IMG/VR virus record: IMGVR_UViG_3300005096_000132
Coordinates: 1 to 36,727 of that record
Source: a virus
Strand: one strand, 5' to 3'
DNA: 36,727 nucleotides
The position numbers and the translations under genes are program-made. Below, in pieces: positions 1-36,727 of this stretch; position 1 is the first letter of the stretch; every line of letters starts with the position of its first letter. The notes under the pieces are model-generated. The model saw nothing but the letters and a program-made list of their open reading frames with translations, made no database searches and had not been told where the DNA came from.

Positions 1-112
1 ATGGTTGTGAATGGACATGAGGGATGAGCGGGTGGTTGATTGCGGGTTTTGGTGGGATGTTTCGGGTTAAAGAATTGAAAAGAAAAAGGAAATAATGGTT
101 TTAAAACGGTGC
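1..112. other. Probable host flank, left
   Basis: No gene is supported. A short plus-strand frame (24-104, starting MSGWLIAGFGG and ending in KRKRK) has no upstream extension because of a stop at 18-20. GGTTTTAAAAC near 98-107 is a small palindrome. Confidence 0.4.
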
Positions 113-127
113 TGACGCTTTTGTGTG

Positions 128-145
128 GGACATTTCGCGTGAGCA
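128..145 (+). repeat. Left-end transposase-binding-type repeat L1
   Basis: GGACATTTCGCGTGAGC is repeated exactly 51 bases further in and appears inverted, with one mismatch, at the far right of the element. Repeated end sites of this kind are what the N-terminal domain of MuA-type transposases binds. Binding is inferred, not shown. Confidence 0.75.
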
Positions 146-178
146 GTAAGTTGTTGATAAACCTTAAAATCAGCTTTT

Positions 179-196
179 GGACATTTCGCGTGAGCG
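179..196 (+). repeat. Left-end transposase-binding-type repeat L2
   Basis: Exact second copy of GGACATTTCGCGTGAGC, 51 bases inside L1 in the same orientation. Two spaced left sites resemble the multiple L sites of Mu. No clear third copy was seen further in. Confidence 0.7.
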
Positions 197-199
197 GCT

Positions 200-595
200 T
201 TTTAAAATTCGTTTAAAAACGTTTAAATTGTTGTTTAATAAAGGTTTTATCGTTTAAAAAACAGATTCGATCGACCCGGTTTTAGGATAAGGACACTCAA
301 TCCTAACGAACATCCTAACGAACACAACCTTATCGCTCATTTATGAAGAATATTAACTATATAAATCAACAACTTACATCAAAGAAAGTTCGTTTGGATT
401 GATCGTTTCATTGAAATCCTAGCGAACCTTTTTCCCTGTGGATAACTTAATAATGAATCCGCTAAAAATCTAATTATCTTATCCAAAATTGACATAATTT
501 CATTGTTAACGAATCAATGCAACATCGGATTAGGAAACCATTTGATCCCACGCATCTTAGTTTGTTTGTTTTATTAGAAAAAATGAACTATTTTT
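200..595. promoter_or_regulatory. AT-rich left-end control region with repeated TCCTAACGAAC motif
   Basis: No gene is supported in this stretch of about 400 bases. It holds TCCTAACGAAC twice in tandem with a 12-base period (301-311, 313-323), a variant with one change at 417-427, and an inverted variant (TCCAAACGAAC) at 388-398. Three CGTTTAAA copies lie between 209 and 260. A perfect DnaA box (TGTGGATAA) lies at 437-445 and a near match (TTATCCAAA) at 479-487. The repeats look like protein-binding sites, perhaps for the repressor or transposase; which protein binds is unknown. The region also receives the 3' end of the leftward repressor operon. Confidence 0.5.
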
Positions 596-1030
596 TTAAT
601 TTAAAACGATAGAAACCAGCTCCCACTGGTCTTTTTTATCCTGCTTTATTTTGACGGTATAATGGGATCGAATTGTTGCTCCAAAACCATTTTGGGAATC
701 AACGTAAGAATTGACTAAATATTCTTGCCCGGAAAGCCGGTTTACAACCGGTTGATCATCAAACATCCCAGGAAATTCGGCGGTTGAAGGAGATCTTAAT
801 TTTGATTTAACGAAACGCTTTGCTTTAATCCCCGCCATAACTGATTCATCACGGTCTCGCCAGTTAATCGCTAGTGCTTTTTCCCTCGCTTTTGCTTCTT
901 CTTGCGCTATTTTATGGGCTGTATTTACTTGATTAATGCGTTCTTTTTTTTCGGATTCGCTCTCAGGAATCATTGCGTTAATTCCTGAGATAAGAATCAA
1001 AGCCAAAAAAAGGATTATTTTAAATTTCAT
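596..1030 (-). CDS. Exported small protein co-transcribed with the repressor
   Basis: The product is 144 residues. It begins with a typical signal peptide (residues 1-19, hydrophobic core ILFLALILI, probable cleavage after INA), followed by a charged helical stretch (about 25-60) and a C-terminal domain with KLRSPSTAEFP and SYVDSQNGFGA. I recognise that LKSPSTAxFP / VDSQNGFGAxxR signature from a widespread uncharacterised domain, but cannot name a function. Its ATG follows the repressor stop codon directly (TAAATG), so the two are almost certainly translationally coupled and expressed in the lysogen. A role in lysogenic conversion or superinfection exclusion is inference from position only. 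Confidence 0.8.
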   Translation of the reverse strand: MKFKIILFLALILISGINAMIPESESEKKERINQVNTAHKIAQEEAKAREKALAINWRDRDESVMAGIKAKRFVKSKLRSPSTAEFPGMFDDQPVVNRLSGQEYLVNSYVDSQNGFGATIRSHYTVKIKQDKKDQWELVSIVLN

Positions 1031-1531
1031 TTAATCTCCCTCTTTTTTCAGATCTTCGGAAAACGATTTCAGCATAAAAACTAACCGATATAAATCATCT
1101 TTTTTAATTGAATATTCAGCAGTAATCTCAGCAATTAAGGCAACAACGAATGGGCTTAACTCTATTTCATATCTATCTTTCGCCGAATTGATTAAAGAGT
1201 AAATCTCCTTTTGTCGATCCAAAACTTTATCCAGATCTAAATCCACATTTCCATATGCTGACATTGAATAATGTGAGCGTGATTCGTTTGTCTGCTCTAT
1301 CCCTTCACTTCCAATATTCAGTTTGAATTTCCGCTTACCGTTAAGCAGCCAATCAAGATCAATCTTATTCTCTTCAGAATATTTGACTAATTGCTTGAAT
1401 GGGATTGATCCTTTCTTTTTTCGTTCTGAAAAAGTGTTTGGCTTTAAATCCAGCAATTTGGCAACTTCAAGATCATTTTCAAGACTGGCAAATTCTTTAA
1501 TTCTGGATATTATCCCTTTAAATTGACTCAA
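1031..1531 (-). CDS. CI-type phage repressor
   Basis: The product is 166 residues. Residues about 5-68 form a CI-repressor type helix-turn-helix domain (EVAKLLDLKPNTFSERKKKG, then FKQLVKYSEENKIDLDWLLNG). The C-terminal part is short and helical and shows no LexA/CI-type peptidase, so self-cleavage during the SOS response is not expected. The start is TTG at 1531, chosen because GAGGAAAAG (complement of 1538-1546) gives a good ribosome-binding site and no ATG fits. It is divergent from the Ner-like gene across a 53-base switch. By position it is the equivalent of Mu repressor c, although its fold is lambda-like. Confidence 0.82.
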   Translation of the reverse strand: MSQFKGIISRIKEFASLENDLEVAKLLDLKPNTFSERKKKGSIPFKQLVKYSEENKIDLDWLLNGKRKFKLNIGSEGIEQTNESRSHYSMSAYGNVDLDLDKVLDRQKEIYSLINSAKDRYEIELSPFVVALIAEITAEYSIKKDDLYRLVFMLKSFSEDLKKEGD

Positions 1532-1546
1532 TGTTTACTTTTCCTC

Positions 1547-1579
1547 TTGACTAATACATTTTAAATGAATAAACTTCAA
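1547..1579. promoter_or_regulatory. Overlapping face-to-face promoters (early versus repressor)
   Basis: On the plus strand TTGACT (1547-1552) and TAAACT (1570-1575) are separated by 17 bases. On the minus strand TTGAAG (1579-1574) and TATTAG (1556-1551) are also separated by 17 bases. The two promoters cover the same DNA, so polymerase can occupy only one. The plus promoter should start near 1582, giving little or no leader for the Ner-like gene. These are predicted from consensus only. Confidence 0.55.
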
Positions 1580-1584
1580 TTATT

Positions 1585-1854
1585 ATGTATTCAATGTTGA
1601 ACAGAACTCAGGCAAAGAAAATAAAAAAGATCCTTATCGATCGCGACATTACAGCGCGATACATTGCGACGGCGATTGGGGAATCTGAACGCATGGTCTA
1701 TTACGTACTCCGATCAGAAAGAAAGAACCCTCGTATTCGTCAAAAAATCGCCGATTTTTTAAACATCGACATTGAATCCATTTTTCCTTCAAAAAAAACG
1801 GTTAAACGAAAATTAATACGAAATAACCCTACTCAACCCAAACAAACAGGATAA
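1585..1854 (+). CDS. ner: Ner-like/Cro-like DNA-binding regulator
   Basis: The product is 89 residues and basic. Residues about 18-55 contain a helix-turn-helix (ITARYIATAIGESERMVYYV then RIRQKIADFLNI), followed by a lysine/arginine-rich tail. It sits where ner sits in Mu: first rightward gene, divergent from the repressor and directly before the transposase. The expected role is to repress the early and repressor promoters. The start is uncertain: ATG at 1585 or 1594 are both possible. Neither has a clear Shine-Dalgarno sequence, and the predicted transcription start is about 1582, so translation may be leaderless. Confidence 0.75.
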   Translation: MYSMLNRTQAKKIKKILIDRDITARYIATAIGESERMVYYVLRSERKNPRIRQKIADFLNIDIESIFPSKKTVKRKLIRNNPTQPKQTG

Positions 1855-1866
1855 CAAAGGTCGTAA

Positions 1867-3858
1867 ATGGGTTCAATACCTAAAACTACCGATTTTCTTA
1901 GCATCAAAGAAGCCTCTGAGATAGAAGGCATTTCAAATCGCGCTGTTGAAAAAAACCTCAAAGCCCAAAAATACAACCTTACGCGGCTTTCTGACACCAT
2001 CTCCAAAAATGGGAAACGCCCGACCTTAATCCATATCAGCAGCCTCTCAATTACCGCACAAATCAATTATTACAAGGTACTGGATCAAAACAATGCTACG
2101 CCGGATGCCGTATTTACAAAATCGAGCGAATCTGATCGCATCACAGCCCTCAAGCGACTAAAAATCGTCAATATTGCCTTACCTATTAAAGGAGATACTA
2201 GGAAGCGAGGCGGAAAAATAGAGGCGCTTAGGGTTTTGGCGAACGAAAATGGAACCAGCTACCAAACACTAAACCGATGGATGAGAGACTTTCAAAAGCT
2301 TGGATTTGTCGGCCTTTTACCCAAAGCATCTGATCGAAAATCAAAATTTGAAGGCCAGGTCGTCGAAGCCATCCAGACCGAATGGTTGCAAGATACTCAA
2401 CCCTCGCAAGAAACCGTTTATCAAAAAGTAAATGCCTATTGTTTAAAAAACTTGATTGAGCCGCCATCGTACAAAACAGTCCAACGAATTATCAATAAAA
2501 TCCCGCACGCTGTTACCATTTTACACCAGATGGGTGAAAAAGAATGGCTCTCAAAGTCATGCCCAAAAGGGCAACGCGACATGTCATTGATCTCGGTCGG
2601 CGAATGGTGGAATTCAGATCATCGCGTATTTGATCTATTTGTAAAAGACGGAAACAATATCACGCGTCCTTGGCTTACTTCCTGGTTCGATATGGCGTCA
2701 CGAAAAGTCGTCGGATACCATCTTTCTACAGCCCCCAACTCAAAAACAATCGCGCTGAGTTTTCGCCAAGGAGTCAAAACGCATGGCCGTCCAGATCATG
2801 TTTACATCGATAATGGCAAAGATTATGTTTGCAAATATTTGAATGGCAAAGTGCAACGCTTTGGGAAAATAGACTCTAATATTGATACCGAAGGCGTTTT
2901 CGGCCTGCTTAATTGCAAAATCCACAAAGCCATCCCTTATGCAGCTTGGAGCAAGCCCATCGAGCGTTGGCATGACAATATCAGGGCCTTTGAGCATGCC
3001 TTGCCAGGCTGGTGTGGCAGAGACAATAAAGAACGCCCTGAAAAGTTGCAGTGGGAAATAGATCATAACCAATTACTTACTTTATCAGAATTCTCAGGGC
3101 TTTTCGCAGGCTGGATAGAACAATATAATAATCGACCGTCTACTGCGCTAAATGGCGCAACACCAAATGAAATGTGGAAGGGCATTGTAAGCGTTATCCC
3201 GTCAGACCGAGCTTTAGATGTCTTGTTATTTAAAGTGATGAAACGAAAAGTCGGTCCGCATGGCGTCAGGATATTTCCACCTCGCTACCATTATACACCC
3301 GAATTATCCAATTACATTGGCAACGAAGTTACAGTGCGCTATGACCCCGCCGAAGCCGGGAAAGTCTACATATTTTTAGAAAAAGGCCGGAAATATCTCT
3401 GCACCGCCATTGAACGAAAGTTACTCAAGATGGGTGCCTCAGAAGAAGATTTAAAGGCCTTAGCTAAAGAAAAAAGTCTCGCCAAAAAAGCCGCAAAAGA
3501 ATGGAAGATGAGCAGGATGCAAATCACGCATGACGATACCCACCTTGCCGCCATTATCGCCGCAAAGGAGGGTAAAGGCTATTTGGCTGCAACTTCCTTA
3601 GAAGAAGAAAAGCCTGCCGGGAAGCTTATCTCAATGGTTTCGCGCTTAGACAAAATGGCGAAGGATATTGATGAGAAATCCCCCTTGGCCTCCCTTTTAC
3701 AAAGTGGGGAAGAAATCGAAGTAGAAGCAGATGAAAATATCTTGGGATCATCGGCCTATTTAGAAAATATTCAGGCGCAATTGGCAGAAAAAACACGGTT
3801 GATTGCAGAAAAAAAAGCAGCGGAAGAAGACGAAATGTTGGGGTTTTATCAGCAGTAA
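1867..3858 (+). CDS. MuA-like DDE transposase
   Basis: The product is 663 residues, the usual MuA length. The N-terminus (about 1-75) resembles the MuA DNA-binding region, and 80-220 contains further helix-turn-helix modules (LNRWMRDFQKLG). The RNase H-like catalytic core shows the expected triad: D251 in WWNSDH, D315 in VYIDNGKDY and E366 in PIERWHDN, against D269/D336/E392 in MuA. A Mu-transposase C-terminal beta domain follows (about 460-520), then a helical tail for MuB contact. A half copy of the interspersed G-rich repeat (3676-3712) is translated in frame in that tail (about residues 605-615), adding a SPLASLLQSGEE-like segment. It catalyses integration and replicative transposition. 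Confidence 0.96.
   Translation: MGSIPKTTDFLSIKEASEIEGISNRAVEKNLKAQKYNLTRLSDTISKNGKRPTLIHISSLSITAQINYYKVLDQNNATPDAVFTKSSESDRITALKRLKIVNIALPIKGDTRKRGGKIEALRVLANENGTSYQTLNRWMRDFQKLGFVGLLPKASDRKSKFEGQVVEAIQTEWLQDTQPSQETVYQKVNAYCLKNLIEPPSYKTVQRIINKIPHAVTILHQMGEKEWLSKSCPKGQRDMSLISVGEWWNSDHRVFDLFVKDGNNITRPWLTSWFDMASRKVVGYHLSTAPNSKTIALSFRQGVKTHGRPDHVYIDNGKDYVCKYLNGKVQRFGKIDSNIDTEGVFGLLNCKIHKAIPYAAWSKPIERWHDNIRAFEHALPGWCGRDNKERPEKLQWEIDHNQLLTLSEFSGLFAGWIEQYNNRPSTALNGATPNEMWKGIVSVIPSDRALDVLLFKVMKRKVGPHGVRIFPPRYHYTPELSNYIGNEVTVRYDPAEAGKVYIFLEKGRKYLCTAIERKLLKMGASEEDLKALAKEKSLAKKAAKEWKMSRMQITHDDTHLAAIIAAKEGKGYLAATSLEEEKPAGKLISMVSRLDKMAKDIDEKSPLASLLQSGEEIEVEADENILGSSAYLENIQAQLAEKTRLIAEKKAAEEDEMLGFYQQ
3676..3712 (-). 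repeat. Half copy of interspersed G-rich repeat inside transposase gene
   Basis: This is AAATCCCCC, a C-rich block, then CAAAGTGGGGAAG, the same sequence as the left half of the paired elements elsewhere in the window. It is read in frame within the C-terminal tail of the transposase without creating a stop. Confidence 0.75.
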
Positions 3859-3878
3859 TCAAAACCAGGGGGGTCATC

Positions 3879-4091
3879 ATGAAAACGGTCTGTCCAAATT
3901 GCGAAACCGATAAACATCTTTACCACTGTACATATTGTTCGGCCTGTCACACGCACGCCGAAGTCAAACCCGCAACACTGCATAAACTGCTTGGCATTAA
4001 AATGATTGCCGGGATGCAAATGATTGTTCCCCTCACAAAAATCACCTTTAGAAAAGGCCGTACCATTCTTAGCCGGGAGACCACCACATGA
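3879..4091 (+). CDS. Small zinc-ribbon-like protein between transposase and MuB
   Basis: The product is 70 residues with CPNC near the N-terminus and CTYCSAC about 12 residues later, which could form one zinc site; a histidine-rich stretch follows. The rest is hydrophobic/basic without a recognised fold. A GGGGGG ribosome-binding site lies about 6 bases before ATG 3879. The stop overlaps the MuB-like start (ATGA at 4088), so the two are translationally coupled. Mu has no such gene between A and B. Function unknown. Confidence 0.7.
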   Translation: MKTVCPNCETDKHLYHCTYCSACHTHAEVKPATLHKLLGIKMIAGMQMIVPLTKITFRKGRTILSRETTT

Positions 4092-4972
4092 GCACGGCTC
4101 AGTCATTGATTGACTACATTTCAGACCAAAAAATAAAACGTAGCGCCTTAGCCCGTGCCCTGGGCGTATCAGAAGCCACACTGTCGCAATACCTTGCCGG
4201 GAAATATCCCGGAAATAATGCCGAGATTGATCGAAAAGTCTTGAGCTTTTTAAAACGCGATCAAATGCGGATAAAAGCAGCGGCGATTTTGCCCGAAGAC
4301 CGCTTTGTCATGACGCGGCAAGCACAGCGCGTCTACGGCCTTTTAAGCACCTGCCATTTAGATGGTGATATGGGTTTGATTGTCGGGGAACCGGGATTAG
4401 GCAAAACCCGATCGCTAGAACAATATGCACGCGAAAATAATGGGGTTTTACTCATTACTCCACTTAAAACCAACACAATGATGACTCTTTTGAAATCTAT
4501 TACGGAAACCCTGCGAGTCAAAACAGGGGACTCCAATGATGCCCGTGCTCGCGGCATTATCCAAATCCTAAAGGGATCAGGCCGGATGATGATTGTCGAC
4601 GAAGCACACTTTTTAAGTTTTCCCTGCCTTGAAATCTTACGCCAAATCCACGACGGCACAGGCATTGGCTTGGTCTACGCCGGGCCGGAAGCGCTGCGGA
4701 TCAAAATCAGCAATCGCGATGTTGAACAAATCTACTCCCGCATCGGTGTTACAGCCACGCTGCCTGCCTTAAACCATTCAGATACCTGTCTCATTTTAAA
4801 ATCGACAGGCATCAAATATAACGATGCGGCTGCAAAAAAACTGGTCGAAGTTTCGCTCGGCTCGGGACGAAGATCGAGCAAAACATTTAAACGATCGTGC
4901 CGCATCGCAAACGGCGCAGAAATTACCGCACAGCATATTGTCTTGGCGGAAAAACAATCGGTGATGGGATAA
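4088..4972 (+). CDS. MuB-like AAA+ ATPase, target DNA activator
   Basis: The product is 294 residues (MuB has 312). Residues 1-60 form a lambda-repressor type helix-turn-helix (RSALARALGVSEATLSQYLAG), as in MuB. The AAA+ domain has Walker A GEPGLGKT (100-107) and Walker B MMIVDEAH (167-174), then an arginine-containing sensor region. MuB binds target DNA, stimulates MuA strand transfer and provides target immunity. Its position just after the transposase supports the assignment. The C-terminal 50 residues match MuB less clearly to my eye. Confidence 0.93.
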   Translation: MSTAQSLIDYISDQKIKRSALARALGVSEATLSQYLAGKYPGNNAEIDRKVLSFLKRDQMRIKAAAILPEDRFVMTRQAQRVYGLLSTCHLDGDMGLIVGEPGLGKTRSLEQYARENNGVLLITPLKTNTMMTLLKSITETLRVKTGDSNDARARGIIQILKGSGRMMIVDEAHFLSFPCLEILRQIHDGTGIGLVYAGPEALRIKISNRDVEQIYSRIGVTATLPALNHSDTCLILKSTGIKYNDAAAKKLVEVSLGSGRRSSKTFKRSCRIANGAEITAQHIVLAEKQSVMG

Positions 4973-4986
4973 AAAACGGGGGAATC

Positions 4987-5283
4987 ATGAAAACCGCACG
5001 AAAAAGAATGGGCTGGCGCAACAACCACGTTAACGTTACACGAGAAATCGGACGATACAGGCTTGAAACCTGCCCGATCGAAAGTGTCAGGGAGAAACTG
5101 AGCATCACAGACCATCACGGCTTAAAAGCGGATTTTGAATATCATGAAGGCATGGAAACAGATGAAGAAAAAGCTTGTGTCATGTGGATTATGACCTCAC
5201 GTATGCCTATGGACAACAAGCTCTGCCCTGAAACCGCAGACCTTATTTTTGACTGGATTAGGGAGACCATAAATGTCCTTTAA
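4987..5283 (+). CDS. Hypothetical early protein, 98 residues
   Basis: The ATG at 4987 is chosen because GGGGG lies 4-8 bases upstream and the preceding gene ends at 4972; the open frame itself extends further up inside the MuB gene. The product starts with a basic segment (KTARKRMGWRNNH) and continues as an acidic soluble domain. No family is recognised. It overlaps the next gene by 11 bases, in keeping with an early operon read from about 1580. Confidence 0.6.
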   Translation: MKTARKRMGWRNNHVNVTREIGRYRLETCPIESVREKLSITDHHGLKADFEYHEGMETDEEKACVMWIMTSRMPMDNKLCPETADLIFDWIRETINVL

Positions 5284-5677
5284 ATGGCTTTTAATCTTTG
5301 TTTTTACCGTGCTCACGGGCTGCGGGGAACAACCGACTGCGGGGCTTCCGGTCTTTCCTCCCGGAATTACCTCAGAGCTTGGTCCAGTAAATCAACAAAC
5401 CATCGATAAGCTTGCTGGAGACTTTTACGACATGCAGGACTGTCACAATATTTTTCTCGGTGCGTTTGAAGAATTGCAGATCGAACTTGTAGATGGTCTC
5501 TTTGATTGCCCTGGTGCGATTCTTGGGAAATGCTCCGCATTTTTCCAGCCTCCCAATCGAATGAAACTCGGATTTTTGGGAGAAGCAAAAGAGGAGTACT
5601 TCCATTATCTGGTTTTCCTCCGCGATGGAGATCCAGACCCACGTCACTCAGATGCACGTTATTTGGCCTGCAAATGA
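5273..5677 (+). CDS. Putative lipoprotein in early operon
   Basis: The product is 134 residues. A short signal peptide ends in the lipobox LTGC (cysteine 17), so lipidation and anchoring to the envelope are likely. The mature part contains several cysteines (for example DCPGAILGKC) and no recognised domain. It overlaps both neighbours (11 bases upstream, ATGA downstream). An early-expressed phage lipoprotein could block superinfection or protect the host envelope; this is inference. Confidence 0.65.
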   Translation: MSFKWLLIFVFTVLTGCGEQPTAGLPVFPPGITSELGPVNQQTIDKLAGDFYDMQDCHNIFLGAFEELQIELVDGLFDCPGAILGKCSAFFQPPNRMKLGFLGEAKEEYFHYLVFLRDGDPDPRHSDARYLACK

Positions 5678-5985
5678 CAACAAAACGACCCAATACATTA
5701 CAAGGGGAAACCCACCGGATTGAAACAAATGCCGGAAGGCTTTTTGTCACAATCAATTTTCACGAGGAAAAACCCTTTGAGGTCTTTTTGCGTGTTGGAA
5801 AACACGGTGGCGATTTAGGCGCTTTTGTCAGCAGCATCGCACGTTTTATTTCGCAAGATTTACGTCAAGGGCACGCAATTCCAAAAATCATAAAAAAACT
5901 AGAAACCGCAGACCATGACGCACTATTACCCACCGTCCCCGACGCCGTCGCGCAGATTCTAGCTTTAAAAAATAAGGGAACCTAA
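5674..5985 (+). CDS. TSCPD-domain protein
   Basis: The product is 103 residues from ATG 5674, which overlaps the previous stop (ATGA); a longer in-frame start at 5506 would lie within the lipoprotein gene and is rejected. The sequence G-RLFVTINF, then PFEVFLRVGKHGGDLGAF, then RFISQDLRQGHAI, resembles the stand-alone TSCPD domain found at the end of some class II ribonucleotide reductases, including the EVFxxxGKxG motif. The role of free-standing TSCPD proteins is not well established to my knowledge. It sits in the early operon among small hypothetical genes. Confidence 0.65.
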   Translation: MTTKRPNTLQGETHRIETNAGRLFVTINFHEEKPFEVFLRVGKHGGDLGAFVSSIARFISQDLRQGHAIPKIIKKLETADHDALLPTVPDAVAQILALKNKGT

Positions 5986-6293
5986 TGACGACCAAGTCGC
6001 AACGAAAAAAGGCCGCTTTAGCAAAATTCGAAGACAAAGAATTCATGAAAAAATACAAATTAAGAACAAAACGACAAATGATCTCAGATATTAAGACTGA
6101 GTGGAAAAATTCAGCTTTAAGGTTGCCGATCGAAACTCGGCGCGAGTTTTTAAAAATGTGGTGGGACAAAAAATCGCCTAGAGAAATCAGAAATACATTA
6201 GGACTTTCGAGCGACGAAGTACTGGGCATTTTAAATTTAAATTCAAAAAAAACAATTATTGAAACTATTAACCGCCCGGAAAATTGCATATGA
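5985..6293 (+). CDS. Hypothetical basic early protein, 102 residues
   Basis: The start ATG at 5985 overlaps the preceding TAA. The product is lysine-rich at the N-terminus (KSQRKKAALAKFEDKEFMKKYK) and has a possible helix-turn-helix near the C-terminus (SPREIRNTLGLSSDEVLGIL), so DNA binding is possible. No family is recognised. It is coupled to the next gene by an ATGA overlap at 6290. Confidence 0.55.
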   Translation: MTTKSQRKKAALAKFEDKEFMKKYKLRTKRQMISDIKTEWKNSALRLPIETRREFLKMWWDKKSPREIRNTLGLSSDEVLGILNLNSKKTIIETINRPENCI

Positions 6294-6679
6294 AAACAGC
6301 AAACGATAGATCAGAAATAAAAACCTATTGCAAGGCCAACAAATATTTCAAACGGATTATCAATCTGGATGAAAACATTGAAGCGTGGGCGGCTGACTAT
6401 ACCGTTGACATTTTAAAGGAACTCAAGGGTCTCAACCGCTGGCTAATCGCAAACCCAAAAAAACAGCCCAAAAATGTTGCAGATTTTGTGCTGAGAAATC
6501 TTGAAACAGCACAAAACAGAATCGGCAAACCCAAAGCCACCACAAACGAAATACTGACTCAACTTGGCGCAGACATTCCAACTACTCCAAAGCCCGAGAA
6601 AACGACCATAAATTATGCCGAGCGAAAAAGCTTTTTAGCCGAACAGGCCGAAGCGTTAAAAATCAGGAATCAAAAATGA
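6290..6679 (+). CDS. Hypothetical early protein, 129 residues
   Basis: ATG 6290 is preferred to the TTG six bases upstream because it forms an ATGA overlap with the previous stop, the pattern used throughout this operon. The product is mostly helical and polar, with a proline-rich linker (TTPKPEKTT) before the last 25 residues. No known domain is recognised. Confidence 0.55.
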   Translation: MKTANDRSEIKTYCKANKYFKRIINLDENIEAWAADYTVDILKELKGLNRWLIANPKKQPKNVADFVLRNLETAQNRIGKPKATTNEILTQLGADIPTTPKPEKTTINYAERKSFLAEQAEALKIRNQK

Positions 6680-6849
6680 AACTGACCTTACGGCATAGAA
6701 TCACATACGAACTTTTTTTCTTTTTCTGGGGCACTCTTCTAAAGAAAAACAAAATAGCCTCAAACTACATCATCCTCGGTCTGCTGAAAATGCGTCTTGA
6801 CCACCCAGAAGAAACACCAAAATTACACAGCAAATACCGACTAAATTAA
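6676..6849 (+). CDS. Small hydrophobic/basic protein, 57 residues
   Basis: This short frame opens with an ATG overlapping the previous stop (ATGA at 6676) and ends at TAA 6847-6849, five bases before a copy of the G-rich repeat. The product has an aromatic stretch (YELFFFFWGTLL) flanked by basic residues, and a second hydrophobic patch (NYIILGLL). It may touch the membrane. The evidence is the coupling pattern and the otherwise unexplained gap; function unknown. Confidence 0.5.
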   Translation: MKLTLRHRITYELFFFFWGTLLKKNKIASNYIILGLLKMRLDHPEETPKLHSKYRLN

Positions 6850-6854
6850 AATCA

Positions 6855-6892
6855 TTTACCCCACTTTGAAAAAGGGGGGCAAGGGGGGATTT
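6855..6892 (+). repeat. Half copy of G-rich repeat supplying a ribosome-binding site
   Basis: TTTACCCCACTTTG, a run of A and G, then CAAGGGGGGATTT. It ends three bases before the gam ATG at 6896, so its last G run lies seven bases from the start codon. Confidence 0.85.
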
Positions 6893-6895
6893 AAA

Positions 6896-7450
6896 ATGCC
6901 ACGCACCAAACCAAAAGACATCGCGCTCACTCGAGCACAGGCCGAAGAAAAAATGCAGCGACTCAATGAAATTGATGCGCAGCTCTTTGATTGGGCCTTG
7001 GCCTACCACAAACAACTAGCCGCCCTTAAGGCCGCCCATACCAGCTCACAAATAAAAGCCGGGAGACCCGTCCTTGAGTTTGAGCGGAAACTGATACTAA
7101 AAGACTTACATTCATGGGCAAAAAAAGATCAGCTCAACTGGAAAACCAAAACCCTTTCTTTTGCTAGTGGAAAAATGGGGATTCGAAAGGGCATGCCAAA
7201 AGTAGATCTCATTAAAAAAATTGCAAAAACATGGGACGAGGCATTGATTCTGCTTATCGATTTTCTTCCGGCTTACAAAAAAAACGTGCCAACAATTAAC
7301 AAAGAAAAACTTATCGCCAACCGTGAAAAAATAGATATTGAAAAGCTTTTAGCCTGTGGGTTGAAGATCGGACAAAAAAAAGAATTTTGGGTTGAAACCG
7401 AAGCATCAGAATCTTTTGATGCCGCCATAAAGGACTTAAAAAATGCTTAA
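6896..7450 (+). CDS. gam: Gam-like host-nuclease inhibitor
   Basis: The product is 184 residues from ATG 6896; an in-frame TTG at 6866 would lie inside the repeat and is rejected. The family pattern is visible: an N-terminal helical segment (RAQAEEKMQRLNEIDAQLFD), the central LNWKTKTLSFASGKMGIRKG strand region, and INKEKLIANREKID near the C-terminus, as in Mu Gam. Gam dimers resemble Ku, bind double-strand DNA ends and block host exonucleases. The ribosome-binding site is provided by the repeat at 6855-6892. It overlaps the next gene by 8 bases. Confidence 0.88.
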   Translation: MPRTKPKDIALTRAQAEEKMQRLNEIDAQLFDWALAYHKQLAALKAAHTSSQIKAGRPVLEFERKLILKDLHSWAKKDQLNWKTKTLSFASGKMGIRKGMPKVDLIKKIAKTWDEALILLIDFLPAYKKNVPTINKEKLIANREKIDIEKLLACGLKIGQKKEFWVETEASESFDAAIKDLKNA

Positions 7451-7859
7451 AACAAACGTTTTCCGTATTCACGACTTTATTTTAAGACCTGAAAACAAGC
7501 GCTGCCGAAAATGCAAATTGTTAAAGCCTGCGAATCCCGATTTTTTCTACATGGATCCACAAAATCAAAAAAAGATGACTAAAATTTGTATCCCCTGCCA
7601 AAAGTATGAATTAAAAATGAGGCGATTCTACGCAGCAAAGCGTAAGAAAAACGTCAATCTCAATGCTGTAGCATCGTTCGAAGTTTGTTACAGCGTCGGC
7701 AACGTTTCAACGCTCGACGCGTATACGTTTTTGTCTGACCAGATGACAAATAAGGATGCACTAAAACGAGTCAATTCAGAACGGAAAAAAATGGGGCTGC
7801 CACTGACATCATTCGGGGCTTTAGTCTATGCGAAAAAATTCAGCAACGTGCCAGGATAA
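7443..7859 (+). CDS. Zinc-ribbon protein, 138 residues
   Basis: Residues 21-54 contain CRKCKLLKPANPDFFY then CIPC, spaced like a treble-clef or zinc-ribbon fold and similar to the zinc half of some HNH nucleases and phage proteins. The C-terminal half has no catalytic HNH motif that I can see. The ATG overlaps the end of gam. It is the first of three successive small cysteine-pair proteins. Nucleic-acid binding is plausible but not shown. Confidence 0.6.
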   Translation: MLKTNVFRIHDFILRPENKRCRKCKLLKPANPDFFYMDPQNQKKMTKICIPCQKYELKMRRFYAAKRKKNVNLNAVASFEVCYSVGNVSTLDAYTFLSDQMTNKDALKRVNSERKKMGLPLTSFGALVYAKKFSNVPG

Positions 7860-7862
7860 AAA

Positions 7863-8090
7863 GTGAACAGTTATTACACTGATATTTTATTCAAGGTTGA
7901 TTCTCCTAGGTTTAGGATGCTAAGCCGAAAGCATTTTGGCGTCGAAACCCCAAATTGGGGCAGTCAAAATCACAAGAAAATCGAAGCGTTTATATCCGAT
8001 TTTCTAAACCAAAAAATAAACGTGCACTCAGTTGAAGAACGGGTGCAAATCGGGACAGGGATCCCGACCTGGGTAATTAGCTATGAATGA
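7863..8090 (+). CDS. Hypothetical protein, 75 residues
   Basis: The start is GTG at 7863, with only a weak ribosome-binding site, four bases after the previous stop. The frame ends in an overlap with the next start (ATGA-like at 8083-8090). The sequence is aromatic and basic with no recognised motif. Support comes from tight packing in the operon. Confidence 0.5.
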   Translation: MNSYYTDILFKVDSPRFRMLSRKHFGVETPNWGSQNHKKIEAFISDFLNQKINVHSVEERVQIGTGIPTWVISYE

Positions 8091-8391
8091 TAAACCGATA
8101 AATATACGACTACAGGTTGCTTTTTCTGCGATTGGGATAGATTTCGCTGCTCGGTCAGCTTCAAAAGTCGCGGTCGAACACTGGAAGAAATATCCACGAT
8201 TAAACAGACCCTATTACACCCGGAAAAAGCCCATCAATTATCCCATTTGTTCGTTTTGCAAAAAAGAAGACCTTGAAAACTACTTTACCTCAAAAAGAGA
8301 CGGTCGTGTCCTTTGTAAGCCCTGTTTTTCCAATCGAGTCGAAAAACAATTGGCAAAAGAAGTCCAAAAGGATAAATCAAATGAAGAATGA
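8083..8391 (+). CDS. Small protein with C-terminal zinc ribbon
   Basis: The product is 102 residues. After an alpha-helical N-terminal half, residues about 64-88 show CSFCKKEDLENYF then CKPC, a two-CxxC zinc site, followed by a charged helical tail. It overlaps both neighbours. The family is not recognised; an accessory DNA- or RNA-binding role is inference from the zinc site. Confidence 0.6.
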   Translation: MNDKPINIRLQVAFSAIGIDFAARSASKVAVEHWKKYPRLNRPYYTRKKPINYPICSFCKKEDLENYFTSKRDGRVLCKPCFSNRVEKQLAKEVQKDKSNEE

Positions 8392-8647
8392 TCCGTTGAA
8401 TAAAAGCAAAAACCCACATAAATTCGAAAAATTCCCTTGCTACACTTGTGGTTATAAATGGGTCAAAGGGGCTCACGGAGGTCATTCCTGTTCAAAATTG
8501 CTGCTTCAGAGGATCAATCGCTTACAAAGCATGCTACGAGGTCGACTTGATTTAATAAAATGCGGGATTGCTCATAATTTCCCTAAAAACAGCCCTTACG
8601 AAAATGACCTTTATACTAGCGTCATTGAATTATTAGATGAAACATAA
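8381..8647 (+). CDS. Cys/His-containing small protein ending in an attC R'' box
   Basis: The product is 88 residues from ATG 8381, overlapping the previous gene by 11 bases; the in-frame start at 8273 would be buried in that gene. CYTCGYKWVKGAHGGHSC (about 18-35) is a probable zinc site. The stop codon TAA (8645-8647) lies within the ACATAAC box that opens the first attC site, just as cassette genes end. Its 5' end, however, is fused to the phage operon and shows no cassette boundary. It may be a phage gene captured at the edge of the array. Confidence 0.6.
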   Translation: MKNDPLNKSKNPHKFEKFPCYTCGYKWVKGAHGGHSCSKLLLQRINRLQSMLRGRLDLIKCGIAHNFPKNSPYENDLYTSVIELLDET

Positions 8648-8725
8648 CGCCAGCATTAACCCACGAACCGATGGCGTGAATTAGACATAAGGTATCGCAG
8701 AGCCGGGTTAAATTTATTGTTAGCA
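8642..8725 (+). repeat. attC-like integron recombination site A (84 bp)
   Basis: R''-like box ACATAAC (8642-8648) and R'-like box GTTAGCA (8719-8725) bracket inner arms TTAACCC (8656-8662) and GGGTTAA (8705-8711), which are perfect complements. Seven unpaired bases on each side separate the outer and inner arms, matching the box/spacer/box layout of attC. Inner CGAT and ATCG can extend the hairpin. The boxes match the consensus RYYYAAC/GTTRRRY imperfectly, so this site is less certain than the two downstream. Confidence 0.7.
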
Positions 8726-8743
8726 CTTTTTAGGGAGAGAAAC

Positions 8744-9076
8744 ATGAAAGACAAAGTTTTGAATTGGTTCGCTCAGGGAGAAATAGGCGTCAGCTCAAAA
8801 ACGATGGCGTGCACTGTTATAGGCATGACTTTAGACGATACTTGGTCTGCATATGAAAATCATCCGTCAGACCCAGATGACTTTCGGCGATGCTTATTAT
8901 TTCTGGAAGCTGTGCCGGAAGCAAGAAGCCATTTTAATAAAATATCAAAGCTGAGCCCCGTATGGGAAAGACTCGTTGATTCGTGGGATGTGCTTGAATC
9001 TCTTCTAAAAGAAGAAATGAGTAAAGGAAACAAAGCACCGAAAACTTATGAAATGATGAAAAATCTAGGTTGTTAA
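8744..9076 (+). CDS. Cassette gene 1: phage-type hypothetical protein
   Basis: The product is 110 residues from ATG 8744, with a GGGAGAG ribosome-binding site. The sequence WFAQGEIGVSSKTMA, HPSDPDDFRRCLLFLEAVPEAR, and the terminal KAPKTYEMMKNL, resembles a protein family seen in many phages and in integron cassettes; function unknown. The gene starts 19 bases after the attC cut position and ends in TGTTAAT, an R''-like box that fits its own leading TTAGCA at five of seven positions. Unlike the early genes upstream, it does not overlap its neighbours. Confidence 0.7.
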   Translation: MKDKVLNWFAQGEIGVSSKTMACTVIGMTLDDTWSAYENHPSDPDDFRRCLLFLEAVPEARSHFNKISKLSPVWERLVDSWDVLESLLKEEMSKGNKAPKTYEMMKNLGC

Positions 9077-9128
9077 TGGCAGGATCAGCCGCCGCACGAC
9101 GACACGGGGTATGGATAGAGGAATTAAG
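9071..9128 (+). repeat. Degenerate attC-like site B
   Basis: TGTTAAT (9071-9077) overlaps the stop codon of the preceding gene, followed by GGCAGGA and TCAGCCGCCGC in the position of the left arm. The right arm and R' box are poor: ATTAAGGC at 9123 is only roughly complementary to the R''-like box. It is best read as a decayed or truncated attC. Confidence 0.4.
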
Positions 9129-9131
9129 GCC

Positions 9132-9326
9132 ATGAAAAATCTTAAACTTTGGATTACGGGGTTTCCTACTGGGGCAGCAATAATCGTAGAAGTCATCAAA
9201 GAAAGAGATGGCATGCCTGGGTTCTTTTATATAAGAAAACCGGGCGGAGGAACGGACACCACAACAAGTGACTTTTTATTTGATATCCCACCGCAGGTTA
9301 CGGCGACTGATATGAGCAAAGCCTAA
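9132..9326 (+). CDS. Cassette gene 2: hypothetical protein, 64 residues
   Basis: ATG 9132 follows a GAATTAAGG stretch. The product begins MKNLKLWITGFPTGAAIIVE and looks like a small, mainly beta-strand protein ending in a polar tail. No family is recognised. Its TAA stop (9324-9326) lies inside a perfect R'' box, GCCTAAC (9321-9327), typical of cassette genes. Confidence 0.6.
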   Translation: MKNLKLWITGFPTGAAIIVEVIKERDGMPGFFYIRKPGGGTDTTTSDFLFDIPPQVTATDMSKA

Positions 9327-9350
9327 CGGATAAATGTTGAGCCGCGAGGC
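9321..9350 (+). repeat. Truncated attC (R''/L'' half only), site C
   Basis: GCCTAAC is an exact RYYYAAC match and is followed by GGATAAAT and GTTGAGCCGCG in the left-arm position. The sequence then breaks off into AGGCCCAAGGAG, the ribosome-binding site of the next gene. The loop, right arm and R' box are missing, so this site should not recombine normally. Confidence 0.5.
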
Positions 9351-9361
9351 CCAAGGAGAAT

Positions 9362-9640
9362 ATGAAAATGGACGATAATATCGAGTCGCGCTCGAACGAG
9401 GTGTTAGATGGTGGGAAATTAAAGACTATTTCGGAAGAAACAGGTGATAATGATTTTGGAAACGCCAAGAAGGGAATGAAGCTATATCAGTGGATTGTAC
9501 GGATGGATAGCATGTTGCAAAGGGATTTGTTTTTGTCAAGGTCATTTTATATCGATGAAATTCATGCTTCTTGCGATTATCCGAAAGATAGACAATATAC
9601 GCTGGTCTGTAAAGCTAAGTGGACTGAAATAGAAATCTAA
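9362..9640 (+). CDS. Cassette gene 3: hypothetical protein, 92 residues
   Basis: AAGGAG (9353-9358) lies four bases before ATG 9362. The product has an acidic, disordered-looking first third, then a soluble domain (KLYQWIVRMDSML, DYPKDRQYTLVCKAKW). No family is recognised. The TAA stop (9638-9640) falls inside ATCTAAC, the R'' box of attC site D. Confidence 0.65.
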   Translation: MKMDDNIESRSNEVLDGGKLKTISEETGDNDFGNAKKGMKLYQWIVRMDSMLQRDLFLSRSFYIDEIHASCDYPKDRQYTLVCKAKWTEIEI

Positions 9641-9723
9641 CGGCAAGCTAACGCGCCGCCCCAAGAGACGAGGTGACTAGGAAGACAGTTTTCTGCGGTC
9701 GCCTGTTCAGCGGATTGTTGGGT
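9635..9723 (+). repeat. attC integron recombination site D (89 bp)
   Basis: R'' ATCTAAC (9635-9641) and R' GTTGGGT (9717-9723) match RYYYAAC and GTTRRRY exactly. The inner arms GCTAAC (9648-9653 region) and GTTCAGC (9705-9711 region) pair with a single unpaired C on this strand, that is, an extrahelical G on the bottom strand, the hallmark of attC recognition by integron integrase. The site has the same length as site E and closely resembles it. Confidence 0.88.
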
Positions 9724-9961
9724 GGAAAATATATTAGACCGGATAACCGGACAGGAACCCGAAAAAACTCCCTGGCCCCATCGTCACACCGGATTTTCTG
9801 GTTGGGAGATAAAATCAAAGTGAACGGGGTAGGGCTAAAGCATATTATCGGCAGGTTGGGGAGACCCATATATTTTTCACCCAACGGCGAGCTAACGCGC
9901 CGCCCTAGGAGACGGTGCAAATAGGAAGACTGCTTTCTGCGGTCGCACGTTCAGCGTTTTG
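9718..9961 (+). mobile_element. Integron cassette without a convincing gene (244 bp)
   Basis: The cassette begins TTGGGT after the G of site D, and its own attC begins ACCCAAC (9879-9885), the exact reverse complement of GTTGGGT. This match between the first and last bases is expected for one excisable cassette. The 155 bases between the sites hold no start codon with a ribosome-binding site followed by a plausible protein. Open frames on both strands run through the attC hairpins and look spurious. It may be a non-coding or regulatory cassette. Confidence 0.7.
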
Positions 9962-9967
9962 TTATAA
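9879..9967 (+). repeat. attC integron recombination site E (89 bp)
   Basis: R'' ACCCAAC (9879-9885) is perfect; R' is GTTATAA (9961-9967). The inner arms GCTAACG (9891-9897) and CGTTCAGC (9948-9955) pair with one extrahelical base. The site shares most of its sequence with site D, including AAGAC and TTTCTGCGGTCGC in the loop region, and has identical box spacing. Confidence 0.88.
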
Positions 9968-9985
9968 ACGATTGGAGCATAAGCA

Positions 9986-10192
9986 ATGATTTCTAAAATA
10001 CAAAGGCAATTGATGGAGCATACAGTTTCTGGCCCGAATAGAAACTGGTTTGGAACTGATAGGGAAAGCAGCGATGGTCTAGAATTTAAAAAACTTGTTG
10101 ATGCAGGACTGGCGACCGCAGAAACCCCGCCGCCATGGATGGGGGATGATGTTATCTACAGGCTCACGCCAGAAGGAAGAGCTATTTTATAA
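9986..10192 (+). CDS. Cassette gene 4: small winged-helix-like protein, 68 residues
   Basis: ATG 9986 lies 24 bases after the attC cut position, with GGAGCAT upstream. The product starts MISKIQRQLMEHTV and ends DDVIYRLTPEGRAIL, the pattern of small winged-helix-like proteins common in phages and cassettes (a helix, then a wing ending in LTxxGR). The stop TAA lies in TTATAAC (10187-10193), the exact reverse complement of GTTATAA at the start of this cassette. The attC that should follow is missing beyond this box. Confidence 0.7.
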   Translation: MISKIQRQLMEHTVSGPNRNWFGTDRESSDGLEFKKLVDAGLATAETPPPWMGDDVIYRLTPEGRAIL

Positions 10193-10193
10193 C
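10187..10193 (+). repeat. Solitary R'' box ending the cassette array
   Basis: TTATAAC is the exact reverse complement of the R' box at 9961-9967, as expected for the R'' box of the same cassette. The rest of the site has been lost: GemA starts 20 bases later. This marks the right edge of the array. Confidence 0.55.
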
Positions 10194-10212
10194 ATAGTCA
10201 TAAGTGGAAAAA

Positions 10213-10776
10213 ATGAAACGACGGACTGATCAAAACAATCGTATTTGGGGATTGGTTTCAGAACTGGCTCGCCGAGGCGGGCTCAGTAAAGATGAGGCCA
10301 AAAACATCATGCATAGCTACTGCCGCGATTTAGGCCAATCTTCAAGCTCTGCCCTCAGCACCACCCAGGCCGATGCTCTTATCGAGCGACTACGTGAAAA
10401 CATCGACAAAACAAACGTGCCAGAATCAAAAAATGAAATCACAAAAAAACAACAGGACACCTTAAAACATCTTTATGTCGATGCAGGCATTCGAGACCCA
10501 AAAGCTTTTTGCCAACGCATCATTAAAAAAGCATGGCCTCAAACCCGGATAGACGGCATAAAAATGCACAGCGCACTATGCAACATGCTCTGCCGCGAGT
10601 ATCCACGCGATAAATGCCTCTCTATCGTATCGACCCTAAAGAATAGCCCAAAATTAAACACCTGGGAAAAAGGATTTATTGCCGATTTAACCCACCGCTT
10701 CGCCGGCAAAGACAAAGACTTCTTAACAGCCGGTCGCATCGGAAAACTGTTAGAAGTAAAACGAAGAAACCAATAA
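10213..10776 (+). CDS. gemA: GemA-like regulatory protein (DUF1018, Mu gp16)
   Basis: The product is 187 residues. It has the family layout: an N-terminal helical repeat (NNRIWGLVSELARRGGLSKDEAKNIM, AL-STTQADALIERL), a spacer, and a second QQDTLKHLYVDAGIRDPKAFCQRI module near the C-terminus. Mu GemA alters host gene expression and supercoiling. ATG 10213 is preferred to a GTG nine bases upstream, although neither has a strong ribosome-binding site. Its place between the cassettes and mor, and not next to gam, is what exposes the cassette block as an insertion. Confidence 0.88.
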   Translation: MKRRTDQNNRIWGLVSELARRGGLSKDEAKNIMHSYCRDLGQSSSSALSTTQADALIERLRENIDKTNVPESKNEITKKQQDTLKHLYVDAGIRDPKAFCQRIIKKAWPQTRIDGIKMHSALCNMLCREYPRDKCLSIVSTLKNSPKLNTWEKGFIADLTHRFAGKDKDFLTAGRIGKLLEVKRRNQ

Positions 10777-10779
10777 AGA

Positions 10780-10818
10780 TTTTACCCCACTTTGAAAAAG
10801 GGGGGTAAGGGGGGATTT
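10780..10818 (+). repeat. Half copy of G-rich repeat supplying the mor ribosome-binding site
   Basis: TTTTACCCCACTTTG, an A/G run, then TAAGGGGGGATTT. The element ends one base before the mor ATG, with five bases between its last G and the start codon. Confidence 0.85.
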
Positions 10819-10819
10819 A

Positions 10820-11113
10820 ATGAAAACCGAATGGCTCAAAGAAATTAAGCTCAAAGACCTCCCCGACCCCTACCCGGAAATCGCCGAGAAATTTGGCATC
10901 GAAGTCGCAGTCGGCTTAGCATTACATTTTGCAGGCATGGGGCTCTATTTCCCCAAAATAGATTCTGCATTACGAAAAATAAGAAATGAAAAAATACGCA
11001 AAGAATTTGACGGTTGCAACCACCGTATTTTAGCCCGGAAATATGATCTCGCCGAAAGACATGTCCGCCGACTGGTGGATGCAAACGATGATCACCAAAT
11101 CGGAATGTTCTGA
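10820..11113 (+). CDS. mor: Mor-family middle transcription activator
   Basis: The product is 97 residues (Mu Mor has 129). The N-terminal dimerisation part reads PDPYPEIAEKFGIEVAVGLALHFAGMGLYFP, matching the family's LP-x-IA-x-G-x-LA-x-F-G-G-x-x-YxP pattern. The C-terminal helix-turn-helix reads NHRILARKYDLAERHVRRLV. Mor activates the middle promoter of Mu by bridging to RNA polymerase. The ribosome-binding site is the G run of the preceding repeat. A possible target dyad lies downstream at 11148-11159. Confidence 0.88.
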   Translation: MKTEWLKEIKLKDLPDPYPEIAEKFGIEVAVGLALHFAGMGLYFPKIDSALRKIRNEKIRKEFDGCNHRILARKYDLAERHVRRLVDANDDHQIGMF

Positions 11114-11147
11114 CTGTTTCTTCTACCTGAATTCCCCCAACATTTCC

Positions 11148-11194
11148 TGACACGCGTCACAAGCCCTTAGCCCCACCCCTTGATATCCTAAGAT
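11148..11194 (+). promoter_or_regulatory. Candidate Mor-dependent promoter
   Basis: TGAC-ACGC-GTCA (11148-11159) is a dyad about 43-48 bases before a likely start set by TATCCT (11184-11189) or TAAGAT (11189-11194). There is no good -35 box, as expected for an activator-dependent promoter. In Mu the Mor dyad is centred near -43. It precedes the next operon directly. Prediction only. Confidence 0.35.
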
Positions 11195-11216
11195 TACATC
11201 AAAGGAGGGGAGGCCA

Positions 11217-11654
11217 ATGAATCAACAACAATTCAGTCGAGGAGGTGAACGCTATGTCGTTTTAATCTTATTCATTTTCATTTGCACCTTTTTGCTCTTT
11301 CGCTGCACGAACGAACCCGTGCAAGCCAAAGAACTTCCACTTTTTATCCAAATAACAGATTTAACCAACACGCCAAAAAAATATAACGGTCAACGCATCG
11401 CTGTAAAAGGATTTGTTTCCGACCGCAAGATCGCCCACGGTCGTATGGGCTCCCTTTTTCTCGTCTATGAAATCACCACGCTAACCCAAAAGCCGTTTAA
11501 AGCCCATACGATCACTGCGATCTCCGGCACATTACTGTCCGCCAAAATCGGCGACGACGTGCATGTGCAAGGCACATTTTTAATCAACAAAAAACATGGT
11601 GGTTATTTTCAGCCGCCTTTTATCCGTATTGAATATTTAGGGAGCGACCAGTGA
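11217..11654 (+). CDS. Membrane-anchored protein with OB-fold-like domain
   Basis: The product is 145 residues. AAGGAGGGGAGG gives a very strong ribosome-binding site for ATG 11217. Residues 13-31 form one transmembrane segment (YVVLILFIFICTFLLF); the cysteine after it does not sit in a good lipobox. The outer part (KKYNGQRIAVKGFVSD, then GDDVHVQGTFLI) looks like a small five-strand OB-type domain. It is the first gene after the putative middle promoter, where Mu carries lysis genes, but I see no enzymatic motif. Confidence 0.65.
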   Translation: MNQQQFSRGGERYVVLILFIFICTFLLFRCTNEPVQAKELPLFIQITDLTNTPKKYNGQRIAVKGFVSDRKIAHGRMGSLFLVYEITTLTQKPFKAHTITAISGTLLSAKIGDDVHVQGTFLINKKHGGYFQPPFIRIEYLGSDQ

Positions 11655-11872
11655 AAAAGCTCGGCAAAATACCCGGATGGCTCGCCATATTTGTGCTTTT
11701 AGGTTTCATCGGCATGTTTATCGGTCTAATGCTAAAGCCGGTGCCCAAAGGAGCAGAAGAACACATAGGAGTCATAGTCGATGCCATGAAGGTGTCTCTG
11801 GCCATGCTCATCCTGCATCACGCAAAACAAGGAAAAGGAGATACAAATGATGTCAAAGATGTCGAAAATTAA
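11651..11872 (+). CDS. Small membrane protein, holin candidate
   Basis: The product is 73 residues from GTG 11651, overlapping the previous stop (GTGA). Residues about 9-28 are a clear transmembrane helix (GWLAIFVLLGFIGMFIGLML); a second amphipathic or weak membrane segment follows (VIVDAMKVSLAMLILHHA), then a charged tail. Size, topology and position after mor would suit a holin, but no family match is recognised and no endolysin is nearby. Confidence 0.5.
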   Translation: MKKLGKIPGWLAIFVLLGFIGMFIGLMLKPVPKGAEEHIGVIVDAMKVSLAMLILHHAKQGKGDTNDVKDVEN

Positions 11873-12284
11873 GTTTTTAATCGCAGGTTTTGTGCTGCTT
11901 GTGACCGCCCCCACTTTTGCGCAAATGTCTGTAACACAAAGCGGGACAGAATTCGAGATTAAGTATACCGAGCCGACACAAAACGCGGTAAACCCGGATA
12001 CCGGCGAAGCCCCGCCGCTGACTGACCTCGCATTTACGACCATTTTCTTTCAAAAAGATTTCGACGCTCAGCCCACAAAAATAGTGGATGTTGCGGCGAC
12101 TTCTCCTTCTGGCGGGGGTAAAATAACTCAACTCATCACTGTCCCGATTACACCATTTTCAGAATATAACCTTGATTTTTTAACCACCGCAACAGACGAC
12201 GCAGTTCCCCTTGCGAACGAGAGTGAAGAGTCTGTCCGAGTGCAGGAACGTATCGATAATTGGGCACCGGCTCCGCCAGGATGA
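11847..12284 (+). CDS. Exported protein with possible fibronectin-like fold
   Basis: The product is 145 residues. The signal peptide has hydrophobic core FLIAGFVLLVTA with probable cleavage after TFA-Q. The mature part is beta-rich (VTQSGTEFEIKYTEPTQNA, VPITPFSEYNLDFLTTATDD) with spacing like a fibronectin type III domain. It overlaps the previous gene by 26 bases. A phage particle protein would not normally carry a signal peptide, so this may act in the periplasm or be a host-derived gene; function unknown. Confidence 0.6.
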   Translation: MMSKMSKIKFLIAGFVLLVTAPTFAQMSVTQSGTEFEIKYTEPTQNAVNPDTGEAPPLTDLAFTTIFFQKDFDAQPTKIVDVAATSPSGGGKITQLITVPITPFSEYNLDFLTTATDDAVPLANESEESVRVQERIDNWAPAPPG

Positions 12285-12332
12285 TCGATGGAATAATCGC
12301 GCTTTTGCAATCTTTTTATTAAGGATTAATCA

Positions 12333-12830
12333 ATGTCTGTTCTGGGATTAACATCACAAAATTATGGCGGGAGCGGGAAAGTGTTTCCAAGCCGGCATAT
12401 CGGTGCAAGCAATAGCCGCCAGCTCTCTGGTCATGGGGTCATGGCTAGTCTCGATGCAGATGCAACGATTGAGCTGGAAACCCAAGGCCTCCCCGCGACG
12501 GCCCCAGCCGGGACGCTAAAAGCGGTAATCGAGTCATACGCAATTGTCGCCGCCACCCAAAGTGCATTTTTGCGGCTGCTTTGGGTGGCTCGCACCGCTG
12601 GTGAAAATTTTGACACCCAGACCCTCAATGACGAGCACGCTGCCGGGGATTTAGAGATCGAGCACACCACGGCAGACAACGATGAGGGCATTATCACAAA
12701 AGTGGTCTTAGATGCCGACACCATCACGTATGGCACAGATTATGCGGTGCGGGTGCATCTTGATCTAAAAAATACGTCTTGGGATTTAGCAGTGCAATGG
12801 GTTTTTAAAGCCTATTTAATTTGGGAATAA
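12333..12830 (+). CDS. Probable virion-associated protein, 165 residues
   Basis: Beta-rich sequence without signal peptide: SVLGLTSQNYGGSGKVFPSR at the start and a C-terminal WDLAVQWVFKAYLIWE. It lies four bases before the LamG-repeat gene, so the two are probably made together. I recognise no family; a fibre or adaptor role is inferred from the neighbour. AAGGA lies upstream of ATG 12333. Confidence 0.55.
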   Translation: MSVLGLTSQNYGGSGKVFPSRHIGASNSRQLSGHGVMASLDADATIELETQGLPATAPAGTLKAVIESYAIVAATQSAFLRLLWVARTAGENFDTQTLNDEHAAGDLEIEHTTADNDEGIITKVVLDADTITYGTDYAVRVHLDLKNTSWDLAVQWVFKAYLIWE

Positions 12831-12833
12831 AAA

Positions 12834-14378
12834 ATGTCACGCGATTTCGAACACGCAAACGTAACAGATCATATCGATATAGGCACTTGGAGTATTTCAG
12901 GCTCAGCCGTAACACTTGCGGTTTGGTGCAGACTGGAAAGCTTTTCACAGAGCGATGCCCGTATTTTTTCTAAAGCCACCGGTTCAGGCGAGCAGGATCA
13001 CGTTTTAATGGTCTCAACTCAGAGCGGGTCACAACTACGGCTCAGGCTAAAAACAGGAACGAGTAATAGCGCCGGAACCACAACATTAATTTCAGCAAGC
13101 GTGCTGGCTTTGGACGTTTGGTTTCCTGTTGTAATTCGATACGACGGTACTGACATGACAATCTTTAAGGACGGCATCCAAATCGCAACGCGAGGCAAAA
13201 CAGGCGCACTGCGCGAAAATAATTGGTCAGCGTTTTGGGGCAATAACCCGAGCAATCAGCGACGATTGGATGGAGCTTTGGCAGAGGGTGTCATTTGGGA
13301 CGTACCACTTACAAATAACGAAATCGCAGCGTATTCAAACGGTTTCAGCCCTGCACAAATCAGACCTGAAAACCTACAATCATATCTACCAATGGATGGC
13401 ATTGATGCCCCAGAGCCTGATTATTCGGGTTTAGGACGAAACGGCACTGTCGTAGGCGCATTACGAGCAGATCATCCACCTGTTTTTCCGCGATTTGAGT
13501 TTAATGAGTACTCAGGATTATTTCTCGGGGGCGGTGGCGCTGGACCAACACTGATATCTATCGCTGAGACAGGCAGCGGAGCCGAAGGGCTCAGCATTAC
13601 AAATTCAGCCCCAATCACCGAAAATGGAGCCGGGCTTGAAAGTGCTCAGATCGATGCCGCAGTCCCAATCGCCGAAACCGTAAACAGTACTGAAACCTCA
13701 ACCATCTCGGCGGGAATATCCCAACAAGACACAGGTTCTTCTGTCGATAGCCTCACAGCCAATGCAAACGTGCCCGTCAGCGACAATACTTCCGGCCTCG
13801 AATCTCAAACGATCAATGCTGAGATTCCAATCCCGGAAAGTGGAAGCGGAACTGATGTCCCGACGGTCGCAGCGCCTGGTGTCGTGAGCATCGCCGATAC
13901 CGGTTCTGCCACAGAAACCATCGCGCTCAGGATCGATTTAAATGTCTCAGATACTGCAATCGGTGCCGATGAAATCGCTCTGGCCGCAAGCGTCTCGATC
14001 ATCGAAAGTGGCGCAGGCGCTGAAACTGCGCTGGTAAATGTCAGTCTGGCCATGACGGAAATCGCAAACGGACTCGATACCGTTCAACTTTTGGTCGCCA
14101 TCGGTCTTGCAGAAACAAGCCCGGCAGTAGATGCCGTTACGGTTGACCAAGGCGCTGGATTTATCACCATTACCGATGTGGCCATCGGCAATGAAGCCCT
14201 TACAATTACCGCCGCCCTGGCCATCGCCGAAAGCGCGACAGGCCTGGACACTACGCAAATCGATACTGGCCTGGTTGCGGCCATCATCCGCATGACTGCC
14301 GTCGCGCTGACTGTGCCCCGGATGTCGGATGTAGCGTTGACCGTGCCGAAAATGGCGTCCGTTGAATTGATCGTATAA
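12834..14378 (+). CDS. LamG-domain fibre-like protein with degenerate tandem repeats
   Basis: The product is 514 residues. Residues about 1-220 form a LamG/concanavalin-type jelly roll (FEHANVTDHIDIGTW, VTLAVWCRL, VVIRYDGTDMTIFKDG, then GALAEGVIWDVPLTNNEIA, and LQSYLPMDG). Residues about 240-482 are imperfect repeats of 20-25 residues around (I/V)-I-x-E-x-G-x-G-x-E/D. The end has a short repeat of ALTVPRM/KM. LamG domains bind sugars or proteins, so a fibre or surface-binding role is likely. Unusually for a Mu-like phage it lies upstream of the packaging genes. Confidence 0.75.
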   Translation: MSRDFEHANVTDHIDIGTWSISGSAVTLAVWCRLESFSQSDARIFSKATGSGEQDHVLMVSTQSGSQLRLRLKTGTSNSAGTTTLISASVLALDVWFPVVIRYDGTDMTIFKDGIQIATRGKTGALRENNWSAFWGNNPSNQRRLDGALAEGVIWDVPLTNNEIAAYSNGFSPAQIRPENLQSYLPMDGIDAPEPDYSGLGRNGTVVGALRADHPPVFPRFEFNEYSGLFLGGGGAGPTLISIAETGSGAEGLSITNSAPITENGAGLESAQIDAAVPIAETVNSTETSTISAGISQQDTGSSVDSLTANANVPVSDNTSGLESQTINAEIPIPESGSGTDVPTVAAPGVVSIADTGSATETIALRIDLNVSDTAIGADEIALAASVSIIESGAGAETALVNVSLAMTEIANGLDTVQLLVAIGLAETSPAVDAVTVDQGAGFITITDVAIGNEALTITAALAIAESATGLDTTQIDTGLVAAIIRMTAVALTVPRMSDVALTVPKMASVELIV

Positions 14379-14417
14379 ACACATATTTTTATATAGCTTC
14401 CTTTAAAGGAGTAATAA

Positions 14418-14576
14418 ATGAATTTTAATAATGAAATCTGGCACGCCAAAATCGACGAAAAAGATAACGTCGTTCGTTTGTATTTTAAAAATCAAAAACG
14501 ACCGATCACGATGACGACAAAAGAATTTTGTGCCCTGGGTGCCATCATCCATCAGGTTAAAGGAGCAATCAAATGA
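14418..14576 (+). CDS. Small hypothetical protein, 52 residues
   Basis: AAAGGAG lies eight bases before ATG 14418, and the frame ends in an ATGA overlap with the next gene at 14573. The product (NFNNEIWHAKIDEKDNVVRL at the start) is beta-strand-like and charged. The strong ribosome-binding site and coupling support it as real; the family is not recognised. Confidence 0.6.
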   Translation: MNFNNEIWHAKIDEKDNVVRLYFKNQKRPITMTTKEFCALGAIIHQVKGAIK

Positions 14577-15247
14577 AGGATCAACTCAGCGTAGATGCAG
14601 GCAAAGGCCACGAGGGTGTCGGCGCGATCGGCAGCGTCGCACTCGCCGAAAAAAGCAATCACAGCACCCTTTGGTATATCGATAAATACGACAGCGATAT
14701 CCACGAAAACAAAGTTAAGACGATTAAACACCTGATTGGCGAGATGTTGATTTTAGCCAATCACCATTGGTCGCGTGGCGATAAAAAGCTGTGGTTTCAC
14801 TATGTGGGCGAAGCTCGAAAGCTCCAAGAAGATGCGCTCAGCCATACTTACGACCACAACATCATCAAATGCAACATCCTCTTAAATGAGGGAATTGACG
14901 AGATGGTCTTGCGGCTTTTAGGGTCTGGTGGCACCGCCTACAACAATGCTACCGCGCAATTAGGCGTGGGTGATTCTCTAACCGCCGAGGACGCGACGCA
15001 AACCGGCCTTCAGGCCCCCACGAACTTCCTCTATAAAGGAATGAATGCCGGATTTCCCACGAGCGGGACACAGCAGGCAACCTGGCAGAGTGATTTTGGA
15101 GCGAGTGAAGCGAACCACTTATGGGCGGAATTCAGCGTGCGAAACGGTGCTACGGCTGACATCAATCTAAACCGCAGGGTTTCAAACCAAGGGACAAAAA
15201 TAAGTCAGCAGACCTGGACGCTGACTTTGGGTATTACTTGGAGCTAA
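14573..15247 (+). CDS. Conserved phage structural/fibre-associated protein
   Basis: The product is 224 residues. The C-terminal two thirds follow a pattern I recognise from many tailed phages: LLGSGGTAYNNATAQLGVGDS, then TGLQAPTNFLYKGMNAGFP, ATWQSDFGASEANHLWAEF, then LNRRVSNQGTKISQQTWTLT. Such proteins sit beside tail-fibre genes and are thought to be virion parts; the exact role is unknown. The N-terminal third is specific to this phage. A paired G-rich element follows one base before the stop codon ends. Confidence 0.72.
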   Translation: MKDQLSVDAGKGHEGVGAIGSVALAEKSNHSTLWYIDKYDSDIHENKVKTIKHLIGEMLILANHHWSRGDKKLWFHYVGEARKLQEDALSHTYDHNIIKCNILLNEGIDEMVLRLLGSGGTAYNNATAQLGVGDSLTAEDATQTGLQAPTNFLYKGMNAGFPTSGTQQATWQSDFGASEANHLWAEFSVRNGATADINLNRRVSNQGTKISQQTWTLTLGITWS

Positions 15248-15351
15248 ATCCCCCCTTGCCCCCCTTTTTCAAAGTGGGGTAAAGGCTTTTTCAGAAAAAG
15301 GAAAACACCGCTTATCTTCCCACTTTGAAAAAGGGGGATTGAGGGGGATTT
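15246..15351. mobile_element. Paired inverted-repeat (MITE-like) element
   Basis: AAATCCCCCC with a C-rich block and CAAAGTGGGGTAAA (15246-15283) faces CTTCCCACTTTG, a G-rich block and GAGGGGGATTT (15314-15351) across a spacer of about 30 bases. Transcribed, it would form a long hairpin. The intergenic stretch to 15369 holds nothing else apart from an AAGGAGGG ribosome-binding site. Confidence 0.85.
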
Positions 15352-15369
15352 AAAAAGGAGGGTTTAAAA

Positions 15370-15774
15370 ATGGAAATAGATGTTTTTGATGTGACTTTTG
15401 AGATTAAAGGGCTCCCGGCAAGGCAAGTGCTTGATGCGATCAATTTAGTGCTGAAGGAATTTAAAGGGACAGAAGCAAAGGTAAAGCCAACACCTGAAAA
15501 GAGTCAAAGTCTTGAGCTTAAGGAAAAACCGGTAGAAAGCATAGAAGGCCCTTTTAATGATGGCACTCCGCCTGAGTTGCAAAATGAAAAATGGCACTGC
15601 AAACGGAGCGAGCACCCTGGATATTTGGTTCTTTTAGAAAAACGAACCAAATTGAAAAGGCTTTTCTCCCGGAGTGATTTTGAACTTCTTGTCACGTTTA
15701 ACCCAGATTTGGCGCCGTTTTCTGCGCTGTTTGATCCGATTGAGCAGCCTTCAGAATCGGAAGACGAGCTTTAA
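15370..15774 (+). CDS. Hypothetical protein, 134 residues
   Basis: AAGGAGGG lies nine bases upstream of ATG 15370. The product opens with a short alpha/beta segment (FDVTFEIKGLPARQVLDAIN), has a proline/glutamate linker, then a basic patch and an acidic end. No family is recognised. It is the first gene after a paired repeat element and reads into the next with a three-base gap. Confidence 0.55.
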   Translation: MEIDVFDVTFEIKGLPARQVLDAINLVLKEFKGTEAKVKPTPEKSQSLELKEKPVESIEGPFNDGTPPELQNEKWHCKRSEHPGYLVLLEKRTKLKRLFSRSDFELLVTFNPDLAPFSALFDPIEQPSESEDEL

Positions 15775-15777
15775 TAA

Positions 15778-16155
15778 ATGCCGATTAGAAACGTTATAAA
15801 TCGCCCGCTGGTTTCAGAACTGAAATCGGGGTTTTTAAAAGGAAAGCTTGTTGATGGGAATAATAGCTGGCCGCCAGGACAATTGCCGACAACTTTTCTC
15901 GTCAGCCTTTTTGATGAAGCCACCAAGGCGATCATTAATGGAGTCAGTGAGCAAAGCATCCTCAATACTGCCGGTGGCACCATCGCGACCGACGGGAGTT
16001 GGACTTACGACATCGCTCCGGCAAACAGCCCCATTATCGGCACCGGGCACCGCGAAGGGCACATTGCATTTTTTGAATGGACTTGGGACAACGGCAATAA
16101 AGCCGGAGATTACGAGATTTTGTTTTTTGTCGTCAATCGAGAAAAAACCACTTAG
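15778..16155 (+). CDS. Conserved phage protein, 125 residues
   Basis: ATG 15778 follows the previous stop after three bases. The C-terminal half reads GGTIATDGSWTYDIAPANSP, HREGHIAFFEWTWDNGNKAG and DYEILFFVVNREKTT, a beta-sandwich pattern seen in phage proteins near fibre genes. Function is not known; a virion role is inferred. Confidence 0.6.
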   Translation: MPIRNVINRPLVSELKSGFLKGKLVDGNNSWPPGQLPTTFLVSLFDEATKAIINGVSEQSILNTAGGTIATDGSWTYDIAPANSPIIGTGHREGHIAFFEWTWDNGNKAGDYEILFFVVNREKTT

Positions 16156-16163
16156 GAGAATAA

Positions 16164-16487
16164 ATGCAAGACGGCGCTTATCAAATCATATTTGCAATTG
16201 TATTGCTGCTGCTCAACATCACAATGTCAACAGGAGTTGGTTTTATTATCGTTTCTCTCAAAGGCAATCGCGAGGCCAACGAAAAACGATTTGCGGGTTT
16301 GGAAAAAAAACATGAAAAACTCTCTGACGAGCACAACGAACTTAAAGCGCAACTGCCTCATCACTACGTACTACGCAATGATTTTGTCCGCGCCATGATC
16401 GGTTTTGACAGCAAATTAAATGAGCAAACAAAAGATATCAAGGCAATCGCACGCGCCATGAAAGGGGTTAAAGATGCATCCGGATAG
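16164..16487 (+). CDS. Membrane/coiled-coil protein (DUF2730-like)
   Basis: The product is 107 residues. Residues 6-30 form a transmembrane helix (YQIIFAIVLLLLNITM), followed by a coiled coil (about 35-60, KRFAGLEKKHEKLSDEHNEL). AGGAGA precedes ATG 16164. A one-helix plus coiled-coil protein directly before the terminase genes matches the DUF2730 proteins of Mu-like phages, though I judge this by layout more than residues. It overlaps the next gene by 14 bases. Confidence 0.55.
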   Translation: MQDGAYQIIFAIVLLLLNITMSTGVGFIIVSLKGNREANEKRFAGLEKKHEKLSDEHNELKAQLPHHYVLRNDFVRAMIGFDSKLNEQTKDIKAIARAMKGVKDASG

Positions 16488-16785
16488 GCATAAAGAATCG
16501 CGATACAAAATTTTGAAAGCCCTGCATTACGCCTATCCCTACGGCATGACCGAGTTGGCGATTTTTCGAGCGCTGAACGAAATAAGCCCTGACTTAATGG
16601 AGCGTGATGTCGCGGCGGAAGTCGTTTACCTGCGTGAAAAAAAATACATCAAAACAGAAAAACGCTTTGATCGCGCCATCCGCGAAGAAGTGCGGACGCA
16701 TTATATCGTGCCGCAGGGCATCGATCTTTTGGAAGGCAATATAGAAGGAGGCGATCCGGGCATTTATTTGCCGGAGATCAATTAA
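16474..16785 (+). CDS. Winged-helix-like protein, 103 residues
   Basis: The sequence ESRYKILKALHYAYPYGMTELAIFRAL, then ERDVAAEVVYLREKKYIKTEK, fits a winged helix-turn-helix with a C-terminal extension. Such small proteins commonly precede the DUF3486 gene in Mu-like phages. It is adjacent to the next start without a gap. DNA binding is likely; the target is unknown. Confidence 0.65.
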   Translation: MHPDRHKESRYKILKALHYAYPYGMTELAIFRALNEISPDLMERDVAAEVVYLREKKYIKTEKRFDRAIREEVRTHYIVPQGIDLLEGNIEGGDPGIYLPEIN

Positions 16786-17304
16786 ATGGCGCATCGGACA
16801 CATCATAAGATTGCATCGTATCCACAGGATGTCATTGCTCGTGTCAACGAAATGTTGGTCGCGGGAGATGTGTACACGGAAATTGCGAGCTATTTGGCAA
16901 AAGTCGGTCATCCGACGGGCTCATCTTCTGTCGGACGCTACGCCCAAAACTTTCTAAAGTCTCTCGAAAAAATAAAAATCGTCACAGAGCAATCGAAAGC
17001 AATTTTAGAAACCACCCTCGGCACCGGATTACAGGTTGAAGAAGCTGCCGTGCAAATTGCGCTTTCAAAAATCATGGAATTTTTAATCGACATGCCGGAT
17101 ATCAAAAAAGAAGAAGCCAGCAAAGTTTTCACCGCCCTCGCCAGATTGCAATCAAGTGGTGTACAGCGAGAGAAATTAAAAATCGTTTGGAAAGAAAAAA
17201 TACGAGAAGCTGCCGACGAGATCGAAACAACAGTCAAGAAAAAAGGTTTAACAGACGAAGCAGCGGATGCCATCAAGAAAAAGATTTTGGGGATTGCGGC
17301 GTGA
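16786..17304 (+). CDS. DUF3486 family protein (Mu gp27-like small terminase)
   Basis: The product is 172 residues. The N-terminal helix-turn-helix-like part (VIARVNEMLVAGDVYTEIASYL, then PTGSSSVGRYAQNF) is characteristic of DUF3486: a short region predicting that the protein binds DNA ends. The rest is helical (EEAAVQIALSKIMEFL, EEASKVFTALARLQSSG, REKLKIVWKEKIREAADE). It precedes the large terminase as gp27 precedes gp28 in Mu. The small terminase role is inferred from that position. Confidence 0.82.
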   Translation: MAHRTHHKIASYPQDVIARVNEMLVAGDVYTEIASYLAKVGHPTGSSSVGRYAQNFLKSLEKIKIVTEQSKAILETTLGTGLQVEEAAVQIALSKIMEFLIDMPDIKKEEASKVFTALARLQSSGVQREKLKIVWKEKIREAADEIETTVKKKGLTDEAADAIKKKILGIAA

Positions 17305-17306
17305 TG

Positions 17307-17411
17307 AAATCCCCCTCGATCCCCCTTTTTCAAAGTGGGAAGGCAAATGGAATATCTGTTTTTAACAAAATCCTTTACCCCACTTTGAAAAAGGGGGGCA
17401 AGGGGGGATTT
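17307..17411. mobile_element. Paired inverted-repeat (MITE-like) element
   Basis: AAATCCCCCTCGATCCCCC with CAAAGTGGGAAG faces TTTACCCCACTTTG with CAAGGGGGGATTT across a spacer of about 30 bases. The left end falls three bases after the stop of the preceding gene. The remaining 107 bases before the terminase contain no gene. Confidence 0.85.
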
Positions 17412-17518
17412 GAATTCGCCCCACAAGCCACAACAAAAGGCGATAACGACCAAAGAGACCTTAAGAATTATTAAATCAAAATTAAACGTTTTTAAACGGG
17501 CGTTGAACGGATTCGGCA

Positions 17519-19027
17519 ATGGGTGTGAGTAGCGATTTGAAAGAAAAAACACAAAAAGGCGTTTTGCTACCTTATCAGCAGCGATGGATTGCCGATAAGG
17601 CCGAAGTAAAGCTCATAAGAAAATCCAGGCAGATAGGAATCTCTTGGGCTGAAGCAGCCGATGCCGTGGTCTATGGTGCATCAGAATCCGGCAAAGACAC
17701 TTGGTATATCGGATACAACCAAGACATGGCCCAAGAGTTCATCCGCGACTGTGGATTTTGGGCAAGAAACTTTCATGATGCAGTGCTGGAAATAAACGAA
17801 ATAGTTCTCGATGACGATAGAAAAGACGACGGCATCCTGGCCTATCGCATTACATTTGCGTCGGGGCATCGCATCACAGCGCTTTCGTCACGACCTAGCA
17901 ATCTACGCGGAAAACGTGGTCGCATTATTATTGATGAGGCTGCGTTCCACCCAGATCTTTTAGGTCTGATCAAGGCCGCGCTCGCGCTTACCATGTGGGG
18001 TGGGACAGTACGGATTATCTCAACTCATTTTGGAGATGATAATCCGTTTAATGAATTGATCGAAGATATCAAGGCAGGTAAAAAATCTTTTTCTCTGCAC
18101 AGGGTTGATTTTGACGATGCGTTAAAAGACGGCTTATATAAGCAAATCTGTATCGCAGAAAACAGAACTTGGTCTCTTAAAGCAGAAGCCGAATGGCGAG
18201 GGCAACTTATCGAATTTTATGGTTCGGACGCCGACGAAGAGCTTTTCTGTATCCCCGCAGGCGGTACCGGCACCTATCTCACCCGCGCCATGATCTTTAA
18301 TACAATGGATGCTGACATTCCTGTCTCCCGCTGGAAATGCAAAGACGATTTCGCGCAAAAACCAGAAGCTTATCGCGAGTCAAAATGCCTTGAATGGCTC
18401 GAAAATGAATTAAAGCCGATTCTTGATAATTTGGATCCCAATTTAAAAAGTTTCTTCGGCGAAGATTTTGGCCGCTCTGGTGATTTAACCGTCATCTTGC
18501 CTGCGCAAGAACAAAAAAATATGACCTATAAAACGGCTTGCGATATCGAATTGCGAAACGTGCCGTTTGAACAGCAAAAACAAATTCTGTTTTACGTCCT
18601 GGATCGTCTGCCCCGTTTCGCTGGCGGCGCAATGGACGCCAGGGGCAATGGGCAATACCTCGCCGAGGTCGCAATGCAAAAGTACGGGGCAAACCGGATT
18701 TTGCAAATCATGCCCTCACAGCCTTGGTATATGGATGCGATGCCCAAATACAAAAGCTATCTCGAAGACCGCACACTGATTTTACCTAAAGATAGCGACC
18801 TGCTCGCCGACAACCGCCTGGTGCGGATGGAAAAAGGTATCGCGAAAGTCCCCGACAAAAGCCACACCAAAGGATCTGACGGCGGACAACGCCATGGCGA
18901 CGGCGCGATCGCGGGCGCGATGTTGGTCCATGCAATTGAAGAATGTGATGCCTGGGAAGCCGAGCATGAGGTGCCACACGGATCTGAGCGTGTCACCTCG
19001 AATATGGGGAGTTTCATGCATGGCTGA
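17519..19027 (+). CDS. Large terminase (Mu gp28-like)
   Basis: The product is 502 residues. The ATPase part shows a deviant Walker A (RKSRQIGISWA, 35-45), Walker B RIIIDEAAF (135-143) and the coupling motif RIISTHFGDDNPF (165-177). The nuclease part shows FFGEDFGRSGDLTVIL (about 312-327) and GGAMDARGNGQYLAE (about 366-380), with acidic residues placed as in RNase H-type terminase nucleases. It packages DNA headful from the left end. ATG 17519 is the first start after the gap. Its end overlaps the portal start (ATGGCTGA). Confidence 0.92.
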   Translation: MGVSSDLKEKTQKGVLLPYQQRWIADKAEVKLIRKSRQIGISWAEAADAVVYGASESGKDTWYIGYNQDMAQEFIRDCGFWARNFHDAVLEINEIVLDDDRKDDGILAYRITFASGHRITALSSRPSNLRGKRGRIIIDEAAFHPDLLGLIKAALALTMWGGTVRIISTHFGDDNPFNELIEDIKAGKKSFSLHRVDFDDALKDGLYKQICIAENRTWSLKAEAEWRGQLIEFYGSDADEELFCIPAGGTGTYLTRAMIFNTMDADIPVSRWKCKDDFAQKPEAYRESKCLEWLENELKPILDNLDPNLKSFFGEDFGRSGDLTVILPAQEQKNMTYKTACDIELRNVPFEQQKQILFYVLDRLPRFAGGAMDARGNGQYLAEVAMQKYGANRILQIMPSQPWYMDAMPKYKSYLEDRTLILPKDSDLLADNRLVRMEKGIAKVPDKSHTKGSDGGQRHGDGAIAGAMLVHAIEECDAWEAEHEVPHGSERVTSNMGSFMHG

Positions 19028-20552
19028 TAAAAATAAAAAGACGAATAAAGCCATCACTGACGAAATCGCTTCGGTTGGTACACTCGACATTACGCGGGGG
19101 TATATCGGGCAAATCCTAACAAACCCGGACAGTGTATTGGCGCTGGAGGGTAGCAGCCTCGGCCTGAAGCTTTATGACGATTTGGAGCGAGACGACCGGG
19201 TCTATCCTGTGTTGCAAACGCGTAAAAATGCCGTCTCTGGTAAGGCTTGGCAGATTTTGTCCGCCTCAGAAGATCAGTCGGATATTGATGTGGCGGAGTT
19301 TGTGGAAAACGTATTCCGGGCATTGCCCTTTGGAGATATCATTAAATCTCTACTTGACTCGCGCTTAAAAGGATTCGCCATCGCCGAAATCATTTGGCAT
19401 GTGCGCTTGGACGGCAAAATTGGCATCAAAGAAATTATTGGTCGCGACCAAAGACGGTTTGTTTTTGACCTGGATCGACTCCCGCGCCTCCTTACCCCCA
19501 AGAACCTGATCAGCGGGGAAGAAGTCCCACATCGCAAATTCATTCACTTGGCCTTTGGTTCCAAATTTGGCAGTCCTTATGGTTCAGGATTAGGGTCTAG
19601 GCTCTATTGGCCCTGCTGGTTTAAAAAAAATGGTACCCGATTTTGGGCGATATTTTTGGAGAAATTTGGATCTCCGACCGCAGTCGGGAAATACCCCTCT
19701 GGCACATTAAAAACGCAGCAACAAGCACTATTAGAAGCCATGGCCGCAATTCAAAATGAGTCTTCCGTCAAAATTCCAGACAATATGACCATCGATCTAC
19801 TCGAGGCCAGCAGGCAAGGTTCGACAGATAGTTATGAAAAATTTATGAATTATTGGGATAAGGCGATCTCAATTGTTGTCCTGGGCCAAACCCTCACAAC
19901 AGATGTAGGTGATTCGGGGTCTCGAGCCCTTGGTGATGTTCACAACGAAGTGCGGCACGATCTGGTCAAAGATGATGCAGACGACATTTCTGAGGTGCTT
20001 AGTTGCCAATTGATCCCCTGGCTCGTCGATTTCAATTTTGCAGGTGTAGTTGAATACCCAAGGTTTTCAATTGCAACCGATCCTAAGAAAGACACAAAGG
20101 CATTGGCCGAACGAGACGTCCTTCTAATAGAGAAGGTAGGTCTTCCTGTCAGCGAAGATTATTTTTATAAGACGTATGACATCCCCCGCCCCGAAGCAGG
20201 TGAAACCCTGGTGCAAGGGCCAAATCCCCCTCAGTCCCCCTTTTCCAAAGGGGGAAGCTCTCAGCTTTTACCCCACTTAGAAAAAGGGGGGCAAGGGGGG
20301 ATTTATTTTGCAAGGGATAAAGATCAGCAGGCCGACAAGCTCGATCCCTTTGTCGATCAGGCGATGGAAAAAGTAAACCTTGACCCGATCATTGATCCAA
20401 TCAAAAAACTCACAGAAGAGGCCACAAGCCTCGAAGAACTCAAAGAGATGCTTTTAAAGGAATACGAAAACATCGACCCGGTGCGCCTGGGCGATCTTAT
20501 CCAAGAGACTCTGGCCACGTCCGAATTATTGGGGAGGTTTGAAGCGGAATGA
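19020..20552 (+). CDS. Portal protein, DUF935 (Mu gp29-like)
   Basis: The product is 510 residues from ATG 19020; a more upstream in-frame start is inside the terminase gene. Family segments include LTNPDSVLALEGSSLGLKLYDDLERD, KNAVSGKAWQIL, LDSRLKGFAIAEIIW, KFGSPTAVGKYP and VVLGQTLTTD, then GDVHNEVRHDLVKDD. Twelve copies form the DNA entry ring. A complete 83-base MITE-like element (20222-20304) is inserted in frame and adds about 28 residues (PPQSPFSKGGSS... GGQGGIYFAR) between a conserved core and the acidic C-terminus. The stop overlaps the next ATG. Confidence 0.92.
   Translation: MADKNKKTNKAITDEIASVGTLDITRGYIGQILTNPDSVLALEGSSLGLKLYDDLERDDRVYPVLQTRKNAVSGKAWQILSASEDQSDIDVAEFVENVFRALPFGDIIKSLLDSRLKGFAIAEIIWHVRLDGKIGIKEIIGRDQRRFVFDLDRLPRLLTPKNLISGEEVPHRKFIHLAFGSKFGSPYGSGLGSRLYWPCWFKKNGTRFWAIFLEKFGSPTAVGKYPSGTLKTQQQALLEAMAAIQNESSVKIPDNMTIDLLEASRQGSTDSYEKFMNYWDKAISIVVLGQTLTTDVGDSGSRALGDVHNEVRHDLVKDDADDISEVLSCQLIPWLVDFNFAGVVEYPRFSIATDPKKDTKALAERDVLLIEKVGLPVSEDYFYKTYDIPRPEAGETLVQGPNPPQSPFSKGGSSQLLPHLEKGGQGGIYFARDKDQQADKLDPFVDQAMEKVNLDPIIDPIKKLTEEATSLEELKEMLLKEYENIDPVRLGDLIQETLATSELLGRFEAE
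20222..20304. mobile_element. Paired inverted-repeat element inside the portal gene
   Basis: AAATCCCCCTCAGTCCCCC with CCAAAGGGGGAAG faces TTTTACCCCACTTAG with CAAGGGGGGATTT, here with a spacer of only about 9 bases. The whole unit is read in frame without a stop, which makes it a translated insertion. Confidence 0.85.
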
Positions 20553-20764
20553 TTGAAAATAATTTTAAACATCACGAACCAAACGACGACCAGCAAGAAA
20601 AATATGGCTTATTGCGAAGCAAGGCAAAAGCGATGGCTTTTTTAATCCAAGATCTATGCCCGGACAGTCGAGAAAAAGCGCTGGCCATGACAAACCTTGA
20701 GCAATCAATCATGTGGGCGAATGCCTCAATCGCAAGGAATAAAGAAACGAGAACGAGAGAATAA
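20549..20764 (+). CDS. Acb2/Tad1-hairpin family protein, candidate anti-CBASS/anti-Thoeris sponge
   Basis: The product is 71 residues. Its layout matches the family: an N-terminal FKHHEPNDDQQEKYGLLR segment, a long helix (SKAKAMAFLIQDLCPDSRE) and the signature KALAMTNLEQSIMWANASIARN (43-64). Acb2 binds cyclic dinucleotides and trinucleotides made by CBASS systems; the related Tad1 binds the Thoeris signal. The ligand here cannot be predicted. The start overlaps the portal stop and the end touches the next gene, so it is made with head proteins. This assignment rests on residue pattern recognition without a search. Confidence 0.78.
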   Translation: MIENNFKHHEPNDDQQEKYGLLRSKAKAMAFLIQDLCPDSREKALAMTNLEQSIMWANASIARNKETRTRE

Positions 20765-21445
20765 ATGGCAATCCATTTCACACAAATGCCTTTTGATGAG
20801 GCCATCTCGTTTTTTCGGCAAAAAATTAACCTGCCGACCGAAACATGGACGGATATCTGGCAAGAGATGCATGACCGCTCTTTTGTTGTCGCCGGAGCCA
20901 TGCAAGAAGATCTGCTCGATGACTTTCGCGCAGCCATTGATATCGCGCTGGAAAACGGTGAAACCATTATCGATTTCCGCAAGCGTTTTGATGCGATCGT
21001 TAAAAAATTTGGTTGGAGCTACAAAGGTGAGCGCGGTTGGCGCACAGGCGTGATTTTCCACACGAATATGCGCACCGCCTATGCCGCCGGACAATATCGG
21101 CAAATGCAAAGCACAAAAGAAGAGCGACCATATGCTCGCTACATCGGCGGTTTGTCAGAAAACCCCCGGCCTTTGCATCTTAAATGGGATGGACTTGTGC
21201 TACCGATAGATGATCCATGGTGGGATACGCATCGCCCTCCTAATGGCTGGGGATGTAAATGCCAGGTCGTGAGCCATTCGCAAACCGAGTTGGATCGCGA
21301 TGGTCGCACCGTTGCCGCAGAAGGCCCCGACGAGGGCAGCCGGAAATGGACTGATCCGAACACCGGCCAAGTGCGCAACGTGCCGAATGGCATTGATCCT
21401 GGTTGGGCATACGATGTCGGGAAGCTGGCCTGGGCCGGATCATGA
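20765..21445 (+). CDS. Minor head protein, Mu F-domain (gp30-like, SPP1 gp7 family)
   Basis: The product is 226 residues, shorter than Mu gp30 (about 425). The family core is present: RTGVIFHTNMRTAYAAGQYRQM, then YARYIGGLSENPRPLHLKWDG, and WWDTHRPPNGWGCKCQV (the conserved HxPxNCxCxV-type zinc-like end of the domain). Such proteins help initiate head assembly. It follows the Acb2-like gene and overlaps the next gene (ATGA at 21442). Confidence 0.88.
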   Translation: MAIHFTQMPFDEAISFFRQKINLPTETWTDIWQEMHDRSFVVAGAMQEDLLDDFRAAIDIALENGETIIDFRKRFDAIVKKFGWSYKGERGWRTGVIFHTNMRTAYAAGQYRQMQSTKEERPYARYIGGLSENPRPLHLKWDGLVLPIDDPWWDTHRPPNGWGCKCQVVSHSQTELDRDGRTVAAEGPDEGSRKWTDPNTGQVRNVPNGIDPGWAYDVGKLAWAGS

Positions 21446-21966
21446 AATTCAGCCTTACTTATAATGATAGGGAATTGCAGCGGTATTTAAAAAAGATGTT
21501 AAAAAAAACAGACAATTTGAGCCCATTTATGCGGGAGACCGGCGCGATTGTCGCCACCTCAGTAAAAAAGAATTTCGAAGTCGGCGGTCGCTACAGCGCC
21601 GTAGGTCGTTTACGGGGCGGATCAAAAAAATGGCAGCCTCTTTCTGTAGCCACTCTTTTTTCGGGACCAAAAAAGAAGATCGTGGGCAAGCGTGGGCGTT
21701 TTAAAAAATCATTCCAAAAACGGCTAGGAAACAGAAAGACGCTTTTTGGTCAAGGTCGTCTTTTTGGCTCAATTAAATTTCAGGCAAAAAAAAATGAAGT
21801 CAGGATCGGGCCAGACAACCTGCCTTATTCAGCGATCCATCAATTTGGAGGCAAAGCCGGGCGCGGCCTAAAAGTCAAAATCCCCGCACGACCTTACTTG
21901 GTCATCCAAAATGAAGACAATATTGAAATTCTAAGGGCCGCAAAGCGGCATTTTCAAAAGAGGTAA
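21442..21966 (+). CDS. Virion morphogenesis protein (Mu gpG-like, tail completion family)
   Basis: The product is 174 residues from ATG 21442, chosen for its ATGA overlap with the previous stop. The sequence MKFSLTYNDRELQRYLKKML, then KKWQPLSVATL, GRLFGSIKFQ, NLPYSAIHQFGGKAG and PARPYLVI, follows the phage virion morphogenesis (Mu G/P2 S) family: RPF/RPY motif after the HQFGG turn. It acts at head completion or head-tail joining. Confidence 0.88.
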   Translation: MKFSLTYNDRELQRYLKKMLKKTDNLSPFMRETGAIVATSVKKNFEVGGRYSAVGRLRGGSKKWQPLSVATLFSGPKKKIVGKRGRFKKSFQKRLGNRKTLFGQGRLFGSIKFQAKKNEVRIGPDNLPYSAIHQFGGKAGRGLKVKIPARPYLVIQNEDNIEILRAAKRHFQKR

Positions 21967-23094
21967 ATGATGAATGAAAAACAAGAAGCTGCAGAGTTAA
22001 TGAAATCTCAATGGATCCATGCCTTTTCAGTCGGTGAGCACACCAATAGCGCAGGGGTCAAAAAGAAGTACGACAACGCGAAGATCGAAAGTATTGTTGC
22101 TGCCACGGTTGGTACAGAATTCCCCGCAGTGATTGGGCATCCTAAAACCGATTCTCCGGCCTGGGGCTGGTTCAATCTTGTTAAAAGCGAAAATGGTGAC
22201 ATTTTTGTAAAGCCGCGCACCTTAATCCCTGAGTTTGCGCTGATGGTCAAAAACGAGATGTTTCCAAAACGATCGATTGCTTTTAATCAGGATGGTTCGA
22301 TTCGGCACCTCGGATTTTTAGGTGCACAACCCCCGGCATTAAAAGACCTCAAGGGTATTCAATTTTCTGAAGATACGGCGACGGAAGTAATCGAGTTCGC
22401 AAATAATGCCTACCATATCCAATCCATTGGCAGCGTTTTTCAGCGATTGAGAGAATGGATGATCGAAAAATTCGGATCTGAAGAAGCCGATAAAGCAATC
22501 CCAAATTATGAAGTCGATTTTCTGAAATCAGCTGAGGACGATGAAAAACAACCGGAATTTTCAAAACAAAAAAAGAAGGAGGAACAGATGATCCAATTCA
22601 CAAAAGAACAGGTAGATCAACAGCTCGCAAAACAAAAAGCGGATTTTTCAGCCGAAAAACAAAAAGACAAAGACTACATCATTACGCTTGAAGCAGAAGC
22701 CGCCAAACGCAAAAAAGATACGACGAAACAAGAAGTCACGGCTTTTTGCGAAAGCTTGAAAAAAGACGGCAAACTTTTACCTGCCTGGGAAGGCATGGGC
22801 TTAATCACATTTATGGAAGGCCTGGCTGAATCTGAAGATGAAATCGAATTTGCAGAAGGGAAGAAAGAAACCCAGTCCGAATTCTTTCAGCGTTTTCTTT
22901 CGGAATTGCCCAAAGTCGTGGAATTTGCTGAGATTGCCAAACGCGAAACTGCTCAGGCTCAAACCGGAAAAACGCATATCGAAGGCCCAGTCGATCCAGA
23001 GCGTAACGAATTGCATTTAAAGGCCCTGGCCTATGAGCGCGAGAATAAAGGCGTGACGTATATCGAGGCTTACAAAGCTATCGGCGGCAAATAA
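21967..23094 (+). CDS. Mu I-type capsid protease with scaffold domain
   Basis: The product is 375 residues. The N-terminal protease part shows PAVIGHPKTDSPAWGWFNLV, FALMVKNEMFPKRSIAF and RHLGFLGAQPPALKDL, matching Mu I prohead proteases (serine of KRSIAF is the likely nucleophile). The C-terminal part (from about 208) is a charged coiled-coil scaffold. An internal start at 22588 gives the scaffold alone, as gene Z does in Mu. It matures the prohead. Confidence 0.9.
   Translation: MMNEKQEAAELMKSQWIHAFSVGEHTNSAGVKKKYDNAKIESIVAATVGTEFPAVIGHPKTDSPAWGWFNLVKSENGDIFVKPRTLIPEFALMVKNEMFPKRSIAFNQDGSIRHLGFLGAQPPALKDLKGIQFSEDTATEVIEFANNAYHIQSIGSVFQRLREWMIEKFGSEEADKAIPNYEVDFLKSAEDDEKQPEFSKQKKKEEQMIQFTKEQVDQQLAKQKADFSAEKQKDKDYIITLEAEAAKRKKDTTKQEVTAFCESLKKDGKLLPAWEGMGLITFMEGLAESEDEIEFAEGKKETQSEFFQRFLSELPKVVEFAEIAKRETAQAQTGKTHIEGPVDPERNELHLKALAYERENKGVTYIEAYKAIGGK
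22588..23094 (+). CDS. Internal scaffold start (Mu Z-like)
   Basis: AGAAGGAGGAA (22574-22584) is one of the best ribosome-binding sites in the window and lies four bases before an in-frame ATG at 22588. Translation from there gives a 168-residue coiled-coil scaffold (FTKEQVDQQLAKQKADFSA...). In Mu, gene Z is nested in gene I in the same way. The separate product is inferred. Confidence 0.65.
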   Translation: MIQFTKEQVDQQLAKQKADFSAEKQKDKDYIITLEAEAAKRKKDTTKQEVTAFCESLKKDGKLLPAWEGMGLITFMEGLAESEDEIEFAEGKKETQSEFFQRFLSELPKVVEFAEIAKRETAQAQTGKTHIEGPVDPERNELHLKALAYERENKGVTYIEAYKAIGGK

Positions 23095-23135
23095 GCACAG
23101 GTTTTAATTAGTCTATTAAAAAAGGAGAAAAAATC

Positions 23136-23483
23136 ATGTCAGAAAGCTCACAACCCATGTTGCAACGCACAGTCAAAGCTGCGGGCACAATCACCGCTCG
23201 GCGATTTGTTGGTTTTGATAATTTGCAGATTACTGTACAGGCCAATTCCGCAAAAGGTGTTTCCCGCGATGATGCCGTTATTGGTGATGTGATCGCAGTT
23301 ACAATGATGGGTACTGAAACGCTTGAAAGCGGTGGCGCTTTTGCAGTTGGAGATGACATTTACTCAGATACTTCCGGCCGCGCCATTACAATCGGCAGCC
23401 CGACCACTCAAAAACGAAATGGTGTGGCCATGGAAGCATCAGGCGGCGCCGGCGAATTTGTCGAAATTTTTCTCGTCAAATAA
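23136..23483 (+). CDS. Capsid decoration/DUF2190-like protein
   Basis: The product is 115 residues. The pattern VKAAGTITARRFVGFD, then DDAVIGDVIAVTMMGT, GAFAVGDDIYSDTSGRA and NGVAMEASGGAGEFVEIFLV, matches DUF2190-type small head proteins that stud the capsid. AAAGGAG precedes ATG 23136. It lies immediately before the major capsid gene. Confidence 0.82.
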   Translation: MSESSQPMLQRTVKAAGTITARRFVGFDNLQITVQANSAKGVSRDDAVIGDVIAVTMMGTETLESGGAFAVGDDIYSDTSGRAITIGSPTTQKRNGVAMEASGGAGEFVEIFLVK

Positions 23484-23487
23484 ATTT

Positions 23488-23526
23488 GCCATTTTAAAAA
23501 AAGTTGCCATTTTAAAAAAGGAGAAC
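23488..23526 (+). repeat. Short tandem duplication before the capsid gene
   Basis: TTGCCATTTTAAAAAA occurs twice in a row between the decoration and capsid genes, the second copy running into the GGAGAA ribosome-binding site. It is probably a slip duplication of the leader. Confidence 0.6.
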
Positions 23527-23531
23527 AAGTA

Positions 23532-24446
23532 ATGCCTACACAAAGTCAAATACGGGTATCCGATCCTGTGCTCTCAAATGTTTCAATCGGATATAAAAAT
23601 GCAGAGCATGTGGCACAATTTCTAATGCCGTTTTTAAGTAGTCAAAAACGCGGTGGGAAAGTTGTAAAGTTCGGGAAAGAAGCCTTTAAGCTTTACAATA
23701 CCATTCGGGCAATGCGCGCCAAATCGCAACGGATGAATTGGTCAAAAATTCCCAGTATTACCCTCCAGCTTGAAGACCACACAATGGAAGATGTTTTTGA
23801 TGATGAAGAACTTACGGAGCAATCTTCGCCTATCGATTTGCAGACAAAAGCTGTGAATAACACAAACGATATTATCCAGTTGGATCGAGAGGTTTCTGTG
23901 GCAAATCTTGCCCAGGATCTCGCCACATATCCAACCGGGAATAAAGTGACCCTATCAGGGACAAGTCAATGGAGTAATCCCGCTTCCACACCAAAAGCCG
24001 ACATTATTGCAGCGAGGGAAGCAATCCGATCAAAAATCGGACGCTATCCCAACACCCTGCTTTTGGGGCCGATTACATTTACCCAATTAAGCGAGCATGC
24101 AGACATGGTCGATAAGATCAAATATTCCGAACGTGGCATTGTCACGCCGGAAATAATGGCCGCCGTTTTAGATGTTGATCGTGTAGTCGTCGGGAAATCG
24201 GTTTATGCAAATGCCGCAGATGATTTTGTTGATGTTTGGGGTAAACATGCGATTCTCGCGTTTGTTCCCGAATCGCCTGCGCGAGATATGCCAGCTTTTG
24301 GATATACCGCCCGTTTGGCGGGAAAACCCATGGTGATGACCTACCGCGAAGAACCAAAGCTCAATGTCGTTTACAACGAAGATGTTTGGCAGGTGCTCGT
24401 AACAACCGCTGAGGCCGGATATCTCATCCAAGACGCAGTCGCTTAA
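23532..24446 (+). CDS. Major capsid protein
   Basis: The product is 304 residues with GGAGAA upstream. It has the sequence flow of HK97-fold capsid proteins of transposable siphophages: N-terminal arm (VLSNVSIGYKNAEHVAQFLMP), E-loop region with charged residues (EDHTMEDVFDDEELTEQSS), helices (ADIIAAREAIRSKIGRYPNTLLLG) and a C-terminal P-domain strand pattern (YREEPKLNVVYNEDVWQVLVT). Place between decoration protein and gp36-like gene agrees. It is not obviously of the Mu gpT type. A hairpin follows. Confidence 0.85.
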   Translation: MPTQSQIRVSDPVLSNVSIGYKNAEHVAQFLMPFLSSQKRGGKVVKFGKEAFKLYNTIRAMRAKSQRMNWSKIPSITLQLEDHTMEDVFDDEELTEQSSPIDLQTKAVNNTNDIIQLDREVSVANLAQDLATYPTGNKVTLSGTSQWSNPASTPKADIIAAREAIRSKIGRYPNTLLLGPITFTQLSEHADMVDKIKYSERGIVTPEIMAAVLDVDRVVVGKSVYANAADDFVDVWGKHAILAFVPESPARDMPAFGYTARLAGKPMVMTYREEPKLNVVYNEDVWQVLVTTAEAGYLIQDAVA

Positions 24447-24450
24447 TTTT

Positions 24451-24477
24451 GCGGGGCGGGTCTAAAGCCCGCTCCGC
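24451..24477 (+). terminator. Hairpin after the major capsid gene
   Basis: GCGGGGCGGG (24451-24460) pairs with CCCGCTCCGC (24468-24477), one mismatch, seven-base loop. There is no T tract, so it may end transcription only partly or protect the capsid message. Such hairpins after capsid genes are common. Confidence 0.55.
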
Positions 24478-24484
24478 ATCTCTC

Positions 24485-24522
24485 ATCTTCCCACTTTAAC
24501 AAAGGGGGATCGAGGGGGATTT
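24485..24522 (+). repeat. Half copy of G-rich repeat
   Basis: ATCTTCCCACTTTAAC, AAAGGGGGATCGAGGGGGATTT. It lies 20 bases upstream of the next start, which has its own AAGGAG, so here it does not set the ribosome-binding site. Confidence 0.8.
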
Positions 24523-24542
24523 AAACCAAAAGGAGAAACAAA

Positions 24543-24701
24543 ATGCCGAAATTTATGGCGACCTCAGCCATCAAACACGATGGGAAAAATTACAAAAAAG
24601 ACAGTGCCTTTGAATGTTCTGCATCAGAAGGCAAACGACTAATCACGTCTGGCGTGGCGAGGCCTATCAAAGAAAAGAAAAAGTCTGAAGGACAGGAATA
24701 A
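24543..24701 (+). CDS. Small phage protein, 52 residues
   Basis: AAAAGGAG lies eight bases before ATG 24543, and the stop is three bases before the gp36-like start. The sequence IKHDGKNYKKDSAFECSASE, then GKRLITSGVARPI, follows a pattern I know from small proteins placed between capsid and head-completion genes (HDGKxYxxGxxxExSxxExxxLIxxGVAxP). Its function is unknown. Confidence 0.72.
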   Translation: MPKFMATSAIKHDGKNYKKDSAFECSASEGKRLITSGVARPIKEKKKSEGQE

Positions 24702-24704
24702 ACC

Positions 24705-25145
24705 ATGCCTTACAGCACCCTTTCTGACCTAAAAAAGCAGCTTTCGGAAGATTTGCTCATCAAACTGACAGACGATCATGAGTTGGGCATTGTTGATCAG
24801 CCGACAATTGATGATGCAATTGCAGGTGCGGACGCGGAGATTGATTCTTATTTGGCGGGGCGCTACAACGTCCCGCTCTCTCCAGTGCCTGTATTGGTTC
24901 GTCGCTCCTCTGTCGATATTGCTATTTACAATCTTTATTCCCGGCGAATGGGTGCCCCAGAAGATCGCGTCGAGCGCTACAACAACACAACCCGGCTTTT
25001 AAAAGCCATCTCAGATGGCAAAGCAACCCTGGGGCAAACACCCGCCCCTGCGGAAACGGAAGTCGGCGGCCCTAAAGCAGAATCACCAGGGCGACGCATC
25101 AGTTTAGGCCATAACGGTAGTACCGGAACAATGGACAATTTTTAA
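24705..25145 (+). CDS. DUF1320 head-tail connector protein (Mu gp36-like)
   Basis: The product is 146 residues. The family pattern is clear: MPYSTLSDLKKQLSEDLLIKLTDD, then IDDAIAGADAEIDSYLAGRYNVPLSPVP and VRRSSVDIAIYNLYSRR, with a C-terminal disordered tail. Mu gp36 is thought to act at the head-tail interface. The next gene follows after one base. Confidence 0.9.
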   Translation: MPYSTLSDLKKQLSEDLLIKLTDDHELGIVDQPTIDDAIAGADAEIDSYLAGRYNVPLSPVPVLVRRSSVDIAIYNLYSRRMGAPEDRVERYNNTTRLLKAISDGKATLGQTPAPAETEVGGPKAESPGRRISLGHNGSTGTMDNF

Positions 25146-25146
25146 A

Positions 25147-25593
25147 ATGGAAACTCTTTTAAAAGCAATTCAAAGTGCGATTAAAAACGATTTAAACCTT
25201 GCTGAATTAAAAGGCCAGATTTACATCGTTCCGGAGGGGCTGGACGAATTTATTCTCACCGATGAGGCGCGATTGCCGTTTGTCACACTAAAAGATTTCG
25301 GTGAGCAAATACAATATTTGCCTGCCAAGAGGGAGCGTATTGTGCGCGTCGTGCAAATCGCTCCTTATTTAGAATTTATGGAAACAGAAAAACAAATCAT
25401 CGGCGACAACGTCAGGCAAGGATTGATAAAAATTGTCCGCCTGCTTAAAGCCCTACTACTCAATAATTTTTTAAACGTGCCAGGCGTAATGAACGCAAAA
25501 ATCACACAAATTGAACACATTATTATAAGCGCCCACAAAGGTCGACTGGTCGTCAAAAAAGCAATACAAGTGAGTTACACCATCCACCAATAA
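25147..25593 (+). CDS. gp37-like tail-terminator/connector protein
   Basis: The product is 148 residues. It has an alpha/beta layout (LPFVTLKDFGEQIQYL, RIVRVVQIAPYLEF, GRLVVKKAIQVSYTIHQ) with a final strand ending in a YT(I/V) motif, as in tail-terminator folds. Its position between the gp36-like gene and the tail tube gene is that of Mu gp37 or a tail terminator. I do not have stronger residue evidence. Confidence 0.55.
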   Translation: METLLKAIQSAIKNDLNLAELKGQIYIVPEGLDEFILTDEARLPFVTLKDFGEQIQYLPAKRERIVRVVQIAPYLEFMETEKQIIGDNVRQGLIKIVRLLKALLLNNFLNVPGVMNAKITQIEHIIISAHKGRLVVKKAIQVSYTIHQ

Positions 25594-25634
25594 TCTTTTA
25601 CCCCACTTTTAAAGAAGGGGGCAAGGGGGGATTT
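25594..25634 (+). repeat. Half copy of G-rich repeat supplying a ribosome-binding site
   Basis: TCTTTTACCCCACTTTTAAAG, AAGGGGGCAAGGGGGGATTT. The element ends directly before ATG 25635, leaving four bases between its last G and the start codon. Confidence 0.82.
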
Positions 25635-25985
25635 ATGAACTGCAAATTAGAATATTTACCTAAAAAAGGACAACAAATTATCCATGGTGTCGGCACCTTT
25701 GGCGCGACAAAAATCAACAGAGACGCGATGACGCATTACCATGCAGACTGCGCCAAAGCTCATGTTCAAAAAAAGACTCCACCCAAAGTCCCGAAGCCAA
25801 AACGGATTACGATTTTGCCTTGCTCTGAAACAATCGCCCGGCAATTTTTAAAAGATGAACGATTTAAGGTCCACGGACTGGTCTCCACTCCACCACAGAC
25901 TTCTACCCTCCCCCAAAAAAATGAAGCTGTGAAAAACGGGGGCCAGTCCTTAGACCAAAACAACAAAAAGAAAGGCGGTAAATAA
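25635..25985 (+). CDS. Hypothetical protein, 116 residues, before tail tube gene
   Basis: The product has an N-terminal segment with two cysteines and histidines (NCKLEYL, MTHYHADCAKAH), a basic proline-rich middle, then a disordered lysine-rich end. No family is recognised. Its stop overlaps the next start (TAATG). The ribosome-binding site is provided by the repeat. Confidence 0.55.
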   Translation: MNCKLEYLPKKGQQIIHGVGTFGATKINRDAMTHYHADCAKAHVQKKTPPKVPKPKRITILPCSETIARQFLKDERFKVHGLVSTPPQTSTLPQKNEAVKNGGQSLDQNNKKKGGK

Positions 25986-27130
25986 TGGGTGATTATATTA
26001 CAGGCGATGAATGGCAGGCATTTGTCCTAGAGCAAACAACTTTTTTGGGCTTATTGCATCCTGCGGCAAATCATGCGTTTGAGTTTATTGACGCGACAAT
26101 TACCCCGCAGGAAGAACGGAAACCGCGCGACGATAATCGCGGTACAAATTCGCGTGGCGAAACCATTCGTCTGAAAAAATCAGGCTCAGTGACGATCAAT
26201 GCCTACCTCAAAACATCAGGATCTTTAGGTGTGCTTTCGGACATGTCGCCTTTTGAAAAACATGCTTATGGTGCGCAAGCCGTTAATGGTGGGGCAAGTA
26301 TTGTCAACTCTTTAGCCAAAAACCCCGAAGATACGCTATTTGGATTGTCAGTCCATTTTATGGCTGATTTTACCGCTTTCCACTGTAAGGGCTGCGTAGT
26401 GCAATCCATTGTTTATGATTTGCCAGGCGATAATGAGGCCACTATGGCCATCACTTTGGATTGTGCTGAGATCATCCAAACAGGTGCTTCTACTGTACAG
26501 GCCATTTTAAGCGGCGGAGAATCTTCGTTTACCCCAGCATTTATCGATATCACCAATTTTTCAGCAGGATCAAAAGTGGATATTGGATCATCCACAGGTC
26601 ATATCGTTGGGTCAGAACCTTCTGGAGGATCTGTATCCATTAATCCAAATATTGTGGGTGCTCAGGCAATCAATTCAGTGATCGGCCCGACGATTATCGC
26701 CGGGACCCCTGTAAATAGTGATCCGATCTCGGGCATTGCGGGCTCTTATAAAATGGATGCACTCGATGTGCAGTCGATCTCGCACAAAATCACTGTCACC
26801 TGCAATCGCACGATCCGAAATAAAACCTACGGCACAGCTATCCCAGACGGTTATTACAGCGGGAAAAAACGTGAAATTACCTTTGAAAGCATGTTGATTT
26901 TAAGCCGCCCCAATATGAGATATGCCACAGGTGCACAGAAGCTAGTGCAGTACGATTTGGAGTTAGTTGCAGGTGATACGGCAGGAAGTCGGGTGCGATT
27001 CGATATGAATAAAGTCGAATTCGACATCCCTGAAATTGCGACAAATAATGAAGATGAAGCTGAAGTCACAGTCAGTGGGTATGCGTTGCCGACAAATGAC
27101 GAAGACGAGATGACGCAGACTTATGATTGA
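25985..27130 (+). CDS. Major tail tube protein (siphovirus type)
   Basis: The product is 381 residues and beta-rich, with charged turns. AFEFIDATITPQEERKPRDD and KKSGSVTINAYLKTSG fit tail tube proteins of transposable siphophages, and the second half has another beta domain (KITVTCNRTIRNKTYG, LVQYDLELVAGDTAG). It lies before the chaperone and tape measure genes, the standard tail tube position. No sheath gene is present, so the tail should be non-contractile. Confidence 0.72.
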   Translation: MGDYITGDEWQAFVLEQTTFLGLLHPAANHAFEFIDATITPQEERKPRDDNRGTNSRGETIRLKKSGSVTINAYLKTSGSLGVLSDMSPFEKHAYGAQAVNGGASIVNSLAKNPEDTLFGLSVHFMADFTAFHCKGCVVQSIVYDLPGDNEATMAITLDCAEIIQTGASTVQAILSGGESSFTPAFIDITNFSAGSKVDIGSSTGHIVGSEPSGGSVSINPNIVGAQAINSVIGPTIIAGTPVNSDPISGIAGSYKMDALDVQSISHKITVTCNRTIRNKTYGTAIPDGYYSGKKREITFESMLILSRPNMRYATGAQKLVQYDLELVAGDTAGSRVRFDMNKVEFDIPEIATNNEDEAEVTVSGYALPTNDEDEMTQTYD

Positions 27131-27132
27131 GG

Positions 27133-27247
27133 AAATCCCCCCTTGCCCCCCTTTTTCAAAGTGGGGTAAAGGCTTGGGGGAAATCTTTTTTTAATGAAGT
27201 ACTCCTTTTGTCTTCCCACTTTAACAAAGGGGGATCGAGGGGGATTT
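27133..27247. mobile_element. Paired inverted-repeat (MITE-like) element
   Basis: AAATCCCCCCTTGCCCCCC with CAAAGTGGGGTAAA faces TCTTCCCACTTTAAC with GGGGGATCGAGGGGGATTT. The spacer is about 38 bases. It starts two bases after the tail tube stop and ends 19 bases before the next start. Confidence 0.85.
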
Positions 27248-27266
27248 AAACGAGGGAGCAACCAAA

Positions 27267-27662
27267 ATGCAGAACGAAGCAGTTTCAGAAACGATTGAGT
27301 TTATTCCAAAGTGGAACGGGAATTTTGAAAAAGAAAATCCTTTTTCGGTGAAAATCCATCCTTTAACGCGGAATGAAAGCAACGCCTATGCAAAGGCCGT
27401 GCGGCACAAACCGGTCAAAGGATCGCGCGAATTTACCAACAACGCGGTTGAAATCGAGGATCGGAGATTTCAGAAAAACGTGCATGGATTTGTTGGCTTT
27501 TTTCACCCGATTACAAAAAAAGAAATCGTTACGGTTGAGGATTTTTACAGCGCTTTTGGCCTGGACGATCTCTACATCGAAATCAATGATGCAATTCAAG
27601 CGATTTCGACCCTTGATCCGGAGCAAGTAAAAAACTTCGAGCCGCAGTCCGTTGGGGATTAA
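27267..27662 (+). CDS. Tail assembly chaperone (G-type short product)
   Basis: The product is 131 residues, alpha/beta (NPFSVKIHPLTRNESNAYAKAV, VENGFVGFFHPIT-like stretch, then NDAIQAISTLDPEQVKN). GGGAGCAACC lies upstream of ATG 27267. It sits between tube and tape measure genes and contains a slippery A-AAA-AAC near its end (27629-27635), the arrangement of lambda gpG/gpGT and relatives. The short form is made by normal termination at 27660-27662. Confidence 0.75.
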   Translation: MQNEAVSETIEFIPKWNGNFEKENPFSVKIHPLTRNESNAYAKAVRHKPVKGSREFTNNAVEIEDRRFQKNVHGFVGFFHPITKKEIVTVEDFYSAFGLDDLYIEINDAIQAISTLDPEQVKNFEPQSVGD

Positions 27663-28018
27663 AAGCGGCAAAGGATCGATGGACACAAGATGCGTGTGAA
27701 GAAAAGGGGTTGACCTGGAAGCGCAATTGTTTTGATGAAGGCAATCAAAAATACAAAAAACCACTCGGCGGTGGGCTAATACTGCATGAGTGTCCGGCAA
27801 CCTATATCACAGATACATCCTGGTATTTTCTCAATCTTTTTTGGGACTGCCATAGCCAAATGCCAACAGGCTTTGGCTCCGGGATTGTTCGCCACTCGCT
27901 TCCGAAATCCGGCGGTTTGCAAGATCAGGATAATCTCGAAATGGACGCTTTTAATGTGATTCAGGCTGAGGCTTTGGTGGTGCTTAATCCGCCGCCGAAG
28001 AAAGAAGTGAAGAAATAA
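27267..28018 (+). CDS. Tail assembly chaperone (GT-type frameshift product)
   Basis: A -1 slip on A-AAA-AAC (27629-27635) joins the first 123 codons to the frame that runs to 28018, giving about 250 residues. The downstream frame has no stop back past the slip site and no good start of its own: its only early initiator, TTG at 27710, has no ribosome-binding site. The added part (KGLTWKRNCFDEGNQKYKKP... AEALVVLNPPP) links to the tape measure in related systems. The ratio of the two forms is not predictable. Confidence 0.7.
27629..27635 (+). promoter_or_regulatory. Programmed -1 frameshift slippery site
   Basis: A-AAA-AAC in the reading frame of the upstream gene (codons AAA AAC re-pair as AAA AAA). 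This is a classic -1 heptamer, found exactly where a tail-chaperone frameshift is expected. Confidence 0.7.
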
Positions 28019-28124
28019 ATCCCCCCTTGCCCCCCTTTGTCAAAGTGGGGTAAGGGCTTTTTAAAAATAAAAGGAAAACTCCTTCTATCTTCCCACTTTG
28101 AAAAAGGGGGATCGAGGGGGATTT
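28017..28124. mobile_element. Paired inverted-repeat (MITE-like) element; right end supplies ribosome-binding site
   Basis: AAATCCCCCCTTGCCCCCC with CAAAGTGGGGTAAG faces ATCTTCCCACTTTG with GGGGGATCGAGGGGGATTT. The left end overlaps the stop codon of the chaperone (TAA 28016-28018). The right end lies five bases before the tape measure ATG. Confidence 0.85.
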
Positions 28125-28129
28125 AAACA

Positions 28130-30184
28130 ATGTCAAACGACCTAGAAACCAAAATCGTCATAAAAGCAGACGGACGGCAAGCCAGTAAGATCTTTGGCCG
28201 TTTGACGGGTTTAGGCAATCGTTTAGGTTCATCTCTTTTTAATTTAAAAACGGCTTTTATTGCTTTAAGTGGCGCTTTTGTCCTGGGCAGTTTTATCCGA
28301 GTCTCAGCGGCATTTGAGAAACTCGATATCCAATTAACCAGCCTGCAAGGAAGCGCCCTCGCCGGGAAAAAGGCAACAGAATGGATTAAAGCCTTTGCTC
28401 AAGAGGTGCCCCTCGGGATTCAAGAAGTGACCCGAAGTTTTGTTATGGCCCGTGCTTTTGGATTAGATCCAATGGACGGCACGATGCAAAAAATCGTTGA
28501 TACATCAGAAAAATTAGGCGGTGGAATTGAGCGATTGACTAGCATTACGAGGGCTATTGGGCAAATGTGGACAAAAACAAAAATCCAGGCCCAGGAAATG
28601 AATCTACAATTAACTGAGCAAGGTGTGCCCGCATGGGATCTACTTTCAAAAGCAATGGGGCTTAGCATCCCGGTTTTACAAAAAATGTCTGAAAAAGGCG
28701 AACTTGGCAGAGATGTCATTAAACTTTTGATTGATGAAATGGGCAGGTTTGGTGCAGGCGCGGCAAAAGCCAACATGACTACATATTTAGGATTATGGTC
28801 AAACTTTATAGACCAAATTAGCCTCGGGAGAGACGAATTTACCCGCGCCGATCGCGGTCTCTTTAATTTTGTAAAAGGGGGCTTGGCTGCGGGAATCGCA
28901 AAACTCACAGAATTTCGCACATCAGGCCAACTCGATAAATGGGGTCAGGGCGTTGGCGACACAATGCTCCGGGCTGTCGAAAGCGTATTGCTCGGCACGG
29001 CCGTAATTACCAGTGCTTTACAGCCTATTTTTGATGTTGTTTTTAAAGGTATCAATTCGGCAATGGCATTATTCAATAGTATGCCCGACTGGGCCAAACC
29101 GTTAGGCTTGATCGGTGCCATTATGCTGGGGCCAAAAGGTATTGCATTGGGAGTTTTGATTCTAGGTATTGTTGATCCCATCGCTGCGGGCGTTAAACGC
29201 GTGATCCGGACATTTAAAGGAGAACTTGGATCAGCCTTTGACCCTAAGCCAGTACAACAAACCAACTTTGCTTTAATGGATCTCGCAAACAGCAATCAGG
29301 GGCCATACAGTACTTTGGCGAAAACACTTTTAGAAATCAGAAAACATTTTGAAGCGATCAATAATCAAAAGCCAATAGACCCACCTAAAATCGCAAATGC
29401 AGGTAATTCTACAACTCCTGGTGCGATTGGCAACCTGCCAAGCCCTTCTATCAATTTACCGTCAGATCCTACAGCGGGTTTTGGGGATAATTTATCAAAC
29501 CTCAACTCTCAACAAGCGACTGTCGCAGGCCAAGTTTTAGACACAAATCAACAACTAACACAATCTTATCGTGATCAATTCACATCACTGCAAGCCGTGA
29601 CCGGGGCACTGGGCCCCAGCATCGCCCGATATGAGCAACAAAATCGGGTTATGCAATTTGGGCAGCAACTCCAGCAAGGCGTCAACGGCGCATTACAACA
29701 ATATATTTTAGGTCAATCCAAACTCGGCCCTGCACTTAAAGCCGCCACCGCGCAGGCTCTAGCGAGCGTGGCGGCTCGCGCTGCTGTTGAGGCGCTCTAT
29801 ATGACCGGTGTTGGTCTGGCAGCTCTGACGCCATGGGGCGCAGCTTTATATGGTCCGGCCTCGAACTGGTTTATAGGTGCCGCAACAATGGCGGCAGTTG
29901 CTGGAGTTACAGGCATCGCCGCCCGTGGGCTTTCTGGCGGCACAAGCGCTTCGCGTGCACCAGTGCCCGTAACGAATTCACCGGGCACCGTGTCAACGGG
30001 GGCTATAAATAATCAAAACCAGGGGGGTACGCAAATTACACTGATTATTGAGAATCGAGCTTTAAATCCAGAAGCGACAGATTGGAGTTTGGTCGCTGAA
30101 AATATCGCTGAAGCTTTAGGCGATAAAATCCAAAATTCAAACGGACAACTCGGAAATGTGCAAATCCAATTTGCAAGGACATAA
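28130..30184 (+). CDS. Tape measure protein
   Basis: The product is 684 residues. The N-terminus matches tape-measure N-terminal domains (KIVIKADGRQASKIFGRLTG, FEKLDIQLTSLQGSA, LGLDPMDGTMQKIVDTSEKLGG, then KIQAQEMNLQLTEQGVPAWDLLSKAMG). Hydrophobic helices (about 315-350 and 560-600) and glutamine-rich stretches follow. At about 1.5 angstrom per residue the tail would be near 100 nm. ATG 28130 depends on the G run of the repeat for its ribosome-binding site. Confidence 0.92.
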   Translation: MSNDLETKIVIKADGRQASKIFGRLTGLGNRLGSSLFNLKTAFIALSGAFVLGSFIRVSAAFEKLDIQLTSLQGSALAGKKATEWIKAFAQEVPLGIQEVTRSFVMARAFGLDPMDGTMQKIVDTSEKLGGGIERLTSITRAIGQMWTKTKIQAQEMNLQLTEQGVPAWDLLSKAMGLSIPVLQKMSEKGELGRDVIKLLIDEMGRFGAGAAKANMTTYLGLWSNFIDQISLGRDEFTRADRGLFNFVKGGLAAGIAKLTEFRTSGQLDKWGQGVGDTMLRAVESVLLGTAVITSALQPIFDVVFKGINSAMALFNSMPDWAKPLGLIGAIMLGPKGIALGVLILGIVDPIAAGVKRVIRTFKGELGSAFDPKPVQQTNFALMDLANSNQGPYSTLAKTLLEIRKHFEAINNQKPIDPPKIANAGNSTTPGAIGNLPSPSINLPSDPTAGFGDNLSNLNSQQATVAGQVLDTNQQLTQSYRDQFTSLQAVTGALGPSIARYEQQNRVMQFGQQLQQGVNGALQQYILGQSKLGPALKAATAQALASVAARAAVEALYMTGVGLAALTPWGAALYGPASNWFIGAATMAAVAGVTGIAARGLSGGTSASRAPVPVTNSPGTVSTGAINNQNQGGTQITLIIENRALNPEATDWSLVAENIAEALGDKIQNSNGQLGNVQIQFART

Positions 30185-33100
30185 ATGTTAGCAATCCCCC
30201 CCAAAATGCAAAATGCTTTAGATTCAGGGATATTTGAGCCGGTTAAAACGGTCAAAATCGTGACGTCCGTTTTGGACGCGCCTGTGATAACAAATCAAAC
30301 GTTCGTAGATGTTTCAGGGAATTTGTCAAACGTTGCGCAAAAACGAAATATTGAACAAGCTTATCCAGATCCTTCGGCAACGGGAGCCTGGGTTGATGAG
30401 TTGCCTCTGATTACGGTCGCAACAAAGCGAAGTTATTCTACGGCCTATAACAAATACGAATATGAAAATGGAAGGCGTGATCTTGGCGTTTATATTACGG
30501 TTGAAACGGGAGAAGATATTCAGCAAGCTTCATCGATCGACAGCATTGTTTTTAAATTATCAAGAATAAATTCTAATTCACAAGTTGGCTGGATTTTAAA
30601 ATGCAGAGTTTATCAGTTGAACGATAAAGGAGAAGTTGTTAATTCTGCGGGAGAAAAGCCAAGGGGCTCAAATTATCTCGCAGAAAGTGAAACTACGTAT
30701 GCTTTAGAGACTTTGGGTGTTCAATATGCTGGTGTAGCTGAATATGAGTTCTTTTTTCGGTCAAATCTAATCGGTTTTAATCCAGGTGCGCGTATTGTAC
30801 TTGGAATGATCATGCAGCCGATAAATGGCACTGTTTTGGAAGCATCGGGATTTAATAGTGCTGGGTTTATATGGTGGTCAACGGAAATTCTGCCTGCGAG
30901 TGGTTTGCGAGGATTGGGAAGCATAGAACCATCTCCTAATGGAGATAGTTTAAAATCTTTTAACCCAATATTCGGGGATTTGACACCTTCTGTTCGCATC
31001 AACATGCTTTCATATGATTCTACTCCTTCGCCTACTTTGCAAATTCAATTCGATGTTGGGGAAACGCCAACAAAGACAGGATCGTGGTCAATACAAGATA
31101 CACCTGCTGCAATGATCAACCCTATCTCGGGAAATCGAGAAGAAACTTCGATCTCTTATAATGCTTGGGCCGGAAATACATTAGGAGCTAAAACGGTCAA
31201 TCTCGGGGCGATTGACCCGTCAGACATTGCGTCCCTTACAATCACAACGCTACGGCAATACTATGTGCTCGAAGGCGTTTTTGCATCGACCCCCAATGGG
31301 TTACGCACCCATCAATTTAATGCTGCGAATCCTGTTTTTCCGAAAGACACGTTATTGATCTCGAATAAAAAACTCCCTTTTCCGAGTGATGTTGCTTTGG
31401 GAAAAACTTCATCAATTTCGACTTCACTCGATATTAAAACCCGACTTACAAAACGCGGGGATTTTTCGTTTGATGTGTTCGATATCGACGGGGTAATTCG
31501 ACGGAATTTAATTCAATCGCATTTAATAAACTTACCGACCGAATATCGGTTAGGGCATTATCCAAATGCTACGTCTGAAGATGATCTCCTACTGCTTTTT
31601 TCCGGAAAATTATCGGATATTCCAAAGCACAAAAAAGGAATTTTATCATTTAAGGCCCAAGATTATAGTACTGATCTCGATGTTAAAATTCCGAGGGTTG
31701 ACACAGGCAAGCTAAATATCGATCGCACAAAGATAAGGCGAACAACAAAAGGCGATACTTTGGTCAACACAATGTTGAAAATCATTGGCCCTGAATCCCG
31801 AATACTTTCTCGCTATGTTCGGAGACCGACATTTACGGCTCTTGAGGCACATTTAAAGGCCAGTGATGTAAAAACGCTTTGGATCTCAGCCAAAGTATTT
31901 AAAGAAGAGACAGAAGCAAGGAAAGAGCTTCAATACTTGTTGGAAATTACTGGGGCGTACTTAGTCCCTCAAGAGGATGGTGTGCTCTCGATTATTATCT
32001 TTCCACGTCTCGATACTCCCGTTGCGATATGGGATGATTCGGTTATTGGAATTGGTGATTTTCAAAAATCCGGTCTGAAAAAAACCATTGTTAATCTTTG
32101 TTTTGTCGAATATGACCTTTACGGCGATGGCGAGCTATCTGGTCTTATTGGTAGTAATGATCGAGCCGCTCAAAATGATCTTGCTCCGGGAGCAGAACAG
32201 CACTTAGCGGATAGAATCATAAGCACAGGGGGCTATCTTGGAGACGAACAAAGTTTTAATGGAAAAACGCTTGGGGGACGCATCGCAAATCGCGAAGTTT
32301 CCCATAAAAAGTATGGCATTATTCCTTATGCTTGCGAAACAGGGTTAAACCAAATCGCGGTGCAAGTCGGTGATTTTATCAGCCTTACAACGGATGTTTA
32401 TATACGGAAGGGTGTTTTGGGTGCTGATAGGGTCAATTTTATGCCAACCCGCAAAACCATTTTAGAGGATGAGGGGAAAATCGCTTGGGATTTGGCCGAA
32501 GCAATTTCTGTCGGGAATGACCCAACAGCGATTTTTACCGCAGCACCGACGATTGGACTTCCTACACTTAATGTGCAGATCGATGCTAGTGCAAGCCATG
32601 ATAATAATCCAAGTGCTATTCCTATCGGTTCTCTGATCAAAATCGAAGTTGACTGGGATTATAATGGCCGCAATTTTATTGCGACCTATACTGATGATGT
32701 TCTGCCGCTTACAATGACAGCAAATAATAATTATGGGAGCACGTCGGTCGGAATAAAACGCATCGCTGTGCGTGTGACGAATAGCATCGGGGGCGAACAT
32801 ATTGCGACAACTGGACAAGCTGGTATGCCGCCAGATATCCGCGTGCTTGGTGTTCCATTTGCGTCAATCAGCGTACTGTATGCCGACCCTAATCTCCCAT
32901 CAATCGCTCAGCTCCGATCAATCAGCAATGGTGTAACCGGTACGATCATTTTAATTGAGTGGGATATTGGCCACGATGGTGTGACTTTTATCGCTGATGA
33001 GGTTGGGGAAACGATTTCAATTCCGCTTCTTCCTTCTGCTTTATTGGTCGCCCTTCGCGCGACAGACGAGGATGGGAATACAACTATTGCAACGGTCACG

Positions 33101-34105
33101 CTCCCTGCATCAGCAAAAGCAATTACGCCAGGAGTAGATGTCATTTCGATTCTGACTTCGCAATGGCGAGATTTAGTCCAGCCAAAAGCAAGAAGGGTTA
33201 GAGCCTTAGTTGCACGCGGAAGGACGATTCTGGGTGTTGGAGACCCAGGGGGTGATCCAGACGCTTATATTATAAAATCACTTGATGGAGAAGGATGGCT
33301 AGAAAAACCAAATCCCAGAGGGGCATTTTTAAGCGGGATAGCAGATAACGGAGCAACTACCATTTCTGTCGGCGCTTCACACGGGTCAGGAGCATACATC
33401 ATTTCATCAACAAATCTTGGGGAGTCTTGGATAGACAGACCCAATCCTCAAAATCTGAACCTGTACGATATCGCCAGTAAAGGTGATTTATTTTGCGCCG
33501 TTGGTCAAAACGATGGAACACGGCCGTATGTTGTTACGTCACTAAATCAAGGCGTTAGCTGGGCACAACAAACGGCTGGACTAAGTGTCAACCAGCAATT
33601 AAATGGGGTAACCCGACATAAGGATCGGCTCATCACAGTTGGCAACCATGATGGCACCCATGGGAGTATTTATACTTCTGATAATGATGGCATAACATGG
33701 ATTAGGCGTTTAAATGGTGTCGCAGCAACCCTCTTTGATGTGGCCTCTGATGGAGACCGTGTTGTAGTCGCAGTGGGTGTTTCTATCGGTGTAGGCCCTG
33801 TAACAATTTTGCGATCAGAAGACAGTGGGGATACTTGGTCATTGCAGCCAACAACTGTGTTTGGACAGCTAAATAGTGTCATTTTCAATGGCTACATTTT
33901 CTTAGCTTGTGGATGGCGAGATTCTGGCATCACTGGGTATATATCGGGCTCTAGAGACGGTAAAACCTGGTGGACTCGGGATACTGGTGTGGCAAGCTTA
34001 TCTCAGTTTGATTGTGGTGTTTGGAACGGGGCTAAATTCGTTGCATCAGGGTTTAAAAATCCTGGGACTCAACTTTTAATGTCTTCATTGTCAATGATAA
34101 ATTAA
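30185..34105 (+). CDS. Tail hub protein fused to PKD-like and Asp-box beta-propeller domains
   Basis: The product is 1306 residues, starting directly after the tape measure stop. Residues about 1-760 look like tail distal/hub protein (KKLPFPSDVALGKTSSISTS, FDVFDIDGVIRRNL, LLLFSGKLSDIPKHKKG, KTIVNLCFVEYDLYGDGELSG). Residues about 775-885 form a PKD-like domain (DASASHDNN, KIEVDWDYNG), with a second Ig-like domain to about 980. From about 1030 six Asp-box-like repeats occur (SLDGEGW, STNLGESW, SLNQGVSW, SDNDGITW, SEDSGDTW, SRDGKTW), one per blade of a propeller. The propeller probably binds surface glycans. Confidence 0.8.
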   Translation: MLAIPPKMQNALDSGIFEPVKTVKIVTSVLDAPVITNQTFVDVSGNLSNVAQKRNIEQAYPDPSATGAWVDELPLITVATKRSYSTAYNKYEYENGRRDLGVYITVETGEDIQQASSIDSIVFKLSRINSNSQVGWILKCRVYQLNDKGEVVNSAGEKPRGSNYLAESETTYALETLGVQYAGVAEYEFFFRSNLIGFNPGARIVLGMIMQPINGTVLEASGFNSAGFIWWSTEILPASGLRGLGSIEPSPNGDSLKSFNPIFGDLTPSVRINMLSYDSTPSPTLQIQFDVGETPTKTGSWSIQDTPAAMINPISGNREETSISYNAWAGNTLGAKTVNLGAIDPSDIASLTITTLRQYYVLEGVFASTPNGLRTHQFNAANPVFPKDTLLISNKKLPFPSDVALGKTSSISTSLDIKTRLTKRGDFSFDVFDIDGVIRRNLIQSHLINLPTEYRLGHYPNATSEDDLLLLFSGKLSDIPKHKKGILSFKAQDYSTDLDVKIPRVDTGKLNIDRTKIRRTTKGDTLVNTMLKIIGPESRILSRYVRRPTFTALEAHLKASDVKTLWISAKVFKEETEARKELQYLLEITGAYLVPQEDGVLSIIIFPRLDTPVAIWDDSVIGIGDFQKSGLKKTIVNLCFVEYDLYGDGELSGLIGSNDRAAQNDLAPGAEQHLADRIISTGGYLGDEQSFNGKTLGGRIANREVSHKKYGIIPYACETGLNQIAVQVGDFISLTTDVYIRKGVLGADRVNFMPTRKTILEDEGKIAWDLAEAISVGNDPTAIFTAAPTIGLPTLNVQIDASASHDNNPSAIPIGSLIKIEVDWDYNGRNFIATYTDDVLPLTMTANNNYGSTSVGIKRIAVRVTNSIGGEHIATTGQAGMPPDIRVLGVPFASISVLYADPNLPSIAQLRSISNGVTGTIILIEWDIGHDGVTFIADEVGETISIPLLPSALLVALRATDEDGNTTIATVTLPASAKAITPGVDVISILTSQWRDLVQPKARRVRALVARGRTILGVGDPGGDPDAYIIKSLDGEGWLEKPNPRGAFLSGIADNGATTISVGASHGSGAYIISSTNLGESWIDRPNPQNLNLYDIASKGDLFCAVGQNDGTRPYVVTSLNQGVSWAQQTAGLSVNQQLNGVTRHKDRLITVGNHDGTHGSIYTSDNDGITWIRRLNGVAATLFDVASDGDRVVVAVGVSIGVGPVTILRSEDSGDTWSLQPTTVFGQLNSVIFNGYIFLACGWRDSGITGYISGSRDGKTWWTRDTGVASLSQFDCGVWNGAKFVASGFKNPGTQLLMSSLSMIN

Positions 34106-34118
34106 AGGATAAAAACAA

Positions 34119-35567
34119 ATGCCGGGGCCTACACTTTATATTAAAAATGCGTTAAAAGCAGCACTTGATGGTTTGGGAGACGGAACGGTTTATGCCTCTG
34201 CAACGAGTGCAGTCCTAAATCAAAGCGATCGCACTTTTGTCTTATCCGGGTTTTCAATGATTGCCGATATTGGCGCAAATTCGGACAATAAATTTAATTC
34301 ATATCATCTTTATTTCCCAGTATCTAAAAATAAGTATTTGGTTGTTGGTTGGGTGGCATCGACAAATCGAGCGACGACATGGGAAACCCCGGCGTTAAAA
34401 GATACTGGGCCGTGTGAAATACGAAGTATTTTGGTTAATCAAAGCACTTCGGCGGGTAGCCCAGTTAATCGGTTAGCTGATGGTAGTCGTAATTCTAATT
34501 GGGTGTCCGAATCGAATGATTCGAATTTGATAGTTTCATTATTCAATCATATTCAAAATTCAGGGTTCGAATCTGGGAATTTATCCGGATGGTTCGCTTT
34601 TAGTGGAGCCCCAGCTATAAATGGTAACGCGATGGTTGGTCGGTATTACTTAAATATCCCACCCTTAGGACGTATTTGGAATATAAGCGAAGGGGGGATA
34701 CGCAAAGGAAAATATCGAATTTTATTTAAGGCAACAGCCGACATAAACAACCAAAGTCTTCAGGTGACTTTTTCTGGTCTGCGTGGGCTAAGAAATCTAG
34801 ATTTTTCAATCGCGTCAGTGTCGTCTGGAACTTTTTCTGGCAAAATTTGGACGCCTGAAATAAAAACGGTACAAGAATGGCATTTTGCCGATATTATTTT
34901 CAATAAAGATCATGATTCACGATTTTATACTCGATTCGATGATTTCATCGGATCAACTAATTTCTATATTGATGAAGTCAGTCTGTTTAATGTGATCAAT
35001 ATAGAAAGCATTATATCGTTTGATGATTTAGAAGAAAGTGGAAATGAATTCGAAATAATAGGATACAACGCTCCGCCAACACGATCGAACTTAGGCGCTG
35101 GCGATTCCACTACGCTTCTTCCCAGCACATCCGCGATTCCCAATGAAATTTTGGAATTCAACTCTGGCATTTTCCCTATTTACCAGGTGAAAATCGTGGA
35201 AAAAGAATGCTCAGAAATCCTTTTATGCGAAAAATGGGTACTTCCGAATAGCGCAGTCGTCCCATTCAACCCAGATGAAGCAGAATATATTGAAGATTTA
35301 ATGCGAACAAAATCTGGAATTGTCCATACGGTCCGCCACAATGTGTTTGCAATACGAGAGGGTATCTTTGAGGGTTTAAGCTCATCTGATTTAAACCGAT
35401 ATAAAAATGATTGGGAGCCAAATCACAAAAAAAATAAACATCCTTTTGCCGTCCAATGGGAGCCAGGAGAAGCCCCGCTGCTAATGGTCGACCATAGTAA
35501 AAGATCTGGATTACCTTTTTCTGGATCGTTGCCTGATTGGGCATTTAAATGGGAAGAAGTTTTGTAA
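34119..35567 (+). CDS. Tail fibre/receptor-binding-type protein with carbohydrate-binding-like domain
   Basis: The product is 482 residues. An N-terminal domain (to about 145) probably attaches to the tail. From about 150 the motif NSGFESGNLSGWFAFSG and later FYIDEVSLFN mark a CBM-type jelly roll found in many adhesins. The C-terminal 200 residues (CEKWVLPNSAVVPFNPDEA, then FAVQWEPGEAPLLM) are alpha/beta and not recognised. It follows the hub gene and should be a tip protein. AGGATAAAAACA lies before ATG 34119. Confidence 0.68.
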   Translation: MPGPTLYIKNALKAALDGLGDGTVYASATSAVLNQSDRTFVLSGFSMIADIGANSDNKFNSYHLYFPVSKNKYLVVGWVASTNRATTWETPALKDTGPCEIRSILVNQSTSAGSPVNRLADGSRNSNWVSESNDSNLIVSLFNHIQNSGFESGNLSGWFAFSGAPAINGNAMVGRYYLNIPPLGRIWNISEGGIRKGKYRILFKATADINNQSLQVTFSGLRGLRNLDFSIASVSSGTFSGKIWTPEIKTVQEWHFADIIFNKDHDSRFYTRFDDFIGSTNFYIDEVSLFNVINIESIISFDDLEESGNEFEIIGYNAPPTRSNLGAGDSTTLLPSTSAIPNEILEFNSGIFPIYQVKIVEKECSEILLCEKWVLPNSAVVPFNPDEAEYIEDLMRTKSGIVHTVRHNVFAIREGIFEGLSSSDLNRYKNDWEPNHKKNKHPFAVQWEPGEAPLLMVDHSKRSGLPFSGSLPDWAFKWEEVL

Positions 35568-35589
35568 TCTTAAGCAAAGACGAAGAGTA

Positions 35590-35720
35590 GTTTTAGGCGT
35601 TAGAGCGCCCAAAACCCCGTGATTAATGCACAGGACGGGATAACCCGCTACCCTCCGTACGCCTTACCGAGCGTAGAGGAAAAATAGCAGGGAGTCCCTC
35701 ACAAATCAACGGGAGAATCT
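35590..35720 (+). ncRNA. Structured leader RNA before the methylase
   Basis: Several hairpins follow one another: GTTTTAGGCG pairs CGCCCAAAAC (35590-35615); CCCGT pairs ACGGG (35616-35639); CCTC/TACGC pair GCGTA/GAGG (35652-35679), enclosed by CCCGCTA (35644-35650) pairing TAGC-A-GGG (35685-35692). GGGAGTCCC follows. The 159-base gap holds no gene. It may be a 5' leader that controls the methylase or a separate RNA; no known family is recognised. In Mu the modification gene mom is controlled through its message leader, which makes control here plausible. Confidence 0.6.
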
Positions 35721-35726
35721 TGTGCA

Positions 35727-36515
35727 ATGAACAGCTTTATAGGATATCTTGGTGGAAAATCAGGCCTTGCGGATACGATTATTCCTAAATTCCCAAAACA
35801 TACTTGTTATTGCGAAGTCTTTGCTGGTGCGGCATGGATTTTTTTTAAAAAAATGCCTTCCGATGTAGAAGTTATTAACGATATTAATTCCGATCTCGTC
35901 ACACTATACCGGGTAATTAAGAACCATCTTGATGAATTTGTCCGGTATTTTAGGTGGACACTTGCCGCACGGGATGAATTTGATCGGCTGTTAAAAGAAA
36001 ACCCCAAAACTTTAACGGACATTCAGCGTTCTGCAAGATTTTACTATTTGCTGAAAAGCAGCTACGGAAGTCGAGTCAAGAGCCCTTCTTTTGGATATGC
36101 TCCTAGCGCCAAACCAAGAATCAACATTTTAAGAATAGAAGAAGATCTATCAGCGGTGCATTTAAGATTGGCACAAGCCTATATAGAAAATCTTGGTTTT
36201 GCGAAACTTATTCAGCAGTATGATAGACCCGAAACGTTTTTTTACCTCGATCCCCCATATTGGGGATGTGAAGATGATTACGGAAAAGGTCTTTTTACTC
36301 AAAAAGATTTTGAAAATTTAAAGACCATTTTAACAGCAATTAAAGGTCGTTTTATGATGTCGTTAAATGATGTCCCTGAAGTCCGAAAAATCTTCAGCGA
36401 TTTTCAAATTGAAGAGGTACAAACGGTTTATAGTATAGGTAAGTTAAGTCAAAAAAATGCAAAAGAATTACTGATTATGAACTATATCCCCACAGATATT
36501 TTCAGCCATAGATAA
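35727..36515 (+). CDS. DNA adenine methylase, D12 class
   Basis: The product is 262 residues, typical size. The family motifs appear in order: GYLGGKSGL (6-14, AdoMet-binding), EVFAGAAWIFF (30-40), EVINDINSDLVTLYRVI (48-64) and the catalytic DPPY (175-178) in YLDPPYWG. Target site cannot be stated; GATC is usual for Dam relatives. It occupies the place of mom in Mu and would protect phage DNA from restriction. GGGAG is upstream of ATG 35727. It is the last gene before the right end. Confidence 0.92.
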   Translation: MNSFIGYLGGKSGLADTIIPKFPKHTCYCEVFAGAAWIFFKKMPSDVEVINDINSDLVTLYRVIKNHLDEFVRYFRWTLAARDEFDRLLKENPKTLTDIQRSARFYYLLKSSYGSRVKSPSFGYAPSAKPRINILRIEEDLSAVHLRLAQAYIENLGFAKLIQQYDRPETFFYLDPPYWGCEDDYGKGLFTQKDFENLKTILTAIKGRFMMSLNDVPEVRKIFSDFQIEEVQTVYSIGKLSQKNAKELLIMNYIPTDIFSHR

Positions 36516-36550
36516 CTTTGATGAAATCACAAAAATAAAAGAGGATCAAT

Positions 36551-36568
36551 CGCTCACGCTAAATGTCC
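36551..36568 (-). repeat. Right-end transposase-binding-type repeat R1
   Basis: CGCTCACGCTAAATGTCC is the reverse complement of the left-end repeat with one mismatch. Only one copy was found at this end, about 10 bases from the likely terminus. The 35 bases from the methylase stop to this site are AT-rich and empty. Confidence 0.75.
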
Positions 36569-36727
36569 TAAGCGCCCATCCCCCGCGACCGGTTACAAAG
36601 AATGTCCGTGGGCATTGGCTCGACCTCTGGTAGCGCCTCACTCAAACCCAGACTCGGATCAATGCTTGACACGCCATCGATACTAATATTAAACGTATTG
36701 TATTCAGTCCATGCTCCAAAACCTTCA
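36568..36727 (-). CDS. Partial host open frame cut by the right end of the prophage
   Basis: An open frame enters from the window edge and reads EGFGAWTEYNTFNISIDGVS... then PMPTDILCNRSRG, ending at a TAG formed by the first bases of the phage end. It looks like the truncated end of a host gene, but no family is recognised and the left flank (1-112) gives no convincing continuation. Confidence 0.35.
   Translation of the reverse strand, partial: EGFGAWTEYNTFNISIDGVSSIDPSLGLSEALPEVEPMPTDILCNRSRGMGA

Follow-up and report, generated by a model that had tools for sequence, protein, structure and literature searches.

The window analysed here is the complete IMG/VR virus record IMGVR_UViG_3300005096_000132, 36,727 bp in length. 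Profile searches identified MuA, MuB, Gam and Mor in it, together with a terminase, portal, protease and capsid of Mu type, and since MuA, MuB, Gam, Mor, terminase, portal and capsid follow one another in the Mu order, the record is that of a Mu-like phage. Between the early gene at 8381-8647 and a GemA-like gene lies a block of small genes and attC sites, and the record holds no integron integrase; the block is thus a cluster of attC sites without an integrase (CALIN). The genes relevant to the locus are as follows.

1867-3858, plus strand: MuA-type transposase, backbone (phrog_310, E 6e-102; PF09299 and PF02914)
6866-7450, plus strand: Mu Gam-like end-protection protein, backbone (PF07352, E 3e-10, above the cut-off; phrog_491, E 3e-10)
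8381-8647, plus strand: early gene upstream of the array, an open reading frame that shares 11 bases with the gene before it and whose TAA ends at the insertion point
8738-9076, plus strand: first gene of cassette C, 112 aa (phrog_1229, E 1.5e-37)
9132-9326, plus strand: second gene of cassette C, 64 aa, an open reading frame with its TAA in a box, exactly at the cassette boundary
9362-9640, plus strand: gene of cassette B, 92 aa, an open reading frame with its stop at the cassette boundary (weak match to phrog_12105, E 0.023)
9986-10192, plus strand: gene of cassette D, 68 aa, with its stop at the cassette boundary (phrog_13561-like, E 1e-7)
10213-10776, plus strand: GemA-like gene, the first backbone gene past the array (PF06252 GemA, E 0.0046, below the curated cut-off; positioned before Mor)

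An earlier note, made from the DNA letters, had described the genes of this block as spaced apart and those on either side as overlapping or abutting, and its description holds: gaps range from 20 to 345 bases inside the block and from -34 to +43 outside it, with one exception of 307. When the block is excised in silico, the stop of the upstream gene and the start of the GemA-like gene come to lie 20 bases apart, as elsewhere in this compact operon. The GC skew of the block is 0.181, compared with a mean of 0.020 and a maximum of 0.159 in 643 other stretches of 1545 bp, and the GC3 skew of the cassette genes is +0.08 to +0.45 against -0.13 for the phage genes. The block is compositionally foreign to the phage.

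The viral contigs contained no close relative of the transposase or of the GemA-like protein, and the stretches found through the terminase (L002-L010) are without attC sites and include no empty insertion site. Reverse transcriptase genes are annotated in two other Mu-like phages, Shewanella phage MuM16-1 (L082, 18697-21970) and Chromohalobacter phage YPCBV-1 (L084, 34205-35573), in the latter next to an Avd gene of a diversity-generating retroelement. A dispersed repeat of about 48 nt, CCCCACTTTGAAAAAGGGGGGCAAGGGGGGATTTAAA and its reverse, is also present in the window at least ten times, at 6848-6895, 10774-10821, 15245-15354, 17302-17414, 20217-20307, 24478-24525, 25590-25637, 27128-27250 and 28012-28127. 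Most copies are intergenic and lie just 5' of start codons, one is in frame within the portal gene, and that at 10774-10821 spans the interval from the GemA-like gene to Mor, directly past the cassette block. The repeat is possibly a host-type mobile palindrome that has colonised the phage, and as such a clue to the host.

The attC sites and their detection

The sites were located with a covariance model (CM) built from known integrons. A search for the integron integrase in 274 gammaproteobacterial genomes gave 110 positive genomes at E<=1e-40; the regions upstream of intI served as training arrays, in which box-and-arm scans yielded attC candidates in known cassette orientation, and the model was made from an alignment of 52 attC sites from integrase-adjacent arrays. 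In this alignment 86.9% of the cells are paired (71% after shuffling) and the covariation score is 0.388 (0.130 after shuffling). Run on the window with filters off, the model returned four attC sites of 22.5-38.6 bits, all on the minus strand, the fifth-best match in the 36.7 kb reaching 14.4 bits.

8642-8725 (CM 8640-8727), minus strand: attC of cassette C, 22.5 bits, E 9e-4; R'' TGCTAAC, R' GTTATGT
9321-9409 (CM 9319-9411), minus strand: attC of cassette B, 34.0 bits, E 1e-6; R'' ATCTAAC, R' GTTAGGC
9635-9723 (CM 9633-9725), minus strand: attC of cassette A, 38.6 bits, E 7e-8; R'' ACCCAAC, R' GTTAGAT
9879-9967 (CM 9877-9969), minus strand: attC of cassette D, 31.8 bits, E 4e-6; R'' TTATAAC, R' GTTGGGT

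In the CM alignment all four carry R''/R' and L''/L' boxes with the consensus RYYYAAC/GTTRRRY. The earlier note had placed attC sites at 8642, 9635 and 9879 and had staked its proposal on their scoring with such a model; all three are present and score, and its tally of three was too low by the site at 9319-9411. The likeness that it saw between two 89-base sites is borne out by an 81-nt repeat of 83% identity, at 9639 and 9883, that is common to both.

A comparison with other Mu-like phages covered 17 stretches (Mu and 16 others, 395 kb in all), none of which contains a match at E<=1, so that chance is excluded as the source of the sites in the window. Their scores fall within the range of real arrays. 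As a control, the model recovered three matches of 35-40 bits in phage TJE1, two of whose attC sites recombine with IntI1 according to the available text of PMC9892861, in which flavobacterial phage P12002L was also assayed. The model finds no attC in P12002L and can therefore miss attC sites of other types.

The integron integrase profile TIGR02249 has no match in the 36.7-kb record; at low stringency it also picks up ordinary tyrosine recombinases, as seen in control genomes, and such matches were left out as evidence. A complete integron comprises intI, attI and Pc, of which intI is absent here, and the four attC sites lie within 1.33 kb, where at least two within a few kb define a CALIN. 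Rfam has no match in the window. Several simpler searches were set aside: an exact-pattern scan for the attC core in genome contigs gave five matches that were judged by context to be chance; among viral contigs the left-arm exact pattern of the core gave none, and the right-arm pattern five, none of them an attC by the model; a BLAST search with one of the sites against 398 genomes of one phylum gave a single partial match of 30 nt, where the model finds no attC; and a box-pairing score that ignored strand proved too noisy.

Cassette units, orientation and cargo

With boundaries at 8647/8648, 9326/9327, 9640/9641, 9884/9885 and 10192/10193, the block divides into four units.

8648-10192, minus strand: the whole array (CALIN), four cassettes, 1545 bp, supported by four minus-strand attC sites, own-box complementarity, GC skew and the compact junction after excision
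8648-9326, minus strand: cassette C, 679 bp, delimited by the G^TT positions of two consecutive R' boxes; R'/R'' match 5/7 with its own box, 4/7 with the neighbour's
9327-9640, minus strand: cassette B, 314 bp; own 7/7, neighbour 5/7
9641-9884, minus strand: cassette A, 244 bp, without a convincing gene; own 7/7, neighbour 5/7
9885-10192, minus strand: cassette D, 308 bp, with the start box TTATAAC at 10187-10193; own 7/7, neighbour 3/7

A circular cassette has an R' box at its start and an R'' box in its own attC, and these two are expected to match. In 66 known cassettes the match with the own box was higher than that with the neighbour's in 44, equal in 20 and lower in 2. The same own-box complementarity identifies the units in the window as cassettes; it does not bear on polarity, because the box pairs are identical in either reading. 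Boxes like the one that starts cassette D number four in the whole window. Cassette A is bounded by an 18-nt inverted repeat (9717-9734/9868-9885) that is 94% complementary and extends well past the 7-nt R boxes, and its open reading frames on both strands match no family. All genes that reach a boundary (8381-8647, 9132-9326, 9362-9640 and 9986-10192) stop there with TAA. The earlier note had counted five successive stops in R''-like boxes; those at 8647, 9326, 9640 and 10192 are indeed in R-type boxes and that at 9076 is not, which leaves four genes, and the boxes are R' rather than R'', the attC sites being on the minus strand.

The polarity of the sites follows from their asymmetry. Experiments have shown that extrahelical bases and the central spacer fix which strand of an attC recombines (Bouvier 2009, PMC2727003). 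In known arrays, read in cassette orientation, an independent scan found the left arm to carry the extra base, and 121 of the 125 CM matches there lie on the expected strand, the other 4 being lower-scoring counterparts of true sites. At the sites of the window the left (L'') arm has the extra base in the minus reading, in which a C precedes GTT at all four sites and the R''-L'' spacer is A-rich at three of the four (AATCC, AAAAC and AATAA; ACCTC at site B). The cassette genes are on the plus strand, as the phrog_1229 and phrog_13561 matches indicate, the second of them backed by homologues of 67-68% identity, and the minus-strand open reading frames of the array match no family. The usual layout of an integron cassette, in which gene and attC run in the same direction, is thus absent here: given extrahelical bases and central spacers on the minus strand, the cassettes hold their genes in inverted orientation, and the boxes at the stop codons are R' boxes. 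The array of attC-type sites that the earlier note proposed between gam and gemA, without an integrase, is therefore upheld, and its plus-strand layout of gene followed by attC is replaced. Among 79 cassettes of known arrays whose orientation is clear, the longer open reading frame runs along the attC in 74 and against it in 5, a rate at which reversal of all three gene-bearing cassettes of the window has a probability of about 3e-4 (arithmetic from the 79 cassettes). Through this reversal the genes are co-directional with the phage early operon.

Judged by their sequence matches, both recognisable cassette genes are phage-type cargo. The phrog_1229 family is widespread, with 240 phage and 133 plasmid records, and occurs once in the 274 gammaproteobacterial genomes, without an attC; the AlphaFold model of this protein is of low confidence (pLDDT 62). 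For the 68-aa protein, viral contigs L095 and L096 encode homologues that are 68% and 67% identical, and neither this protein nor the 92-aa protein was found in the 274 genomes. No relative of the recognisable genes lies beside an attC among those examined, the 64-aa gene (9132-9326) matches no family, and searches of the cassette genes with PADLOC and NCBIfam gave nothing solid. At 9362-9411 the 92-aa gene has its ribosome-binding site (AAGGAG) and start codon within the attC of cassette B, so that any hairpin formed by the site in mRNA would cover the start of translation.

Origin of the array and comparison with known systems

Taken as a whole, the locus is probably a four-cassette CALIN in the early operon of a Mu-like phage, captured through IntI and kept where its genes are directed with the operon. 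The phage may have lysogenised or infected a host that carried an integron, whose IntI would have acted in trans to recombine cassettes into the phage, singly or as a block, at a G^TT site overlapping the stop codon of the upstream gene. Because the box rebuilds this stop codon (TAA/C), the upstream gene would have stayed intact after insertion. Arrays or cassettes with genes facing away from the attC polarity would then have been retained, since these alone would be read from the phage early transcript. Any host IntI that acts on folded single strands would be able to remobilise the array. Mu replicates from its left end. If this phage does likewise, the bottom strand of the attC sites, which is the phage plus strand, would be expected to form the lagging-strand template. 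A more far-reaching version, which we regard as rather unlikely, is that integron cassettes are a plug-in format for accessory genes of the early operon, in which insertion at TAA/C would be neutral, inverted cassettes would be selected, replicative transposition would lay bottom strands bare on the lagging-strand template, and host integrases would swap cargo between chromosome and phage.

How active the sites may be is bound up with the most serious alternative, that of an old array, perhaps acquired from a host integron through homologous or illegitimate recombination, in which the attC sites are dead and the genes ordinary cargo. Such a history is possible, though not probable. The predicted folding of the bottom strand agrees with it, the four sites being about as stable as shuffled DNA (z about 0), where known attC sites have a mean z-score of -3.8 and those of TJE1 range from -1.9 to -7.9; the sites may therefore be poor substrates, weakly active or fossils. 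At each site the bottom strand is the lower in energy, by 0.1-2.7 kcal/mol, and at 9321-9409 the L-box stem forms in both strands, with the R boxes paired as well in the plus strand, the bottom strand of this attC. The missing integrase, the identity of just 83% between the two similar sites and the commonness of the cargo genes among phages likewise suit a fossil; against decay stand R and L boxes, extra bases and own-box complementarity that are all intact, and CM scores like those of real arrays.

The remaining alternatives question the orientation of the cassettes, or that they are cassettes at all. That they are ordinary plus-strand cassettes, each a gene followed by its own attC, is very unlikely. 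Many forward cassettes do have stops in such boxes, as at 8647, 9326, 9640 and 10192 (46 of 74 known forward cassettes end no more than 12 nt from the start of the attC), and the box pairs between sites are complementary in either reading; yet with filters off the model has no plus-strand match there at E<=10, all or most of the sites carry their extra bases and AACAA/CGTT spacers on the minus strand, and the last cassette (9986-10192) would be left without an attC. It is highly improbable that native phage genes are separated by attC-like palindromes with another role among the early genes, for instance as weak terminators or as RNA hairpins. Those cassette genes for which relatives are known are of phage type, and attC sites have been suggested to act as weak terminators (quoted in the available text of PMC9892861), but RNA hairpins need no complementarity of own-cassette boxes, extrahelical bases or spacer asymmetry, the relatives of these genes that were examined are without attC sites, and the block is foreign in composition. 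A chimeric assembly of a phage contig and an integron fragment is hardly credible: the locus is known from one metagenomic record, of which no second copy was found, but at both ends the joins are exact, being placed at G^TT, on a stop codon and 20 bases ahead of a start codon, as would be unlikely by chance.

The CALIN adds a transposable, Mu-like phage to those that bear integron cassettes, and each replicative jump of such a phage could move the array to a new place. Every gene of the array points against its attC, and all of them run with the phage operon. The array offers a concrete test case for whether cassettes can be exapted into an operon outside integrons and moved by host integrases, and suggests that phage cargo genes circulate as cassettes.

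The earlier note knew of no described example in this group of phages. For Mu-like phages this stands as far as the literature was searched (titles and abstracts, with subscription papers sparsely covered), no other integron or attC case having been found; for phages at large, attC clusters without an integrase were published in 2023, with 17 in 10,705 genomes (Qi et al. 2023, PMC9892861, available text). These phage CALINs, such as that of Tetrasphaera phage TJE1, the one described there in full, resemble the array in the window in having small genes between the sites and, for TJE1, in the range of CM scores. They differ from it in that the genes and attC sites of TJE1 run in the same direction, and the main text of that paper includes no Mu-like phage; the array described here also lies within an early operon and has exact boundaries. 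Sedentary chromosomal integron arrays share its attC boxes, extra bases, own-box complementarity, gene-less cassette and units of 0.24-0.68 kb, but possess intI and attI, of which intI is absent from the window, and have forward genes in 74 of 79 clearly oriented cassettes. An atypically oriented component is also found in Treponema integrons, in which, in the available text of PMC3607928, it is intI that lies in the cassette direction, so that the integrase is turned there and not the genes within cassettes. The early (semi-essential) region of Mu itself has variable small accessory genes in the gam-gemA interval (Mu record), as does the window, and differs, along with the 16 other Mu-like stretches, in having no attC.
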